Assembly: GCA_002731275.1 (NCBI GenBank)
Contig: PCBK01000190.1
Span: forward strand, 1-64,000
Direction of reading: 5' to 3'
DNA from: Deltaproteobacteria bacterium
Lineage (GTDB): Bacteria; Myxococcota_C; UBA6777
Length of the DNA: 64,000 nucleotides
Below the pieces are notes generated by a model, which did not search any database, was not told where the DNA came from, and saw only the letters and a program-made list of their open reading frames with translations. Position numbers and translations under genes: made by a program. Below, one piece after another: positions 1 to 64,000 of the stretch (the stretch's first letter is position 1; every line of letters begins with the position of its first letter).

Positions 1-33
1 GGCTTATTTGCTTCGTGCGCTTTGCAACATATG

Positions 34-114
34 CCTCAACAAACTCACCACCCTGAGCCTCCGGCTCTTCCCTCCTCTCAAGCCTTTCGAGAGGAGGGAC
101 CAACCAGCCGATAT
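34..114. repeat. 81-bp structured repeat, copy 1
   Basis: First of two near-identical 81-bp copies (the other is at 293-373). It contains a long hairpin, CCCTCCTCTC then an 8-9 nt loop then GAGAGGAGGG, and a short hairpin GAGCC-TCC-GGCTC. The two copies differ almost only in the short stem, and the changes keep it base-paired, which points to a selected folded structure such as a REP or MITE-like element or an RNA element. No convincing coding frame runs through it. Confidence 0.75.
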
Positions 115-292
115 GCGCGGGGGAAGCTAGAAATCTGCTCCGGCGGACGTTGCACTTGCGTCTCCGCAAACTCCCCTGATTCCACCAAATCATCCCTTTC
201 TTACAGGCGTATGTCGCAGGCGACATCCTTATAAAGCCCCTTTGCTTTCGAGTTTTCAGTGGGTTTCTTGCGTCTTCGCTTGCAATCATCCA

Positions 293-373
293 CCTCAACA
301 AACTCACCACCCTGTCGCTCCGCGACATCCCTCCTCTCAAGCCTTTCGAGAGGAGGGACCAACCAGCCGATAT
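293..373. repeat. 81-bp structured repeat, copy 2
   Basis: Second copy of the repeat at 34-114. The long hairpin is conserved exactly. The short hairpin reads GTCGC-TCC-GCGAC instead of GAGCC-TCC-GGCTC, that is three paired substitutions with the loop unchanged. The DNA between the copies (115-292) carries no recognisable gene. Confidence 0.75.
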
Positions 374-460
374 ATACGAAGATTTCGTTTATATGGCGAT
401 ATACAATTTGACATGTACCGCTCCCCCTGCAAAGCCGGAATATCAATGTTTGAACAGCAA

Positions 461-735
461 GGGCAACGTGGCAACTTGCCCGACGAAAATCATAAGCAGG
501 GACAACGTGCCCAATGAAAAGCGCATCAGCAGGGGCAAGTGGCAACTTGCCCAATGAAAAGCGCATCAGCAGGGGCAACGTGCCCGATAAAATCGTCAGC
601 AGGGGCAACGTGCCCGATGAAAAGCGCAATAGCAGGGGCAAGTGGCAACTTGCCCGATGAAAAGCGCATCAGCAGGGGCAACTTGCCCAATGAAAAGCGC
701 ATCAGCAGGGGCAACGTGCCCGATAAAAAGCGGCA
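461..735. repeat. Tandem array of about eight 33-bp units, each with a small palindrome
   Basis: Units follow the pattern ATGAAAAGCGCATCAGCA followed by a palindrome. Three palindrome versions alternate: GGGCAACGTGCCC, GGGCAACTTGCCC, and a longer GGGCAAGTGGCAACTTGCCC. The period of 33 bp is a multiple of three, so both strands show spurious 11-residue repeats. The array abuts the 3' end of menB, which reads toward it, so it could act as a 3'-end structure or a protein-binding array. No start signal or known domain suggests that it is translated. Confidence 0.8.
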
Positions 736-737
736 GT

Positions 738-1628
738 TTAGAAGTGCCAGGGATATCCGCTGTAATCTTGTTTACGCTTCTCCAGGAACCCATCACGCCC
801 TTCGACAGCTTCGTCTGTACCGTATGCGAGGCGGGTCGCTTCACCGGCAAAGAGTTGCTGTCCAACGAGGCCGTCATCGATCATATTGAACGCATACTTG
901 AGCATACGAATCGCTGTGGGGCTCTTTGTGGTGATCTCTTTGGCCCAATTCAGCGCAAAGTTTTCGAGCTCAGCGTGGGGCACAACGGCGTTGACCATCC
1001 CCATTTTTTCGGCATCTTCTGCGGAGTAATTGCCACCAACAAAGAAGATCTCACGGGCTTTCTTTTGTCCGACCTGACGTGCGAGCAACGCCGAACCATA
1101 CCCACCGTCAAAGCTCGCGACGTCCGCGTCTGTTTGTTTAAAGACCGCGTGCTCTTTGCTCGCGATCGTCATGTCACAGACAACATGAAGAGAGTGACCT
1201 CCACCAACGGCCCAACCGGGGACAACTGCGATGACGACTTTCGGCATAAAGCGGATCAAACGCTGCACTTCAAGGATATGAAGACGACCGAGAGAGGTGG
1301 GATTCACGTCACTGTTTGGATCGTATTTATACCCATCTTTTCCGCGGATACGTTGATCTCCACCAGAACAAAAAGCCCACCCACCATCTTTGGGAGAGGG
1401 GCCATTGCCTGTCAGCAACACACAGCCGACATCTGTCGTCATACGTGCGTGGTCGAGAGCACGGTACAATTCATCGACAGTTTGGGGACGAAAAGCGTTT
1501 CTCACTTCGGGGCGGTTGAACGCAATACGCACAGTCGCTTGATCGACAGCTCTGTGGTATGTGATGTCACGAAAGGAAAAACCTTCCACTTCTTTCCAGC
1601 GTTCGGGCGAAAAGATCTCGGAAACCAT
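738..1628 (-). CDS. menB: 1,4-dihydroxy-2-naphthoyl-CoA synthase (MenB)
   Basis: A crotonase-fold enzyme of menaquinone biosynthesis that ring-closes o-succinylbenzoyl-CoA to 1,4-dihydroxy-2-naphthoyl-CoA in the cytoplasm. The 296-residue length fits MenB. MenB hallmarks are visible: the N-terminal SPERW-x-EVEGFSFRDITYHRA region, the SGGDQRIRG segment, the VVGWAVGGGH-like oxyanion region (here VPGWAVGGGHSLH), SFDGGYGS, and the C-terminal EGRDGFLEKR followed by an aromatic/proline tail. It lies 31 bp downstream of the alpha/beta hydrolase gene on the same strand, so the two are probably co-transcribed. Its presence implies a menaquinone-based respiratory chain, consistent with the B-type succinate dehydrogenase at 36.8-40.2 kb. 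The start has an AGGAGA-type site just upstream (about 1632-1637). Confidence 0.95.
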   Translation of the reverse strand: MVSEIFSPERWKEVEGFSFRDITYHRAVDQATVRIAFNRPEVRNAFRPQTVDELYRALDHARMTTDVGCVLLTGNGPSPKDGGWAFCSGGDQRIRGKDGYKYDPNSDVNPTSLGRLHILEVQRLIRFMPKVVIAVVPGWAVGGGHSLHVVCDMTIASKEHAVFKQTDADVASFDGGYGSALLARQVGQKKAREIFFVGGNYSAEDAEKMGMVNAVVPHAELENFALNWAKEITTKSPTAIRMLKYAFNMIDDGLVGQQLFAGEATRLAYGTDEAVEGRDGFLEKRKQDYSGYPWHF

Positions 1629-1659
1629 GTAGACTCTCCTTTATCTTCGTATATATCGA

Positions 1660-2472
1660 CTATTCAGCATCTCGAAAATGTGCCAACAGATCGTGGTTGA
1701 TACGTTCGGTACATTGTCGAAGTAGACCATGACCGGCCTCTTCATACACATGAAAGCGTGCTTCTGGCAAGAGTTTGTAGAGTCGCTCACTCTCATTGGG
1801 TGGGATCAGGATGTCCTGTCCGGGTTTGACGATCATGGTGGGGAGCGTAAGCTGTGACAGTTGTTTTTGGGTGTTATGTGTCATCACAACGCGCACATGA
1901 GAGAGGACGGTGCTGAGAGGGACCTCGTGACCATACACACTTTCGAGGGCTTGGTGTTGTTCATCGCTCAACTCTTTAAGATAGTCAGGCGGAAAGAGGA
2001 TCGATTTGATCGCCTGCGCGCGGGTCTCGGGTTTGCCTGCCGTCGCGAGGCGTGGGAAGCGTTGAAACCACTTCCACGTAGGGATAGGACGCAAGAAACC
2101 TCCTGCGGTCGTCGCAAGTAACGACAAGGAGAGAAAGCGTTCGGGCATCATCAACGCCATGTGTTGAGAGATCATCCCTCCCATCGAGATACCGACGAGG
2201 TGCGCCTTGTCCCAGCCTAATTCATCCATAATATCGAGCGCATCATCGGCCATCTTGCGCATGTGATTCATGCCTTTGGGCACAGGTTGACTCTTCCCAA
2301 GACCATAGTGGTCAAAGAACGCGACCTGATGATGCTTAGAGAGGTGTTCGGCTTGTAGGGCCCAGGCGTGCCCGTGCATCCCCAGACCCATTACTAACAT
2401 GACAGGTGTACCGGATTCACCGAGCTTGTAGTACGCAAGCCCACGTTTTGATATCTGCGCTTCAGTCAACAT
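1660..2472 (-). CDS. Alpha/beta-fold hydrolase
   Basis: A 270-residue alpha/beta hydrolase. The nucleophile elbow GISMGG sits near residue 95, preceded by an oxyanion-loop region (VMGLGMHGHAW), and the distal catalytic His is in EEAGHGLL near the C-terminus. A conserved Asp is likely in the KPGQD segment. There is no signal peptide, so it is cytoplasmic. Being the promoter-proximal partner of menB, it could be a MenH-type enzyme, but MenH proteins usually carry a different elbow and the sequence is closer to generic AB-hydrolase-1 esterases. I therefore leave the symbol blank. The substrate cannot be read from the sequence. Confidence 0.85.
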   Translation of the reverse strand: MLTEAQISKRGLAYYKLGESGTPVMLVMGLGMHGHAWALQAEHLSKHHQVAFFDHYGLGKSQPVPKGMNHMRKMADDALDIMDELGWDKAHLVGISMGGMISQHMALMMPERFLSLSLLATTAGGFLRPIPTWKWFQRFPRLATAGKPETRAQAIKSILFPPDYLKELSDEQHQALESVYGHEVPLSTVLSHVRVVMTHNTQKQLSQLTLPTMIVKPGQDILIPPNESERLYKLLPEARFHVYEEAGHGLLRQCTERINHDLLAHFRDAE

Positions 2473-2635
2473 CTTTGTCTACGCTCCTCACTGTAGAAGA
2501 TGGCACATGCCACCCCAAATCAATCCTCTGCGAAGATAGAGTATCCACAAGTTCGTTGCAAACCAAACAACCTCTTTTTACAAATCCAAGACATCTCCCA
2601 CAAAAGCCCATCCAAAAAAAGCGCACGGGAGGGGC

Positions 2636-3160
2636 GTCAAAACACACAAGGGGGTCCAAAAGTGCATGAGAGGGGGGTACACTTTGCGGATGTGGGGTGC
2701 GAAATACGTAAGGGGGTCCGAAAATGCGTAAGGGGGTTCTCAAAATGCGTAAGGGGGGTTCGAAAGTGAACGAGAGGGGGGTACACTTTGCGGATGAGGG
2801 GGGTGCAAAGTGCGGATGAGGGGGGTGCAAAATACGTAAGGGGGGTTTGAAAGTGGACGAGAGGGTTCAGAGAGTGCAAGAAGGGGATCATCAAAGTGAA
2901 GATGGGCCTTGTTAAAGTGCAGATGGACCTCGTCAAAGTGCAGATGGACCTCGTCGGAGTCCCTGATCCAACCCTTCAGAGTGCAAGGAGACGTCACAAA
3001 AGTTCAAGGAGACGCCACAAAAGTGCAAGGAGACGTCACAAAAGTTCAAGGAGACCGCATCGGAGTGCAAGGAGCAAAGTATGGAGTGCAACAAGACCTC
3101 ATTTTTTGACGAAGGCAGATATCTTGAGTGCAACAAGAGAGTGGCGGTCTTTTCGCGAAG
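2636..3160. repeat. Degenerate array of about 21 units with a 19-24 bp period
   Basis: The units share a core close to AAAGTGC followed by a purine-rich stretch. They drift along the array: early units end in runs of five or six G (e.g. AAAGTGCGGATGAGGGGGG), middle units read AAAGTGCAGATGGACCTCG, and late units read AAAAGTGCAAGGAGACGTCAC. The common spacing is about two helical turns. The array fills most of the gap between the hydrolase promoter side and the DUF4365 cassette. Open frames on both strands here are by-products of the repeat and show no protein features. Confidence 0.75.
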
Positions 3161-3398
3161 TAAGCACAGTTATGATGACTTATTCCAGCGTCTTCTCATG
3201 CCTTGCCTGAGGCTTCATTAAGAGCCCTTTTTCGTGCGCTTTTTGCATCCAACAGCCTTCCCATGCCGAATAGGAAGTCAGGAGATCAAAAGTTACCTCA
3301 AAACATGCAAACCGTCAGATATTTTTGATTGTTCAATCCCCTGTTTTGTGGTAGCTTTCATGGTCTTCATACGATGGATCAGTTGGGGAGAGCAAATC

Positions 3399-3905
3399 AT
3401 GACCGAAAATCAAAAACGTGAGGAAATCAGTAAAGCTTACGTGGCAGCTGTCGCAGCCAAGTGCGGCTTCAAAATAGGAACTTGGAGTCAGGATGATGAT
3501 TGTCTTGATGTTACAATTGGAGCTGCTGGAAAATTGGGTCGTGGGACTTTGGCTGGGCCCAAACTGGATATCCAACTCAAAAGCTCAAGCAACCAAGTGT
3601 ACGATAAAGGCGACACTATACGTCATCAGCTTACACGAGATCGTTATGATAACCTTCGGCTCGATAGTTGCACTCCAAAAATTCTCGTTTTTTTGCTTTT
3701 GCCGGAAGAAGAAAATGAGTGGATAGAACATTCCGTAGAAGCCCTTACCATGCGAAGATGTGCCTATTGGAGTTCCTTGAAAGGCAGGGAGGAAATACCG
3801 GAGGGGACAAAAAGCACAAGTATTTTCATACCAAAGAAGAATATTTTCTCTCCCGAAACACTTTACTCTCTCATGGAGAAAATCAGCAGCGGAGAAGGAT
3901 TATGA
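3399..3905 (+). CDS. DUF4365 domain protein
   Basis: A 168-residue protein matching the DUF4365 pattern. An N-terminal helix (EEISKAYVAAVAAKCGF) is followed by an acidic DDDCLDVTI segment and then LDIQLKSSS. This E/D...D...QxK arrangement resembles a PD-(D/E)XK nuclease core, which is an inference. The frame is open from 3234, but ATG 3399 is preferred because GGGGAG lies about 9 nt upstream and the family homology begins there. It overlaps the next gene by 4 nt (ATGA), so the two are translationally coupled. The region is visibly richer in A/T and uses A/T-ending codons more than its neighbours, suggesting horizontal acquisition. Confidence 0.75.
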   Translation: MTENQKREEISKAYVAAVAAKCGFKIGTWSQDDDCLDVTIGAAGKLGRGTLAGPKLDIQLKSSSNQVYDKGDTIRHQLTRDRYDNLRLDSCTPKILVFLLLPEEENEWIEHSVEALTMRRCAYWSSLKGREEIPEGTKSTSIFIPKKNIFSPETLYSLMEKISSGEGL

Positions 3906-5032
3906 ACAGTACTCTAGAATGGGCAAAGAGTGCCTCTCAGTTTGAGCCATCTGCCTTTCGTCGTTTCCTACGCTTCAGAGGTTGGAAAGAAGCCCAAGGT
4001 CAGCTTGGTAAGTCGTTCATTTTCACAAGAGAAGTAAGCAATGTGGGGGAGGTTGAGGTTGAGATCCCATCCAAAAAAGAGTTTGTTGACTACAAAAGAC
4101 GAATTACCGAGGCGATCGAAATCATCAGCCTTGCAGAATCTGCCAAACCTCACCAAATCGTCCAAAGTATCTCGCGTCCCAACGTGGACATACTCGGATT
4201 TCGCTACTCTGGAGAAGAACTTCGAGATGGTACAATTTCTCTTGAAGACGCCCTCAGAATCAGAACGGCCAGAAAACAACTTTTGCTCTCTATCGCACAT
4301 TCTGTCGTCGAACCCCTTTCTCATTTCCCCAGACTCTCCAAAGCAGAGCCCTTGGATTTCTTATCCTCATGCAGAGAAAACCCACCGAAGGAAGGAAGCT
4401 ACATCAGCGAAATCATTGTTCCCGTTCAACCTTCCTTCAGAGAAGGAGCTGACCTCGAAGAACCATTCTCGCGCAGAGTCATGTCTCTCTTGGCAAAAGC
4501 ACTCTATGAAGTTCAACACTCCCTTGAGGAAGGAAATGACCACTCACTTTTGGAAAAGCCCGAACTCGGTTTGAGCTCCAATTTTTTAAGCGCTCTGTCT
4601 GCTCTCAACCCACCACAGGGACGAGGAACGCTCGAAGTTCAATTTGATTGGTCTTCTACTCGTTCACTCCCACATGTTCCAAAAAGTTTTTTGCGGTTCG
4701 GAGAAGATCTTTTCCATCCACTAAACGAAGCCGCAAGGGTCCTACGAGACACCACACCAGTTCCAGACTATCAACTCGAAGGATTTGTTGTTCGTTTAGA
4801 AAGAGCAGAAGGAGACCAATCAGGTACGATTGTTCTAGCCACAACGTTGGAGGAACAAAGCGGAACCTCAAAAGTCTACATGACTCTCCCACCAGAACTT
4901 TACGCTCTTGCACTAGAGGCTCACAAAGAAGATCTCTCGGTGAGAGTCACAGGTACTCTTGTAAGACGAAGGCGTCGTCTCCTCCTCAAAAACCCAGGTG
5001 GCTTTTCAATCATCCAAACAAGCAACTCTTAA
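3902..5032 (+). CDS. Unknown partner of the DUF4365 protein
   Basis: A 376-residue protein with no family I can name firmly. It starts at ATG 3902, overlapping the stop of the DUF4365 gene. The N-terminal two thirds are alpha-helical with many charged residues. The C-terminal part (about residues 285-370) looks like a small beta-rich domain: LEGFVVRLER, then a TIVLATTLEE strand, a PELYALALEAH helix, LSVRVTGTLVRR, and LLLKNPGGFSII. I have the impression that similar C-terminal segments occur next to DUF4365 genes in other bacteria, but could not verify it. There is no signal peptide or membrane segment. It shares the AT-rich character of its partner, which suggests that the two moved together as a cassette. 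Confidence 0.6.
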   Translation: MNSTLEWAKSASQFEPSAFRRFLRFRGWKEAQGQLGKSFIFTREVSNVGEVEVEIPSKKEFVDYKRRITEAIEIISLAESAKPHQIVQSISRPNVDILGFRYSGEELRDGTISLEDALRIRTARKQLLLSIAHSVVEPLSHFPRLSKAEPLDFLSSCRENPPKEGSYISEIIVPVQPSFREGADLEEPFSRRVMSLLAKALYEVQHSLEEGNDHSLLEKPELGLSSNFLSALSALNPPQGRGTLEVQFDWSSTRSLPHVPKSFLRFGEDLFHPLNEAARVLRDTTPVPDYQLEGFVVRLERAEGDQSGTIVLATTLEEQSGTSKVYMTLPPELYALALEAHKEDLSVRVTGTLVRRRRRLLLKNPGGFSIIQTSNS

Positions 5033-5307
5033 TCATCCTCCCACCAAGAACATACAACATCATGCATGGACACAATGCCCGTATCTACGGAAAACATCTC
5101 ACATTGTGTTTGTGTGTTCACTTCCAGAAAACCCCACTCAAGACAACTCGTCCGCTCTACAAACATCGCTCCTCACCACTCCAGCCACATCACATACAAA
5201 AAACACCCTTCACAATGTTCAGTAGATTGTGCTATGGTGTCGCACAGAACAGGGCAACATTCGCCTGATAGCAATCGCAAAATTGTGGAATGGAAAAGGA
5301 GCAGTAG

Positions 5308-6174
5308 ATGTCATTTCGTTGGAGTGTATTGGGTAGCGGTTCGAGTGGGAACACAACGCTGATGTCATGTGGAGAAGAGGAGCCTTTCCTATTCCTTTGT
5401 GACGCCGGATTCTCCGTCAAAGAGACCCAAAAACGTATGGACAAGTTCAACATCTCCATCGAAGACCTCGACGCTATCCTCCTCACGCACCTCGACACAG
5501 ACCACTTTCGTAAAGGCTGGCTACGCACATGCCGCAAACACAACATCACCATTTATCTTCACAAGGAACTCTTCCCTCTGTGGAATAAGCTCTGTGGATT
5601 AAACCACCGCGATATACTCATCCTCTTTGAAGATGAAAAAGACCTCACCCCTTCGCTGCGCTTCTCCTCCGTGCGTCTCCCCCACGATGTCCACGGAAGT
5701 GTCGGCTATGTCATCCAGTACAAAGATTGGCACCTCGGCTACCTCACAGATCTTGGACGTGTTCCCCCCAACGTACTGTCACACTTCGAAGGCCTCGACG
5801 CACTCGCGATCGAATCCAACTACGATCCTGATCTACAACGCCGAAGCCCCAGACCGATGTTCCTCAAACAACGTATCACCAGTGGAAAAGGCCACATCTC
5901 AAACCAGGAATCACTCGACGCAGTTCAACATATCGCCGCCCAATCACAGCTTCAACAGCTCGTCCTGCTCCACCTCTCAAGTCAATGCAATGACCCCGAC
6001 ATCATCGAACGAATGTACAGAAAACAAGCCCCCACACTCCACCCCATCATGCGTTGCAGCAAACAACACTATCCAACAGATTGGCTGACACTCCAAACAC
6101 GTACAACACCGCGTACACCAAAACCCTCAAAGACTTTGACGTCACAAGCTCCCCAACAACTGATGCTCTTCTGA
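5308..6174 (+). CDS. MBL-fold metallo-hydrolase, WalJ/YycJ-like, with a terminal QLMLF motif
   Basis: A 288-residue metallo-beta-lactamase-fold protein of the YycJ/WalJ type. The N-terminus has the family's LGSGSSGN turn (residues 8-15) and DAGFS. The metal motif reads H61-L-D63-T-D65-H66, so the second His of HxHxDH is replaced by Asp. Further ligand candidates are H in LPHDVHG and D in YLTDLG. The last residues are QAPQQLMLF; QLMLF resembles the bacterial sliding-clamp-binding motif QL(S/D)LF. WalJ-type proteins have been linked to DNA exonuclease activity, so a clamp-tethered nuclease role is plausible but inferred. An AGGAG site 6 nt before ATG 5308 supports the start. Confidence 0.8.
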   Translation: MSFRWSVLGSGSSGNTTLMSCGEEEPFLFLCDAGFSVKETQKRMDKFNISIEDLDAILLTHLDTDHFRKGWLRTCRKHNITIYLHKELFPLWNKLCGLNHRDILILFEDEKDLTPSLRFSSVRLPHDVHGSVGYVIQYKDWHLGYLTDLGRVPPNVLSHFEGLDALAIESNYDPDLQRRSPRPMFLKQRITSGKGHISNQESLDAVQHIAAQSQLQQLVLLHLSSQCNDPDIIERMYRKQAPTLHPIMRCSKQHYPTDWLTLQTRTTPRTPKPSKTLTSQAPQQLMLF

Positions 6175-6265
6175 GCCAAGACACACGATCCTCCAAAAAG
6201 AACCACTCAGCTCTTTAAAGACCCCCCACAGATGAGATACGTTGAGACACTTTTCCGCACCTTGA

Positions 6266-6472
6266 AGTCTCTCAAAAGAAAGACCAACGCAACACGATGT
6301 TGAAGAGAAGCCAAAGTCTTTCATCTCGCGGTTCGTCGTAGCTTTACGAGCGTATCAAGGTGGTCTCACGCGACACTGGAAAAAGATCGACCTTTGTCTA
6401 CCCGAAGTCCCCGAATGGTACGCCCAATTCACCGAGATGAGTGGTTGCTTTTTTGGCCTAAAAAGACTATAA
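6266..6472 (+). pseudogene. Open stretch without a start codon, possible gene remnant
   Basis: A 68-codon open frame between a TGA and a TAA contains no ATG, GTG or TTG near its beginning, yet its second half has protein-like composition (FVVALRAYQGGLTRHW, then LPEVPEWYAQF). It lies in the 447-bp gap between the MBL gene and the HTH-FHA gene. It may be the tail of a decayed gene; I recognise no family. The rest of this gap shows nothing convincing. Confidence 0.25.
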
Positions 6473-6621
6473 CCCGATCCAAGGCATCAGTGCCTTGTCG
6501 GCGCACACAACACAGGTCTTCATCAACTTTGTGATTGCTTCTGATCTGAGAGAAAATACAAAGCACCCCTCGTGTCATCCAAACCACCTGATGACCCGAG
6601 ACAACGCCCAACGCCGGGCAG

Positions 6622-7428
6622 ATGGCTGGTGAGATGAACAAAAAAGACTTTTACAACTTTACACTTGAGAAAGCCATTCAGCTCTCTCCCAAGTACAAAG
6701 GCAAGAAGAAACCCACACAGGCACAACTCGCCGAAGATCTGGGTGTCTCCATCCCCACCATCCAACGCATCCAGTCCAACAAACACGACCTCTATCTCGG
6801 GACCATCGCGCAGCTCGCTTACAAACTCGGTGTCGCGCTCGAAGACCTCATCGAACTCAACACCAATGTCCCCCTCGCCGCCGAGCTGACACAGCGCGAC
6901 AAACGCCTCCCCAAATCCAAAGTCCTGCGACAACGACTGTTCGAACAAACAGGATTTCAAGAGCAACACCTCTCCCTCCTCCAAATGTCGGATTTCTCCG
7001 TCGAGCCCGCAGGACACTCATTCCTCGTCCCGATGCAACCCGAGAAGATCAGCGTGGAGCTTGAAGACATCCATCTCAAACTCGAAACACACGACTTCTC
7101 CCTGAAAGCCTTTCGCCTCGAAGAAGGTCGCACACTCCTCGGTCGCTCCGCTCCCCAATCCAACTTCCCGCACCACTCGATGCTGACCTTCCGCGATGAG
7201 CGTATCTCCAGACTCCACCTCGACCTGACCTACTGCGAAGAGCCTAGTGCCTCGCTCCTCTGCGTCAACTGGGGCAAAAACCCCGCCTACGTCACCCTCT
7301 TCTTTGATGAGCTCAACTCCGAGACACAGCTCATCAACCCCGGAGAGTCCGGCTGGCTCCCACACGGTGCCATCCTCTCCATCAGTGAGTGTGACCTGCT
7401 CATTCTCTTCGGAGAACCAAACGATTGA
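6622..7428 (+). CDS. HTH (XRE-like) plus FHA domain regulator
   Basis: A 268-residue protein with two domains. Residues about 31-77 form a Cro/CI-type helix-turn-helix (TQAQLAEDLGVSIPTIQRIQS, then LGTIAQLAYKLGV). Residues about 170-265 form an FHA-like beta-sandwich: GRS, then RISRLHLDL, NWGKNPAYV, a glycine turn before WLPHGAILSI, and LLILFG. FHA domains bind phosphothreonine peptides, and the gene overlaps the downstream Ser/Thr-kinase-like gene (TTGA overlap). The simplest reading is a DNA-binding protein whose activity depends on phosphorylation signalled by that kinase. An alternative start is ATG 6634. Both HTH and FHA calls are by eye. Confidence 0.7.
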   Translation: MAGEMNKKDFYNFTLEKAIQLSPKYKGKKKPTQAQLAEDLGVSIPTIQRIQSNKHDLYLGTIAQLAYKLGVALEDLIELNTNVPLAAELTQRDKRLPKSKVLRQRLFEQTGFQEQHLSLLQMSDFSVEPAGHSFLVPMQPEKISVELEDIHLKLETHDFSLKAFRLEEGRTLLGRSAPQSNFPHHSMLTFRDERISRLHLDLTYCEEPSASLLCVNWGKNPAYVTLFFDELNSETQLINPGESGWLPHGAILSISECDLLILFGEPND

Positions 7429-10400
7429 TCAAGATCCTCTCGCCACTGTTTCTTCGAGAGACAGGCGCCCACATCGTCAGCTGGGTCTTCCTCGACGAGA
7501 GAAAGACCTCTTCAGATGTATGGGACATCAAGCTCCCCATCGATGACCTTGTGCCCCCTACACTACAAGCACAATACAAAGACTGGAGCTGGCCCTCACA
7601 CCTCGGCGTCTCCCTCCTCCCCAACGCCCCCAAACACCACGACGCCATCAAGAAAGTGCTCAACAAATGGCACAGCCTCCCCGCCTTCCTCACTGTCGCC
7701 AACCACGCACGTCACCTACTCGAAGACCGCTGGAACAACGATCACATCTGGGCCCTCGGTGGACTCGATCCACAAGGCAACATCATCGGACACATCACCC
7801 ACTTCGAGAAGTGCTTCGACCTCTTCCTCAAAGAAAACAAGCGCGGTCACCGCTCCGGTATCTTCGTCACATCGAGCGTACACCATCGCCCCAACAAAGA
7901 CACTGGTCGCCTCTCCAAATCCCATTACGACGAAGTCTTCTTTGATGAACGTCTCTACACACTCCACGTCGGACCACGCTATCATGCGCCCCACCCACTC
8001 GTCCTGTGGCTCCACGACGACAAACTCAGCGGGTGCATGCGTTGGTCTCATCAACCGATCGAGACCGTCGTCTCCTCCGAAGACAAACGCTTTCATGTGA
8101 TCCGCCGACTGTTTAGTGGCGGTGAGAGCGACGTCCTGCTCGCCTACGACTCCGTACTCGAAGATGACGTCGTCCTGCGAGCGCTCTCAAGCAGCACATT
8201 CCCTCTAAGCTCCCAACAACACGATAAGCTGCGCAAAGAATACAAAAACACCCCCTCTTGTCTTGGCGTGATCAACATGCACGGCCTGTTCTCGATCCCA
8301 CCGAGTGACAAAAACGCCGACTTTGTCGTCAGGGGAGGCCTCGACGCGATCCCTCACTTCGTGTTGAGTATGGAGTACGTCTCTCTTCATACCCAACACA
8401 AAGGCAAATCCACGCGCCCCGCCCCAGCCCTCAACCTCGCCGAGTACGTCGAACACCAAGGACAACTCAGCCTCAAACAGATCGCTCGCATCAGCCGTGA
8501 ACTCGCCGAGATCTTACGCGCCCTTCAGCAGCTCGAACCAGCGATGGCCCACGCCGACCTCAAACCACAAAACATCCTGATCACGCGACTTCAACCACCT
8601 GACTCGATCAATCTCTACTGGATCAGGCTGATCGACTTTGGACTCTCCAGACAAGTTGGACACCCACCAGACTCATCACAGAGCGGCTACTCGCCCTCCT
8701 TCGCGCCGAGAGAAGTCCTCCGAGATCCCTACATCGCCGTAGACGAAAAGGCCGACATCAACAGCTTCGGCATCCTACTGTATTGGATGCTCACAGGGAT
8801 GCTCCCTTACCCCGCCGGACAACTCAACACCACCCAACCCCCAGCCCTCCCCTCCCACGAAGACCTCCCAGAAGACCTGCGATACCTGCTCCTCGCGATG
8901 CTCGCTGTTGAACCCGAACAACGCCCACATATCGAAGAGATCGTCCTCGTCCTCGAAGCGTGGGAGCGCACCATCTCACCTCGCAAGGCGAGCTTTGAGC
9001 GGACACCCACCCCACTCCCTGTCCAATCTCCCCTCCTCGCGCCGGGCTTTGGCAGAGAATCACTTCCACCTCCACCGCCTCCAGAGGACGAATCCCTCTG
9101 GGACCGCTTCGTCCCTCCCAAAGTCCGAAGTAACCCGGTCTTTCTCTTCTCTCTACTGCTGTCGACGTTTTGCCTCGGCCTACTCTTCGCGCAGATGGCG
9201 TGGCAACAGCGCAACACACAGCCACGACAAAAGACCGGCACACAGCTCTCTTCACTCAACCAATGTAAGCTCCACCTTCACGTCCTCGACGAGTGGGATA
9301 AGGAGCCGATCAAGTCCCCCTCTATCGTGATCTACGATGGACAACGCAACCTTCTTTACGACACACGTGGGAAGTTCTTACCCAACCAATCCAACGTCAG
9401 CGCCCGCAGGACACCAGAAGGTTCGTGGGTTCTCGAATACTCTTCCAAACAAAGCTGTCCACAATCGTACATCATCCACACCTCCCACCCACGTTACTGC
9501 ACACAGAAACGTCAGTACAAAGCCAAAAAGATCCTGGAGACCGAGCTGATCCGCCGGGTGAAGTGGGTCCAAGGCCGCATCGAAGGTGGTACCAACAAAC
9601 GCTGGAATATCCCCTCTGACGTGAGCTTGCGCTGGGGCAAGAAGCTCCTCTGTCACAAAAAGACCGACGCATACGGTGCATTCCGTTGCACACTCCCACC
9701 ACGTATCACCCAGATGATGTGCGATGATGTACTCGATAAACCAGATGCCCCATCATTAGGGAAACAACCTCTCAAACCAGCCTACCAACGTGTCCAGTTG
9801 ATGCGCAAACTGCACCTGGACATCAAGCCGCTCAACGCCTTCAAGACATACCGAATGGCCGCTCCCAAGCGCGTCCTCCCCGCCCCTCTCTCGACCCTCC
9901 ACTTCTCGACCAGCCTGCTCGAAGAGGGTGGCTACTGCTTCGACCCTCCGAAACGCTTTCTGGGCGGAAAACTCGGCAAGATCAAGATAGGTCGCCAATG
10001 TCCCGAGGAATTCCTCGCCAACGACACACTTGAGATGGGTGACATCCCACTGCCACGCTTCCTCCTCCCTAACTCTCCGACCTCTCTACGGTTGCGATTT
10101 AAGCGTGAGTTCTTGGGCATCCTCAACAAACACAACCAATTTAAGCTCAACGAAGCCCTCGAACATCTCGAAGGCAGAAACAAAGAGAGCACCCTCTCGA
10201 AGATCGTCAGAAAGCTCCAGACAGACACGGACAACAACCCCATGAGCGTCGACGGGTATTGTGTGTACAACCGCGTCCTCCTGCGTTTGATGTTCTGGGC
10301 GCCAGACAAAGAGATGGTGAAGAAGCTCAAAGACGTCATCCCCCCCAAAGTCTGGCAACGTTACTACGAAAAACCCTATCAAAAGTTACTCAAGCTCTAC

Positions 10401-11153
10401 AGAAACGTGTGCTTTGTCATGCACGCCCGCGCTCTCGCCCGGATCCGCGTCGAAGGCCACAAGAGCTCCTGGCTGCCCAAATTCCAGACGATGGAGAAGG
10501 GACAAAAGATCTGTAGCAGCCTGTTCTCCGACACAGGCACGAGTGATTGTTATCACCTCGCGACGGTCAAACGAGACAAACGTGGACGCAAGGCCTATTC
10601 GTACAAGGTCACGTTGGAGATCAAGACCTCAGCGGGCGAAGGCCCCGAACACATCATCCGCGTGGCCACACGTCACGTCACCACAAACCTCAACAGAGAA
10701 GAGGAGAGTATTCTCCCACTCTCTCGTGCGGAGAGTAGTTACTTTTACTGCTCAGCCCTTTACGCCAACCGCACACAAAAGCAGCTGCGCAAGTGCAAAC
10801 GCGGCTACGTAACAGTATGTGTCAACAGACAGACCTACAGGATCGACTCCAACACCAAGAGGATCCCAGACACGTTGTTCGGCTGCCTACGCACATCAGT
10901 CCGTGGGACCGCAAAGATCAAGAGCCGCGTACACTGCCCACGGGGGACGAGGGTGCCGACACCTGACGAGTTAAACGCGGCGCTCAGTATCGGCGTACTG
11001 CGCAAATCAGAGCTGAAGTCCCACGAATGGATCCGCTTCCCGATGGTCGGACTCAAGATCATGAAGAAGCGCAAGAACGCACCCTTCAAGACGTTCTTCC
11101 CGACCAAGGGTATCCGCGCCCCCTACCGTTGTTTTTACCGCCACTCCCTCTGA
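7425..11153 (+). CDS. Divergent membrane-anchored Ser/Thr protein kinase with a large periplasmic domain
   Basis: 1242 residues, starting at a TTG that overlaps the preceding stop, with GGAGAACC upstream. Residues about 225-520 form a kinase fold: H376-A-D378-L-K380-P-Q-N383 catalytic loop and D404-F-G. Several canonical positions differ. The beta-3 Lys is Arg252 (VVLRAL), HRD is HAD, the Gly-loop is reduced to SGGESDV, and APE is APR. Residues 1-220 are an uncharacterised cytoplasmic domain. A proline-rich linker (about 530-565) leads to one transmembrane helix (about 571-592), followed by about 640 exported residues, Lys/Arg- and Cys-containing, starting with a carboxypeptidase-regulatory-like beta segment (LHLHVLDEWDKEPI). 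Together with the HTH-FHA gene it suggests an envelope sensor that signals to a phospho-binding regulator. Whether it retains catalysis is open. Confidence 0.75.
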   Translation: MIKILSPLFLRETGAHIVSWVFLDERKTSSDVWDIKLPIDDLVPPTLQAQYKDWSWPSHLGVSLLPNAPKHHDAIKKVLNKWHSLPAFLTVANHARHLLEDRWNNDHIWALGGLDPQGNIIGHITHFEKCFDLFLKENKRGHRSGIFVTSSVHHRPNKDTGRLSKSHYDEVFFDERLYTLHVGPRYHAPHPLVLWLHDDKLSGCMRWSHQPIETVVSSEDKRFHVIRRLFSGGESDVLLAYDSVLEDDVVLRALSSSTFPLSSQQHDKLRKEYKNTPSCLGVINMHGLFSIPPSDKNADFVVRGGLDAIPHFVLSMEYVSLHTQHKGKSTRPAPALNLAEYVEHQGQLSLKQIARISRELAEILRALQQLEPAMAHADLKPQNILITRLQPPDSINLYWIRLIDFGLSRQVGHPPDSSQSGYSPSFAPREVLRDPYIAVDEKADINSFGILLYWMLTGMLPYPAGQLNTTQPPALPSHEDLPEDLRYLLLAMLAVEPEQRPHIEEIVLVLEAWERTISPRKASFERTPTPLPVQSPLLAPGFGRESLPPPPPPEDESLWDRFVPPKVRSNPVFLFSLLLSTFCLGLLFAQMAWQQRNTQPRQKTGTQLSSLNQCKLHLHVLDEWDKEPIKSPSIVIYDGQRNLLYDTRGKFLPNQSNVSARRTPEGSWVLEYSSKQSCPQSYIIHTSHPRYCTQKRQYKAKKILETELIRRVKWVQGRIEGGTNKRWNIPSDVSLRWGKKLLCHKKTDAYGAFRCTLPPRITQMMCDDVLDKPDAPSLGKQPLKPAYQRVQLMRKLHLDIKPLNAFKTYRMAAPKRVLPAPLSTLHFSTSLLEEGGYCFDPPKRFLGGKLGKIKIGRQCPEEFLANDTLEMGDIPLPRFLLPNSPTSLRLRFKREFLGILNKHNQFKLNEALEHLEGRNKESTLSKIVRKLQTDTDNNPMSVDGYCVYNRVLLRLMFWAPDKEMVKKLKDVIPPKVWQRYYEKPYQKLLKLYRNVCFVMHARALARIRVEGHKSSWLPKFQTMEKGQKICSSLFSDTGTSDCYHLATVKRDKRGRKAYSYKVTLEIKTSAGEGPEHIIRVATRHVTTNLNREEESILPLSRAESSYFYCSALYANRTQKQLRKCKRGYVTVCVNRQTYRIDSNTKRIPDTLFGCLRTSVRGTAKIKSRVHCPRGTRVPTPDELNAALSIGVLRKSELKSHEWIRFPMVGLKIMKKRKNAPFKTFFPTKGIRAPYRCFYRHSL

Positions 11154-11176
11154 GTCCAATAGAAAGAGAACGAAGT

Positions 11177-11542
11177 ATGAGCACAACCACCCGCCTGAAG
11201 ATCGCCAACTATCTCGACATCCCAGAAGGCACCACGCTGCCGTTTGAACACCCTTCGCTCAAACGTCCGCTGCTGCTTTGTCGTGTTGATGGTGAGATCT
11301 ACTGCATCGAAGACAACTGCTCCCACCGCGTGTTCCCACTGCGGGATGGAGATCTCGAAGGTTTTCAGTTGCGCTGCCCACTGCACGGTGCCACATTCGA
11401 TGTGCGCACAGGTGAAGCCACAGGATTTCCGGCGTATCGCGCGATCAAAACATTCCCTCTACATATCGACGAAGACCACGATATATTCGTCGACATCGAA
11501 ACCGATCCTGAGCCAGGACGTATCAGCATAGGAAACCTATGA
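11177..11542 (+). CDS. Rieske [2Fe-2S] ferredoxin
   Basis: A 121-residue soluble Rieske protein. The cluster ligands are visible: C48-x-H50 (NCSHRVFPL) and C67-x2-H70 (CPLHGATFDV), followed by the usual TGEATGFPA segment. The reading frame is open further upstream, but ATG 11177 gives the normal family length and follows the kinase gene by 23 bp. It overlaps sufS by 4 nt (ATGA), as Rieske ferredoxins in some suf operons do, so it probably supplies electrons in Fe-S or sulfur metabolism rather than acting with a ring-hydroxylating oxygenase; no oxygenase gene is nearby. Confidence 0.9.
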   Translation: MSTTTRLKIANYLDIPEGTTLPFEHPSLKRPLLLCRVDGEIYCIEDNCSHRVFPLRDGDLEGFQLRCPLHGATFDVRTGEATGFPAYRAIKTFPLHIDEDHDIFVDIETDPEPGRISIGNL

Positions 11543-12792
11543 GCACCCAACGATCCAACGACATCCTCTCGACCTTCCCGATCGCACAAATCCGTCAAGA
11601 CTTTCCGATCTTGCAACAAGACATCCACAACACCCCCCTCGTGTATCTGGACAACGCCGCCTCCACACAGCGCCCCAAAGCCGTGATCGACGCGATCTGT
11701 GACTACTACAGACAAGATCACGCCAACGTCCACCGCGGCGTACACACACTGAGTCAGCGCGCGACAGACGCCTTCGAAGGCTGTCGCGACCGACTCCAGC
11801 AGTTTATCGGCGCACAACACAGAGAAGAGGTGATCTTGACGAGTGGTGCAACGGAATCACTGAACATGATCGCGCGCAGCTTTGGGGGACAACATCTACA
11901 ACCAGGCGATGAGATCGTCCTCACACAGCTCGAACACCACGCCAACATCGTCCCCTGGTACATGATCGCCGAGCAGACAGGTGCCAAGGTCCGCTTCATC
12001 CCCTACTCGACTGAGACCCACACACTCGACATCAGCGAGCTCGACACCATCATCACGGACAAGACACGTATCGTCTCCGCCGCCCATGTCTCCAACGTGC
12101 TCGGGATCGAGAATCCCATTGAGGCGCTGAGCAAGCGGGCCAGAGAGGTCGACGCGATCTTTGTGCTGGACGGCGCACAAAGTATTCCGCACACGGCCAT
12201 TGACGTACAGCGGCTCGATTGTGACTTTTTTGTTGGCTCGGCACACAAGATGTGTGGACCAACAGGCATCGGCTTTGTATACGGTAGACGCACACTGCTC
12301 GATAAGATGCTCCCGTGGCTCGGTGGTGGAGAGATGATCGAACACGTCGATCTCGAAGGCTTTACGACCAACGTCCTCCCCCACAAACTCGAAGCAGGTA
12401 CACCCCCTATCGCGCAAGGTGTGGGTCTACACGCAGCGATCGACTATCTCGACGCGATCGGGATGGGGACGATCCACGCATACACACAAGCGCTGACCCA
12501 CCGAGCCCTCACGCAGATGAAGACGATCGAAGGCATCGAACTTCATTGTCGTGAGACGCTCCCTGTGAATGCTGTCTCTTTTGGGATACAAGGTATTCAC
12601 CCCTTCGATATCGGACAAATGCTCGATCAAGAAGGTATCGCGATCCGCACCGGCACCCACTGCGCACAGCCCCTGATGCAATGTCTCGGACAGGCTGGAA
12701 CTGCTCGCGCGAGCTTCTACTTTTACAATACTCCCGACGAGGTCGATCGATTTGTCGACGCTCTTCGTCACATTCAAGAACTGCTCAGCTAA
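11539..12792 (+). CDS. sufS: Cysteine desulfurase SufS
   Basis: A 417-residue group II (SufS/CsdA-type) PLP enzyme that releases sulfur from cysteine for Fe-S cluster assembly. The PLP lysine is K237 in SAHKMCGPTG. The persulfide cysteine is C375 in RTGTHCAQPLM. The N-terminal YLDNAASTQRP and HRGVHTLS segments and TSGATESLN are family hallmarks. It is coupled to the Rieske gene by a 4-nt overlap and followed 12 bp later by gshB. The usual sufBCD or sufU/sufE genes are not in this window. Confidence 0.95.
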   Translation: MSTQRSNDILSTFPIAQIRQDFPILQQDIHNTPLVYLDNAASTQRPKAVIDAICDYYRQDHANVHRGVHTLSQRATDAFEGCRDRLQQFIGAQHREEVILTSGATESLNMIARSFGGQHLQPGDEIVLTQLEHHANIVPWYMIAEQTGAKVRFIPYSTETHTLDISELDTIITDKTRIVSAAHVSNVLGIENPIEALSKRAREVDAIFVLDGAQSIPHTAIDVQRLDCDFFVGSAHKMCGPTGIGFVYGRRTLLDKMLPWLGGGEMIEHVDLEGFTTNVLPHKLEAGTPPIAQGVGLHAAIDYLDAIGMGTIHAYTQALTHRALTQMKTIEGIELHCRETLPVNAVSFGIQGIHPFDIGQMLDQEGIAIRTGTHCAQPLMQCLGQAGTARASFYFYNTPDEVDRFVDALRHIQELLS

Positions 12793-12804
12793 ACGAGGAA
12801 AATC

Positions 12805-13755
12805 ATGTCGATCAAACTAGGCGTCGTGATGGATCCCATCTCCAAGATCAAGATCGTCAAAGACAGCACCTTCGCCATGCTCCTTGAAGCCCAATCCCGT
12901 GGCTGGGAGATCCACTATATAGAACAAAACGATCTCTCCATGCTCGATGGTGTTCCTTACGCAGAGACTCGTCTGCTCACAGTCAAAGACGACATCAATG
13001 GCTGGTTCACCCTCCAAGAACCCAACAACATCCCCATGCAAGACCTCGACGTCGTCTTGATGCGCAAAGATCCTCCCTTTGACATGGAGTTTGTCCAGAC
13101 CACCTATCTACTCGAACGAGCCGAACAGCTCGGTGTGCTGATCGTCAACAAGCCACAGAGCTTGCGCGACGCAAACGAGAAGATGTTCACAGCGTGGTTT
13201 CCACAATGTTGCCCTCCCACTTTGATCAGCCGGCGCTACGACCAAATCAAAGAGTTCGTCGCCAAACACAAGAAGGCCGTGATCAAGCCACTCGATTCAA
13301 TGGGTGGTCATTCGATCTTCAAGGTCTCGGAGGGTGACGATAACCTGAAGGTCATCATGGAGACTGTCACACAAGAGCAAGGGCGCTTTGTGATGATCCA
13401 GCAATACATCGACGAGATCGTGGATGGTGACAAACGCATCTTGTTGATCGACGGCGAACCCATCCCGTATGTTCTCGCGAGAATGCCCCCTCCAGGAGAC
13501 TTCCGGGGTAACCTCGCCGTCGGCGGGACAGGTGTCGCACGTGAGATCAGTGACCGCGACCGCTGGATCTGTGAACAGGTCGCCCCCACCCTCAAAGAGA
13601 AAGACCTGATCTTTGTTGGACTCGACGTGATCGGTGACTACCTCACAGAGGTCAACGTCACGAGCCCCACAGGGATTCGAGAGCTTGATAAACAATTTAA
13701 CCTAAACATCAGCGCGAAGTTGATGGACGCGATCGAGAAACGTTTGGCGCCCTAA
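12805..13755 (+). CDS. gshB: Glutathione synthetase GshB
   Basis: A 316-residue ATP-grasp enzyme joining gamma-glutamylcysteine and glycine. Diagnostic segments are the N-terminal VVMDPISKIKIVKDSTFAM, VLMRKDPPFD, NKPQSLRDANEK, KPLDSMGGHSIF, and RGNLAVGGTG, with the C-terminal GLDVIGDYLTEVNVTSPTG metal/ATP site. Length equals the E. coli enzyme. AACGAGGAAAATC before ATG 12805 provides a ribosome site. It lies 12 bp after sufS, grouping thiol and sulfur metabolism in one operon. gshA is not in the window. Confidence 0.97.
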   Translation: MSIKLGVVMDPISKIKIVKDSTFAMLLEAQSRGWEIHYIEQNDLSMLDGVPYAETRLLTVKDDINGWFTLQEPNNIPMQDLDVVLMRKDPPFDMEFVQTTYLLERAEQLGVLIVNKPQSLRDANEKMFTAWFPQCCPPTLISRRYDQIKEFVAKHKKAVIKPLDSMGGHSIFKVSEGDDNLKVIMETVTQEQGRFVMIQQYIDEIVDGDKRILLIDGEPIPYVLARMPPPGDFRGNLAVGGTGVAREISDRDRWICEQVAPTLKEKDLIFVGLDVIGDYLTEVNVTSPTGIRELDKQFNLNISAKLMDAIEKRLAP

Positions 13756-13884
13756 CTGCTCATCCCCCGAAAAGAACATACGACATGAAGGTCGGACACA
13801 AGGCCCGACACTACGGAAAAATATCATATCTTCCTTGTACACCGACTTCGCTGGAGAACCACACAGATTCGAAAGGAAATGACA

Positions 13885-14262
13885 ATGTGGCCAAAACTCG
13901 CGCTGATCATCGGCGCATTCTACGGCATGACAGGCGTGATGCTCGGCGCAATGGGCGCACACGCGCTCAAAAAGAAGCTCTCCGCTGATCTGCTCGCGTC
14001 CTTTATGACAGGAACGCGCTACCAGATGTACCACGCGCTCGCGCTTTTGTTCCTCGGACTCTTCGCCGCAAAGTACCCCTCAGGCTTGTTGCAAGGTTCG
14101 ATCGGCAGCATCTCACTAGGGACACTGCTCTTCTCTGGCTCGATCTACGTCCTCGTGCTGCTGCGCTGGAAGGTCGGGATCATCACCCCCATCGGTGGTG
14201 TCTTCTTGATCGTCGGTTGGGCCTTACTGCTCGCCGCAGCCTTCCGTATCCAGGCACTCTAA
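13885..14262 (+). CDS. DUF423 family inner-membrane protein
   Basis: A small integral membrane protein of 125 residues with four predicted transmembrane helices. The family's N-terminal G-x-x-G-x-x-x-V-x-x-GA-x-G-AHAL pattern is present (GMTGVMLGAMGAHAL), as is YQMYHALALL. ATG 13885 is preferred over ATG 13879 because the AAGGA site ends about 8 nt before it but would almost touch 13879. Function is unknown in the family (YgdD/YwdK-like). The gene follows gshB by about 130 bp and has its own ribosome site. Confidence 0.85.
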   Translation: MWPKLALIIGAFYGMTGVMLGAMGAHALKKKLSADLLASFMTGTRYQMYHALALLFLGLFAAKYPSGLLQGSIGSISLGTLLFSGSIYVLVLLRWKVGIITPIGGVFLIVGWALLLAAAFRIQAL

Positions 14263-14371
14263 TCCCCCCAACTCGACAGCATCCAGGCACGCCAATCCCC
14301 CGATGCTCCCCACCCCCACAAAAAACCTGTCACTTCAATCCCTAAGACTACCGAAGTAATCTCTCCTGCAC

Positions 14372-14424
14372 TTTATTCTCGCATAAAAAGGTAGAAACAA
14401 ATTACATTTTTGTGCGAGAATAAA
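14372..14424. terminator. 18-bp inverted repeat with 17-nt loop
   Basis: The arms are TTTATTCTCGCATAAAAA (14372-14389) and TTTTTGTGCGAGAATAAA (14407-14424), complementary at 17 of 18 positions. The arms end in A and T runs, so it could terminate transcription from both directions between the DUF423 gene and the repetitive gene at 14604. It also resembles a protein-binding palindrome. The remaining gap sequence (14263-14603) shows nothing else. Confidence 0.6.
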
Positions 14425-14603
14425 ACAAACACGAAATATCACGTAGGCAGTCAAATTCCCAATAAAGGGTGGAGTGGTTCTCTCAAGAAATAAGTACGTC
14501 ACAATGGATGTGTCATTCTCTTGTCGTTTTGGACACCATGTCCAAATGACCAAGAGCTCATCTATTTCGCGGGACAACCACGACACATCGCAGGAGATCG
14601 GCA

Positions 14604-16154
14604 ATGAGCAGCGTCAACAATTCCACATCGAATCAAGCAGCAGAGCAAGCTCGTAGAGCCGCAGAAGAAGCACAACGAGCCCAAGCAGAGCAAGCACGCA
14701 AAGCCGCAGAAGAGGCGCAAAAAGCCCAGGCCGAACAAGCCCAAAAAGCCCAGGCAGACCAAGCACAGCGCACACAATCCACTCCAGATAACGGGCAAGT
14801 CCGTGCCACACAACAACAAGATCGCGCGGCTGCGTTCCAAAGGGACGGCCAATTACCGACGATTCAGGATCCCACAGCAGGACAGGCCAAAGCACAGGCG
14901 CTCTCCGATAGACAAAACACCGCTGACAACACACAACAAGTCAGCACACGAGAACAACGCCGCTCCGAGGCCGCAGAGGCCCGACGCGCCCAACGTCAGT
15001 CTCTCGTGCGCTCAAACGATCAGACAACACAACAGGCTAACACAGCCCCTCAAGCCCCCAACACTCCCGATAACACCACCGGACAAACCCCGAACAGTCC
15101 AAACAGCAGCGTCTCCACACAAGAACCTGCAAGCCAAACAATCGGGAATACCGCGCCACAAGCGACCGTCAGAGATAACAGTAACACCGCCCCACAAGCA
15201 CCGAGCAACGCTCCCAACAACCCAACCCAACAAACACTCAACAACGACAGCAGCGTCTCCACCAGAGCTCCCAACGGGACAAATGGAACGAACACGCCAC
15301 AAACGCCAAACAGTGCCTCCACACAAGAGCCCGGCAGTAACAACGGAAATACCGCTCCACAAGCTCCAGGTAATGTAAGCAGCACAACCCCCCAAGTCCC
15401 CGCTGTCTCCAGTGGCAACACTGCGCCTCAAGCTCCAGGCGGAACCAACGGAAACACATCCCCCCAAACTCCCGGAAATACCAACAGCAGCACCACTCCC
15501 CAAGGACCAAGTGGCGTAAGCAGCAACACCAATCCCCAAGCTCCAAGTGGAAACACAACACCGCAAACCCCCGGCGGCGCCAACGGCAATGTCTCCACAC
15601 AAGAACCCGGTGGGACAAACAGCACCACCCCTCAGGCACCCAGTGGTATCAGCAGCACAAGTCCACAAGCTCCTGATGGAGCCAATGGTAACACCGCTTC
15701 TCAAACCCCAGGCGGGACAAATAGTCGTGTCTCCACCCAAGAGCCAGGTGGGACAAGCAGCACCAATCCTCAGACACAAGGCGGAGTCAGCGGAAACACA
15801 GCTCCCAAATCCCCCAATGACGCTAACAGCAGCACTGCTCCCTCCGCACCCAACCAACCTGCAGGCAGCAACGCCCCAGCATCAGACACAGCCTCAGCAG
15901 ATGCAAAAGAACCCATCGGAGGCGCACTCACTGACGCTATCGAAGGTGGAGAGCTCGTCAAGGTCGGACAAGAAGGTCCAGCCGTCACAGACTGGCAAAG
16001 AACACTCAACGCAAGCGGTACGCTCGATGCTCCAGTCGCAGTTGATGGAATCTTTGGCGATCAGACACGTCAAGCTACAGTCACATTCCAACAGGCGCAT
16101 GGGTTACAAGCTGACGGCATCGTTGGCCCCAACACATTCCAGGCAGCCAAATAA
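14604..16154 (+). CDS. Repetitive low-complexity protein with C-terminal peptidoglycan-binding domain
   Basis: 516 residues in three parts. Residues about 10-60 are an Ala/Gln/Glu/Lys coiled coil built of 11-residue repeats (AEEAQKAQAEQ). Residues about 130-430 are an Asn/Thr/Gly/Pro/Gln-rich region with repeated TAPQAPGG and STQEPGG units and almost no hydrophobic residues, so it is disordered. Residues about 452-516 are a PG-binding-1 domain (VGQEGPAVTDWQ, VDGIFGDQTRQATVTFQ, ADGIVGPNTFQAAK). No signal peptide is seen, although such a domain normally works in the envelope, so it may be exported by a non-Sec route or act on wall fragments inside the cell. AGGAG lies 7 nt before ATG 14604. It converges with the Maf gene. 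Confidence 0.8.
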   Translation: MSSVNNSTSNQAAEQARRAAEEAQRAQAEQARKAAEEAQKAQAEQAQKAQADQAQRTQSTPDNGQVRATQQQDRAAAFQRDGQLPTIQDPTAGQAKAQALSDRQNTADNTQQVSTREQRRSEAAEARRAQRQSLVRSNDQTTQQANTAPQAPNTPDNTTGQTPNSPNSSVSTQEPASQTIGNTAPQATVRDNSNTAPQAPSNAPNNPTQQTLNNDSSVSTRAPNGTNGTNTPQTPNSASTQEPGSNNGNTAPQAPGNVSSTTPQVPAVSSGNTAPQAPGGTNGNTSPQTPGNTNSSTTPQGPSGVSSNTNPQAPSGNTTPQTPGGANGNVSTQEPGGTNSTTPQAPSGISSTSPQAPDGANGNTASQTPGGTNSRVSTQEPGGTSSTNPQTQGGVSGNTAPKSPNDANSSTAPSAPNQPAGSNAPASDTASADAKEPIGGALTDAIEGGELVKVGQEGPAVTDWQRTLNASGTLDAPVAVDGIFGDQTRQATVTFQQAHGLQADGIVGPNTFQAAK

Positions 16155-16191
16155 CCCCCTCTCCCTCTCGTATCCTCCCCTCCCCACAACA

Positions 16192-16785
16192 TCACACAGA
16201 AGGCGGCCACTGCACGCCGAATGTCTGTAACGTCGTCACGAGCTGCATCAAAGGGACACCGACAATTGCCGAGTGGTCCTTTCCCTCGATAGATGAGAAC
16301 AACGATATCCCCATGGATTCGATCTTGTACGAGCCACAACAGTCAAGCGGCATGTCGTGTTTGACGTAATACTCGATCTGGCCGTCTGTCAGAGGCCGCA
16401 CGTTCATGATGTGCTGTTCGATGAACTGCTCGGTCCGCCCTGTCGATGGTTGATGAATGGCGATCGCCGTCCACAGGTGATGGGCACGTCCAGACAGTCG
16501 CTTCAACTGCGCACAAGCGTTCTCGAAGGTCTCGGGTTTGTTGAGGATCTCTCCATCAACTTCGGCGATCTGATCGCCACCGATGAGCAGCGCGTCAGGA
16601 AAGGACTCTGCGAGCGCTTCGGCTTTCAAACGAGCTAACGCGAGCGCCAGATCTTGCACGGACAGCTCCTCTGCCTTAAGCGCCTCTTCATCGACGTGGG
16701 AAGCGTGTGCCTCAAAAGGGATGCCCAATTGTTCGAGTTGTGCACGCCGATACTTCGAAGTAGACGCCAAAATGATTCTTTGCAT
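16192..16785 (-). CDS. Maf-family nucleotide pyrophosphatase, YceF type
   Basis: A 197-residue house-cleaning pyrophosphatase. It begins with ILASTSKYRRAQLEQLG and contains GGDQIAEVDG and a C-terminal DCCGSYKIESMGISLF block. The last resembles YceF (7-methyl-GTP pyrophosphatase) rather than the dTTP/UTP subfamily. The frame is open upstream to 16857, but homology starts at ATG 16785. It follows the response-regulator gene by 26 bp on the same strand, so it is probably the last gene of the STN-HK-RR operon. Confidence 0.9.
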   Translation of the reverse strand: MQRIILASTSKYRRAQLEQLGIPFEAHASHVDEEALKAEELSVQDLALALARLKAEALAESFPDALLIGGDQIAEVDGEILNKPETFENACAQLKRLSGRAHHLWTAIAIHQPSTGRTEQFIEQHIMNVRPLTDGQIEYYVKHDMPLDCCGSYKIESMGISLFSSIEGKDHSAIVGVPLMQLVTTLQTFGVQWPPSV

Positions 16786-16811
16786 GTGCTCTATCCTGTT
16801 TTTTGTATACG

Positions 16812-17486
16812 TTAACCAGTAAAGCGATACCCAGCTCCCCGCACAGACACCAGCCATTTGGGCGAAGAGGGTTCATCTTCCAGACACTTGCGCAACCGCA
16901 AGATGTAATTATCGACAGTCCTCGTCGTCGGAAAGACATCATACCCCCACACCTGATTGAGGATCTCATCCCGACACAGCACTTCCCCACGCCGCGCAAC
17001 AAAGAGCTGCATCAATCGGTACTCCCGCGTCGTCAAAGAGAGAGGTTCCCCACCTTTGGTCGCTTCGAGCTTTTGAAAGTCGAAGTGAAAGTCGCCAAAA
17101 CTGTACACAGTGGACACATTGGACTTATCCTTGAGACGAAGACGAATCCGCGCAAGACACTCCGACATATCAAACGGTTTGCGTAGATAGTCGTCAGCCC
17201 CCAGCTCCAACCCCCTCACGACATCGACGGCCTGGTCACGAGCTGAGATGAAGATCACCGCACAATCAGGCTTCACCTGCTTCAACTCACGACAAAACGC
17301 GAAGCCATCCAGACCCGGCAACATCACATCGAGTAAGATCAAATCGAGGTGTTCAGCGTGTACCAGCTCAAGACCTTCATCCCCCCTCTCCGCCACGAGG
17401 ACACGATACCCCTCAAATTGTAGATGATCCTGCAATGACATACGCAACGAAGGCTCGTCCTCGACGATCAAAATGGTGTGTGTCAT
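16812..17486 (-). CDS. OmpR/PhoB-family response regulator
   Basis: A 224-residue two-domain regulator. The receiver domain has the acidic pair E9/D10, phospho-acceptor D53 (LILLDVMLPG), a Ser/Ala switch region (ISARDQ) and K in RKPFD. The C-terminal winged helix (about 125-222) shows LTTREYRLMQLF and TVDNYILRLRKCLED, ending in VRGAGYRF. It overlaps the histidine-kinase stop by 4 nt, so the two form a coupled two-component pair. A direct repeat fitting this family lies upstream of the operon at 20185-20203, suggesting autoregulation. Confidence 0.95.
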   Translation of the reverse strand: MTHTILIVEDEPSLRMSLQDHLQFEGYRVLVAERGDEGLELVHAEHLDLILLDVMLPGLDGFAFCRELKQVKPDCAVIFISARDQAVDVVRGLELGADDYLRKPFDMSECLARIRLRLKDKSNVSTVYSFGDFHFDFQKLEATKGGEPLSLTTREYRLMQLFVARRGEVLCRDEILNQVWGYDVFPTTRTVDNYILRLRKCLEDEPSSPKWLVSVRGAGYRFTG

Positions 17487-19099
17487 GTCTTCTTCCTGTT
17501 GTTGGCAGAGGGCAACGCGATCACAAAACGCGCCCCCTCTGTGTACTCCAGATCCAGTGAGAGTTCACCTCTTCCCTGTCTGATGATGTTCTGCGCGATA
17601 TACAATCCCAAGCCTGACCCTGGCTGTTCACGAGATTCTCCCCGGACAAAAGGCATAAACAACGACGGCACAAGTGCTTCAGGAATGCCATCGCCGTCGT
17701 CTTCGATGGACCAACATAGCACCCCACCCTCCTGGTACAGATCGAGACGGATCTCAGCGCCTTCGGGGGAGTATTTAAGCGCGTTGTCGATCAGATTGCG
17801 CAAGGCCAACTCCAACCCAACACGATCCATGAACGCCCACTGTGGTGTTCGACCCTCAAAGTGCAATTGCTGTTGTCTCTCTTCGGCGATATACTCGAAT
17901 GATTCGAGTAATTCACAGGTCAATGTCGTCACATCTACACGCTGCTCAAGAGACGGAAGCTCCAGCCTATTGAGCGCGAGGAGATTATCGACGAGCTGTT
18001 GAAGTCGCTTGGCCTCTTTAAACAGCGCCTCTTGATAAGGCCGTGAGGATGGCGTCCCCAGACGTTGGAGATTGCCGATCAACGAGAGCTGCGCCGCGAC
18101 AGGTGTCTTCAATTCATGTGCGATCGCCGAGAACAACGCGCTTCGCTGCTTTGCGAGACGCCCTCTTCTGTGAAGAAAATACAACAACGCCACAATCGCC
18201 AACCACATACACAACATCCCACCCACAATGATCCCACCGATCAGCCACATCCCTCCCTCTCGCGACGGACGATATTGAAAAGACAGTCCGTACCCAGCGA
18301 GCTGTCCAGAGAGAGGGAGCGTCATCGTATGGGCAGCGCGTCGCTCACCTGGCACAAGCCGATGGAGCCAGCAGGCCCGAAATGGGCTCTCCTTCAAGAG
18401 CACCGAGAGCTTTGTCTGTAGAGGGAGCGCAAAACCGATCCAAAAACCACCACGCATATGCAAGATCATCACGTAATCAGGACTCCTCAACTGCCAGACA
18501 GCCTGCCCCTGTGAAGACGTGTAGAGCCACGTGCGTTTGGAAGCATGGCGGAGATGGGAGTCGTGTAACAGAGGGACACGCAAGGCAGCACGAAGCGAGC
18601 AATGGGGGAGTCGCTTCACGAGGGTGAAGCCCGCGAACAACCTCGCAGCCTGACCAGCCCGGCTCTTATGGAGGTGTTTCTTAAAAGAAGCACACGACGC
18701 CGTATGTGCGACATTGACCAACGAGGCATCGAAAGATGTCTCCCACGGCATCGAAGGATAGAGCAATTGCAGCTGTCTGTTAAGCACGACTGTATGCCAA
18801 AGCCAGGGAAGTCTGCGCAGTGCGCGTTGTAATCGCTTTCCCTGTATTGCCGGCGAGATAGATGTCGAGAGGGTTTGAAGGGACGCCGTGTTGGTGTTGA
18901 TATCGTGAAGGAGCTGCTTTGTGATGGCCTGTGCTTGAAGCGTTAGCGCCTCCTGTCTCTCCCAGCGACTCTGCTGTTGGTAGGTTTCGGTCGTATTCCA
19001 GGCGAGGAGACCGAGCAGGGCACTACAGCCGACGACGACGAACGCGCCGCCCCATGCGAGCATCGGTATATGCCATCGATGTGGGCTGTCGTGCTTCAT
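17483..19099 (-). CDS. Membrane sensor histidine kinase
   Basis: 538 residues. Two transmembrane helices (about 8-33 and about 280-310) enclose a sensor region of about 245 residues, periplasmic by prediction, with no named domain. Dimerisation/phospho-acceptor site: AIAHELKTPV with His near residue 328. The catalytic ATPase domain has N in LIDNALKYSPEG, the G1 box DDGDGIP and the G2 box GSGLGLYIAQ. The start ATG 19099 lies 12 bp after the STN-protein gene, with GAGGA inside that gene's 3' end. Partner of the overlapping response regulator. The signal is unknown, but co-transcription with an exported STN-domain protein suggests envelope sensing. Confidence 0.93.
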   Translation of the reverse strand: MKHDSPHRWHIPMLAWGGAFVVVGCSALLGLLAWNTTETYQQQSRWERQEALTLQAQAITKQLLHDINTNTASLQTLSTSISPAIQGKRLQRALRRLPWLWHTVVLNRQLQLLYPSMPWETSFDASLVNVAHTASCASFKKHLHKSRAGQAARLFAGFTLVKRLPHCSLRAALRVPLLHDSHLRHASKRTWLYTSSQGQAVWQLRSPDYVMILHMRGGFWIGFALPLQTKLSVLLKESPFRACWLHRLVPGERRAAHTMTLPLSGQLAGYGLSFQYRPSREGGMWLIGGIIVGGMLCMWLAIVALLYFLHRRGRLAKQRSALFSAIAHELKTPVAAQLSLIGNLQRLGTPSSRPYQEALFKEAKRLQQLVDNLLALNRLELPSLEQRVDVTTLTCELLESFEYIAEERQQQLHFEGRTPQWAFMDRVGLELALRNLIDNALKYSPEGAEIRLDLYQEGGVLCWSIEDDGDGIPEALVPSLFMPFVRGESREQPGSGLGLYIAQNIIRQGRGELSLDLEYTEGARFVIALPSANNRKKT

Positions 19100-19111
19100 C
19101 TAGCAACGTCC

Positions 19112-20068
19112 TCAGCGCGTTGTGGGTGGAGTGGGAGGGACAGGCGTAGTCTTTCCAGCGTTCGGCACAGGTGGTTTCGGCGCCTTGGGTGCTTTTTGCT
19201 GCACAGCGACGATCAACATCCCCTTGTGCTGGATACAATCAACTTTCGCCACCGAACACACTTTCTCAAGGATAACCTTCCTCGGCAGGTTCTTAAAGCG
19301 AAATGAGAACGCTTGCTGTGTGGGCACTCCCTTCTTGATCTTGAGTCTGAGCTTACCCATTTGCGCGAAGAAGGTGAGGAACTTCTTCAGCGTCACCTTC
19401 TTGAGCTGTACAGAGAGTCGCTGTTCACGCTTCACCACACGGCGGCGTGAAGTCTTTGTCGTTGGATGCCCCTTGATGTGTTCGACGACCAACTTGAGCA
19501 CGACCTTCGTGGAGTGTAGCTCAAGTTGCAGATTGTGGCGTGTCTTTTTGCTATCTGTAACAGACGCTGTGCGTATGCTTACAGGACGCTTTTGCCCTTT
19601 CGTCATCAGCCACCCTGAGAGCGTGATCTCGTGCTTCTTATTCATCCTCAGTGTCAGCTCCAGCGCGACCTTCCCTGCGGCTGTATTGATCTTGAAGTCT
19701 CGATGGAACGGTTCCTTCATACTCACGACAAACACAGAACGTCGCTTGCTTTTGCTCTGTGTGTTGCCTTGGGAGTAAGAGACAGCTGTATCGACTTTGA
19801 TACGCAAGCGAGTCGGTGGTGTTTTGGTCAGTGATGAAAGGTGCTTCTGGATCTTGTGTGCGACGACGGTCCCTTTTGTTTTGTTCGCTAAGGACGCGAA
19901 CATACGGATGGCATGGCTGGTTTGTCCATGACGCGCGCTCTTTTTCGCCTTCATATAGCGATATCCGAGGCTCTTTTGCAGACGTGTTTGTAAAGGCACA
20001 GGTCCCGCCCCCACAAAACTCCCGGCAAGGACAGTGGCGAGCAGATAAGAAAGACTGGCAGTGTGCAT
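19112..20068 (-). CDS. Exported protein with secretin/TonB short N-terminal (STN-like) domain
   Basis: 318 residues with a Sec signal peptide (SLSYLLATVLAGSFVGAG). The frame extends upstream to 20179, but ATG 20068 has AAAAAGGAACA nine nucleotides before it. After a basic, Lys/Arg/Thr-rich middle region there is an STN/N0-like segment near residues 240-300 (LKKFLTFFAQMGKLRL, FRFKNLPRKVILEKVC, HKGMLIVAVQ). Such domains occur in secretins and TonB-dependent receptors, where they contact partners in the periplasm. Here it stands alone without a barrel or secretin domain. A Pro-rich tail ends the protein. As first gene of the HK-RR operon it may be an accessory sensor for the kinase (inferred). 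Confidence 0.65.
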   Translation of the reverse strand: MHTASLSYLLATVLAGSFVGAGPVPLQTRLQKSLGYRYMKAKKSARHGQTSHAIRMFASLANKTKGTVVAHKIQKHLSSLTKTPPTRLRIKVDTAVSYSQGNTQSKSKRRSVFVVSMKEPFHRDFKINTAAGKVALELTLRMNKKHEITLSGWLMTKGQKRPVSIRTASVTDSKKTRHNLQLELHSTKVVLKLVVEHIKGHPTTKTSRRRVVKREQRLSVQLKKVTLKKFLTFFAQMGKLRLKIKKGVPTQQAFSFRFKNLPRKVILEKVCSVAKVDCIQHKGMLIVAVQQKAPKAPKPPVPNAGKTTPVPPTPPTTR

Positions 20069-20184
20069 GATCGTTGTTCCTTTTTCCATGAAGAGCTGCC
20101 GCTTGTCGGTATTGTGCAATGACCAGCGGCGAGAGTAAAGTGCTATGTCGACGACAGAATGCACTCTACACACGCACACCGCGC

Positions 20185-20203
20185 TTGTGTCACAGTTGTG
20201 TCA
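20185..20203 (-). promoter_or_regulatory. Candidate OmpR/PhoB-type operator
   Basis: On the minus strand the sequence reads TGACACAA-CTG-TGACACAA: two perfect 8-bp direct repeats with an 11-bp period, the classic arrangement for a dimer of OmpR/PhoB winged-helix regulators. It lies 117-135 bp upstream of the start of the STN-HK-RR-Maf operon, which encodes such a regulator. Confidence 0.5.
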
Positions 20204-20221
20204 TGGGAAAGTCAAAAGTGA

Positions 20222-20261
20222 GGGAAAAGACATGGTGGTTGGGGAAAAGACACGGTGGTTG
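20222..20261. repeat. Tandem pair of 20-bp direct repeats
   Basis: GGGAAAAGACATGGTGGTTG is followed immediately by the same sequence with one change (CATG to CACG). It sits between the 3' end of the lipoprotein gene (20275) and the OmpR-like box, upstream of the STN-HK-RR operon. It may be a second regulator site or a simple duplication. Confidence 0.6.
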
Positions 20262-20274
20262 GGATGGGGAGGGG

Positions 20275-22899
20275 TTATCGGAGGCGACGCCAGAAGAGTG
20301 GGAGCGCGACGAGGATAAAGAAGAACGCGAAGGGAAGGGGTTGGTCTTCACCATCGGACATCGAGCACAACCAACCACCTCTGGGTGGGATCGTGCCTGT
20401 ACCGATCGAATCTTCCGTTGTCGAGATCACCTTCTTTTGTCCGACGGAGTAATCCACAAAGCGTTTGTTTCCGTTCTCGTCTGTGACGCGGATACGGACA
20501 GTGTCGCTTTTTTGTTTGTCGAGCATCACATAACGATCGTTGAGTGCGCGCCATTGACCTTTGGAGTAGACCTCGTAGGTGAGCTTCTCTTTTACGGACA
20601 CAGCGTCAGCAGCGTCGATACGGATCGCGTGTTTGTTTTGCGCGATGCGGACCGTGGGTGCGACGGGGTCAAAGGTGAATGTCACAGAAGCGGGCACCTC
20701 TTCGAGTGTTGTGTAGTCGCCTTTGATACGAGCACGAAGCCAGACGGTGTGTTGTCCGAGCATGTTCAGCTTGGGATCGCGCACACGGAGGCGCCCATTG
20801 GGTGCGGTGTGATAGTTCGACCACGCGCCGAAGTCGACGTAGTATTGGTATTCAAGTTTTTGTCCGGCGAGCATCTCGGGGACGTCGAGGAAGACTTCGC
20901 CAGTGGGGAGCATTTTGCCCTTGACTTGTTTGACGAGTCCGGGGTTTTGCGCGACACGTGCGACGGTCATGGGACGTGGGAGTTGTGGCTGACTGCCGTT
21001 GCTCATGGTCATCTTGAGGCTCAACCAGTCACGTGCGACACCGTCACGCTCGATACCATTGATACGGACAGTGATGGGTACACCGAGCGCTTTGGTCAGT
21101 TGATCGGACAGATCGACGTCGAAGCTGATCTTCTTGTTTCCGAGCGTGCTCGTGAGCAAGGAGACCAACGTCGGCAAGAGCTGATTGACGTCTGTTGTGT
21201 TGACGAGATTGGCTTGCTCGATACGTGCGTTGCGAAGCACAAGTGTATCCGTGTCGATCACGACTTCGAGCTTGTTTCCAGGTGTGGGGGCGAGGGTCAT
21301 TCCCAGGCGGAGGTCAACAAGGAGTTTGAAGATCCGCACAAAGCGATCGTGCATCATCACGTAGAAGGACAACCCAAAGTCCGTCAGTTGGAGCTGAATG
21401 GTCGAGTCGGTTTTGCCGTTGACGACTTTTCCTGTCCCGAACTCGATACGAGGTGCTTGTGTGGGTTGCATTTGCAACATCACAGCGGCCTCTTCGGGGA
21501 CGAGTTGGGTGAGTTTTGGTGCGAGCAGCGCGAGGACGCCGGCGTTGAGTTTAAAGCCACCGCCACTCATCGAGTTGACATCGGAAGATTTGAGTCCGAT
21601 ACACAGCAAGCCAGTGTGGTAGACAGCCCACATCGCTTGGTTGGAAGCTGCACGAGACAACGACGCGCCAAGGTGGAAGGAGCCGGTCAGAGAGGGTTCC
21701 GGTCCAGGCTGTTCATTGGGGACAGGTCGGGCAGGGACACAGCGAGAGGCCGGATTGGACTCAAAGCCTGCGTCCATTCCGAGGTTGAGACCACCACGAA
21801 CGACACCGATCTTGTTGCTGGGTTGCATGAGCATCCCAAGGGGCTTGGCTTTATCGAGACCGGGGAGTCCAAATCCACCGAGGATTGGAGCGAGTGGAAG
21901 CTCCATCTGGACTTTCGCCACACCGAGCAGGTCGTAGTTTTTCAGTTGGTCGGTGATCACACCACCGAGGGCACGGAAGATGAGGGGTTGGATCGCCTTG
22001 GTCGCGTTGACCAGACCGGTGATCGTCTTGACAATCCCCGTACAGAATGAGCTACCGAGCTTGACCTTGACGTCGTAGTTGACGACGGGGACACGCATGA
22101 TATGGATCTCGACAGCGTTACATTTGTTGACGAGCATCTCAAAGCGCGTGTTTGTGCCGAATGTGACGCCATTTGGCGCAACCTTCAGGCCGATCTTTCC
22201 GGTGTTGGGATCGGAGACAAAGTTGAGCTTGATTTTCCCTGCGAGGTTGGTCAATCGCAGACGCACATCTTGGAGGGACATCGTCGCGCCCCCACATGCG
22301 GTCCCTTTGGCGATCGTCGCGTTGAAGTTTTGCTTCACACACACGCCGATATCAGGGTTTTTACTGCGGACCTGAATTTCGGGGATATTGAACTCGACGT
22401 TGACGCTGTTGTCGGTCTCATCGAGTTTGATTTGGAGGGAGTTTTGTTGGATCGTCCCACAGACGTTGTTGCCTTTGAGACCGGCATAAAACCACGTGCT
22501 GTTGGGGGTGCTTCCTGAGCAGTACGCGTTGAGCGGGAGCTTAAAGCGCGTGTTGCAGTTACTGGCGTTGGGTTTGACGTAATTGCCACCAGACTGGGGT
22601 CCATTGCCCTGGATGATATCTGCGATCGAGACGCCAGCGCCTGAACAGGCCAACTTCTGGCCACTTTTTGCGAGTGATGCCTCAATGATTGGTTTGAGGT
22701 TTTTGGTGATAAAATCGAATCCTGGTTGTGTGATGCGAGCTTTTACGCCGTTGTTAAGCAGCTTTCCTTTGAATTGGTAGTTTGGATTGCCTCCACAAGA
22801 GGACGCACACCCTGAACAATTCAGGCCACTACTCGAACAGCTGGCAAAAAACACCATCAAAAACAACAGGCCAAACCGCAGATTTGCCCTTCTCATCAT
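20275..22899 (-). CDS. Large lipoprotein with a C-terminal MYXO-CTERM-like anchor
   Basis: 874 residues. ATG 22899 is chosen because GGGAG lies 7 nt upstream and it is followed directly by a lipoprotein signal (RRANLRFGLLFLMVFFASC). The mature N-terminus is Cys/Gly/Ser-rich (GLNCSGCASSCGGNP). The bulk is a beta-rich, repetitive extracellular region of no family I can name. Around residues 650-820 Ig-like segments occur (LEYQYYVDFGAWSNY, VRIRVTDENGNKRFVDYSV). The end reads GGWLCSMSDGEDQ, a hydrophobic helix, then WRRLR, the layout of MYXO-CTERM sorting tails (Cys, transmembrane stretch, Arg cluster). It is probably at the cell surface. Neighbouring genes on the same strand also encode lipoproteins. 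Confidence 0.75.
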   Translation of the reverse strand: MMRRANLRFGLLFLMVFFASCSSSGLNCSGCASSCGGNPNYQFKGKLLNNGVKARITQPGFDFITKNLKPIIEASLAKSGQKLACSGAGVSIADIIQGNGPQSGGNYVKPNASNCNTRFKLPLNAYCSGSTPNSTWFYAGLKGNNVCGTIQQNSLQIKLDETDNSVNVEFNIPEIQVRSKNPDIGVCVKQNFNATIAKGTACGGATMSLQDVRLRLTNLAGKIKLNFVSDPNTGKIGLKVAPNGVTFGTNTRFEMLVNKCNAVEIHIMRVPVVNYDVKVKLGSSFCTGIVKTITGLVNATKAIQPLIFRALGGVITDQLKNYDLLGVAKVQMELPLAPILGGFGLPGLDKAKPLGMLMQPSNKIGVVRGGLNLGMDAGFESNPASRCVPARPVPNEQPGPEPSLTGSFHLGASLSRAASNQAMWAVYHTGLLCIGLKSSDVNSMSGGGFKLNAGVLALLAPKLTQLVPEEAAVMLQMQPTQAPRIEFGTGKVVNGKTDSTIQLQLTDFGLSFYVMMHDRFVRIFKLLVDLRLGMTLAPTPGNKLEVVIDTDTLVLRNARIEQANLVNTTDVNQLLPTLVSLLTSTLGNKKISFDVDLSDQLTKALGVPITVRINGIERDGVARDWLSLKMTMSNGSQPQLPRPMTVARVAQNPGLVKQVKGKMLPTGEVFLDVPEMLAGQKLEYQYYVDFGAWSNYHTAPNGRLRVRDPKLNMLGQHTVWLRARIKGDYTTLEEVPASVTFTFDPVAPTVRIAQNKHAIRIDAADAVSVKEKLTYEVYSKGQWRALNDRYVMLDKQKSDTVRIRVTDENGNKRFVDYSVGQKKVISTTEDSIGTGTIPPRGGWLCSMSDGEDQPLPFAFFFILVALPLFWRRLR

Positions 22900-23206
22900 G
22901 CAATATCTCCCACAGCTCGTGATGGAGTCGCTCCACCACTTGATGTCAAAACAAAAGTAAACATATCTTTTCACCCGACACAGCGGGACAGCCAAACATC
23001 AAGAATAAACACCAAAAAGTAAGTAGTTTGGAAGTGTTAGCTTAGCACGAACGTTTGACAAGTGTCAACGAGATGCACTTGTATCTTTTTCATCTGGCGC
23101 CCTTGTCTCCCAATACAATAGGATGATTCGCGAGAGAAAACTCGAACGTGTTTCAGAAAAGACCCCTCCCCCTTACAACTTGTCACACAAATCTTCCGAA
23201 AGAAGT
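22900..23206. other. 307-bp intergenic region with an operator-like palindrome
   Basis: Holds the upstream region of the lipoprotein gene. On the minus strand a TTGACA hexamer lies at 22949-22944, but no good -10 follows. Between it and the start is an inverted repeat, TGATGGA-gtcgc-TCCACCA (22920-22938, one mismatch). Nothing else is apparent. Confidence 0.35.
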
Positions 23207-24562
23207 TCAGCTTGGTCTCGCACCACAAAGACCATCGCGGCATGTATGACCAAATGGACAATCCGCCGTCGTTGTACATCTCCAGCCACAAAAGCCATAA
23301 CCACCACCATTTTGACGGGACAAGCACGTCGCGTTTGGATGGACTTTCTTGCAATCACTGTCATCCTGACACTCTGGGACACAAAGTCCATCAAATCCGG
23401 CCGCAGTAAGAACACAAATATTAGGGGGTTTACAACGGAGATTCTTGGAGCGCAGACAAGGCTGACCAAACTCAACCGTCGCGGAGGTATCGTAAGGGAT
23501 ACATGCATCTCCGACCACGTTGGGGAATGAGTTACACTGGAAGTAGGGGGTCTTTTGATACACACATTGTAATCCAGACTTGCAACCTGTTTGTAAACAG
23601 ATCTGCAGCGAACCAGCTTGTCCGTAACAAGTAAAGGGAGGGTTTGCGTTTTGTGGACAGTCTTGGTTCCCCGAACAAGTCCGCATACAGACACGTTGTC
23701 CAAGATCGCCAAAGTTGATACAGCGATCAGGGATCCCACAGAGCAAAGTAGACGAGCAGGTTTCTCCAGTGTAAGCGCGTGTTCCCTTTGTACAACGAGA
23801 CACTTGGTCACAGACAAAACCGAGCTTGTGATCACAGATCACAGGTGGTGCAAGCGCTTTGCCACACTGCCCACCTGCCGATCCAACAATCGCCTTCACG
23901 CACTTTCCTTTTTCACAATAAGAAGCCCCCGCAGGAGAGACCTTACAGTAAACACTCTGTTCGTGATTGCAACTCTCGCCGACTTCGACCTCTTTCACAC
24001 ATACTTGGAAGATGTCATTCCCCTCCCACTTGTCGATCCGGCAGATCGTCCGCCCATCTTTGTTGGCGCCACAGATCGCAGGGTTCGATGTGCAATCTTG
24101 CAGACAGATAGAGGTCTCCTTGCTCAAACGCACACAGCGCAAACCTGAGGCACACTTTTCAGCAGGTGCCGCATCTGCGTGCCAATCACAAGGTAAGTGG
24201 AGCTGACGACTTCCTGTTGATTCCTCCGGTGGTTCTTCCTTGGCGACTTCCTGGATCGGTTCTTTTTCAGGTCCAGCATCTATCCCCTGACGCTCTTCTT
24301 TGACCGACTCTTTGGTCGGCTCCGGGGCTGCCTCTTTGGCCGCCTCTTTGCCAGCGTCGACAATAGACCACTCTTGCTTCCCACCACAAAACCCATCTTC
24401 ACTACAGGTGTGTTGGAACAAACAATCAGCGTCTTCTTTACAGGGACGCCCTTCCAGACTCACGTCCTGAATACACGCAGGGACCACATACACCAACAAA
24501 CCACCCATCAAGATGAGCTTCCACAACACGATGACTCTACGCCACTGATGAATATCCTTCAC
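23207..24562 (-). CDS. Cysteine-rich lipoprotein, paralogue of the 30054-31391 gene
   Basis: 451 residues starting at GTG 24562 (GGAG 8 nt upstream). The lipoprotein signal ends at VVPAC, followed by IQDVSLEGRPCKEDADC, nearly identical in the paralogue. There are about 45 cysteines, mostly spaced as short loops (CxxDxDC, CSEDGFC). This style is common in myxobacterial surface proteins and would be heavily disulfide-bonded outside the cytoplasm. A Glu/Lys/Pro-rich linker (about residues 65-115) separates a short N-terminal module from the Cys-rich body. It sits 160 bp downstream of the macroglobulin gene, with its paralogue on the other side. Function is unknown; a surface binding or partner role for the macroglobulin is inferred from position only. 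Confidence 0.75.
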   Translation of the reverse strand: MKDIHQWRRVIVLWKLILMGGLLVYVVPACIQDVSLEGRPCKEDADCLFQHTCSEDGFCGGKQEWSIVDAGKEAAKEAAPEPTKESVKEERQGIDAGPEKEPIQEVAKEEPPEESTGSRQLHLPCDWHADAAPAEKCASGLRCVRLSKETSICLQDCTSNPAICGANKDGRTICRIDKWEGNDIFQVCVKEVEVGESCNHEQSVYCKVSPAGASYCEKGKCVKAIVGSAGGQCGKALAPPVICDHKLGFVCDQVSRCTKGTRAYTGETCSSTLLCGIPDRCINFGDLGQRVCMRTCSGNQDCPQNANPPFTCYGQAGSLQICLQTGCKSGLQCVYQKTPYFQCNSFPNVVGDACIPYDTSATVEFGQPCLRSKNLRCKPPNICVLTAAGFDGLCVPECQDDSDCKKVHPNATCLSRQNGGGYGFCGWRCTTTADCPFGHTCRDGLCGARPS

Positions 24563-24722
24563 AGAAAGTACTCCATCCTACCGATGATTGGACACAGGCG
24601 TGCTCCTTCTTGGCGAGCAACCAACAGAGACACACCTGATAAGACAATGCCTTTATCACCAACAGGATACAACATGAGACGGGGCTTGTCACGAGATCGA
24701 TCGAGGGAGTGTTCTTTGTTTT

Positions 24723-27700
24723 CTAGGGAGTGACGCTCACGCGCAGTGGAGGAGCCCAAAATTTGCGTGTGTCTGTGTAGTAGAGGTAGGCGACAGAGGA
24801 GGAGCTGTTGTAATTCCCAGTCACACGAGCGACAAGATCGAGGTGGAACGTCTTGCGTTCACCGGGCTGCAAGCCACGTAGGTATAAGATGATCTCACGT
24901 GGTTTCAGCTCGTAGAAGGCGACTTTTTTTGTCTTCTTCAACGCTTTGAGTTGCCAGGGCTGGATCCGTAGCGCACCGGGATACGCGATCCGGACGAGCG
25001 TTGATGGTACACTCTCCTTCGTCCTGTTGGTGACCTTGGCGGTCAAACGCACGACCTCTCCGAGCTTGAGTTGGCTCTTATCGAGCGCAGTATCAATGGA
25101 TACAGCGGCTTTCTCGTGATTATCAGGCTGAAAGGTCGTGTACTCCACACCAAAGCTAAAGGGAACGGAGGTGTGTGATGTCAGCTTCATCGCGATCTCA
25201 TTCTTACCAGGTTGCAGATGGCGCTCAATCTTCCGAAAAGAGAGACGATTACGACCATTTGCCGAGAACACACGCGCCTTGACCCGCTTGCCGTTGACCC
25301 ACAACACGACCTTTCCGCCCTCAGGGGCACGTTTGTGTGTCTCTTCAAACTCGACCATCGCTTGCAACGCCAAGATCGTCGCCTGTGTTGAGCCAAAGCC
25401 CCCATACGGTCTACGTTGACGACGAAGCCAACGTAGCGCACGTTTGATCCGCGTCCGGCTCCGACCACCGCGGATCAGCGCCCTCGTCGCGAGCGCAGTC
25501 GTCTCCACGTGGAGGTTGCGTCCATACGAGTTGGTAATCGATGTCTTGCGACCATGAAAGTGACCATCAGACCGCTGCTTTCTCTCAAGGGAACGCAGCA
25601 ATTGCTTCGCGACACGATCACGGCTGCCCCGCACCTTCAAGATCGCGTTGGCGACCAACGACATAAAGTAAGGATCTTTCGTCCCAAGAGCCGCGTCTTC
25701 AAGCCCGCGGATCTCCTGATTGACATCCTTTTGCCCCGCTTCGGCGAGCGCGTGTGTGATATACGCGTCCACAAGTTGCTTGCTCACAGAGCCAAATGAA
25801 CGACGCTTTGTGCTACGTAGATACCCACCTTTTCCATCTCTCTTTGCGTGCAACCAACGGACATTTCGATCGATCATTGCTTGACTGACGCCAGGGAACA
25901 CCTTCTTCATCTCGACAAATTGCATGATCCCATACGCCGTAAGAGGCTCGTGAGCCGGTGGTGAACCATACCAATCAAAGCCGCCACCGGGCACTTCGTA
26001 GCCAATGAGTCGTTGGTAGCCACGTTTGAGGTATTGGTACGTCCGTTTCATCAAAGCAGGTCGCTTCACCCCTCTCGCCCGCAGATAACGCATCACGAGG
26101 ATGTTGGGATAATTGCTCGAAGAGGTCTGTTCAAAACAACCATGAGGCGAACGAATCATCGAACCGATCGCGCGCTGAAAGGACGCAAGAGGGTTGACAT
26201 ACAGGTCGATGCGGGCTTTGGGCGCGGCCCCCTTCAGATCGTTGGGCAACATGAAGTGCCAGCGATGCGTCTTGCCAGCCGGGAGCTGTCCAGCCTCTGC
26301 GATCATCGCAGGATAGCCACGAGGACGAATGGAGATCGTCCGCTCTACCTGATCCGAGAAGCCCTCACTCTCACTTGAAAATTGAACAAAGCCCTTCCCT
26401 CTCTTGGCCGTCACACGGAAGGGATAAAAATACGTCCTCGCTTCTCCCGCGGGTAACGAGATCGCCTCAGGGAGTGGATCTTCCATCAACCGGAAGACCT
26501 TTTTGTCGAAGCTCGTCTTGATCGTAAGTGAGAGCGCCTTCTTAGTGTCGTTGCGCAACGTCAAAGGCAACACCATCGCGTCATCAGTAGAGACCTCGAC
26601 GGGCAATTTCGCCGCCATAAAGTATGGTCTGGTCGAACGAATGACCTTTTCAGCCACACCGAGCGCCTCTTGACCAATCCCCGCAATTCTCACACGAAAG
26701 GAAGTCACTTTGTCGTTGAGTCCAAAGGAGATCTTGACCTCGCCCCACTCGTCCGTCACGAGCATAGGGTTCCAATACAAGGTCTCTCGGAAGTCCTTGC
26801 GCACTTGCTTGCCACCCTGTGCTTCTTTTTTGTAGAAGTGCGTTGGAAACACACGAACATAGTCGAGCTGACTCCACGGACCAGATGATGTAGAGCGCGT
26901 CCTATGGCGACGTCTCCACCGGCGCGACGTCTGACGAGTTCTGAAGTCAATAGGGACCGTAACCATAAGGCTCCCACTTTTGGGCCTGGGAAAACGCAGA
27001 CGCTGGAGACGACGTAAGATCCCTCTCGCGACGTAGTTGTCGAGCTGATTTTGCTGAATGTTTGCTCTCGCGACGCGCCCTCTTTGATTGATCAACAGAC
27101 GCACTTTGATGCGACCACGTAGAGAAGGATTGCGCCTCAATCCCCGCTTGTATATGTATGAAAATTGCCGCCTCTTTCGACGCAGCACCATCGTCACAAA
27201 CCGCGTCGCTCGGCGACGATTCGGACCTTGCACTCGAATCTTCCCAAGGCGCACAGAGGGCCGCGTATACCGTCGATAATAGTGACCATATCCCTTCCCA
27301 TAACCGATGTACGCACCACCACTGAGACTCAATCCACCAACGCCTCCCCCCTTTGCACCCAAGAGTCCTCTCGGTTTAACTTGCGCACGCAAGACATCGC
27401 CGACAGCCTCTTTGTCATCGGCCTTTGGGGCTCTTCTCGTTGGTTTAGGTGACTCTTTTCGTACGATCGATTTTGTTCGGACCTTTGCCTTCTCCTCTGT
27501 ATGTCGGGCAGCCAGAGGTTGTTTCTGCGCAACACGGGTGGCACGTTCGAGGCGCTTGGTCGGTGCAGACAAGCTCTGTGGACTCACAACACGGATCGCA
27601 CGACGACGACGAGGTTTGCGCTTTCGAAGTCTTCGACGTCTCTTGGAACGATATCGTCTCCGATTACTGCGACTGGCGGTACGTCTGCCTCTAAAACGCT

Positions 27701-29882
27701 TCACACTTTTGCTGTGCCCTCTCAAATTCATCCCACCGCGGCCATACACACGCCTCCTGTACAAACGGGTGCCCAATCCTCCCTTGGCACCGCCGCCGCC
27801 ACGTCCAAAGCCTCTGGAGCCGAGGGATGAGCCACTCCCTCCCCCTCTAAGAACACCAAGCAGACCATATCCCCGTGTTCTTCTGTACATGCGATACTTT
27901 TGCTTGCGCTGAGCGTCGGTCAAGACACGATCAGGCCAGCGACGCCAGGAACGTCGATAGATACGTTTGCTCCTTTGGGCGACTTGTTTGATCTGCGACG
28001 TTCGCTGTTTGTTCGACGCGAGGATCGTCTTCTTAGTGCTCTCTTCCAATTGTTTCCAGGTGAAGCCACGCCAGCCATGTGTCCCCATCACGAGATCAAG
28101 AGCCCTCGGTGCTTTGGGCTTTTTGGGATCGAAGTAGAAGTTAGGTTTGTGGATCTCTCCGACAAGTTGCGTCGTCAGATATCGCTGCGCGAGAAAGCGC
28201 GGTTCGTGACTATCGGCGAAGCTCAGCACTGTATCATCCACAACGGACATACCGAGCCGTACACCTTTGAGGGGTTTACCTGCGGGAGTCAGGGCTTTCA
28301 CTTTCAAACGAACGGTCTGTCGCGGCTGGTATGTGGCTTGACTTGTCTCGATCTTAAAGCGCAAACCTTTCCCTGCATGTCGGAAGATCAGGCGCTCAGC
28401 CAGCGGTGCACCAGAGGTCGTTGAGACAGTCAATCGCACGATCCCGCGCCATTGATGTGCGAGGGGCAGGACGAGTTTTTGGACACCTTTGCGAAGAGAG
28501 ATGGATTTTGAACCGACGATCTCTTCGTACTGTATCGCCGTTACAAGTGCATGTTGGGGCTTTGTCGCCGTGAGCAACACATGGAGGGCGTTGCGTTTTG
28601 CACGAAAATCATCGAGGACACGGAGCTGAATACCCTCTTTTTTGGCTGCAGGTAGAGGATATGTTCCTTCGCTGCCTAGTGGCTTTGTGATCTTTAGAGA
28701 GACCTTCTCATCGGCCTTAGGAGTATATACAAAGCGCCCCATCCCATCGTGAAAGGAGCGAACGTTCGCGAGGATCTTGCCCTTGTCGCTTTGCAAGACA
28801 CCTTCGATATCCATGGGTTTGTTGTTGGAGAGGCGTCGGACCGCAAAGTACACACGTGAAGGATGACCGAGCAATGTATGCCCGCCTTCAGGAAAGAAGC
28901 CGACGTTGTACTTCTTTTCGACGAGAGGGATCGGACGAGATATCGTCTCCGTGATGCCGTTATAGCCGACACGTACAGTCAGTGAACCATCTCGTGTCTT
29001 GAGCGCATCAGGTAACTTGAAAGACAACAGCGCCTTGCCCTTCTTGTCCGTTTTGCCTCCCCACGTACGGATGACCTTCCCGTCGAGCCGCGCGTAGAGC
29101 TGAATCGCCTGCGAGCGCAGAGGCTGTCCTGTCGCAGCACGAAGCGACAACGTCGCCTCGACAGTGTCACCTGCGCCGTAGGCTTCGCGGATAAATTCGA
29201 GCTTCTTTTTGATACGTGGTGGTTGGTAGGAGTGTACGAAGATCTTGTGTTTGGCCGTTTGTTTGCTGACTTCGAAGTGAACGTGGAGGGTGTACTCCCC
29301 TCCCTTCGCGTGCTTGGAGAGTGTAAAGGCTGTGTGACCATGTCCATGATCTGCCTGCACCAGTCTTCGCTTCGCGACTGCACCGCGGGGGTCTTTGAGC
29401 GTAAAGCGCACGAGATCTTTGTAGCTCGCGAGGCGATTACGTCGAAGCTTGATCTCCGCAGCACGAACCCAGATCGTCTCACCGGGCTTGTACATCGGCT
29501 TGTCACTCTGAAGAACGATGCGTGTTTGGCGACCTTCGCCGATGTAAGAGGCGTACTTTTGCAAGAAGGCCTTACTCGACGCGCTAGATGCAATGGTCTT
29601 TGCGTTGGGCGTGCTTGTGTCTTTGGCTGGTGGCAGCGCAAAATACGTTGGAAGCGAGCGTTTGAGATCTTTGAGCGCATACGACCACGCTTTTGGGAGC
29701 GCCTTCCCTGCTTTGTAAATGATCGGCGCAAAGCGCGGCATTGGAGGGGTCTTCCAACCCCACCCAAGCTCCACTCCCTTCGAAGGGTCACACGTCTGCC
29801 CCTTGCACCCGACTCCCAATCCCAAGCTCGCGCCCAACAAAAGGGCGCATAAAAACCGGACTCTCACTCCACCATTCACCAT
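24723..29882 (-). CDS. Alpha-2-macroglobulin lipoprotein with internal AgmX/PglI-type domain
   Basis: 1719 residues from ATG 29882 (GGAG upstream), with a lipoprotein signal ending LGVGC. The N-terminal half has macroglobulin (MG) domains, e.g. VLQSDKPMYKPGETIWVRA and YNVGFFPEGGHTLLG. Residues about 660-780 are extremely Arg/Gly-rich. Residues about 893-978 match the AgmX/PglI C-terminal (TonB-like) pattern: YKRGLRRNPSLRGRIKVRLL, INQRGRVARA, LQRLRFPRPKSGSLMVTVP; the usual Cys pair is absent. Then comes the A2M core with a thioester motif C1249-F-E1251-Q1252 (HGCFEQ) and its alpha-helical domain (LTAYGIMQFVEMKKVF). Bacterial A2Ms are thought to trap attacking proteases in the periplasm. No pbpC partner is nearby; instead cysteine-rich lipoprotein paralogues flank it. 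Confidence 0.88.
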   Translation of the reverse strand: MVNGGVRVRFLCALLLGASLGLGVGCKGQTCDPSKGVELGWGWKTPPMPRFAPIIYKAGKALPKAWSYALKDLKRSLPTYFALPPAKDTSTPNAKTIASSASSKAFLQKYASYIGEGRQTRIVLQSDKPMYKPGETIWVRAAEIKLRRNRLASYKDLVRFTLKDPRGAVAKRRLVQADHGHGHTAFTLSKHAKGGEYTLHVHFEVSKQTAKHKIFVHSYQPPRIKKKLEFIREAYGAGDTVEATLSLRAATGQPLRSQAIQLYARLDGKVIRTWGGKTDKKGKALLSFKLPDALKTRDGSLTVRVGYNGITETISRPIPLVEKKYNVGFFPEGGHTLLGHPSRVYFAVRRLSNNKPMDIEGVLQSDKGKILANVRSFHDGMGRFVYTPKADEKVSLKITKPLGSEGTYPLPAAKKEGIQLRVLDDFRAKRNALHVLLTATKPQHALVTAIQYEEIVGSKSISLRKGVQKLVLPLAHQWRGIVRLTVSTTSGAPLAERLIFRHAGKGLRFKIETSQATYQPRQTVRLKVKALTPAGKPLKGVRLGMSVVDDTVLSFADSHEPRFLAQRYLTTQLVGEIHKPNFYFDPKKPKAPRALDLVMGTHGWRGFTWKQLEESTKKTILASNKQRTSQIKQVAQRSKRIYRRSWRRWPDRVLTDAQRKQKYRMYRRTRGYGLLGVLRGGGSGSSLGSRGFGRGGGGAKGGLGTRLYRRRVYGRGGMNLRGHSKSVKRFRGRRTASRSNRRRYRSKRRRRLRKRKPRRRRAIRVVSPQSLSAPTKRLERATRVAQKQPLAARHTEEKAKVRTKSIVRKESPKPTRRAPKADDKEAVGDVLRAQVKPRGLLGAKGGGVGGLSLSGGAYIGYGKGYGHYYRRYTRPSVRLGKIRVQGPNRRRATRFVTMVLRRKRRQFSYIYKRGLRRNPSLRGRIKVRLLINQRGRVARANIQQNQLDNYVARGILRRLQRLRFPRPKSGSLMVTVPIDFRTRQTSRRWRRRHRTRSTSSGPWSQLDYVRVFPTHFYKKEAQGGKQVRKDFRETLYWNPMLVTDEWGEVKISFGLNDKVTSFRVRIAGIGQEALGVAEKVIRSTRPYFMAAKLPVEVSTDDAMVLPLTLRNDTKKALSLTIKTSFDKKVFRLMEDPLPEAISLPAGEARTYFYPFRVTAKRGKGFVQFSSESEGFSDQVERTISIRPRGYPAMIAEAGQLPAGKTHRWHFMLPNDLKGAAPKARIDLYVNPLASFQRAIGSMIRSPHGCFEQTSSSNYPNILVMRYLRARGVKRPALMKRTYQYLKRGYQRLIGYEVPGGGFDWYGSPPAHEPLTAYGIMQFVEMKKVFPGVSQAMIDRNVRWLHAKRDGKGGYLRSTKRRSFGSVSKQLVDAYITHALAEAGQKDVNQEIRGLEDAALGTKDPYFMSLVANAILKVRGSRDRVAKQLLRSLERKQRSDGHFHGRKTSITNSYGRNLHVETTALATRALIRGGRSRTRIKRALRWLRRQRRPYGGFGSTQATILALQAMVEFEETHKRAPEGGKVVLWVNGKRVKARVFSANGRNRLSFRKIERHLQPGKNEIAMKLTSHTSVPFSFGVEYTTFQPDNHEKAAVSIDTALDKSQLKLGEVVRLTAKVTNRTKESVPSTLVRIAYPGALRIQPWQLKALKKTKKVAFYELKPREIILYLRGLQPGERKTFHLDLVARVTGNYNSSSSVAYLYYTDTRKFWAPPLRVSVTP

Positions 29883-30053
29883 CTTCTTTCGTCTCCTTGT
29901 TGACGTAAAACGGCACGCATCTGTTCTGTGTATGATTTGGTCAACACAATACACCAGAAGTTCAGATAATTTTTGTGTTGTAAAGAGAATTGGGGGATGA
30001 TATCGAAGGAGAAGACGTTGTGGAGGGTGGGGAAAGAAAAAAGAAGAATGGCC

Positions 30054-31391
30054 TCAAGGGGGGTTGGGGAGGTGACAGTAACCTTCTGTTGCACTACACG
30101 AAAGACCAACGGGACAGGACTCACCTTTGTTGCACCGCGCGACACAGATCCCCCCTCTTGTTCGCGAGGAGCAAGAGGGAGCGGCGAAACCAGTCTTCTC
30201 ACACTCTGTAGAGGTCCGACACTCAAGCAGACAAACTGCTGATTTGTCGCCTGTGAGGATCTTTTGGCAAATATAAGGAGGCGCACACACGTTCCCGATC
30301 CCACATGTCTGGCCGAGAAAACGCGTCCCATCGGGGAAAGGTACGCAGATCGAACCGCCAGTATTCAGGCCCGAACAACGAAAGAGAGGGTCCGTCTTGT
30401 ATACACAATCACTTGAGATCACACAGTTGGACTGTAAACAAACCCCACTCGTCGCGTTCCCCTGCTTAAAGCAAGTAAAAGTTGTCCCTGGACGGTGTTG
30501 ACAGTCAGTCTCCGAGGTACACGCACGCAAGCAAACCTTTTGATTTGAGTCCGTGAAGTTGACGCATCGATTGGGTGGAGAACACAGGTCCGTATCTGAA
30601 CAGCTCTCTCCTTCAAAGGCTTGTTTTCCTTTGACACACCGCGCGAGATGGTTGCAGGTAAGCCCCTGTGAGATATCGCACTCAACAGGCGGGCTGAGGT
30701 TCTCTCCACAGTTTTCGTTGATTTGGCGCGCGAGCTTCGCGGCGACACATTTCCCTTTTTGGCAGACGAGATGATCGAAGGGGCTCTTCTTGCAAAAGAG
30801 GCTACTTTCGAGACCACATGACTCTCCAGAGGAGACCTCTTTGGTACACACAGAGACGGTCTCATCTCCATTCCAGGCGACGTGTGTGCAAGCATTTCGT
30901 CCATCGTTGTTGTCGTTGCAGAGACTCGCGTCTGACGAACAATCTTGCAAACACACAGCGATCGTCGCATCGATCCGGATACAACGAAGCCCACGGGCAC
31001 ACTTTTCGGCCAACTTCGCATCAGACGCCCAATTACATGGTAAATGAAGCCCCCGCTTGCCCACAGGAGGCTCATCGACTGGAGGTTGTTCGATAACCTT
31101 CTCAGGGACAGGTTCCGCCTTTGCCGGCTCATCAGGCGCCTCAGGCTCTTTTGAAGGCTCTTTTGAAGGTTCACCTGCATCTTTGATGATTCCTTCTATC
31201 GGTCCACCACAAAACCCATCTTCGCTACAGGTGTGTTGGAACAGACAATCAGCATCTTCCTTACAGGGGCGGCCTTTCAGGCTCACATCCTGGATGCAGG
31301 AGATCATCCCCCACCCGACGATGAAGAGGAGTCCCAACCTGCAGAAGTAGCGAAAAAAAGTATGATGCGTAAAGGGATATAGCGTTGACAA
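30054..31391 (-). CDS. Cysteine-rich lipoprotein, paralogue of the 23207-24562 gene
   Basis: 445 residues. The frame is open to 31577 and overlaps the upstream gene, but TTG 31391 fits best: AAAGGA lies about 7 nt before it, it is 29 bp after the upstream stop, and it yields a lipoprotein signal ending GMISC. The mature start IQDVSLKGRPCKEDADC and the following CSEDGFCGG match the paralogue almost exactly. About 45 cysteines keep the same order throughout, while the linker (Glu/Pro/Lys-rich, about 60-110) diverges. Order on this strand is small lipoprotein, this gene, macroglobulin, paralogue, so it is likely part of one surface-protein cluster produced by duplication. Confidence 0.75.
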   Translation of the reverse strand: MSTLYPFTHHTFFRYFCRLGLLFIVGWGMISCIQDVSLKGRPCKEDADCLFQHTCSEDGFCGGPIEGIIKDAGEPSKEPSKEPEAPDEPAKAEPVPEKVIEQPPVDEPPVGKRGLHLPCNWASDAKLAEKCARGLRCIRIDATIAVCLQDCSSDASLCNDNNDGRNACTHVAWNGDETVSVCTKEVSSGESCGLESSLFCKKSPFDHLVCQKGKCVAAKLARQINENCGENLSPPVECDISQGLTCNHLARCVKGKQAFEGESCSDTDLCSPPNRCVNFTDSNQKVCLRACTSETDCQHRPGTTFTCFKQGNATSGVCLQSNCVISSDCVYKTDPLFRCSGLNTGGSICVPFPDGTRFLGQTCGIGNVCAPPYICQKILTGDKSAVCLLECRTSTECEKTGFAAPSCSSRTRGGICVARCNKGESCPVGLSCSATEGYCHLPNPP

Positions 31392-31420
31392 GCTCGGTTC
31401 CTTTTTTTCGGCAAAAGAAG

Positions 31421-32107
31421 TCACGATCTGCTCCCGTGTAAGCGAAGACCTCGCAAAAAAGAGACGAAGAACTGGCGCAAGACAGTGTGCTTTTCCTGTC
31501 GTTCTGCCGCACCAATCCGCACGCTGATCACATACCTTGTCGTCGGTTTTCTTGCAAGGATCAAGACTTCCTCCCATGCATGGGGAGCGGGCTGTGTGAT
31601 GGGGAACGCCATCCAGACAGCAGCATCCGCGCGAAGGTAACGACTGCGCTTAGGGTGTAAGATGCGAATGGTTGGCTTTTTTGCAACCTTTCGACTCATC
31701 GCATACGACTCCGCGTATCGCTTGAGCCAAGGGCCAGAGAGCGCCCCTTCCGGGAGATCTGTCGGGAGTCGGTCTTTTCTCACGAGCACGGAGATCGATG
31801 TCTCGGCCACAGCGAGCTGCGCCTCAAACATAGTATTGCCCATCACTCGATCTTTGGGGATACGGAGTTTCCGAAAGGAGGAGCGAGGAGGTACACAGAA
31901 GCGCATCCCCGTGCGGTGATCGTAAACGCGCAGACAATCCCCTGTTTGTTGCGTCATCGTATAGGATGTGCGCACCTTGCGGACCTGCGCCTTCTTTGTC
32001 ACGCACCCCCCCAACAACAAGAGACCGACGAGCAAACATCCCAAACCAAAAGCCGTTTGACCCAAGATCGCGGGAGTGAATCTACGAAAAACAAGATGAT
32101 TGAACAT
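31421..32107 (-). CDS. Lipoprotein of unknown function
   Basis: About 228 residues with a lipoprotein signal ending LLLLGGC. The body is basic and mixed alpha/beta (LRVYDHRTGMRFCVPP, then VRKDRLPTDLPEG, and EEVLILARKPTTRYVISVRIG) with no family I recognise. The start is uncertain: ATG 32107 gives the most normal signal peptide, ATG 32128 is possible, and neither has a strong ribosome site. First gene of the minus-strand cell-envelope cluster; the next gene begins 29 bp after its stop. Confidence 0.6.
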   Translation of the reverse strand: MFNHLVFRRFTPAILGQTAFGLGCLLVGLLLLGGCVTKKAQVRKVRTSYTMTQQTGDCLRVYDHRTGMRFCVPPRSSFRKLRIPKDRVMGNTMFEAQLAVAETSISVLVRKDRLPTDLPEGALSGPWLKRYAESYAMSRKVAKKPTIRILHPKRSRYLRADAAVWMAFPITQPAPHAWEEVLILARKPTTRYVISVRIGAAERQEKHTVLRQFFVSFLRGLRLHGSRS

Positions 32108-32155
32108 GACACCTGCGCACAAAAACATTTGAAATAAAAACAGTTCGTGTAGATA

Positions 32156-32185
32156 TTGACATCATACAGCGCGTTGCCCTACAAA
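32156..32185 (+). promoter_or_regulatory. Candidate sigma-70 promoter for the FHA gene
   Basis: TTGACA (32156-32161), an 18-bp spacer, then TACAAA (32180-32185), about 140 bp upstream of the start at 32325. Perfect -35, moderate -10. Confidence 0.4.
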
Positions 32186-32324
32186 AACAGTAACGGTCCC
32201 TATTTAGAGACACCTGAAGGCGATCTTTGCGCATGAATTTGTGGTATCATACAGACTTGACGACATGAAAACAAAAAGAACACGTCCGACACAACAACAA
32301 TCCACAACAGGAGGACGGTCCACC

Positions 32325-32813
32325 ATGAACAAATGGTTTCATACATTGTTCCAATCGGAGTCGATGGAGTTGGGTCTCGACGTACAATTGACACGTCGGG
32401 ACACTGTTTTGTACCGAGAGCAGTTTGATTCAGCGATGGGCTACTTACGGATTGGTCGCGCAGACTCCAACGCGATCTGCCTTGAGACCCCTTCTTTGCC
32501 CATGCAACATTTCACACTTGTCGAGTTTTGCGAGAAAGAACCTTGGGTTCAATTTACGTCGACGATGAGCGGCACGTTGCGCACAACAGACGATTTGGTG
32601 ACGCTCGAAGAGCTCAAACATACACCGCTCGTCCACCCAACGCTCCACGGCTACCGCATTCACCTACGAGCTCATACAACGTTGTTGTTGCATCTCGATC
32701 AGCTGACATTCCGCTTTCGTCGCTCCTACGAGCACAATCAACATCCTCCTTTTGGTCGGTTTCCTCCGATCCAGTGGCTCACATCCCCCCCACGCAACTG
32801 TCTCCCCACCTGA
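32325..32813 (+). CDS. Short FHA-like protein, possibly truncated
   Basis: 162 residues from ATG 32325 (AGGAGG 10 nt upstream; the frame is open from 32241). Residues about 25-125 read like an FHA domain: a charged strand, GYLRIGRADSNAICLE, then LPMQHFTLVEF, a turn region, and a final strand LDQLTFRF. The last 25 residues (HPPFGRFPPIQWLTSPP) look random. The protein may therefore be the N-terminal remnant of a longer FHA protein that was frameshifted; AgmX/GltJ-type proteins carry an FHA domain before their TonB-like tail. No catalytic function is expected. Confidence 0.5.
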   Translation: MNKWFHTLFQSESMELGLDVQLTRRDTVLYREQFDSAMGYLRIGRADSNAICLETPSLPMQHFTLVEFCEKEPWVQFTSTMSGTLRTTDDLVTLEELKHTPLVHPTLHGYRIHLRAHTTLLLHLDQLTFRFRRSYEHNQHPPFGRFPPIQWLTSPPRNCLPT

Positions 32814-33277
32814 TCACCACATCCACCTTTGCCCACTCACATTCGCTTACCATATCCATCAAAAAAAGACTCTTTATGCTCTCTGATACAGCTCGATATG
32901 AGAGGTTTTCAACGCTCCTCTCTCGTATCAGCGCGACACCTATTTTGATAAAAAAAGTCGACATCTCCTTGCAAGCGTCTGTAGGTGTACCCAAGCTATG
33001 CCCAAGCGATCTGTACCGGATTGTGTGCGAAAGACAAAAGACACAAAGGTTGGGAGAACGTCACGACGACTTCGTGGGGTCAATCTGTCGTAAAACCTGC
33101 GGATTTTGGGACAACTGAGAAATCTTGATAAACATCTTTTCATCTCAAGGCATCCGGGGTATATTGTATCGCTTTTTGAGCAGAGGAGGCCTTACGGCTC
33201 GGTAAAACATAGGGATAAAGGCCCCTCCCAAGAAGTGGAGGATGACCATTCGTTATCGCGAAAAGGAAGGTAATTGG
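32814..33277. other. 464-bp intergenic region with a hairpin and a candidate promoter
   Basis: Between the FHA gene and ravA. An imperfect inverted repeat lies near 32895-32929 (GATATGAGAG pairing with CTCTCGTATC), possibly ending the FHA transcript. An 80-codon open frame (32877-33118) has no ribosome site or recognisable protein features. It could also hold the decayed remainder of the FHA gene. The ravA promoter candidate is listed separately. Confidence 0.4.
33137..33165 (+). promoter_or_regulatory. Candidate promoter for ravA-viaA
   Basis: TTTTCA (33137-33142), a 17-bp spacer, then TATATT (33160-33165), 112 bp upstream of the chosen ravA start. Four of six matches at -35 and five of six at -10. 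Confidence 0.4.
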
Positions 33278-34936
33278 ATGCAACAACAGAATGAACTTGG
33301 AACCGAAACCCACACAGATAACGGTTCGCTCCAACAGGTAAATGTAGAAGAGGCGACGATCGGTTTGCCACCAGAACGTCCCCCTATAGATGAAGCAGTA
33401 CGCACACGTTTTCAGACATTGCTCGACGCTTTGTGTGAAGGCTTGTACGAGCGCGAGCACGCTGTACGTTTGGCGATGTTGAGCGCGATCGCAGGTGAGA
33501 GTATTTTCCTCCTCGGACCTCCGGGGATCGGAAAGAGTCTGATCGCGCGCCGTCTCAAGTACGCATTCCGCGAAGGTGACTCATTTGAATACCTGATGAG
33601 TCGATTTAGTACACCTGACGAGATCTTTGGCCCCGTCTCGATCAAAAAGCTGAAAGATGATGACAAGTACGAACGCCTGACAGACAGCTACCTGCCTGGC
33701 GCCCACATCGTCTTCCTCGACGAGATCTGGAAAGCAGGTCCCGCGATCCAAAACGCCCTTCTCACTGTCCTCAACGAAAAGATCTACCGAAACGGCGATC
33801 AAGAGGTGAAGGTCGACATTAAGGGGATCATCTCCGCCTCCAACGAGCTGCCTCCTCCAGGGCAAGGGCTCGGCGCGTTGTGGGACCGTTTCCTCGTACG
33901 TATCCCACTGACAGGAATCCGCAACCAACAGCAATTCCTCGATATGATCGTCGACACAGAGAACGTCTACGAAGACAAACTCTCCAACGAAGTCAAGATC
34001 TCCGACGAAGAATACGCAGCCTGGGACAAACTGATCGATCAAATCGAAGTCCCCGCTGAAGTGCTCAACACCATCCAGGTCGTGCGCGTCAAATTGGATG
34101 AACACAACGAACGCGTCGGACGTGAGCACGCGCTGCGCGTCTATGACCGTCGCTGGAAGAAGGTCATCCGCCTGCTGCGCACAGCGGCCTTCCTCAATGG
34201 ACGTCAATACGTCGACTTGATGGACTGCTTCTTGCTCGTCCACTGCCTGTGGGACAACATGGAACACCTCGAAGTGATCCAGGACATCGTCAGCGATGTC
34301 ATCCGCAAGCACGGTTACTCTCTCGCAGTCCAGCTCAACATGCTCAAGCGCGAGATGGACGAGTTTGAAGAGGATCTCACACGCGAGACCCAGACCAAAC
34401 ACATCGTGACCGAAGAGCGCCTCAAGGTTCACAACGAGCAATTCTACCGCCTGCAACCGCAAGGGCGTCCTTTTGACTCCCCCTACATTAAATTAGAAGA
34501 GTTTCGCAAACTCACGCAAGGCGAGTGGGCTGTGATCAGCGTCTTCAACGAAGAGATGAAGCTCGGCAGCCGCTTGAAAGCCAAAAAGAGCGACAGAGAG
34601 CACTGCCTTGACTTCGAATACAACTCCGCACAATCGACGGTCCGACTGGATACCGAAAACGTCGAGCGTGAAGAGATCATCGAGCGCAAGCCCCACCCAC
34701 TGTTGGTCAAACACTGGGACGAAAAAGTCCGCCGACTGCGCGTGTACATCGAAGGACAGTTGAAGATGATCCAGGAGGACTCTCCCGGACCGCTCGCGCA
34801 CCTCGACAGCAACTTGTTTGTCGAATCAGAGCGCAGCCACATCGTCCGCGCCAACATCGAAGACGTCGCGAAAGCCCTGACCAACCTCAAAATACGTTTG
34901 GAGAAAGCCCACCATGCCTACACCAGCATTGACTGA
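33278..34936 (+). CDS. ravA: MoxR-family AAA+ ATPase RavA
   Basis: 552 residues. ATG 33278 is preferred over ATG 33242 because AAGGAAGG ends 7 nt before it, while at 33242 the purine stretch abuts the start codon. The AAA+ module is at the N-terminus: Walker A G80-PPGIGKS, FSTPDEIFGPVS, Walker B with VFLDEIWKAGP, and sensor ISASNELPPPG. The C-terminal third is helical and charged, as in RavA. It overlaps viaA by 23 nt. In E. coli RavA with ViaA is a chaperone-like complex reported to contact fumarate reductase and complex I. Here the next operon downstream is the succinate dehydrogenase/fumarate reductase, which strengthens the assignment. Confidence 0.9.
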   Translation: MQQQNELGTETHTDNGSLQQVNVEEATIGLPPERPPIDEAVRTRFQTLLDALCEGLYEREHAVRLAMLSAIAGESIFLLGPPGIGKSLIARRLKYAFREGDSFEYLMSRFSTPDEIFGPVSIKKLKDDDKYERLTDSYLPGAHIVFLDEIWKAGPAIQNALLTVLNEKIYRNGDQEVKVDIKGIISASNELPPPGQGLGALWDRFLVRIPLTGIRNQQQFLDMIVDTENVYEDKLSNEVKISDEEYAAWDKLIDQIEVPAEVLNTIQVVRVKLDEHNERVGREHALRVYDRRWKKVIRLLRTAAFLNGRQYVDLMDCFLLVHCLWDNMEHLEVIQDIVSDVIRKHGYSLAVQLNMLKREMDEFEEDLTRETQTKHIVTEERLKVHNEQFYRLQPQGRPFDSPYIKLEEFRKLTQGEWAVISVFNEEMKLGSRLKAKKSDREHCLDFEYNSAQSTVRLDTENVEREEIIERKPHPLLVKHWDEKVRRLRVYIEGQLKMIQEDSPGPLAHLDSNLFVESERSHIVRANIEDVAKALTNLKIRLEKAHHAYTSID

Positions 34937-36551
34937 GTGGGACGAGGATTTCGAGCGATTTGTCGAATTTGGCACGCTCCTCGATCGAAAAACGCGTCGA
35001 TACCTTGTCAGATACTTGCTTCATAAGCTGGGCGAGGCACATCCTCCACATCCCATCGAGCTGGATACATACCAGCGGTATTTTACCCGCGCGCTTGATC
35101 GGATCTTTGGTGGCAAACTGCTTGAGATGCTCAAGAGACAAAAACTCCTGGGCAAACAAATCTCCAAGGAATATCTCAAGTGGATGCGACAGATCCACAT
35201 CAAGATGCAAGAAGACGATCCATTTGGTCCCGAAAAACGACGGATTGAACAGTGGGCTTCAACCCCACAAGATCAATTCATCGACCGATGGGCCACGCTC
35301 CAGGACTACCTCTCGACCAAGTACACAAAGCAGGACTTGGACGTCACGTTCTACCAGGAAAAGCTCGACAAACTCGTCAGAAATCGGCCACTCGCGATGC
35401 TCTCCAAAGAAGAGCAGCAAGAGCTGGAGTTGGTCTTCACAGACTTGCTCTCGCAGTGGGATGCCATCGTGCAAGCACGCTCACTTGAGCACGAGATGCA
35501 AAACTTCGAGGAGCAGCTCGACGACTTCCAAAGTGAGCTTGAAGGTCGCATCGATGAGCACCAAGAGTTGACCAGCTTGCTCGGTCCATTCGCCGAGTAT
35601 ATTGGCCGCTCATGGGATATGTCCCGTAAGCTGTGGGAGCGCACGAGTTTTAACGTACTCGAAAAGTACAAAGAGCTGCTCAAAGACGAAGACTCCGTTC
35701 GTATTCTTGCCGATCTTCTCGGTCAGATGAGAGAGGCGGAGATCGAGCTTGAGGAAGAGAGCTTCGAGAAGGTGATCGTCAACAAAAAGTGGATCGACGA
35801 TCCGATGATCCGCGAAGAGATCGACGGGATCGAAGAGAGCAACAACCTCAACGCCCTGCTCTCCAGCGAAGCCAGTCTGCTCGGCGATCCACTGACAGAG
35901 ACGGTCTTTTTGCGCAAGTTCTCCGAGCAGCGTTTGATGACCTTTAAGTACCAGTCCAGACGCCTTGTGACGAGCAAAGAGCACGAGCTGGAGACGTACC
36001 AAAAGGTCAAACAAAAGGAGAAGGGCCCCTTCATCATCTGCGTCGATACGAGTGACTCGATGAGAGGACTCCCCGAACACATCGCGAAGGTGCTCTGCTT
36101 TGCGATCTTGAAGATGGCCGCGGAAGATGACAGGAGAGCGTTCCTGATCAACTTCTCGACGCAAGTGGAGACGATTGATCTGTATGATCTTTCTCGATCA
36201 CTCGACGCGATCGCCAACTTCTTGCAGATGTCCTTTCACGCCGGTACGAGTATCTCCATGGCGCTCTACGAGGTCCTTCGCCAGTTGGACACAGAGAGCT
36301 ATAAAGATGCTGATGTGCTTGTCATTTCGGACTTTATCATGTATCGTGTCGAGCAAGATATTGTCGAACGGATGAGACATCATCAGATCAACCAGGGTAC
36401 GCAATTTCACTGTTTGACTCTTTCCTCTACACCTGTCGAGCAATTCATGGGATTGTTTGACTCCAACTGGATCTACGATCCGGAGCAAAAAGGTGTGATC
36501 AGAGAGCTGAGCAACGACATGCGGACCATCCGGGGTCGAGAAGTTTATTGA
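34914..36551 (+). CDS. viaA: VWA-domain protein ViaA
   Basis: 545 residues, partner of RavA. The N-terminal about 370 residues are alpha-helical and rich in charged coiled-coil segments. The C-terminal von Willebrand A domain carries a complete MIDAS: D378-T-S380-D-S382, a Thr in FHAGTSIS, and Asp in VLVISDFIM. No signal peptide, so it is cytoplasmic. The 23-nt overlap with ravA indicates translational coupling. It is followed 268 bp later by the cytochrome b subunit of succinate dehydrogenase on the same strand. Confidence 0.88.
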   Translation: MPTPALTEWDEDFERFVEFGTLLDRKTRRYLVRYLLHKLGEAHPPHPIELDTYQRYFTRALDRIFGGKLLEMLKRQKLLGKQISKEYLKWMRQIHIKMQEDDPFGPEKRRIEQWASTPQDQFIDRWATLQDYLSTKYTKQDLDVTFYQEKLDKLVRNRPLAMLSKEEQQELELVFTDLLSQWDAIVQARSLEHEMQNFEEQLDDFQSELEGRIDEHQELTSLLGPFAEYIGRSWDMSRKLWERTSFNVLEKYKELLKDEDSVRILADLLGQMREAEIELEEESFEKVIVNKKWIDDPMIREEIDGIEESNNLNALLSSEASLLGDPLTETVFLRKFSEQRLMTFKYQSRRLVTSKEHELETYQKVKQKEKGPFIICVDTSDSMRGLPEHIAKVLCFAILKMAAEDDRRAFLINFSTQVETIDLYDLSRSLDAIANFLQMSFHAGTSISMALYEVLRQLDTESYKDADVLVISDFIMYRVEQDIVERMRHHQINQGTQFHCLTLSSTPVEQFMGLFDSNWIYDPEQKGVIRELSNDMRTIRGREVY

Positions 36552-36819
36552 TCCATGTCAAGCTTGTCCTACGGGCAGCGCTCCACCCAAAGAATCCCCC
36601 TCCGAGACCGAGACAGCGGCCTCAAAAGAGAACGCTCACGCCCAAAACCACAAGCCAAATGAATCGATTGGAATATTGACTCCCATACACTGAATTGATA
36701 CCTTCGACACGAATTTTGGTAACCGACAACCAACTCGCTCCATGATGCTACCACCCAACGTCGTCAACCACACCCTGGAGCGCAGAAAACCCGAACGTAC
36801 AGAAAAGGACCGATCAAAA

Positions 36820-37500
36820 ATGAAAGGTTTGACACGATTTGCGACGTCTTCGGTAGGCGCGAAAGTCATGATGGCCATCTCGGGCATTCTTGTCCTGGGA
36901 TTTCTTGTCGTGCATATGGCTGGTAACTTGCAGATGCACATCAGTGCAGACGCAATGAACACCTATGCATACAATCTCAAGCACAAACTGCTCCCCCTCG
37001 TATGGGCGACACGTATTGGTTTGCTTGGACTCATCGGAGTCCACATTTGGGCGGCCTACCGCGTCACCACGCTCAATCTCGACGCACGTCCTGTGGGATA
37101 CTCCAGCCCAAAGTACAACGCTTCAACCTACGCATCCCGCACGATGCGCTGGAGCGGTGTCATCCTCTTCGCCTTTATCGTCTACCACATCTTGCACTTC
37201 ACTGCAGGTGTCACAAACCCCGAACACTTCGCGATGCACACGCCTGACAAAATGCACGACGTCTACCGTATGGTCGTGCTCGGCTTCCAGCAGCCATTTG
37301 TCGCGCTCTTTTACATCATCGCGCAAGTCCTCCTCGCCATGCATTTGAGCCATGGAATCTCCAGTTTCTTCCAGACAATGGGATGGAACAATACCTCTTA
37401 TCAAAACCTGATTAAGCGTGTGGGGCCTGCGATTAGTGTCGTCTTGTGCCTTGGCTTCATTTCGGTGCCCCTTGGCGTGCTCCTCGGAATCATCAAGTAG
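36820..37500 (+). CDS. sdhC: Succinate dehydrogenase/fumarate reductase cytochrome b558 subunit
   Basis: 226 residues with five transmembrane helices, matching the single-anchor b558 (B-type) family found in menaquinone-using Bacillus, Wolinella and deltaproteobacterial enzymes. Conserved His residues for the two haems lie in [30 protein letters not shown] and MHLSHGISS. The frame opens at 36742, but ATG 36820 follows AAAAGGA by 10 nt and matches family starts. It begins the operon sdhC-sdhA-sdhB. The enzyme sits in the inner membrane and passes electrons between succinate/fumarate and menaquinone; direction cannot be told from sequence. Confidence 0.92.
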
Positions 37501-37514
37501 AGGAAAGAACCACA

Positions 37515-39428
37515 ATGAAACTCGATGCAAAGATCCCTTCCGGTCCAATCTCCGAAAAATGGGACAACCATAGATTCAACCTCAAACTCGTCAACCCTAC
37601 TCGTAAGCGCGGGTTCAAGGTGTTGGTCGTTGGTACAGGACTCGCTGGCGCGAGCGCCGCTGCGACCATGGCCGAGCTCGGTTATCAAGTCGAATCGTTT
37701 TGCTTCCAGGACAGCGCACGTCGCGCACACAGTATCGCCGCACAGGGTGGTATCAACGCGGCAAAGAACTACCAAAACGACGGTGACTCCGTCCACCGTT
37801 TGTTCTACGATACGGTCAAAGGTGGTGACTTCCGCTCCCGTGAAGCCAACGTCCACAGACTGTCACAAGTCAGTACAGAGATCATCGACCAATGTGTCGC
37901 ACAGGGTGTTCCCTTCGCACGTGAATACGGTGGTCTCCTCGCCAACCGCTCCTTTGGTGGTGCGCAAGTCTCCCGTACGTTCTACGCACGTGGTCAAACT
38001 GGACAACAACTGCTCCTCGGCGCGTACCAAGCGCTCTCACGTCAGGTCGCCAAGGGCAACGTCAAGGTCCATACACGTACGGAGATGCTCGATCTCGTCG
38101 TGATCGACGGGCGCGCACGTGGTATCATCACGCGTAACCTCGCGACAGGTGAGATCAAACGCTGGATCGGCGACGCCGTCGTCCTCGCGACAGGTGGATA
38201 CGGAAACGTCTACTTCCTCTCCACCAACGCGATGAACTGTAACGTCACAGCCACTTGGCGTGCGTACAAGCGTGGCGCGTACTTTGCCAACCCATGCTTT
38301 GTCCAGATCCACCCCACCTGTATCCCCGTCGCTGGTGAATTGCAGTCCAAGCTCACGCTGATGTCTGAGTCCCTGCGAAACGACGGACGCATCTGGGTCC
38401 CCGAAAAGCTCGGCGACAAACGTCACCCCAACGAGATCCCCGAAGACGAGCGCGATTACTTCCTCGAAAGAAAGTATCCCAGCTTTGGTAACCTCGCCCC
38501 CCGTGACATCGCGTCTCGCTCTGCCAAAGAGGTCTGTGATGAAGGTCGTGGTGTTGGACCCACCGGCTACGGTGTGTACCTCGACTTCCGCGACGCGATC
38601 GATCGTCTCGGAAAAGACGCGATCAGCCAACGCTACGGTAACCTCTTCCATATGTACCAGAAGATCACCGCCGAAAACCCATACGAACAACCCATGCGTA
38701 TCTACCCCGCTGTCCACTACACCATGGGCGGACTCTGGGTCGACTACAACCTGATGAGCACCATCCCAGGGATGTTCGCGATCGGTGAAGCCAACTTCTC
38801 CGAGCACGGCGCAAACCGCCTCGGCGCGTCTGCGCTGATGCAAGGTCTCGCGGATGGATACTTCATCCTCCCCATGACCATCGGTGGTTACCTCGACAGC
38901 GCAAACCTCACTGAAGCAACCACAGAACACGAAGAGTTCAACGCGGTCGAGCAAAGCGTCAAAGACAAGCTCGAAAAATTGCTCAGTATCCAAGGAAAGC
39001 GCACTGTCGACTCCTTCCACAAACAACTCGGTAAAATCCTCTGGGATTACTGTGGTATCTCCCGCTCCGGAGAAGGTCTCAAGAGCGCGATCAACCAAAT
39101 CCAAGAGCTCCGCGCTGAGTTCTGGGACAACGTCATCGTCACAGGACGTGCTGACTCGTACAACGAAGAACTCGCCAAAGCAGGCCGCGTCGCGGACTAC
39201 CTCGAATTTGGTGAGCTCCTCGCACGTGACGCCCTCACCCGTGACGAGTCTTGTGGTGCGCACTTCCGTATTGAGCACCAAACTCCCGAAGGAGAAGCAA
39301 CTCGCGATGACGAAAACTTCAGCCACGTTGCTGCATGGGAATACGCTGGCGAAGACAGCGAACCCATCCGCAACAAGGAAGATCTCGTCTACGAAAACAT
39401 CCAGTTTGCAACCAGGAGTTACAAATGA
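37515..39428 (+). CDS. sdhA: Succinate dehydrogenase/fumarate reductase flavoprotein subunit
   Basis: 637 residues; ATG 37515 has GAGGAAAG about 7 nt upstream and begins 14 bp after sdhC. FAD-binding [19 protein letters not shown] is followed by the covalent-flavin His in [17 protein letters not shown]. Active-site segments QIHPTCIPV and GGLWVDYNL, and [18 protein letters not shown], are present. Length and motifs fit the B-type (Wolinella/Bacillus-like) subunit. It overlaps sdhB by 4 nt. It is the subunit that RavA-ViaA contacts in the E. coli fumarate reductase system. Confidence 0.97.
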
Positions 39429-40165
39429 ACCTTACACTTCATGTTTGGAGACAAAACGGCGCACACGACGAAGGCAAACTCGTCAAGTACAAGGTCGAAG
39501 ACGTCAGTCCAGACGCCTCCTTCCTCGAAATGCTCGATGCGCTCAACGAGAGCCTCGCTGTCAAAGGCGAAGAGCCCGTGGCATTCGATCACGACTGCCG
39601 CGAAGGGATCTGTGGTTCTTGCTCCATGGTTATCAATGGCGAACCCCACGGCCCCGAGAGAGGCACCACCGCTTGTCAGCTGCACATGCGCAGCTTCCGC
39701 GACGGTGAAAACGTCTACATCGAGCCCTTCCGCGCCGCAGCCTTCCCGATCATCAAAGACCTCGTCGTCGATCGTGGTGCCTTTGACCGCGTGATCCAGG
39801 CTGGTGGATACGTCTCCGTCAACACAGGGAACGCACCTGACGCAAACTCCTTGCCCATCTCCAAAGAGGACGCTGACGCATCCTTTATGGCTGCTGAATG
39901 TATCGGCTGTGGTGCTTGTGTCGCTGCGTGCCCCAACGCCTCCGCGATGCTCTTTGTCTCCGCCAAGGTCTCCCACCTCGGACGACTCCCACAAGGACAA
40001 CCCGAGCGTAGACAACGTGTTCTCGATATGGTCGGACAAATGGATGAAGAAGGCTTCGGTAACTGCTCCAACCACTTCGAGTGTGAAGCTGCCTGCCCCA
40101 AACAGATCAGTGTCCTCAATATCGCACGTATGAACCGCGATTACTTCGGCGCTTCCATCAAGTAA
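39425..40165 (+). CDS. sdhB: Succinate dehydrogenase/fumarate reductase iron-sulfur subunit
   Basis: 246 residues. The [2Fe-2S] site is [11 protein letters not shown] plus a later Cys in TTACQLHM. The [4Fe-4S] and [3Fe-4S] sites use [15 protein letters not shown] and the CEAACPKQI region with its upstream cysteines. The start ATG 39425 overlaps the sdhA stop (ATGA), giving coupled translation. It connects the flavin in SdhA to the haem/menaquinone subunit at the inner face of the cytoplasmic membrane. Confidence 0.97.
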
Positions 40166-40335
40166 TCCCACTCCCCTCCGGGATACACTCCCCTCTCCAA
40201 ACCTCCTTCTGCCCCACACTCATTCTCATCCTTCGCGCCCTCCGTTTGATTTTCTGACGGGTAGAGGTTGTCTCCAAGGCGACGCATCGCCACATTGGCA
40301 ACACCTACCTAGAGAACAAACAAAGGAGAAATCAC

Positions 40336-40881
40336 ATGAAAATATTGATCGTAGGTGACGGCCCCGGTGGATTGAGCGCAGCTTTGTTTCTCGCCAAAAT
40401 GGGATTGGAAGTCGATGTCTTTGGCAAAGATGAAACCCCCATGCACAAAGCAATGCTCTACAACTACCTCGGCATTCCCGAGATGACAGGACCGGAGTTC
40501 CAGCGCGTCTCAAGAGAACAAGTCAGCAAATTTGGTGCAACACTCCACGATGTCAAGATCACAGAAGTCCAACACAACGACGGTTCATTTGCCGTCCAGA
40601 CAGAGACTGGTGAACGACATGAAGGTACGCACCTGATTTTGGCGTGCGGACCTAAAAAGCAATTTGCCGAAGCGCTCGGACTCAAAGCCGGCGAAGAAGG
40701 CAACATCCACGTCGAGCGCAATGGACAGACGGAGATCAAAGGCCTTTACGCGATCGGCTGGACCACACGCGCCAACAAGATCCAGGCGATCATCTCCGCA
40801 GGTGACGGTGCCACTGCCGCCCTCGAGATCCTCTCAGAGAAGGTCGGTAAAGGTGTCCACGACTTCGACTTTATGGATTAA
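40336..40881 (+). CDS. Short FAD-binding oxidoreductase, thioredoxin-reductase-like
   Basis: 181 residues, about half the length of thioredoxin reductase. An N-terminal Rossmann motif (IVGDGPGGLSAALFLAKMG) and the C-terminal FAD segment (LYAIGWTTRANKIQAIISAGDGATAALEIL) are both present. The central NADPH-binding domain and its CxxC redox pair are absent. Such single-domain proteins occur in other bacteria but the substrate is unclear. AAAGGAG precedes ATG 40336. It lies 170 bp after sdhB on the same strand and converges with the GNAT gene (24-bp gap). Confidence 0.75.
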   Translation: MKILIVGDGPGGLSAALFLAKMGLEVDVFGKDETPMHKAMLYNYLGIPEMTGPEFQRVSREQVSKFGATLHDVKITEVQHNDGSFAVQTETGERHEGTHLILACGPKKQFAEALGLKAGEEGNIHVERNGQTEIKGLYAIGWTTRANKIQAIISAGDGATAALEILSEKVGKGVHDFDFMD

Positions 40882-40905
40882 TCCCCCCACCGTACGCTCC
40901 CCTGC

Positions 40906-41409
40906 CTACAACATCTTCTTCATAAAGAGTCGTGGGTACTTCCAGATCTGCAAATCGCTCCTGTCCACGTACCAATCTTGAAAACCTTGCCCGCGATAAA
41001 AGGCCCGTGTCGATGCATAACAAGCAGGCTCGGCCTCATCGGCGAGGGTCCACACCATCAGCTCCGCGCCCTCCCCCAGCTTTTGCAAGACAAACGCCTC
41101 AGCCGCCGCAAGCAAGGCCTTTCCCACACCTTTTCCGTGCATGCCGCGCTCGACAAACAACCAAGTGATTTCGGCTCTTTGGGGCGCAGGTACCTCCGCA
41201 GGGATACCAACGGTCACACACCCCACCCGCTGCCGCTCCCACTCCGCGACAAATCCATCATCTCCCAAAAGGTCTTCTTCGATCTCATCGATATCCTCAT
41301 GGTCAAACCACTCGGGGAGCCCCTTCGCCACACGCACCAACGCTTTGCGATCTCGTTTGGGTTTGATGGGACGAATCAACAACGCTTGTGTTTGTTTTTG
41401 CCTTGGCAT
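40906..41409 (-). CDS. GNAT-family N-acetyltransferase
   Basis: 167 residues from ATG 41409 (AGAGGA 6 nt upstream; the frame runs further to 41523). The acetyl-CoA pyrophosphate loop is RGMHGKGVGKALLAAAE, after the strand ITWLFV, followed by the C-terminal STRAFYRGQGF segment typical of GNAT enzymes. The acceptor is unknown. A neighbouring motif GDDGFVAEWERQRVG fits the beta2-beta3 hairpin. Confidence 0.85.
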   Translation of the reverse strand: MPRQKQTQALLIRPIKPKRDRKALVRVAKGLPEWFDHEDIDEIEEDLLGDDGFVAEWERQRVGCVTVGIPAEVPAPQRAEITWLFVERGMHGKGVGKALLAAAEAFVLQKLGEGAELMVWTLADEAEPACYASTRAFYRGQGFQDWYVDRSDLQIWKYPRLFMKKML

Positions 41410-41539
41410 CTCGTGTCCTCTTGTCTTTCGTGCCCGTTTTTTGTATGTCTTGTTCGCATGTGTATACCATCGTCTCTTGTGATGCGTCGAGGACAACTCC
41501 GACGAGACATCCCCCAACCACACACATATTGGAGGTCAC

Positions 41540-42238
41540 TTGAAGCTCCCACAACTCGCACAACGCCTCTTGTTCTCCAAGAAGGCACAAACCGCCGAAC
41601 AAGATCTCGAAAAAGAGTTGCGCTCACAGATCGCAGAGCTCGAACGACAAGGGGTCGCGTTTAACGAATCCCTCGGACTCCTTCGCGCAGCCCTTTCGAT
41701 CTCCAATGGGGCAGAGTTGACGGAACAACAACGTGCACAAGACCTCGCACAGCTGCGACTCCAAACGCAGACCTCCCCACAAGCCATCGCGGTCGAGTTT
41801 GGCGCCCAACTCTCCGCAGAGAGTTGGCAACACTACGTCCTACAGACCCACACCCTGCGCACACTTTATCAGCAAATCCTAAAAGAAAAACAACGCTTTT
41901 TGCACCACTGGCATGAACTCCTTCGCAACCAGATCGCGCAGCTACCACAGGCGAGACAGCGCATCGTCCTCACCCTGCTCGAAAACACATTTGAAGGTGT
42001 CCTTACCCTTGGCATCGAACAAATGGAAGCGCAGTGGCAAGAAGAACTCGAACAGATGAAGGAACAAACCCTTCTGCCTATACCCGATCTCAACGCCGAG
42101 CATGCGGACAGTGACACAGCGCACCCGACAACAGCCTCTTCGGATAACCTGCCACAACTCCACCTACCGCAGTCCTCGGCGTCCCTTTTGGAAGCATTAC
42201 AAGCTCAATGTGAGCTGGAGTCTTTGGATGAAAATTGA
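41540..42238 (+). CDS. Alpha-helical protein of unknown function
   Basis: 232 residues starting at TTG 41540 with GGAGG 4 nt upstream. It is Gln/Leu/Glu-rich and almost entirely helical with likely coiled coils (EQDLEKELRSQIAELERQG; EQMEAQWQEELEQMKEQ). A low-complexity Thr/Ser/Asp stretch precedes the C-terminus. No signal peptide or membrane helix. It overlaps the M16 peptidase gene by 11 nt, so the two are co-expressed. No family recognised. Confidence 0.6.
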   Translation: MKLPQLAQRLLFSKKAQTAEQDLEKELRSQIAELERQGVAFNESLGLLRAALSISNGAELTEQQRAQDLAQLRLQTQTSPQAIAVEFGAQLSAESWQHYVLQTHTLRTLYQQILKEKQRFLHHWHELLRNQIAQLPQARQRIVLTLLENTFEGVLTLGIEQMEAQWQEELEQMKEQTLLPIPDLNAEHADSDTAHPTTASSDNLPQLHLPQSSASLLEALQAQCELESLDEN

Positions 42239-44825
42239 ATGTCCCCACGGCCTCACTCTCCTCATCGAACCCTCTCATGCCGCCCCTGTCGTCGCGATAC
42301 AAGCCTGGGTAGGCGTCGGCAGCGCTGACGAAACAGAGTCCGAAGCAGGCCTCGCACACTTTCACGAGCACATGCTCTTCAAAGGCACAGAGAAGCGAGG
42401 GGTCGGTGAGATCGCGAAAGATGTCGAAGGTGTCGGTGGACACATCAACGCCTGGACCTCCTACGATGAGACGGTCTACCACCTGACGCTCCCCTCCGCG
42501 CACTGGGAGACAGGTGTCGAGATCCTCGCAGATGTTCTACAACACTCCTCCTTTGCAGCCGAAGAGATCGAGAAAGAAGCCGAAGTCATCCTCGAAGAGA
42601 TCAAACGCGCAGAGGACCAACCCTCACAACAGCTGTCCCAAAAAACCTTCTCCCTCGCGTTTGAGACGCATCCCTACAAAAACCCCATTATCGGGACGAG
42701 AGAGACTGTTGCGGGCTTCACACGTGACGATCTGCTGCGCTTCTACAAAAAGTGGTACACTCCCGACAACATCACCCTCGTCATCGTCGGAGACATCGAC
42801 CCGGAAGCCGTTCAAGCGAAAGTGCTCCCACTGTTTGAAGGCAACCAGAACGCCAAAACACAGCGTCATCGAACACAAGAGGGACCACAAACAGACCTTC
42901 GTCTCGGGCACATCGTAGAAGACACCCAAGAAAGTCTTCTGCACATCGCGTACCCCATCCCCGCTCTCCATCACCCCGATCTCTACGCCCTCGAAATGCT
43001 CTCCGTCCTGCTCGGTCAACTCGAAAGTTCACGCCTTGATATGGTCGTCAGACGGCAAAAACAACTCGTGAACAGCGTCTTCTGTTATGCCTATACGCCG
43101 AGAGACCAGGGACTCTTTATGCTCGGTGGTAGCATGCCCCCAGGACATGAACGACAAGCCCTCGCGGCCTTACTCGAAGAGCTCGAACACATCCAACACA
43201 CCCCACCTTCCCGACAAGAGGTCGAGAAGGCACGCATGATCATCAAGAGCGACGCGATCTACAACAAAGAGACGGTCCAGGGACGCGCTCGTGCACTCGG
43301 ATTCTACGAAGTTGTCGCCGAAGATCTGTCCTTTGAGGAGCGCTTCTACTACCACATCGAGCGCGTCAAACCACGTGATATCCAACGTGTCGCACAACAA
43401 TACCTCCAACTCGCACACGCCAACATCGTCTTCCTCACACCAAGCCAACAACCCAAAGAGGAAAGACTTCGTATCACTGAAGATGACATCCGCACGATCC
43501 ACAAACAACTTCAGGACGCGATCCCCCCCCAAGCTGAGGAAGACACACACCAACCTTACCAAACAACCCTCTCCAACGGCATCCGCGTCATTCTCAAAGA
43601 GAACACACACGCCTCTCTCGTCTCAATCCGGACGGCGATGTACGGTGGACTTCGCTATGAAACGCCCGAGAACAACGGGATCAATCACATGATCAGTCGG
43701 TTGCTCACCAAAGGCACAGCCTCGATGGACGCGGAGACCTTCTCGCTCGTCACGGACGAAATGGCCGCAACGATTGGAGGTTACTCGGGCCGTAACTCGC
43801 TCGGCCTATCAGGTGACTTCCTCAGCCAATATCTCGACGAAGGCCTCGCGCTGCTCGCAGACTGTCACCTCAACCCCCTCTTCGACGAAGAAGAACTCGA
43901 ACGCGAACGCTACTTTGTGCTCGAAGAGATCCGCGCCCAAGAAGCACAGATCTCCGACGTCGTCTTCCGCCTGTTCCAGGAAGCGATCTTCGCACAACAC
44001 CCCTACAGAATGCCTATGCAAGGCACACCTGAGAGCGTAAAGAGTTTGACCCCAGCCTCCCTCAAAGCGTTTTATGATCAGCTCTGTGCGCCTGAAGGGC
44101 TTGTCATCTCCGTCGTTGGTGACTTTGAAAGAGAGCACCTCCTCACACAGCTCGAAGAGCACTTTGGCAACATGCCTTCACGCACGCTCACCCCTCCGAC
44201 GCTCCCCGAAGAGACACCGACAAAGACACCAAAGACCGTCACGTCCGTCAAAGATCGTATGCAGTCCCACATCATTTATGGGTTCCTTGGGACCACGATG
44301 TACGACAAAGATCGATACGTCTTCGAAGTGCTCAACGCGCTCTTGTCAGGGCAAGGTGGTCGCTTGTTCATCCACCTGCGTGATGAAGTTCCTCTCGCGT
44401 ACTCCGTCTCCTCCTTCTCTTTGGAGTTGATCGAGCGCGGCTACTTTGCCGTCCACATCGGCACAAGCCCCCACAAACAACAGCAGGCGATCGACGCCAT
44501 CCACACACAACTCGCGCGCCTGCAGGATGAGCCTATCCCCACAGAAGAGCTCGCTCGTATCAAACGATTCCTGATCGGTTCACACGCCATCAGTCGACAA
44601 CGCAACGCCTCGCAAGCCTTCGCCTTCGTCCTGCACGAGCTGTACGGTCAGGGGCTCGACGCGATTGAACAATATCCTACGTACATCAGCGAGGTGACAG
44701 CGCAAGATATCCAGCGCGTCGCGAAGCAGTACTTCGACTTACAAAACCCAACCATCGCCATCGTCCATCCCCCAGAAGACACAACAAGTAAGGAGCACAC
44801 CGATGAGCCAGAACACCAAGAATGA
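42228..44825 (+). CDS. M16-family zinc metallopeptidase (two-domain)
   Basis: 865 residues. The inverted zinc motif is H44-x-x-E47-H48 (HFHEH) with a downstream acidic ligand region ILEEIKRAEDQPS. The second half repeats the fold but its motif is degraded (HMISR), as in pitrilysin/PqqL-type proteins where one half is inactive. It retains the Arg/Tyr-type C-terminal pattern (VPLAYSVSS). No signal peptide, so it is probably cytoplasmic. The frame opens at 42102, but ATG 42228 starts at the family boundary with GGAG 8 nt before it. It overlaps the neighbours on both sides, giving a tight three-gene unit with the helical protein and the four-cysteine protein. Confidence 0.9.
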   Translation: MKIECPHGLTLLIEPSHAAPVVAIQAWVGVGSADETESEAGLAHFHEHMLFKGTEKRGVGEIAKDVEGVGGHINAWTSYDETVYHLTLPSAHWETGVEILADVLQHSSFAAEEIEKEAEVILEEIKRAEDQPSQQLSQKTFSLAFETHPYKNPIIGTRETVAGFTRDDLLRFYKKWYTPDNITLVIVGDIDPEAVQAKVLPLFEGNQNAKTQRHRTQEGPQTDLRLGHIVEDTQESLLHIAYPIPALHHPDLYALEMLSVLLGQLESSRLDMVVRRQKQLVNSVFCYAYTPRDQGLFMLGGSMPPGHERQALAALLEELEHIQHTPPSRQEVEKARMIIKSDAIYNKETVQGRARALGFYEVVAEDLSFEERFYYHIERVKPRDIQRVAQQYLQLAHANIVFLTPSQQPKEERLRITEDDIRTIHKQLQDAIPPQAEEDTHQPYQTTLSNGIRVILKENTHASLVSIRTAMYGGLRYETPENNGINHMISRLLTKGTASMDAETFSLVTDEMAATIGGYSGRNSLGLSGDFLSQYLDEGLALLADCHLNPLFDEEELERERYFVLEEIRAQEAQISDVVFRLFQEAIFAQHPYRMPMQGTPESVKSLTPASLKAFYDQLCAPEGLVISVVGDFEREHLLTQLEEHFGNMPSRTLTPPTLPEETPTKTPKTVTSVKDRMQSHIIYGFLGTTMYDKDRYVFEVLNALLSGQGGRLFIHLRDEVPLAYSVSSFSLELIERGYFAVHIGTSPHKQQQAIDAIHTQLARLQDEPIPTEELARIKRFLIGSHAISRQRNASQAFAFVLHELYGQGLDAIEQYPTYISEVTAQDIQRVAKQYFDLQNPTIAIVHPPEDTTSKEHTDEPEHQE

Positions 44826-45063
44826 GCAGCTGACAGACAAACGCTTCTCCCCCTCCTCCATGCACGATCCGATCACACAGGCGTTTTTGGATCAGGCCGA
44901 GAAGTACAATTTGCGTTATTTGTGTGAAGATTGTGTCTACTTCGACGATGTAGAAGACGACTGTGTCCACCGCTACCCGACAGCCCCACACCGCAAGGCT
45001 TACATCGAAGACAAACCCCTCGAAAAAATGCTCATTTTCTGCCGTGAGTTCGACATCTCCTGA
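44803..45063 (+). CDS. Small four-cysteine protein, likely metal-binding
   Basis: 86 residues, ATG 44803 with AAGGAG upstream, overlapping the peptidase gene by 23 nt. Four Cys in the pattern C41-x2-C44-x9-C54-x25-C80 (LCEDC, DDC, FCREF) suggest a zinc or Fe-S site. Acidic, with no membrane segment. I recall similar short proteins in deltaproteobacteria but know no function. Tail-to-tail with the LRR gene (23-bp gap). Confidence 0.65.
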   Translation: MSQNTKNEQLTDKRFSPSSMHDPITQAFLDQAEKYNLRYLCEDCVYFDDVEDDCVHRYPTAPHRKAYIEDKPLEKMLIFCREFDIS

Positions 45064-45086
45064 GACGATCAGTAGGACAGAAGACA

Positions 45087-46667
45087 TCAAATGGTCACGC
45101 GTACCCCTCGGATATATGGGGACTGCTTGAGCAGACGACGTCCTTTTCTCGTGATCCCATGGTTGAAGTCAAAAGACACCATCTCCAACGAAGAGAGCCA
45201 TGAACACTTCGCGAGCTGCGCGACGCCCTCATCCGTGATATCGTTGCTGTTTAAGAATAGCCCACGCAACCCCTCCCATGGATATTTGGCAAACTCCTCC
45301 AAGAACGCATCCCCCAACTGACATCCAGACAAAAACAACTGCTCCACTCCCCTGATGGACGCTGCCTGACAGAGCGCGATTCCCCCTTCATCACCAAGCG
45401 GAACGTAGGAGAGCGAGAGGAGCTTGAGTCGTCCCATATGAGGAGAGGCTGCTAAGGCCCTTACACCCTCGACGCCGATGGGATTCTCCTCCAAATATAG
45501 CTCCTCAAGATGCTGGAGTTGAGGCGATTGTGCGATGGCCTCAACACCCTTCGCGCCGATCACGTTCTGCTCCAGATGCAGGGTCTTGAGGGCGTACGTA
45601 TAGGGTGAGTTTGCGATCGCGAACGCCGATGCGTCTGTCAGCACACCACGCTCGGAGTAGTGATCGTGCACCTTGTCATAGGAGAAGTTATTGCTCACAT
45701 CGAGTTCTTCGAGACCATCCACACATGGATGTGCACATAACCGCTTCACGCCCTCATCGGAGATCCCAGTGGATCGAAGATTCAACGCACGAAAGGGCTG
45801 CCCTCCCCCCTCCTTCGAAGCACACAACGCATCGAGTCCTTTGTCTGAACATGTAAAGTCCATTTGAAGAGAGAGTGATGTAAGCGCTGCCAATCGAGCG
45901 TGTTGAAAGAAATCGATAAAGACCCAGTCTTCGAGATGAGAGTGAAAGCTGACGTCCAACTCTTGGAGGCGAGAGAATGGGAGCATCGCCAATGTACCAA
46001 AGTGCGAGACATTGAGCCTGAGCCCTGAGAGATGGAGCTTGTGCAGCTGCGGCAGGAAGGGAGCCTGCAAGAGCGCGTCGAGTCCGTCGCGGTCGAGCTG
46101 CATAAAATCCAGTTCCAAGGCTTCGAGTTGTGGCAGAGAACATTCCGCGAGCGCCTGCGCCGCCTTCCCTCCACATGAAGACTCGATCAAAGAGAGTTCT
46201 TTGAGCTGTGGCAGAGAACATTGTGCGAGTAATGCAATCTCTTCGCTGCCGATCTCCGAGCCTTCAAAGGCACATCTCGAGATGGACGAAAAGATCTCGG
46301 TCTCGACGTGTTCTTTGGAGAAGGCCCAAATATTCAGGTGGCGGACAAGAGGCCACGCGGGGTGGATGGATATATCTTTCTTGCGCGCGTGCTGTTCGGC
46401 CTCAAGACGCTCCCAGACATCGAGCGCATCCCAACGCTCCACATCCCAGTCTTGTAGATCGACGATCTTGAGCTGATCGAGCCAACGCCACGGCGCAACA
46501 CGTAGCTTGTCGGGCCAGGCTTCGAGATGACGGAGCGCATATTGGAGACCAACATCGAAGTCATCGCGGCCTTGCCAACGATCGAACAGCTCACAGAGTT
46601 GATTCCATTGTTCGAGAGAGGGAGCTTCAGAGAGGAGTGCGCGACATTCGTTGAGATGGGTAGTCAT
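45087..46667 (-). CDS. Leucine-rich repeat (RNI-like) protein
   Basis: 526 residues. The N-terminal about 90 residues form a helical module with LEAWPDKLR and WRWLDQLK, which recurs in the BRCT-LRR protein at 53489. From about residue 150 onward there are roughly a dozen LRRs of the ribonuclease-inhibitor type (LEELYLEENPIGVEGVRALA, LRGLFLNSNDITDEGVAQLA). No signal peptide, so it is probably intracellular and used for protein-protein contact. This architecture resembles the repeat-companion proteins seen in Planctomycetes and Myxococcota. The outer-membrane protein gene ends 9 bp upstream on the same strand. Confidence 0.85.
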   Translation of the reverse strand: MTTHLNECRALLSEAPSLEQWNQLCELFDRWQGRDDFDVGLQYALRHLEAWPDKLRVAPWRWLDQLKIVDLQDWDVERWDALDVWERLEAEQHARKKDISIHPAWPLVRHLNIWAFSKEHVETEIFSSISRCAFEGSEIGSEEIALLAQCSLPQLKELSLIESSCGGKAAQALAECSLPQLEALELDFMQLDRDGLDALLQAPFLPQLHKLHLSGLRLNVSHFGTLAMLPFSRLQELDVSFHSHLEDWVFIDFFQHARLAALTSLSLQMDFTCSDKGLDALCASKEGGGQPFRALNLRSTGISDEGVKRLCAHPCVDGLEELDVSNNFSYDKVHDHYSERGVLTDASAFAIANSPYTYALKTLHLEQNVIGAKGVEAIAQSPQLQHLEELYLEENPIGVEGVRALAASPHMGRLKLLSLSYVPLGDEGGIALCQAASIRGVEQLFLSGCQLGDAFLEEFAKYPWEGLRGLFLNSNDITDEGVAQLAKCSWLSSLEMVSFDFNHGITRKGRRLLKQSPYIRGVRVTI

Positions 46668-46676
46668 CAGGAGGGC

Positions 46677-47936
46677 TCAGATCGTGAGCGCGAGGTAGAC
46701 CTGGAATTTGTAAGTGAACGTATCGATCTGACGAATACGTTTCCCGATTCCATCGAGTGTGCGGACGTGGTAGGGGTAGACTTCATCTGTTCCGGGATCG
46801 ACAAATCCGTTGCCGTTTTTATCGACACCACGCTTCGCGGTCGTGAGGAAGAATGGCAGGACGTGTTTGATCATACCTTCGATGCGGATATAGCCGTACT
46901 TAGCGAGTTTAAAGTGGAAGGCTGCCTGTCCAGCAAAGGCAAATTGCTGTTCATTGTCAGTGATCAGGCTGGCACGAAGAGGTGTTCCATCGCTCGCTTC
47001 GGGTTGGTAGGACGCGAGCATATCCGTGAAGATGTTGTGATAGCGTCCACGAAAACGTCCATAGGCTGTGAAGCGCAGGTCGAGCGCGAGTTTTTGTTGT
47101 CGACCGTAGTGCTCCCAAAAGACGATCTCACTACCGATGGAGATATGTCCAGCGTGGTTGGTCGTGAGGGCTTCTTCGACGGCGCGAGCTTCACCAGAGA
47201 TGGAGTTGAGTCCGTTTTGGAGTTCTTCTTTGGTGGTCTCTTGGTAGGTGTACAGATCGTATTGAATTTTGATGTAAGGCTCGAAGATGAAGGCACGTTT
47301 GCTGAGCGCGAGATACCAGGAGAGGATATGTGCGCCACGTCCAACACCGAGTCCAGCTTGGTCTGCCGCGAGTTTTGGATCTTTGGGATCCCAGAGCTGC
47401 CCTGTGGGGAACAGCCAGTTAAACCCGATAACCCACGTCGCGACAGTGCGATCGCGGTAATCGTTAAAAGGAGCCCAACGCAGACCGACCATCATATCGC
47501 CAAGTCCGGGACCATGTCTGGAGCGCATCAGGGGATTGGAGACGATCCCTTCGTCGAGCAAAGAGGTACCTGTCCCATCACCAGTCACAGCTTTGTAGTT
47601 AAATGTCTCGCTGAAGACGATGGGAATGTTGAGTCGGATTTCGAGGTCTTTGTACAACCCGATCTTGGGCATGATGTTCATCATGTGACGGGTGTAGGAG
47701 GCCTTGAACTCTGGGACGTAGTCGAAGAATTGTTCAGGTCGTGTCCCACGTTCACGTGCGATGGTCGCGTCGGTGGTGAGTAGCTGGTAAGAGAGCCGCA
47801 CACGGAAGTCAAAGGGGTTTTTGTTTTCCGTGTCAAAAGAATCGGCGACATTGGTGATATCAGCAGCCCAGGCGACATGACTCCCCAACAGGAGGAGCAG
47901 GCAGAGCGGCCACAATATATGCCTTCTCATATTCAT
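46677..47936 (-). CDS. Outer-membrane beta-barrel protein
   Basis: 419 residues with a Sec signal peptide (MRRHILWPLCLLLLLGSHVAWA). ATG 47936 is chosen because AGGT lies 7-8 nt upstream; the frame extends to 48014. The mature protein is a series of alternating amphipathic strands (FDFRVRLSYQLL, ATWVIGFNWLFPTG, LALDLRFTAYGRF), ending YKFQVYLALTI with a hydrophobic terminal pair usual for barrels. A calcium-loop-like segment DKNGNGFVDPGTDE lies near the C-terminus. Substrate unknown. It is downstream of the sigma-54 regulator gene (74-bp gap), which may control it. Confidence 0.75.
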   Translation of the reverse strand: MNMRRHILWPLCLLLLLGSHVAWAADITNVADSFDTENKNPFDFRVRLSYQLLTTDATIARERGTRPEQFFDYVPEFKASYTRHMMNIMPKIGLYKDLEIRLNIPIVFSETFNYKAVTGDGTGTSLLDEGIVSNPLMRSRHGPGLGDMMVGLRWAPFNDYRDRTVATWVIGFNWLFPTGQLWDPKDPKLAADQAGLGVGRGAHILSWYLALSKRAFIFEPYIKIQYDLYTYQETTKEELQNGLNSISGEARAVEEALTTNHAGHISIGSEIVFWEHYGRQQKLALDLRFTAYGRFRGRYHNIFTDMLASYQPEASDGTPLRASLITDNEQQFAFAGQAAFHFKLAKYGYIRIEGMIKHVLPFFLTTAKRGVDKNGNGFVDPGTDEVYPYHVRTLDGIGKRIRQIDTFTYKFQVYLALTI

Positions 47937-48010
47937 CAAAAATACCTCGCTCAAGCCTCCGAAATTGGAGGACTCGTCAACCTTCCAAACAAATCGACTT
48001 GGAGAAAGCA

Positions 48011-49405
48011 TCATGCATTGTCTTTCTCACGAAGTCCAAGATCTTTCATTTTCTTCTGCATACTTTTTCGGCTGATGCCGAGTTTTTCGGCTGCTTTGGT
48101 GACATTCCCTTGTGTTTGTTCGAGGGCTCTGGCGATCATCTCGCGTTCAAGTCGTTCTTTTTGTTGTTTCCACATCTCGGGAAGAGACATGGACATATCG
48201 TAATTGATCGCAGGGGGAATGTACACATCCGAGTTTTTTTCACGTTGAAGAATCTCTTCAGGAAGATCTTGTAACGTGATCCGAGGTCCGTTTGCAAATA
48301 GAGTGGTGCGCTCGATGACATTTTCGAGTTCACGAATGTTACCGGGCCAGTCATATTCTTGCAGACAGGTGAGGGCTTCGGGGGTGACGCCTTCGGTCTC
48401 TTTTTTCAATCGTTTGTTGAAGCGCTCGACGAAGTGCTCCACGAGCAGTGGGATATCGGAGCGTCGTTCGCGCAGAGGTGGCAATCGGATAGGCACGACA
48501 TTTAATCGATAATAGAGATCCTCTCGAAACGATCCTTCTTTGATTTTTTCTTGGAGGTCTTGGTTGGTCGCAGCGATCAGGCGGACATTGACGCGCATGG
48601 TGTGGATACCACCGACCCGCTCAAAATCACCGTATTGCAGGACGCGCAAGAGTTTGACCTGCATTTCAACAGGGATCTCGCCGATCTCATCGAGAAACAG
48701 TGTCCCACCATCTGCGAGCTCAAAGCGCCCGGCTTTAGAAGTTGTCGCGCCTGTAAAGGCACCCTTTTCGTACCCAAACAGCTCGGACTCCATGAGCTGT
48801 TGTGGGATCGCGGCGCAGTTGATCGCGATGTAGGGTTTCTCACACAGAGAGCTATTTTGATGAAGTGCACGCGCGATGAGCTCTTTTCCGGTCCCGCTCT
48901 CCCCTGTGATCAAAACGTTGGAGGGTGAGTCAGCGACCTTGGAGATCATGTCGTAGATCTCCATCATCTGACGAGAACGACCGATGATGTCGTAGCGCCC
49001 GACTTCTTCTGGCGCAGGCTGGAAATTCTTGAAGTTAAGCTCCCTCGTGTGAAGAGCTTTCTCGACGACCTGCTGCATCTCGTTCATGTCAAAGGGTTTG
49101 GTGATGTAGTCGAACGCTCCTTTTTTGAGGGCGACGACAGCGCTATCGACGGTCCCATGTGCGGTGATCAAAATCACGGGCAGCGAGGGGTGGTGGGTCA
49201 GTGTGTGGTCGAGTAACGCCATGCCATCCATGTGTGGCATTTTAATGTCCGTGATCAACACGGAGATCGGATGTTGGGCGAGCAGAGACACTGCTTCCAA
49301 ACCGTCTTGCGCTGTATGGATCTGGTGGCCTTGCTTCTCTAGCATGGTGTGGAGTACGCGACGCATACTCCTCTCATCATCCACCACGAGTATTTCGTGC
49401 TTCAT
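48011..49405 (-). CDS. NtrC-family sigma-54-dependent response regulator
   Basis: 464 residues from ATG 49405 (GGGGA 5 nt upstream; a TTG at 49417 is in frame). The receiver domain has D9/D10, D53 (LITDIKMPHMDG) and K in TKPFD. The AAA+ domain has Walker A GESGTGKE, the sigma-54-contacting GAFTGAT loop, Walker B GGTLFLDEIGE and the R-finger region DLYYRLNVVPI. The C-terminal Fis-type HTH is GNVTKAAEKLGISRKSMQKKM. A complete activator of sigma-54 promoters. No histidine kinase gene is adjacent, so its partner is encoded elsewhere. Confidence 0.95.
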   Translation of the reverse strand: MKHEILVVDDERSMRRVLHTMLEKQGHQIHTAQDGLEAVSLLAQHPISVLITDIKMPHMDGMALLDHTLTHHPSLPVILITAHGTVDSAVVALKKGAFDYITKPFDMNEMQQVVEKALHTRELNFKNFQPAPEEVGRYDIIGRSRQMMEIYDMISKVADSPSNVLITGESGTGKELIARALHQNSSLCEKPYIAINCAAIPQQLMESELFGYEKGAFTGATTSKAGRFELADGGTLFLDEIGEIPVEMQVKLLRVLQYGDFERVGGIHTMRVNVRLIAATNQDLQEKIKEGSFREDLYYRLNVVPIRLPPLRERRSDIPLLVEHFVERFNKRLKKETEGVTPEALTCLQEYDWPGNIRELENVIERTTLFANGPRITLQDLPEEILQREKNSDVYIPPAINYDMSMSLPEMWKQQKERLEREMIARALEQTQGNVTKAAEKLGISRKSMQKKMKDLGLREKDNA

Positions 49406-49783
49406 AACTGTCCCCAATACGACGACCTCTCATAAAAGGTCGCAACATCCGATGAAAAAACATAAACAGGAGCAGTTATACTACGTTTTCCGCGCCCTCG
49501 CAAGTCTCCACTCTTCTCTCTGTCTCGATCTCACGTGGCGGAAAAATACCGCGCCTTTCCTTGCAATCAAGAGGTCTTGTGCTATTCTGAAAAAAAGAAG
49601 GCAACTTCTTCGCGTCACGATCCGATAACGTATCTGGGAGTGGAATACATCCAAGACGATCCCTCTCAACAATGAAAAAAACGTTGTTATTACAAACAAA
49701 AAAGACCTTTTCCGCTTTTTTGAAATAAAAAATAAAGTGCAGTCGAAAGAGATTCGATACAAATGAATTGAGGAGACAATCCC
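49406..49783. other. 378-bp AT-rich intergenic region between divergent genes
   Basis: Separates the NtrC-type gene (minus) from the Asn/Gln/Gly-rich gene (plus). The right half is strongly AT-rich (49671-49760). A possible plus-strand promoter, TTGCAA (49561-49566), 16 bp, TATTCT (49583-49588), is the best I can see. No sigma-54 type -24/-12 element with the required spacing was found. Confidence 0.35.
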
Positions 49784-51307
49784 ATGAGTACAAAAATCGG
49801 CTCAAGTATCCCACGTCCCGTTGGAAACCAACCCCCTGTCAACAACCAAGGTCCTGTGAATAACAACCAACAGGGTCCCCAGTCAAGAATGCCAAACTAC
49901 GGCGCAGCCGTTCAATTTGGCACCATGCAAGGCCGGGCGATGACACAAGGGAACATCCCAGGCGCCCAAGGCAGCAACCGCTCCATGCTCGGCGTCACCA
50001 ACAACCCAGCCGCACTCATGAACCAAGCGCTCCAACAAGCAAACGCTGGCCAACAAATCCAGCAAATGAGCCAATTTGCGCTCAACGCCATGAACGCCAT
50101 GGGACTCGGTAATCTCCCCCAAGCACAACAAATGGCCATGATGAACCACATCGGCCAAAACATGGTCCAAACTGCGATGAGCATGGCACCCGCTGCATTT
50201 ATGCAAGGTGTCTTCCAAGCAGGTGGCGCTGGTATGAACCAAGCTGTCGGTCAATTTGCGATGAACAGCCTCGGACAACCCCAACAAGAGCAGCTCGGCT
50301 CCAAAGTCCTCAACCAACTCGCGCAGATGCCCAACACCCACTGGGGACGCCAAACACTCGGAAGCATTGGACCACAATACTTCAACCAATTCGATCCTCG
50401 CACCCTCGCGGCGATGCCCAACAGCAGCCTCTCCGCATTCTCCAACGCGATGATGAACCAGATCAACAGCATGCCCCCCATGCAGATCGGTCAGCAAGTT
50501 GCGGGCTCTATGACCCCCAACATCCTCCAACAATTGGGACAAAACATCATCGGTGGTATCCCCCAACAGGCTATGGGTGGCCTCGGTCAGGCTCTCCAAG
50601 GCATGATGCAGGGTGGAAACAACCCCATGAGCATGGTCCACTCCCTGTTCTCCAACCTCGGACTCGACAAGCTCAAGTCCCTCGGTAGCAACCTGTTTGG
50701 TGGCGCGCTCGGCAACCTCGGAAATGCAAGCGGCTCCAACCTCGGACAACAACTCCTCGGCGCACTCCAAGGTGGCGCAGGTGGAGGAGATGTCCTCAAG
50801 AGTTTGTTCGACAACGCCAAAAGCAAAGTTGTCGACTTCGCCAAGAGCAAACTTACCAACCTCGGGACCAACCTGCTCAGCAAACTTCCCGATGGTATGC
50901 TCAAAAACCTCGGAACGAAAGCCCTCGACGCCTTCAACGGTGGCTTCAGCAAAATGGCGAGCGGCTTCCTCGACAAAATTGGCGGTAAAGTCCTCGACAA
51001 ATTCGGTGGCGCAGGTAGCATCGTAAGTGGCGCGCTCAGCATCCTCAATGGAGACTTTAGCGTCGCCAAGGCCCTCAAAATCGGGATGAACTTTATCCCA
51101 GGTGTCGGCCCCATCCTCGGTGTGCTCTCCTCCATCCCAGGCATCGGTGGGATCTTTGATAAAGTCCTCGGCGGTGTCGGAAAACTCATCGAAAAAATTC
51201 CTGGCGTAGGTTCCCTCGTCAAAGGTATCGGTAAAGTCGGTAGCGCGATCAAAAACGTCGGGAAAAAGATCCTCGGTGGCGTCGGAAAAGTCATCAGCAA
51301 GATCTAA
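49784..51307 (+). CDS. Asn/Gln/Gly/Met-rich protein with cationic amphipathic C-terminus
   Basis: 507 residues; GAGGAG precedes ATG 49784. No signal peptide and no named domain. Residues 1-55 are Pro/Asn/Gln-rich and disordered. Residues about 60-310 have regular short helices with Gln/Met/Asn/Gly composition (AMNAMGLGNLPQAQQMAMM). From about 310 to the end there are Gly/Lys/Leu/Ile-rich helices, becoming hydrophobic then strongly cationic: FIPGVGPILGVLSSIPGIGG, then KVGSAIKNVGKKILGG and VGKVISKI. The tail resembles pore-forming or antimicrobial amphipathic peptides, or the hydrophobic end of tape-measure-like proteins. Like the protein at 14604 it lacks a signal yet looks designed for export. 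Function unknown. Confidence 0.65.
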   Translation: MSTKIGSSIPRPVGNQPPVNNQGPVNNNQQGPQSRMPNYGAAVQFGTMQGRAMTQGNIPGAQGSNRSMLGVTNNPAALMNQALQQANAGQQIQQMSQFALNAMNAMGLGNLPQAQQMAMMNHIGQNMVQTAMSMAPAAFMQGVFQAGGAGMNQAVGQFAMNSLGQPQQEQLGSKVLNQLAQMPNTHWGRQTLGSIGPQYFNQFDPRTLAAMPNSSLSAFSNAMMNQINSMPPMQIGQQVAGSMTPNILQQLGQNIIGGIPQQAMGGLGQALQGMMQGGNNPMSMVHSLFSNLGLDKLKSLGSNLFGGALGNLGNASGSNLGQQLLGALQGGAGGGDVLKSLFDNAKSKVVDFAKSKLTNLGTNLLSKLPDGMLKNLGTKALDAFNGGFSKMASGFLDKIGGKVLDKFGGAGSIVSGALSILNGDFSVAKALKIGMNFIPGVGPILGVLSSIPGIGGIFDKVLGGVGKLIEKIPGVGSLVKGIGKVGSAIKNVGKKILGGVGKVISKI

Positions 51308-51499
51308 CCCTCCTCCCCCTCTCCTCTCTTCTTCACCACTTTCTCAAAAAAGAACCCCCGAGCTACCGGCCCTCGCTGGATCTGCCCTTGATCTCTCATC
51401 ACTTTAGCGCTACTCTTCTCCTATAAATCGACATGCAATCAATGCAACACAAATGGTGTCCCTCCGTACCACCTATCATGTGACCTAGAGGAGAAGTCT

Positions 51500-53461
51500 A
51501 TGGCCCAAAGTAGCTACCCACCCCCAAAGTCGTTTCAGGACAAAGCCTACATCCAATCCCTCGAACAATACAAAGAAATGTACCAACGCTCGATCGACTC
51601 CCCCGAAGAGTTTTGGGCAGAGATCGCTGAGCAGTTCTACTGGAAGAAACCTTGGGACAACGTGCGCGCGTTTGACTTCACAGGGGACGTCTCCATCAAG
51701 TGGTTTGAAGGTGCCCAAACCAACATCACCTACAACGCACTCGACCGCCATGTCGAAAACGGAAGAAAAGATCAGACCGCGATCCTGTGGGAAGGAAATG
51801 ATCTGGGCGAAGATTCTGCGCTGACCTACGGTGAGCTGCTCGATGAAGTCTGCCGCTTCTCCAACGCGCTCAAAGCCCAAGGGGTCCAAAAAGGCGACGT
51901 CGTCTCCATTTACATGCCCATGATCACAGAGCTGGCGATCGCGGTCCTCGCTTGTGCGCGTATCGGCGCGATCCACTCTGTCGTCTTCGGTGGTTTCTCC
52001 GCCGACAGTCTCGCCAATCGTATCAACGACGCCAAGTGCGAAACACTCATCACTGCTGACGGCTGCTTTCGTGGCAAAAAACCCCTCGGTCTGAAACAAA
52101 TCGCAGATGACGCTGTTCAGATCTGCAAAGACACTTACCAACACGATGTGAAGCGCAGCATCGTCGTCAAACGCGCAGGCGACAAAATCCCTTGCGAGAT
52201 GACCGAAGGCCGCGACGTCTGGTGGCACGACATCGTCGATGGCCAATCCACCACCTGTGAGCCCGAGTGGATGGACGCAGAAGATCCCCTCTTCATCCTC
52301 TACACCTCTGGCTCCACAGGCAAACCCAAGGGTGTCGTCCACACCGTCGGTGGCTATATGGTCTACACGACGACGACGTTCAAGTACGTCTTCGATTACC
52401 ACGATGGCGATATCTACTGGTGTACAGCAGACATCGGCTGGATCACAGGCCACAGCTACATCGTCTACGGCCCACTCTGCGCTGGCGCGACGACAGTCAT
52501 GTTCGAAGGTGTCCCCACACACCCCGATCCAGGCCGCTTTTGGGATGTCGTCGACAAGTACAAGGTCAACATCTTCTACACAGCTCCCACAGCGATCCGC
52601 GCGCTCGAACGCTACGGCGATGAGCACGTCGAAAAACGCGATCTTTCCTCACTGCGCTTGCTCGGCTCTGTCGGTGAACCGATCAACGAAGAGGCTTGGC
52701 TCTGGTACCACAAAGTCGTCGGCAAAGAGAATTGCCCCATCATCGATACTTGGTGGCAAACAGAGACAGGTGGGATCTTGATCACGCCTCTGCCTGGCGC
52801 CGTCCACACAAAGCCAGGGAAAGCCACACTGCCCTTCTTTGGCGTCAAACCCGCCATCGTCGATGAAGAAGGCAACATCAAAGAAGGTCCCTGCGAAGGG
52901 ATCCTCACGATGCTCGAACCCTGGCCCTCCATGATGCGAACGGTCTACGGCGATCATGAGCGCTTCAAAAACACGTACTTCTCGATGTTCAAAGGAAAGT
53001 ACTTCACAGGTGACGGTTGCAACCGTGATGAAGATGGATACTACAGAATCACCGGTCGCGTCGATGATGTCATCAATGTCTCCGGTCACCGCATGGGGAC
53101 CGCTGAGGTCGAGAGCGCCCTCGATAGCCACACCTCTGTCGTCGAAGCCGCTGTCGTTGGATACCCACACGACATCAAAGGACAGGGCATCTACGCTTAC
53201 GTCACACTCCTTCCGAGTGTACAAAAGACCGATGAGCTGATCCAAGATCTTCGCAAACACGTTCGCAAAGAGATCGGTCCCATCGCGACACCTGATGTCA
53301 TCCACTTTGCCGACGCGTTGCCCAAGACACGCTCAGGTAAGATCATGCGCCGTATCCTTCGCAAGATCGCGGCCAATGAACTCGATAGACTTGGTGACAC
53401 TTCGACACTCGCCGATCCTTCCGTCGTCGACGTCCTGATCGACAACCGCCCCCTCAAGTAA
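51500..53461 (+). CDS. acs: Acetyl-CoA synthetase
   Basis: 653 residues, the usual Acs length. An AMP-forming ligase converting acetate, ATP and CoA to acetyl-CoA. The P-loop-like signature reads [17 protein letters not shown]. Further motifs are [24 protein letters not shown], and [19 protein letters not shown]. The regulatory lysine is in [11 protein letters not shown], the conserved site acetylated in other bacteria. GAGGAGAAG precedes ATG 51500. The gap upstream (51308-51499) shows no clear terminator. Confidence 0.97.
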
Positions 53462-53488
53462 CCCCACACAGATCCCCACAAACCACGC

Positions 53489-56329
53489 CTACCAAGTCGG
53501 CTGCAACAAAGAGAGCGTCCCCACCTGAGCAGAAGAGATCCCCACTCCTTTGTCGAGGATCTTCAACTCCGCGGCTTTCAGCTTGTCAGGTGCGCCAATA
53601 GGCGTGATGATATACAATCTCGCCAATGACGCCATAGATCCGGACTTCGCGAGTCCCTCTAAGAAAGGTTTGCGCGCGCCAGCCTCACGAAAGTCAGGAT
53701 GAAGCGGCGCAAAAATCGAAAGCTCTGGCAATAACTCACACAGCTCTCCGACGCGCTCGAATTCATAGTTGTCCATTGGCCAATGGTATGTCCGCACACA
53801 CCGCTTTAACCCATCATGCATCATCTCGACCAACTCGATACAATCGGGGACCTGATAGCCATTGCCCGCATAATCTATCAACACGCCGGCGACGTGTAGA
53901 TCTTTGTTTGAGAGCAAACGCCGCGCGTCCTCTCTTGTAAGCTCATGGGGGAGCAGCACAAACGAAGCATACGCACGACTCATCACACCCGCTTCCATCA
54001 AGGTAAACATCGGTGTTTTGGTAGAAGATGAGTGTGTGTCGATCTGCACATGCACAGGGCGCGCGTTTGAAAGCCAAATTGCCAATGCTTCGTGTGTATG
54101 CTGATCCAGCATACTCGTACTGATCGTCATCCTGAGATGACGAAGTCGTCTCCAAGACGCAACCTGTGCTTGCAACCCCGACCAATCGTATCCGTCATCG
54201 TTGTATTCAAAGCGAAAATCCAACGCAAGCGAGACCACATGGTCCATCTCAACATGCGATAACATCGCCTCAAACACAGCAGGATCCGTGAGGCTTAATG
54301 TCACCTGCCGAGCCTCTAACGCCGAAACGTCGGACAGTGGCGTAACATCTCGGTGTGAAAAGCTATCTCGCGCCCCTTTGGGGTACAACCCCTTCCCCTT
54401 CAACGCAGTGATGGCCTGCTCTGCCGCACCACTGACCCAAGAGTGGAGATGACAGGATGTAGGTTGAACCGCCTCAAAAAACGACACGATCGCCGATTGT
54501 ATCGTTTTTTGCTTACCAAATGAGCCGAACGTCACATCCCGAATATTCTCGATCGCTGGCGCTTTTGCCAAACGTTCCAGCCAACGACTACCGTACTTCG
54601 GGTCATCCCCAAGGTGAGCGAGTTGGATGTGTATCGAACGGATGAGTCGCATTTTGGGGGAGGGTTTCTCCGCCAAAAAGTCACGCAGCCATTGATCAGG
54701 TAAGACTCGCTCCATGTCAGGCCATGCTTCGAGGTAGTCTTCGAGTTCTTTGATCGCCTCCTCAAATTCATCAGGTGGCAATTGCAGCTCAAGCCCATTG
54801 ACGACACCGACCAGTGTTTTCCAAGCCTGAAGGGATGGCTGCTCAAACATCATCGCGTCGTGGAGGTGAACTTTGTGTTGCTTGCGACGCTCTTCTTCAC
54901 CGGGAGCGACATCTTCATGGACCAAAAAGGACGTATTATCCGCCTGCATAGAGGATGATGTGTCTCCTCCAAACACCTCGACATCATGTTGACGTAAAAA
55001 CGCCACGACATCCGCATCAAATGATGGTGGGACGCGTAACTTCTCAAGTGTATCGAGTAACCCCGTCTCTACAAAGTTCTTCTCCGCAAACCGAAGTCCC
55101 GCAGCCCCACCCAAACTCGTCGAAGTGCAATGGCGCATATCCAACTCTTTTAACGGTACCTTAGCCAACTGTTGCAAAAAGTCCTCCCCCCCCGACATTC
55201 CGGAATAAATCTCCAAACTGTCCAAACGCAGATAGACCTTCTCCACACCACCCAAGATCACGGGGAGCAGGTGTTTCACCTCATCGAAAAACGCCTTGTC
55301 AGCACGCATGGGAACACTCAACGCGACCTCCTTCAAAGAAGGGAATTCGTCGATATGCTCGGCCAAGTAAGCGTACTGCTCAGGCTGATTTATCCCCACA
55401 CATTCGAGTTGCTTGGCCCACGGTCCAGAGAACAAGCGTGCGCCTTTATCGGCCTCTTTGAGGAGGTATGTTTCGCGTTTGAGATGAATGGCCTTTAGAG
55501 CAGGCAACGAGGTGGCTTTAAGGAGGAGATCAAACGCCCCTTCTGGTGCGCGACTCATCACCAACGTCTCGACATTCTGAAGGTTCGTTGCGGAAGCCAT
55601 CTTCTTGTAAAAGGACTTCTTCTTCTCAAATTGATCCGTCCACCAACCGACATCGAAGACCTTGATGTGACTGATAGATGGGTTGTCGAACACCTTCGCT
55701 GAGAGGGTGCTGTTGAGACCCGCGACGGTGAATGAGAGCGCCTGACAGAGCTTGTGTTTTTCGTGCTGTTCGCCGTTGACGACCTCCGCGAGCCACGTCT
55801 TTGTCAAACGCCTCTGTTCACCTGCACAATCTCCAAAGATCCCATCGTACATAAACTCCCACGAACCAATCCGCTCGCCTTCTTCGAGCCTCATACACGA
55901 CGGCCATGCTTCGATATGTGTCCTGACATATGCCAACAACTCGTCGATTTGTTCGGCCTCACACTCATCGATCAACGTGGAGAGTTCGTCCCAGATCGTC
56001 CGGCTCATGCCTTTCGCCAGCAACGCCCGAGCGTCCCCGATAATATAGTCAAAGGAGCGTTTGTTCGCGTCCTCATCGAACTCCAGCTCACCATTCTCCA
56101 AAAAGGTGTCGATCTGTTCGCCTTGTAAAACGACCAAACCCAATGACAGCGCTTTGTCGATCTTCTTTTGTGAAGCTCGCTCTCCAGCGAGAAATACGTC
56201 GATCTCTTTGTTGATAGAAAAGACAGAGTTCCCACCGGCTTTTGCAATAAAGTCGATGAGAGAGATTTTGGTGTGTCCTTTGATCTTTCCGGTGTAGAAA
56301 ACGTTCGATTTTTTGAGCTTGAGCTTCAT
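53489..56329 (-). CDS. BRCT domain plus LRR-like protein, related to the 45087 LRR protein
   Basis: 946 residues. Residues about 5-85 look like a BRCT domain (VFYTGKIKGHTKISLIDFI, AKAGGNSVFSINKEIDVFL, then KIDKALSLGLVVLQGEQI). Two copies of a helical module follow, one around residue 140 (IEAWPSCMR) and one around 536 (YLEAWPDMERV, then DQWLRDFL). The module is shared with the LRR protein at 45087-46667. Each copy precedes a stretch of irregular leucine-rich repeats (LKAIHLKRE, LKELDMRHC, LRHLRMTIS). It seems to have arisen by internal duplication. No signal peptide, so intracellular. BRCT domains in bacteria usually bind phosphopeptides or DNA ends, but the role here is unknown. Convergent with acs (27-bp gap). 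Confidence 0.65.
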   Translation of the reverse strand: MKLKLKKSNVFYTGKIKGHTKISLIDFIAKAGGNSVFSINKEIDVFLAGERASQKKIDKALSLGLVVLQGEQIDTFLENGELEFDEDANKRSFDYIIGDARALLAKGMSRTIWDELSTLIDECEAEQIDELLAYVRTHIEAWPSCMRLEEGERIGSWEFMYDGIFGDCAGEQRRLTKTWLAEVVNGEQHEKHKLCQALSFTVAGLNSTLSAKVFDNPSISHIKVFDVGWWTDQFEKKKSFYKKMASATNLQNVETLVMSRAPEGAFDLLLKATSLPALKAIHLKRETYLLKEADKGARLFSGPWAKQLECVGINQPEQYAYLAEHIDEFPSLKEVALSVPMRADKAFFDEVKHLLPVILGGVEKVYLRLDSLEIYSGMSGGEDFLQQLAKVPLKELDMRHCTSTSLGGAAGLRFAEKNFVETGLLDTLEKLRVPPSFDADVVAFLRQHDVEVFGGDTSSSMQADNTSFLVHEDVAPGEEERRKQHKVHLHDAMMFEQPSLQAWKTLVGVVNGLELQLPPDEFEEAIKELEDYLEAWPDMERVLPDQWLRDFLAEKPSPKMRLIRSIHIQLAHLGDDPKYGSRWLERLAKAPAIENIRDVTFGSFGKQKTIQSAIVSFFEAVQPTSCHLHSWVSGAAEQAITALKGKGLYPKGARDSFSHRDVTPLSDVSALEARQVTLSLTDPAVFEAMLSHVEMDHVVSLALDFRFEYNDDGYDWSGLQAQVASWRRLRHLRMTISTSMLDQHTHEALAIWLSNARPVHVQIDTHSSSTKTPMFTLMEAGVMSRAYASFVLLPHELTREDARRLLSNKDLHVAGVLIDYAGNGYQVPDCIELVEMMHDGLKRCVRTYHWPMDNYEFERVGELCELLPELSIFAPLHPDFREAGARKPFLEGLAKSGSMASLARLYIITPIGAPDKLKAAELKILDKGVGISSAQVGTLSLLQPTW

Positions 56330-56492
56330 AGCAAGGCCTTTCCTTTGTCATCAAACGCAAGAGTGCATACGAGACAGAGCATCTCCTCTCTGTAATGGAA
56401 CGGACGCACGTCGTTTGTGTTTGTCGCAGAGCATACATTTCAAAGCGAGTATGCCCGACAAAGACCTCCCCTTCAAGGTATCCCCCCTCAAG

Positions 56493-56675
56493 TCATGATG
56501 AGAGCGCTGAACTCTCTTCAAGTTCGATGACACCGTGGAAAGCATCGATCGCGAACATCACATTCATCAAGAACACACTGCCAAACATCACCCAGTACAA
56601 CGTGGGTAGGGGTTTTTGAATCCCAAACTCCACGTATGTCAAACCGAGCACACCAATCAGCCAACCGATCCCCAA
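56493..56675 (-). CDS. Small two-helix membrane protein or fragment
   Basis: A 60-residue frame from TTG 56675 encodes two hydrophobic helices (GIGWLIGVLGLTYVEFG and LYWVMFGSVFLMNVMFAID) and an acidic tail. The frame stays open upstream with a CERCRR segment but without an ATG, so the true start is unclear and this may be the C-terminal remnant of a longer membrane protein. It lies back-to-back with the AraC-type fragment, in a stretch that looks decayed. Confidence 0.4.
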   Translation of the reverse strand: MGIGWLIGVLGLTYVEFGIQKPLPTLYWVMFGSVFLMNVMFAIDAFHGVIELEESSALSS

Positions 56676-56699
56676 GAGCCTTTTGTAGCCAAAGACCAG

Positions 56700-56840
56700 A
56701 ACACGTCGACAACGCTCGCAGATATCGCCGAACAGATTGGCTATTCATCGGAGAGTGCCTTCAGCAAGGCGTTTAAAAAGTTCTTGGGCATTCCTCCAAC
56801 AATGTACCGCAAACAACCCGCCCTCACACCGATATCCTGA
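56700..56840 (+). pseudogene. Remnant of an AraC-family regulator (C-terminal HTH only)
   Basis: The translated sequence TLADIAEQIGYSSESAFSKA followed by FKKFLGIPPTMYRKQ is the second helix-turn-helix of AraC/XylS regulators, including the conserved GYSSESAFSKAFKK and G-x-x-P-x-x-YR. Everything upstream that should make up the first 200 or more residues is missing; the frame before about 56700 encodes unrelated sequence. A truncated, inactive copy left by deletion or rearrangement. Confidence 0.75.
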
Positions 56841-57035
56841 TGAGAGAAAAAACAACCCCCTCCGCCCTCATCTCCAAGAATCTGCTCCTCGCACAGTCCA
56901 CAACCTCCAAGCCGAGATCACAAGCAATATCCATGAATTGACCTCAATAGAGGATACGATTTCGTTGGAGTCATCGGTGTTCTTTGCTATGGTGTGTGCA
57001 ACGATTTGTCACGAGTTGTCACAGGAGCTGAAACA

Positions 57036-57911
57036 ATGTCCATCGTAGAACGCGTCGCTGCCCTTTCCTTTTGGTCACAGAAAGTCACCCCCCAACCCCT
57101 TCATGGTGGTATCACCAATACCAATTTTACTGTCCAGCATGGGGATGAACGCTTCGTCGTCAGGATCGGCGAAGACATCCCAATCCACGGAGTGATGCGC
57201 TTTAACGAGCTAGCAGCTTCGAGAGCCGGACATGCCTGTGGTCTATCACCTGAGGTGGTCTACACCGAGCCAGGGGTTCTTGTGATTCGCTTCATCGAAG
57301 GAAAGACATTCAGTGAAGAAGACATCCAACAAAACGAGACCCTGGAGAAAATCCTCCCCTGTATCAAGCGATGCCATACAGAGCTGCCCAAAGCGCTGAG
57401 AGGCCCCACACTGATGTTCTGGCCTTTCTACGTCAATCGCGACTACATCGCATCTTTACACGAAGACAACAGTCGCATGAAGTCGGAATTACCAAGGCTC
57501 ACGAAGATCAACAACGCTCTCGAAGAAAACGTCGGCCAGATCTCTGTCGTGTTCGCACACAACGACCTCCTTGGAGGTAACTTTATCGACGATGGGGAGC
57601 GTGTCTGGATGATCGACTGGGATTACGCTGGATGGAATAGTCCCTTGTTCGATTTGAGCAATCTCGCGTCGAACAACCTACTCTCCGAGACCCAGGAAAA
57701 ATGGTTGCTGGAGAACTACTTTGAGACCCCCGTAGATGGCGCACTGTGGAAACGCTACTACGCGATGAAATGTGCGTCGTTGCTGAGGGAGGCGTTGTGG
57801 AGCATGGTGTCGGAAATCCACTCCTCCATCGACTTCGATTACGTCCAGTATACCAACGAAAACATGCAGAGATTCAACAAGGTACTGGAGGAGTATAGAC
57901 AGCTCGTCTGA
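57036..57911 (+). CDS. Choline/ethanolamine-kinase-like phosphotransferase
   Basis: 291 residues from ATG 57036 (AGGAG 8 nt upstream). APH/choline-kinase fold: GGITNTNF nucleotide loop near residue 25, FVVRIG with the ATP-contacting Arg, the catalytic Brenner-type loop FAHNDLLGGNFI, and the metal site WMIDWDYAGWNSPLFDL. The IDWDYAG segment and loop fit the LicA/choline kinase branch better than aminoglycoside kinases. The acceptor cannot be confirmed. It converges with the unknown gene at 57948 (36-bp gap). Confidence 0.85.
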   Translation: MSIVERVAALSFWSQKVTPQPLHGGITNTNFTVQHGDERFVVRIGEDIPIHGVMRFNELAASRAGHACGLSPEVVYTEPGVLVIRFIEGKTFSEEDIQQNETLEKILPCIKRCHTELPKALRGPTLMFWPFYVNRDYIASLHEDNSRMKSELPRLTKINNALEENVGQISVVFAHNDLLGGNFIDDGERVWMIDWDYAGWNSPLFDLSNLASNNLLSETQEKWLLENYFETPVDGALWKRYYAMKCASLLREALWSMVSEIHSSIDFDYVQYTNENMQRFNKVLEEYRQLV

Positions 57912-57947
57912 GAGAGGTATCCTGTCCCTATCAACCAAGAGAAGGCG

Positions 57948-58805
57948 TCAGGACATGTACTTGATAAATGGCTGGAAGATACCGGGGAAGTAGAGGGTAA
58001 AGTTTTCGCTGTCTTGCATCGCGAGGGTGTCGAGGGTGTAGCCTTGTTGGTTGTATGTCTTCACGATCTGCTTTCCAGTCTCATTCATCTTGTCGGACCA
58101 GATCTTGTTGGAGGACACGTCGTATTGCATCACGATCCCCCGCTTGCTCGTGGACATCAACGCCTGTCCGATCGTCCCTGGGAAGATCTCATCCCCTGTA
58201 GGTCGGGGATACGCGTACACCTTCTCTTCGTAAAGCTCCTGCTCGATGAATGTAAAACAGATCAACCCTTCGTCGACAAGATCGTACTCCAAGGTCTTCG
58301 CCTCATCGAGCAGTGAGCGTAAAGACGGCCTCTCCATCTTCGCAAAATCCAGAATACGAAAGTACACCTTAAAGTGATTGGCTTCAAAGTCCCAACCGAG
58401 CCCGTAGAACAAACTGTTGGGATCTTCGAGAAAGACCGACTCAACCTCCACGCCGCGCTCTTTGATCACATCGAGCGCTGGGACAAGCGCCTCGTGGGGC
58501 TGGGCCAATGAACCATACGCAAAACGCGATGAGTTCACCTTGTCCCCCTTCACCCTGTGGGAGTAGGTGTAATAGCTGTAATTCTCCTCCCCGGTCCCCT
58601 CATAGACGTCGTCGAAGAATGTCGCCATACGAAAGCAATGATCGAGATAGGTTAATTCGAGCTGTGTGAGCTTCTTGTCGAAGGGGTAAAATGTCTTCGA
58701 GTGCCACGCGAACAGGTCCCGATGCGCCCGCTCTGCACGCTTATTGAAGAATCCTTTGACGCCACTGAGCAGGCGCCCTGCCAGACCTTGTTTTTTCTCT
58801 GTCAT
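57948..58805 (-). CDS. Unknown protein encoded with two BpsA-like enzymes
   Basis: 285 residues. ATG 58805 overlaps the stop of the upstream BpsA-like gene (ATGA), so translation is coupled. The N-terminus is basic (KKQGLAGRLLSGVKGFFNKR) and may be an amphipathic helix. The rest is mixed alpha/beta with aromatic-rich segments (EENYSYYTYSHRVKG, GLGWDFEANHFKVYFRI, GLICFTFIEQELYEEK). No transmembrane helix, signal peptide or known motif. Obligate co-expression with the BpsA-like pair suggests a substrate-handling or partner role, inferred from operon structure only. Confidence 0.65.
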   Translation of the reverse strand: MTEKKQGLAGRLLSGVKGFFNKRAERAHRDLFAWHSKTFYPFDKKLTQLELTYLDHCFRMATFFDDVYEGTGEENYSYYTYSHRVKGDKVNSSRFAYGSLAQPHEALVPALDVIKERGVEVESVFLEDPNSLFYGLGWDFEANHFKVYFRILDFAKMERPSLRSLLDEAKTLEYDLVDEGLICFTFIEQELYEEKVYAYPRPTGDEIFPGTIGQALMSTSKRGIVMQYDVSSNKIWSDKMNETGKQIVKTYNQQGYTLDTLAMQDSENFTLYFPGIFQPFIKYMS

Positions 58806-60049
58806 TTTGCGCGATTCCACCACTTAAAGAACCATTTTTGGACGGGGTTGGGCTGAAAATACGGCAACCGCCTCAACACATATAGCTGTGAATGGACATA
58901 CGGCACGTGCCTGATAAAGTCCAACAACGTCGACTCCACGTCCGGCAACAACGCATCGAGACGCCCTGGCACCTCAGGCTGATCGTCCAAACTCAGGCTG
59001 TACAAGTTAAACGCCGTCTCGATCGAATCAAAGGTAAAACCGAGCTTTGTGAGGCGCTTTTGGAAACGATGCATCTTGCGCTGCTGATTCTCCAAATGGA
59101 GAGGACAAAAAGACATGTAAATGCGCGCATGGCGGTTGTCCTTCAAGCAGAACATCGCCTTCTCCAAAAAGCACCACAGACGATAGTATCCCCAAGGTGG
59201 ATCAAGCGCGACTGCATCGTACTGTTGGTACAACGCAGCGTCCACACCGTCAAACACGAAGTCCGCCTTGTGGCGATGTACGTTGGGCGACTTCTCACCG
59301 ATGAAGTCCAACAACCGGTCGTCCAGATCGACCATGTGTACTTCTCCCGAGAAACGCGGCGCGAGCACGACACTCACGAGGTCATCATCCCCCACAAACA
59401 ACACCTTGCTGTCTGGTGCGTCGAACTCCTGGATCATTCGGTCCGCCCGTCGCTGCGTCGAGTCCGCCGTACAATACAGCTGATCGTAGTCGATAATCGC
59501 CTGTGGTCGCTGCGCCAACAAATCCAATGTCTCATCCGTCACGTCGTTAAAGGACGTCGGCCGTTCGTACTCCAAACGCATCAAATACAAGACCGTCTCA
59601 CCGAGAAAACGAGGCATCATCTGCTTATCAAACTCAATGTCCTTCTTGCCCTCGATCCACACACACAGCCCAGAGATCTGGTCACGTAAAGAGTGGTAAT
59701 ACGACGCAAAGACCGAAGGCTCAACGAGAGGCCAGGTCGGCGGCAGTGGATTGCCCAAGAAGGAGAACAACTTGTACAAAAAGCTGCGGATCTGGTAGCG
59801 CGGGTTGTCAGGACTGAGTTCACCGAGCATGTCGACAAGAGCGGACTCCATCGGTTTGCTTTTGTCGAAGAACGCGAAGGCGTGGTTGGCCACAGACGAC
59901 TGCATGACGATCAGCTTTGACGGCTCCTCTTCGGTCTGCTCGACCTCGGTCTGTTCAACTTCGGTCTGTTCGACCTCGTGAAGCGCCTCGCTCTCATCCT
60001 CTGTTGGTGACTGTGTGTCGGAAGGCTCTTGTGGGGGTGTGGTGCTCAT
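58802..60049 (-). CDS. BpsA-like (branched polyamine synthase family) protein 1
   Basis: 415 residues from ATG 60049 (GGAG 11 nt upstream; the frame extends to 60256). An acidic Glu/Thr/Val repeat (EVEQTEVEQTE) and about 150 uncharacterised residues precede a Rossmann-type domain matching BpsA, N4-bis(aminopropyl)spermidine synthase. It has DYDQLYCTADSTQRRADRM, then KVLFVGDDDLVS near residue 220, VDLDDRLLDFIGE, and VALDPPWGYY near 280. The GDDD and DPP(Y/W) motifs define this family, which adds aminopropyl groups to polyamines using decarboxylated AdoMet. The usual family has DPPY; here DPPW. A second paralogue lies just upstream. Confidence 0.75.
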   Translation of the reverse strand: MSTTPPQEPSDTQSPTEDESEALHEVEQTEVEQTEVEQTEEEPSKLIVMQSSVANHAFAFFDKSKPMESALVDMLGELSPDNPRYQIRSFLYKLFSFLGNPLPPTWPLVEPSVFASYYHSLRDQISGLCVWIEGKKDIEFDKQMMPRFLGETVLYLMRLEYERPTSFNDVTDETLDLLAQRPQAIIDYDQLYCTADSTQRRADRMIQEFDAPDSKVLFVGDDDLVSVVLAPRFSGEVHMVDLDDRLLDFIGEKSPNVHRHKADFVFDGVDAALYQQYDAVALDPPWGYYRLWCFLEKAMFCLKDNRHARIYMSFCPLHLENQQRKMHRFQKRLTKLGFTFDSIETAFNLYSLSLDDQPEVPGRLDALLPDVESTLLDFIRHVPYVHSQLYVLRRLPYFQPNPVQKWFFKWWNRAK

Positions 60050-60161
60050 CAAATAAAACGCTCCATAAGGAAGGATCGTAGACAGCGCGACTTCCAATGG
60101 ATGAGGAAGACGTAGCCATAGAGACGGATAACGACCTATTGTGCGGACACAGAGGGGGATG

Positions 60162-61205
60162 TCAAGCGGAGTGCCACCATTCGAGGAGCCTGGAACGCAA
60201 GGCGCCCGGCTGTGCAGACGGATTCCAACGCAGCTCGTATAGATGAGAGAAGCCAAAGGGAACGTTCTTCAAGATGTTGAGCAGTGGCAACTCGATATCA
60301 GGGACAAAAGAGTGGACCATCTCCATAAACTCCGTCCCCTGTAAACTATACATGTGAAATCCAGGTGTGAGTTGATCGATCTGCAACCCCCATGACGCCA
60401 GACGTCGCTCAAAGACGTGCTTCTTGCGCTGCATATATTCGAGATAAAGGGGACAAAAGGACATAAAGATGCGCGCTTTCTCGCTCCGCTTGAGGCAAAT
60501 CATCGCCTTGTACAAAAAACACCACAAGTGATAGTGATCCCAAGGAGGATCGAGCACGACCGCATCGAATGTTCGCAGCAGTGATTTGGGGATCCCTCCC
60601 AAGAACAAGTCGATAGGTAACGTCGTGACGTCAGGCGCGCGTTCATGGACGTAATCGAGCAGACGTTGGTCAAGCTCGGCGACAAAGATCTCCCCCTCGA
60701 AACATCGGGACAACAACAGACTCCCGAGATCGTCATCTCCCAAAAACATCACCCGAGAGGCAGGTGTGACCCACTGTAAAACACGTTCAATGCGACGTTG
60801 AGAGGACTCAGGTGTGCAGTAGAGCTGGTCATAATCGAGGATCGCCTCAGGTCGATGTGCGACGAGCTCGACGGTCTGTGCAGAGGGCTGATGAAATTCA
60901 CGTGGATGTTCCCAGTCATGCTTCATCAAATACAGCGCACTCTCCCCCATCAAACGCAACGCCATGTGCATCCTCGGTGTCAGTGAACGCATACGATCTG
61001 CGGCGTCGTAGATCTCATTCACCCCATCGTAGAAAGCACGGTATAACCGGGCGTATTCCTTTACATCACACAGCGGCCACTCCAGAGGAATCTCACCCTC
61101 AAGGCAGCGAAATACGTCGTGCAAAAAAGGCCTGATCTGTTCACGAGGGTTGTGGGACCAAAGCTCCATAACCTCCGAGTTTTCTATGTGATTGGCGTGT
61201 GACAT
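60162..61205 (-). CDS. BpsA-like (branched polyamine synthase family) protein 2
   Basis: 347 residues from ATG 61205 (GGAG 6 nt upstream). Same architecture as the downstream paralogue without the acidic N-terminal tail: a helical N-terminal region of about 120 residues, DYDQLYCTPESSQRRIERVL, RVMFLGDDDLGS near residue 155, AELDQRLLDYVHERAPD, VVLDPPWDHYHLWCFL near 219, and a conserved ARIFMSFCPLYLE segment. First gene of the operon; the next gene begins 112 bp later. Two diverged copies in tandem suggest two sequential or heteromeric activities. Chemistry beyond the family is inferred. Confidence 0.75.
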   Translation of the reverse strand: MSHANHIENSEVMELWSHNPREQIRPFLHDVFRCLEGEIPLEWPLCDVKEYARLYRAFYDGVNEIYDAADRMRSLTPRMHMALRLMGESALYLMKHDWEHPREFHQPSAQTVELVAHRPEAILDYDQLYCTPESSQRRIERVLQWVTPASRVMFLGDDDLGSLLLSRCFEGEIFVAELDQRLLDYVHERAPDVTTLPIDLFLGGIPKSLLRTFDAVVLDPPWDHYHLWCFLYKAMICLKRSEKARIFMSFCPLYLEYMQRKKHVFERRLASWGLQIDQLTPGFHMYSLQGTEFMEMVHSFVPDIELPLLNILKNVPFGFSHLYELRWNPSAQPGALRSRLLEWWHSA

Positions 61206-61359
61206 ATAGCTCTCCACTTAGACAACAGCGAGAAAAAAGAGTTGAGGAAAAGAAACACAGGTACACCATCACAAAATGGACGCAAGACCCACCGCGAGAC
61301 GTATTCTCAACGCAGATTTTCCACACGCTACACATTTTCTCAACATCTTGTACATATTG

Positions 61360-61391
61360 TTGACAGTGTAAGGTTGATCACTATGTGATAA
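61360..61391 (+). promoter_or_regulatory. Candidate promoter with overlapping palindromic operator
   Basis: A consensus TTGACA at 61360-61365 is followed 16-18 bp later by weak -10 candidates (TATGTG or TGTGAT). Overlapping them is an inverted repeat TTGATCAC-TAT-GTGATAAA (61374-61392, one mismatch), a layout typical of repressor operators. It lies about 55-85 bp upstream of the lipoprotein gene at 61447 and about 155 bp from the divergent BpsA-like operon. Confidence 0.45.
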
Positions 61392-61446
61392 AACACACGA
61401 TGTCTACGGGTCGCGAGAACATGACCCCTCACAAAAGGGACGCTCC

Positions 61447-62376
61447 ATGAACACACAACGAATGCTTGGTCTTCCACTCACTTTGCTCTTCTCTTTGGTG
61501 TTGTTTTCCGCGTGTGGAGATAACACCAACACACTCCAAACAGACGAAAGTCAAGCCGCGCTCGCCGCAGATGAGGTGATCATGGCGGTGGGTGTTCCGA
61601 TGGGAATGCTCGCTCAATCTGCCCAAGATACCGCTGACAAAGAATCCTCTTCAGGCTCTCCACAGCTCCCCGGCACACCCCCCAACACAAATGAACCGCT
61701 CACCAAAAACCAGACCCAAGAGATCGCCGATGATCTCGAAAAACAGATCGAGCAATATTCCGGAGGGAGTGACTGCATCTCGACATCTGTTCCAGAAAAA
61801 AACACCTTCACGTTGTCATTCACACAATGCACGATCGGAACCAACAAAACATTCACAATCAACGGAACGATCGAAGCGACGATAAAAACAGACCTCGCCG
61901 CGCGCAAAGTGACCTTGTCGCTGACCTTCAAACAGCTCAAGAGTAACGACACAGAAGTCAATGGAACACTCCAACTGGTCGTCTCGATGAGTAAGGCATC
62001 TGAAGTCAGCTTCTCGACACAAGGTGACTTCACGATGAAGACCAAGGATGGAAACGTCAACAAGCTCAACCTCTCGGGGACGACGACACTCGACAAAGAG
62101 ACAAAGACCGCGATGATCAGCGGAACGGGGACACTCGAATACAATGGGACATCGTATCAAATAGAGGTCATCGACGTAAAAGTTGTCGGTACAGACGGCG
62201 CACCAAGTGGCGGGAGTGTCAAACTGACATACACAGCTGACGGGAAAAGTAAGACCGTAGAGATCATCTTCGACAGCAACACACCCTCTACAGGCGAATT
62301 TGAAGTCAAGATCAACGGCCGCTCATTGGGGAGCTTCACAGCAGAGGCACTCGCCCAACTTTTGGGAGGAAAATAA
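61447..62376 (+). CDS. Lipoprotein of unknown function
   Basis: 309 residues with a lipoprotein signal ending LVLFSAC. A Ser/Thr/Pro-rich linker (about residues 60-90) leads to a beta-rich domain of Thr/Ser/Lys strands (FTLSFTQCTIG, KTFTINGTIEATIKT, LSGTTTLDKETKTAMISGTG) with two cysteines near residues 110 and 126 that could form a disulfide. No family recognised; the strand pattern resembles heparinase-like or lipid-carrier beta sheets only loosely. Convergent with the methyltransferase gene, 6 bp apart. Confidence 0.7.
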   Translation: MNTQRMLGLPLTLLFSLVLFSACGDNTNTLQTDESQAALAADEVIMAVGVPMGMLAQSAQDTADKESSSGSPQLPGTPPNTNEPLTKNQTQEIADDLEKQIEQYSGGSDCISTSVPEKNTFTLSFTQCTIGTNKTFTINGTIEATIKTDLAARKVTLSLTFKQLKSNDTEVNGTLQLVVSMSKASEVSFSTQGDFTMKTKDGNVNKLNLSGTTTLDKETKTAMISGTGTLEYNGTSYQIEVIDVKVVGTDGAPSGGSVKLTYTADGKSKTVEIIFDSNTPSTGEFEVKINGRSLGSFTAEALAQLLGGK

Positions 62377-62382
62377 GCTCTC

Positions 62383-62961
62383 TCAAAAAAGCCAGGGGAC
62401 AAAGCGCTTCGTACGCTTCATATATTCCGCATAAGCCGGTCCAAAATGTTCGAGGAGCATACGCTCCTCGCGCTCGACACGGATGCCGATCATCAACCCT
62501 GCCCCGAGCAAAAAGAGCAACAATCCCCACAACGAACGCACCGCGATCATCATCCCAATCACCTCCAAAAATGTCCCTGTATACGAAGGATGCCGAATAT
62601 ACGCATAGACACCTTCTTGGTGAAGTGTATGTTGTTCGCGGATACACAAAACGTAGGTGAACTCATCGCCGAGGCTGCGGATCGCAAAGGCACGAAACCA
62701 CGTCCCAAAGAGGGAGATCGTCACGCCGATCGAGAGTGCCCATGTCGATGGGAGCATCTGTAGAGGTGGTGTAAAGTAAGGGAGCAAGAGAGAGAGGAAC
62801 CACAGGAGTCCCATGGCCTGGATGATCCAGGCAAACTCCTTCTCACCAACAGGGATGGTGTCGCTATCACGGGGAGACTTCTCCTCGGCGTTCCAGATCC
62901 CGTAGATGTAGAGGCAGAGCAAGAAGGTGTAGATTCCGAGCGGAAGGGGTTGTAGAAACAT
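62383..62961 (-). CDS. Isoprenylcysteine carboxyl methyltransferase (ICMT/PEMT)-like membrane protein
   Basis: 192 residues with about five transmembrane helices. The C-terminal ICMT-type signature is present: GVYAYIRHPSYTG, then a hydrophobic hairpin, RVEREERMLLEHFGPAYAEY and KRFVPWLF. These bind AdoMet in the eukaryotic enzymes. Bacterial members methylate small or lipid substrates that are mostly unknown. TTG 62964 is an alternative start adjacent to ATG 62961. Confidence 0.85.
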   Translation of the reverse strand: MFLQPLPLGIYTFLLCLYIYGIWNAEEKSPRDSDTIPVGEKEFAWIIQAMGLLWFLSLLLPYFTPPLQMLPSTWALSIGVTISLFGTWFRAFAIRSLGDEFTYVLCIREQHTLHQEGVYAYIRHPSYTGTFLEVIGMMIAVRSLWGLLLFLLGAGLMIGIRVEREERMLLEHFGPAYAEYMKRTKRFVPWLF

Positions 62962-63023
62962 CAACTATCTCGAAGGGAAAGAGGAAGGAGAGCAGCCCCA
63001 CTTTCGCGGGGAGAGGTGGTGGT

Positions 63024-64000
63024 CTATTCGGACTTGGAGAAGGATTGAACGATCTGTGGCAGGTCGACACCGAGGGCAGCTTTGATCTGCTCAGAGGTGG
63101 AGACGAGGTTGCCCGCCAGATTGTTGCTGCCGCCACTGCTGTCGGGGAGGACAGTGACTTGTTCGATCTCGAGGTCTGCGACTGTTTCGAGGACGAGTTT
63201 GACGAGGACATCCATCTTTTGGAGCAAGAAGATGTCACGTGCGTTGCTACCAGCCTGTGCCCAGGTCTCAGTCACAGCGCGAAGAGCCTCAGCGGTCGCG
63301 TGTCCATCCTCGACAATTTTGGCGGCCTTACCGACAGCGTCAGCGATGGCAGCTTGCATATTTGCACGAGAAGGCTCGATCACATCCGCTTCGAGTTTGC
63401 GACGGACTTGCTCGATACGAGCGCGTTGGACGTCTTGCTCTGCGGTTGCTTTTGCGATCATCGCGGCGATCTGAGAACGCTCTTCCGCGACGACAGCGGC
63501 GCGACGAGTGGTCGCGTCGATGATACGACGATCAGCTTCCGCTTTGACAGTGTCGCGCTCAGCGCGGATTTGTGCGAGTGAGACCTCACGATTGTTCTCC
63601 GCTTTACGGATCGAAGCGGTGGCTTTGGTCTCAGCTTCAGCGACGAGGGCGCGCTTTTGAACCTCAGCAGACTGCTTACGACCGATGGAGTCGAGGTATC
63701 CTCTGTCATCGGAGATGTTTTGGATGTTGAAGGTGTCGAGCTGGATACCAAGACGCTTGAGGTCTTGCTCAGCTTCGCCGACGAGGCTCTTTTGGAAAGC
63801 CGCTTTGTCTTCGTTGACCTCTTCTGGGGTCAGGGTCGAAAGGACACCACGGAGGTTCCCTTCGAGGGTCTCTTTGGCGATTCTCATGACCTCTTCACGG
63901 GTCTTGCCGAGGAGGCGGCCGATCGCGTGGTTGATCACGGGCTCAGTACCAGCGATCTTGACGTTGGCGACAGCGTCGACGTTCAGGGGGATACCGCCTT
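63024..64000 (-). CDS. Flotillin-like SPFH/Band 7 protein (5' part beyond the window)
   Basis: The frame stays open to the right window edge, so the N-terminus is missing. The visible 324 residues contain the end of the SPFH domain (AVANVKIAG, REEVMRIAKETLEGNLRGVL, LGIQLDTFNIQNISD) followed by a long Ala/Glu/Arg coiled coil (about 100 residues) and a C-terminal QAGSNARDIFLLQKMDVLVK segment typical of flotillin/YqiK proteins. These form membrane-associated rings or scaffolds. ATG/GTG codons inside the visible part are not the real start, because SPFH homology continues upstream of them. Confidence 0.9.
   Translation of the reverse strand, partial: GGIPLNVDAVANVKIAGTEPVINHAIGRLLGKTREEVMRIAKETLEGNLRGVLSTLTPEEVNEDKAAFQKSLVGEAEQDLKRLGIQLDTFNIQNISDDRGYLDSIGRKQSAEVQKRALVAEAETKATASIRKAENNREVSLAQIRAERDTVKAEADRRIIDATTRRAAVVAEERSQIAAMIAKATAEQDVQRARIEQVRRKLEADVIEPSRANMQAAIADAVGKAAKIVEDGHATAEALRAVTETWAQAGSNARDIFLLQKMDVLVKLVLETVADLEIEQVTVLPDSSGGSNNLAGNLVSTSEQIKAALGVDLPQIVQSFSKSE

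Follow-up and report, generated by a model that had tools for sequence, protein, structure and literature searches.

Tail-less BpsA-like proteins and a predicted PT-barrel protein encoded together in an operon from a Myxococcota class

Two relatives of the polyamine enzyme BpsA and a protein with a prenyltransferase-like predicted fold are encoded together in the window (the whole analysed stretch of 64,000 nucleotides), and the likely role of the operon is therefore to make or modify an unusual small molecule. The BpsA relatives, P1 and P2, belong to the PF01861 superfamily, keep the donor-site residues and lack the acidic C-terminal tail of BpsA; the third protein, P3, has a predicted PT-barrel fold, the P2 and P3 genes are linked, and an AdoMet decarboxylase is encoded. 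We regard the superfamily membership of P1 and P2 and the predicted PT-barrel fold of P3 as nearly certain. That the operon performs aminopropyl and prenyl transfer in a specialised pathway, with donors, acceptor, order of steps and product that we infer, has in our estimate a little less than an even chance.

Results

Layout of the locus

Three minus-strand open reading frames, read directly from the window, occupy positions 57948-61205. The features considered here are the following.

60162-61205, minus strand: P1, BpsA-like protein of 347 aa (Pfam PF01861, AF2 model)
60336-60875, minus strand: BpsA_C domain of P1 (Pfam PF01861)
60729-60740, minus strand: GDDD of P1, donor site, equivalent to Asp159/Asp160 of Tk-BpsA
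60540-60551, minus strand: DPPW of P1, its Asp corresponding to Asp225 of Tk-BpsA
60447-60464, minus strand: MSFCPL segment of P1
58802-60049, minus strand: P2, BpsA-like protein of 415 aa from the ATG (Pfam PF01861; orthologues beside P3 genes)
58997-59527, minus strand: BpsA_C domain of P2 (Pfam PF01861)
59381-59392, minus strand: GDDD of P2
59192-59203, minus strand: DPPW of P2
59099-59116, minus strand: MSFCPL segment of P2
59921-59977, minus strand: N-terminal Glu-rich repeat of P2, EVEQTEVEQTEVEQTEEEP, conserved in some orthologues, not all
57948-58805, minus strand: P3, 285 aa, predicted PT-barrel (ABBA) prenyltransferase fold (AF2 model)
58521-58532, minus strand: SSRF of P3 with Arg94, proposed counterpart of PatF Arg66 / DMATS Arg100
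58386-58397, minus strand: GWDF of P3 with Asp139, proposed counterpart of DMATS Asp178
58359-58373, minus strand: FKVYF of P3 with Lys146, proposed counterpart of DMATS Lys187
62383-62964, minus strand: ICMT/PEMT-type membrane methyltransferase (Pfam PF04140, 64 bits)

The GDDD, DPPW and MSFCPL motifs described for both tandem proteins by the first-pass annotation were all located in P1 and P2, and the overlap with the third gene is indeed 4 nt, the ATGA shared by P2 and P3 in ...AAAATGACAG... As the gap between P1 and P2 is about 112 nt, translational coupling is apparent only for the P2-P3 pair. On inspection, no candidate RiPP precursor was seen in this gap or in the 36 nt left after P3, nor did the operon show any other enzyme that would build a scaffold. 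Whether the methyltransferase at 62383-62964 is a member of the pathway is uncertain.

P1 and P2 belong to the BpsA superfamily and are not BpsA proper

In the Pfam search, PF01861 (BpsA_C) scored 65.0 bits for P1 and 77.7 bits for P2, the curated cut-off being 27 bits, which bears out the BpsA-type membership proposed earlier. The family resemblance is far from chance, as 33 columns, among them GDDD, DP.W, DQL.C and CP, are invariant across 13 homologues from four genomes. The AlphaFold (AF2) model of P1 (pLDDT 88.7) was closest to BpsA 6j27_C (Z 23.3 over 250 residues; 5xnc, Z 21.4), and all six BpsA-family entries stood at the top of the fold matches (Z 20.5-23.3), so that the overall catalytic fold is held in common; the best match to any other enzyme was METTL5 (Z 18.5).

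The roles of six residues of Tk-BpsA have been described (Asp159, Asp160, Asp225, Glu259, Tyr290 and Tyr316), the last four as acceptor-activating (PMC12979288). Equivalents of Asp159, Asp160, Asp225 and Tyr290 are kept in 13/13 family members. Close to the Glu259 position the family has an almost invariant Glu, with the alignment ambiguous by two residues, and at the position of Tyr316 the residue is not retained. Judging from these positions, the donor site of P1 and P2 looks aminopropyltransferase-like.

In the main alternative, P1 and P2 would be AdoMet-dependent methyltransferases of the ordinary kind within the same Rossmann superfamily, and P3 would prenylate the methylated product. The motif DPPW resembles motif IV of amino-group methyltransferases and stands where relatives have DPPE or DPPY; the match to METTL5, the missing carrier tail and the ICMT-type methyltransferase gene nearby are also compatible with it. 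However, GDDD, whose aspartates hold the aminopropyl group of the donor in BpsA, is invariant in all 13 members and likewise in the sister clade, the BpsA structures clearly outscore all methyltransferases, and some members of the superfamily are fused to AdoMet decarboxylases. Thus, we consider the methyltransferase explanation rather unlikely, while aminopropyl chemistry by P1 and P2 is assigned slightly better than an even chance.

In BpsA the acidic C-terminal tail serves as the aminopropyl carrier, or relay (PMC12979288). No acidic C-terminal cluster is present in the window family, whose members have 0-3 acidic residues among the last 25, compared to 4-8 in seven canonical relatives. As this defining feature of BpsA was tested and found lacking, P1 and P2 are not filed as BpsA, and they are not BpsA proper. 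The N-terminus of P2 is an acidic, repetitive extension. Its Glu-rich repeat was considered as a substitute carrier and was not adopted, since P1 and one of the orthologues lack it.

We also compared the family with the characterised enzyme, N4-bis(aminopropyl)spermidine synthase (BpsA, EC 2.5.1.128) of Thermococcus kodakarensis and Thermus thermophilus. If P1, P2 or both were true branched-chain polyamine synthases, they would form N4-aminopropylspermidine in a non-thermophile, and the shared PF01861 domain, GDDD, the Asp of the DPP motif (Asp225) and the Tyr290 position would fit this role. On the other hand, the tail and Tyr316 are missing, the window family forms a separate clade with high support (100/99), and there are several diverged paralogues, two to four per genome. 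The family also differs from BpsA by DPPW, by another N-terminal region and by the lack of any sign of a thermophile host. We consider this possibility very improbable.

A role in defence was rejected, as the only PADLOC match, a weak one with mad2 (20 bits), fell within the methyltransferase-like core of P1, and P2 and P3 had none. A scan of IMG/VR yielded no viral relatives of P1 or P2.

Distribution and gene neighbours

The sample comprised five genomes of the Myxococcota class of the source, all from one family: the source genome G000 (10.75 Mb) and G001-G004. Window-type BpsA_C genes number four in G000, two in G001, four in G003, three in G004 and zero in G002.

A tree built from 86 PF01861 sequences places the window family together with Eremiobacterota-type proteins in one clade (21 rows, support 100/99); canonical BpsA (40 rows) and a mostly Bacillota group (17 rows) lie outside it. 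The sister clade, that is, proteins of Eremiobacterota (Vulcanimicrobiota) and of the MAG BWSM_10, is likewise devoid of the acidic C-terminal tail, but differs from the window family in having DPPY or DPPN, other gene neighbours and no P3. DPPY-type variants are in fact common across the superfamily, so the earlier treatment of DPPW in place of DPPY as a special departure was wrong or incomplete.

Within the window family the tree contains three supported types: the P1-type (G000, G001, G003, G004), the P2-type (G000, G003, G004) and a third type (G001, G003, G004). The P2-type gene adjoins a P3 orthologue in G000, G003 and G004, i.e. in 3/3 genomes having either (the P2 orthologues lie at L033 16937-18205 and L036 7360-8514, each beside a P3 gene), and G002 has neither. 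Between the P2-type gene and the P3 gene of G003 lies a gene for a GNAT acetyltransferase, with 4-nt overlaps on both sides. The third type and the P1-type stand in tandem in G003 and G004, and the P1-type adjoins the P2-type only in the source genome. Thus, of the three-gene order sought in other genomes, the P2-P3 pair recurs (G003, G004) and the P1-P2 adjacency does not. The suggestion that P1 and P2 act as a heteromer or a sequential pair does not describe a conserved rule, as elsewhere the P1-type is paired with the third type, and the P2-type with P3. Two observations had been named in advance as speaking against the annotation, namely assignment to an unrelated methyltransferase family and absence of the operon from relatives; instead, BpsA structures gave the best fold matches, and P2-P3 was found again. 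An ICMT-type methyltransferase gene is located near the BpsA-like cluster in G000, G001 and G004.

Supply of decarboxylated AdoMet

An AdoMet decarboxylase gene is present in each of the five genomes, so that decarboxylated AdoMet can probably be made throughout the class. The decarboxylases are of two unrelated types: PF02675 is found in G000, G002 and G004 and not in G001 and G003, whereas the eukaryote-type PF01536 is found in G001 and G003 (205.6 and 192.7 bits) and not in the other three. The lack of SpeD (PF02675) in G001 and G003 was therefore dropped as an argument against decarboxylated AdoMet as the donor, PF01536 being present in exactly these two genomes. In G003 the PF01536 gene directly follows the gene of the biosynthetic arginine decarboxylase (speA). 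Classical SpeE was not found in G003, which has only long spermine-synthase-like proteins; as this genome is 86% complete, the absence carries little weight. Since G002 has the decarboxylase without BpsA-like genes, the donor supply is permissive rather than specific.

In other branches of PF01861, BpsA_C is fused to AdoMet decarboxylase in several mesophilic bacteria (Erysipelothrix, Clostridia, Dysgonomonadaceae, WWE3, Patescibacteria), which supports decarboxylated AdoMet as the donor throughout the superfamily. Similarly to the window family, the fusion proteins come from non-thermophiles and have PF01861 with GDDD (GEDE in one); unlike it, they are joined to the donor-making enzyme and fall into other clades, the window family being unfused.

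P3 has a predicted PT-barrel fold

The first-pass annotation placed the third protein in an unknown family. This holds at the level of sequence libraries, as P3 matched no Pfam or NCBIfam family, but not at the level of structure prediction, which gave a PT-barrel prenyltransferase fold. The AlphaFold model, built from six sequences (pLDDT 84.5, pTM 0.83), has five beta hairpins alternating with helices. The first 18 Foldseek matches (E <= 1e-3) were all prenyltransferases of the LynF/TruF/PatF (cyanobactin F) family, the best being PagF (E 8.7e-8). With VIA-align, the members of this family had Z of 17.1-20.1 (KgpF 8ye0_A, 20.1, rmsd 3.1, 242 residues; PagF, 19.1; LimF, 19.0; DciF, 17.9), and bacterial indole prenyltransferases had Z of 14-16. 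According to the model, P3 is predicted to adopt the PT-barrel (ABBA) fold and to be closest to the cyanobactin peptide prenyltransferases.

The DMAPP-binding set at the diphosphate site consists of Arg100, Asp178 and Lys187 in DMATS (PMC3668578). When seven F-family sequences were aligned for an end-to-end profile comparison with P3, their invariant Arg56, Asp114 and Lys125 paired with Arg94, Asp139 and Lys146 of P3, although the profile alignment itself is not significant (0.2% probability), and the hairpins in which the paired residues fall agree with those of the P3 model. Arg94, Lys146, Lys195 and Gln227 of P3 are kept in 5/6 homologues, and Asp139 in 6/6. As the sequence alignment is not significant, we treat this correspondence as supportive and not as independent proof. 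Sequence-only proof of homology between P3 and the F prenyltransferases was given up, since shuffled decoys score as well; the claim of homology rests on the predicted fold, as neither profile-profile nor HMM tests were significant. Other candidate relatives were discarded: FAM118B in the PDB profile search (E 0.7, i.e. chance), and LcrR and WYL, matched by one homologue each (E about 0.02).

P3 shares with the LynF/TruF/PatF family a predicted PT-barrel over about 240 residues and a similar length, and has proposed counterparts of the Arg, Asp and Lys positions in the first two hairpins. It differs by the lack of significant sequence similarity and of a Pfam match, and no match to TIGR04445, the profile of that family, was obtained among the six P3 homologues or in the five genomes. 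No cyanobactin genes surround P3, which is coupled to a BpsA-like gene instead.

A shared fold by itself shows no function: PatF has the PT-barrel fold and yet is apparently inactive (PMC3668578). By this precedent, P3 could be a PT-barrel protein that is not a prenyltransferase, either an inactive PatF-like scaffold or a partner of P2 with other chemistry, and the insignificant sequence-level likeness to known prenyltransferases would agree with that. Inactive PatF, however, has lost two of the three diphosphate-site residues (PMC3668578), whereas the proposed equivalents of all three are retained in 5/6 P3 homologues, among them the three whose genes are linked to P2. Hence we find a non-prenyltransferase role of P3 doubtful, and consider prenyl transfer by the predicted PT-barrel moderately probable.

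Discussion

We propose that P1 and P2 would act as PF01861 aminopropyltransferases, binding decarboxylated AdoMet at the GDDD/DPPW site, and that P2, perhaps also P1, would pass the aminopropyl group from this donor to an amine acceptor. Direct transfer seems most likely because the acidic C-terminal carrier tail is missing. The acceptor would most likely be other than the N4 of spermidine, and in this respect we agree with the earlier suggestion of a probable non-standard substrate. P3 would most likely prenylate the same acceptor or its product, with DMAPP or GPP as donor, and in G003 the acetyltransferase may add a further step. The product would be a specialised amine- or peptide-type compound bearing both aminopropyl and prenyl groups.

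The P1-P2-P3 operon unites variants of enzyme kinds that are already known; of their combination we found no description in the open-licence literature, nor did we find there a natural-product gene cluster joining an aminopropyltransferase with a prenyltransferase. It is tentatively possible that it represents a new system of this Myxococcota class, in which tail-less aminopropyltransferases of the BpsA type and a new family of PT-barrel prenyltransferases yield an aminopropylated, prenylated metabolite.

A 2026 review calls BpsA confined to thermophiles, with the aminopropyl group relayed through the acidic tail (PMC12979288). This confinement contrasts with the GDDD-containing PF01861 genes in mesophile genera, e.g. 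Clostridium, Brevibacillus and Erysipelothrix; PF01861 is not limited to thermophiles, and the first-pass remark that BpsA-type enzymes are known chiefly from them has to be amended. If the proposed reading is true, chemistry of the BpsA type serves purposes beyond polyamine elongation and is not restricted to thermophiles. The relay could be an essential part of the mechanism or a later addition, and a branch that lacks the tail, in a lineage without sign of thermophily, would allow one to distinguish between the two. P3, apparently a PT-barrel family invisible to sequence libraries, would extend the set of enzymes valued for prenyl attachment, and the P1-P2-P3 pairing is a small, concrete operon for expression.

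Genes outside the BpsA-like operon

The Myxococcota genus of G001 and G003, two relatives of the window's genome (G000), encodes the eukaryote-type AdoMet decarboxylase (PF01536) and lacks the bacterial type (PF02675), which is a non-homologous replacement inside one family. In G003 this gene directly follows speA.

G001:C368:12972-13730 (locus L161 7772-8734), PF01536 decarboxylase
G003:C10:191133-191927 (L160 7130-8059), PF01536 decarboxylase
G000:C106, L042 1456-2364, 302-aa AdoMet decarboxylase-domain protein
L042 2419-3264, speE

The 302-aa protein, encoded upstream of speE, is possibly a double-decarboxylase fusion. Its C-terminal part resembles pyruvoyl-dependent arginine decarboxylase.

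Upstream of the third-type BpsA-like gene, both G003 and G001 carry a gene for a small putative lipoprotein of 108-114 aa that is strongly basic and contains Cys; the two proteins share 54% identity. A VDAHLD-motif protein recurs beside Eremiobacterota-type PF01861 genes in three genomes. This motif recalls ureohydrolases.

L033 7349-7693 (G003), L038 12206-12532 (G001), putative lipoproteins
L056 4630-5808, L061 4563-5759, L058 5715-7484, VDAHLD-motif proteins

Paralogues of P3, the predicted prenyltransferase-fold protein, also occur away from BpsA-like genes; two of the three are flanked by genes for a serine/threonine kinase and a Cys-rich lipoprotein, and in the G000 paralogue (L048) the proposed diphosphate site no longer has its Arg and Lys.

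L046 1429-2250 (G001:C225), P3 paralogue
L047 1510-2424 (G003:C88), P3 paralogue
L048 1468-2268 (G000:C178), P3 paralogue

Elsewhere in the window, a 946-aa protein (53489-56329, minus strand) may be leucine-rich-repeat-like.

BpsA_C-AdoMet decarboxylase fusions

Six loci from Erysipelothrix, Patescibacteria, WWE3, Dysgonomonadaceae and Clostridia encode BpsA_C with a C-terminal AdoMet decarboxylase.

L091 7647-8957, L110 7671-8993, L125 7680-8993, fusions
L120 7659-8969, L079 7593-9224, L101 2648-4189, further fusions

In these proteins a single chain unites donor synthesis and transfer.
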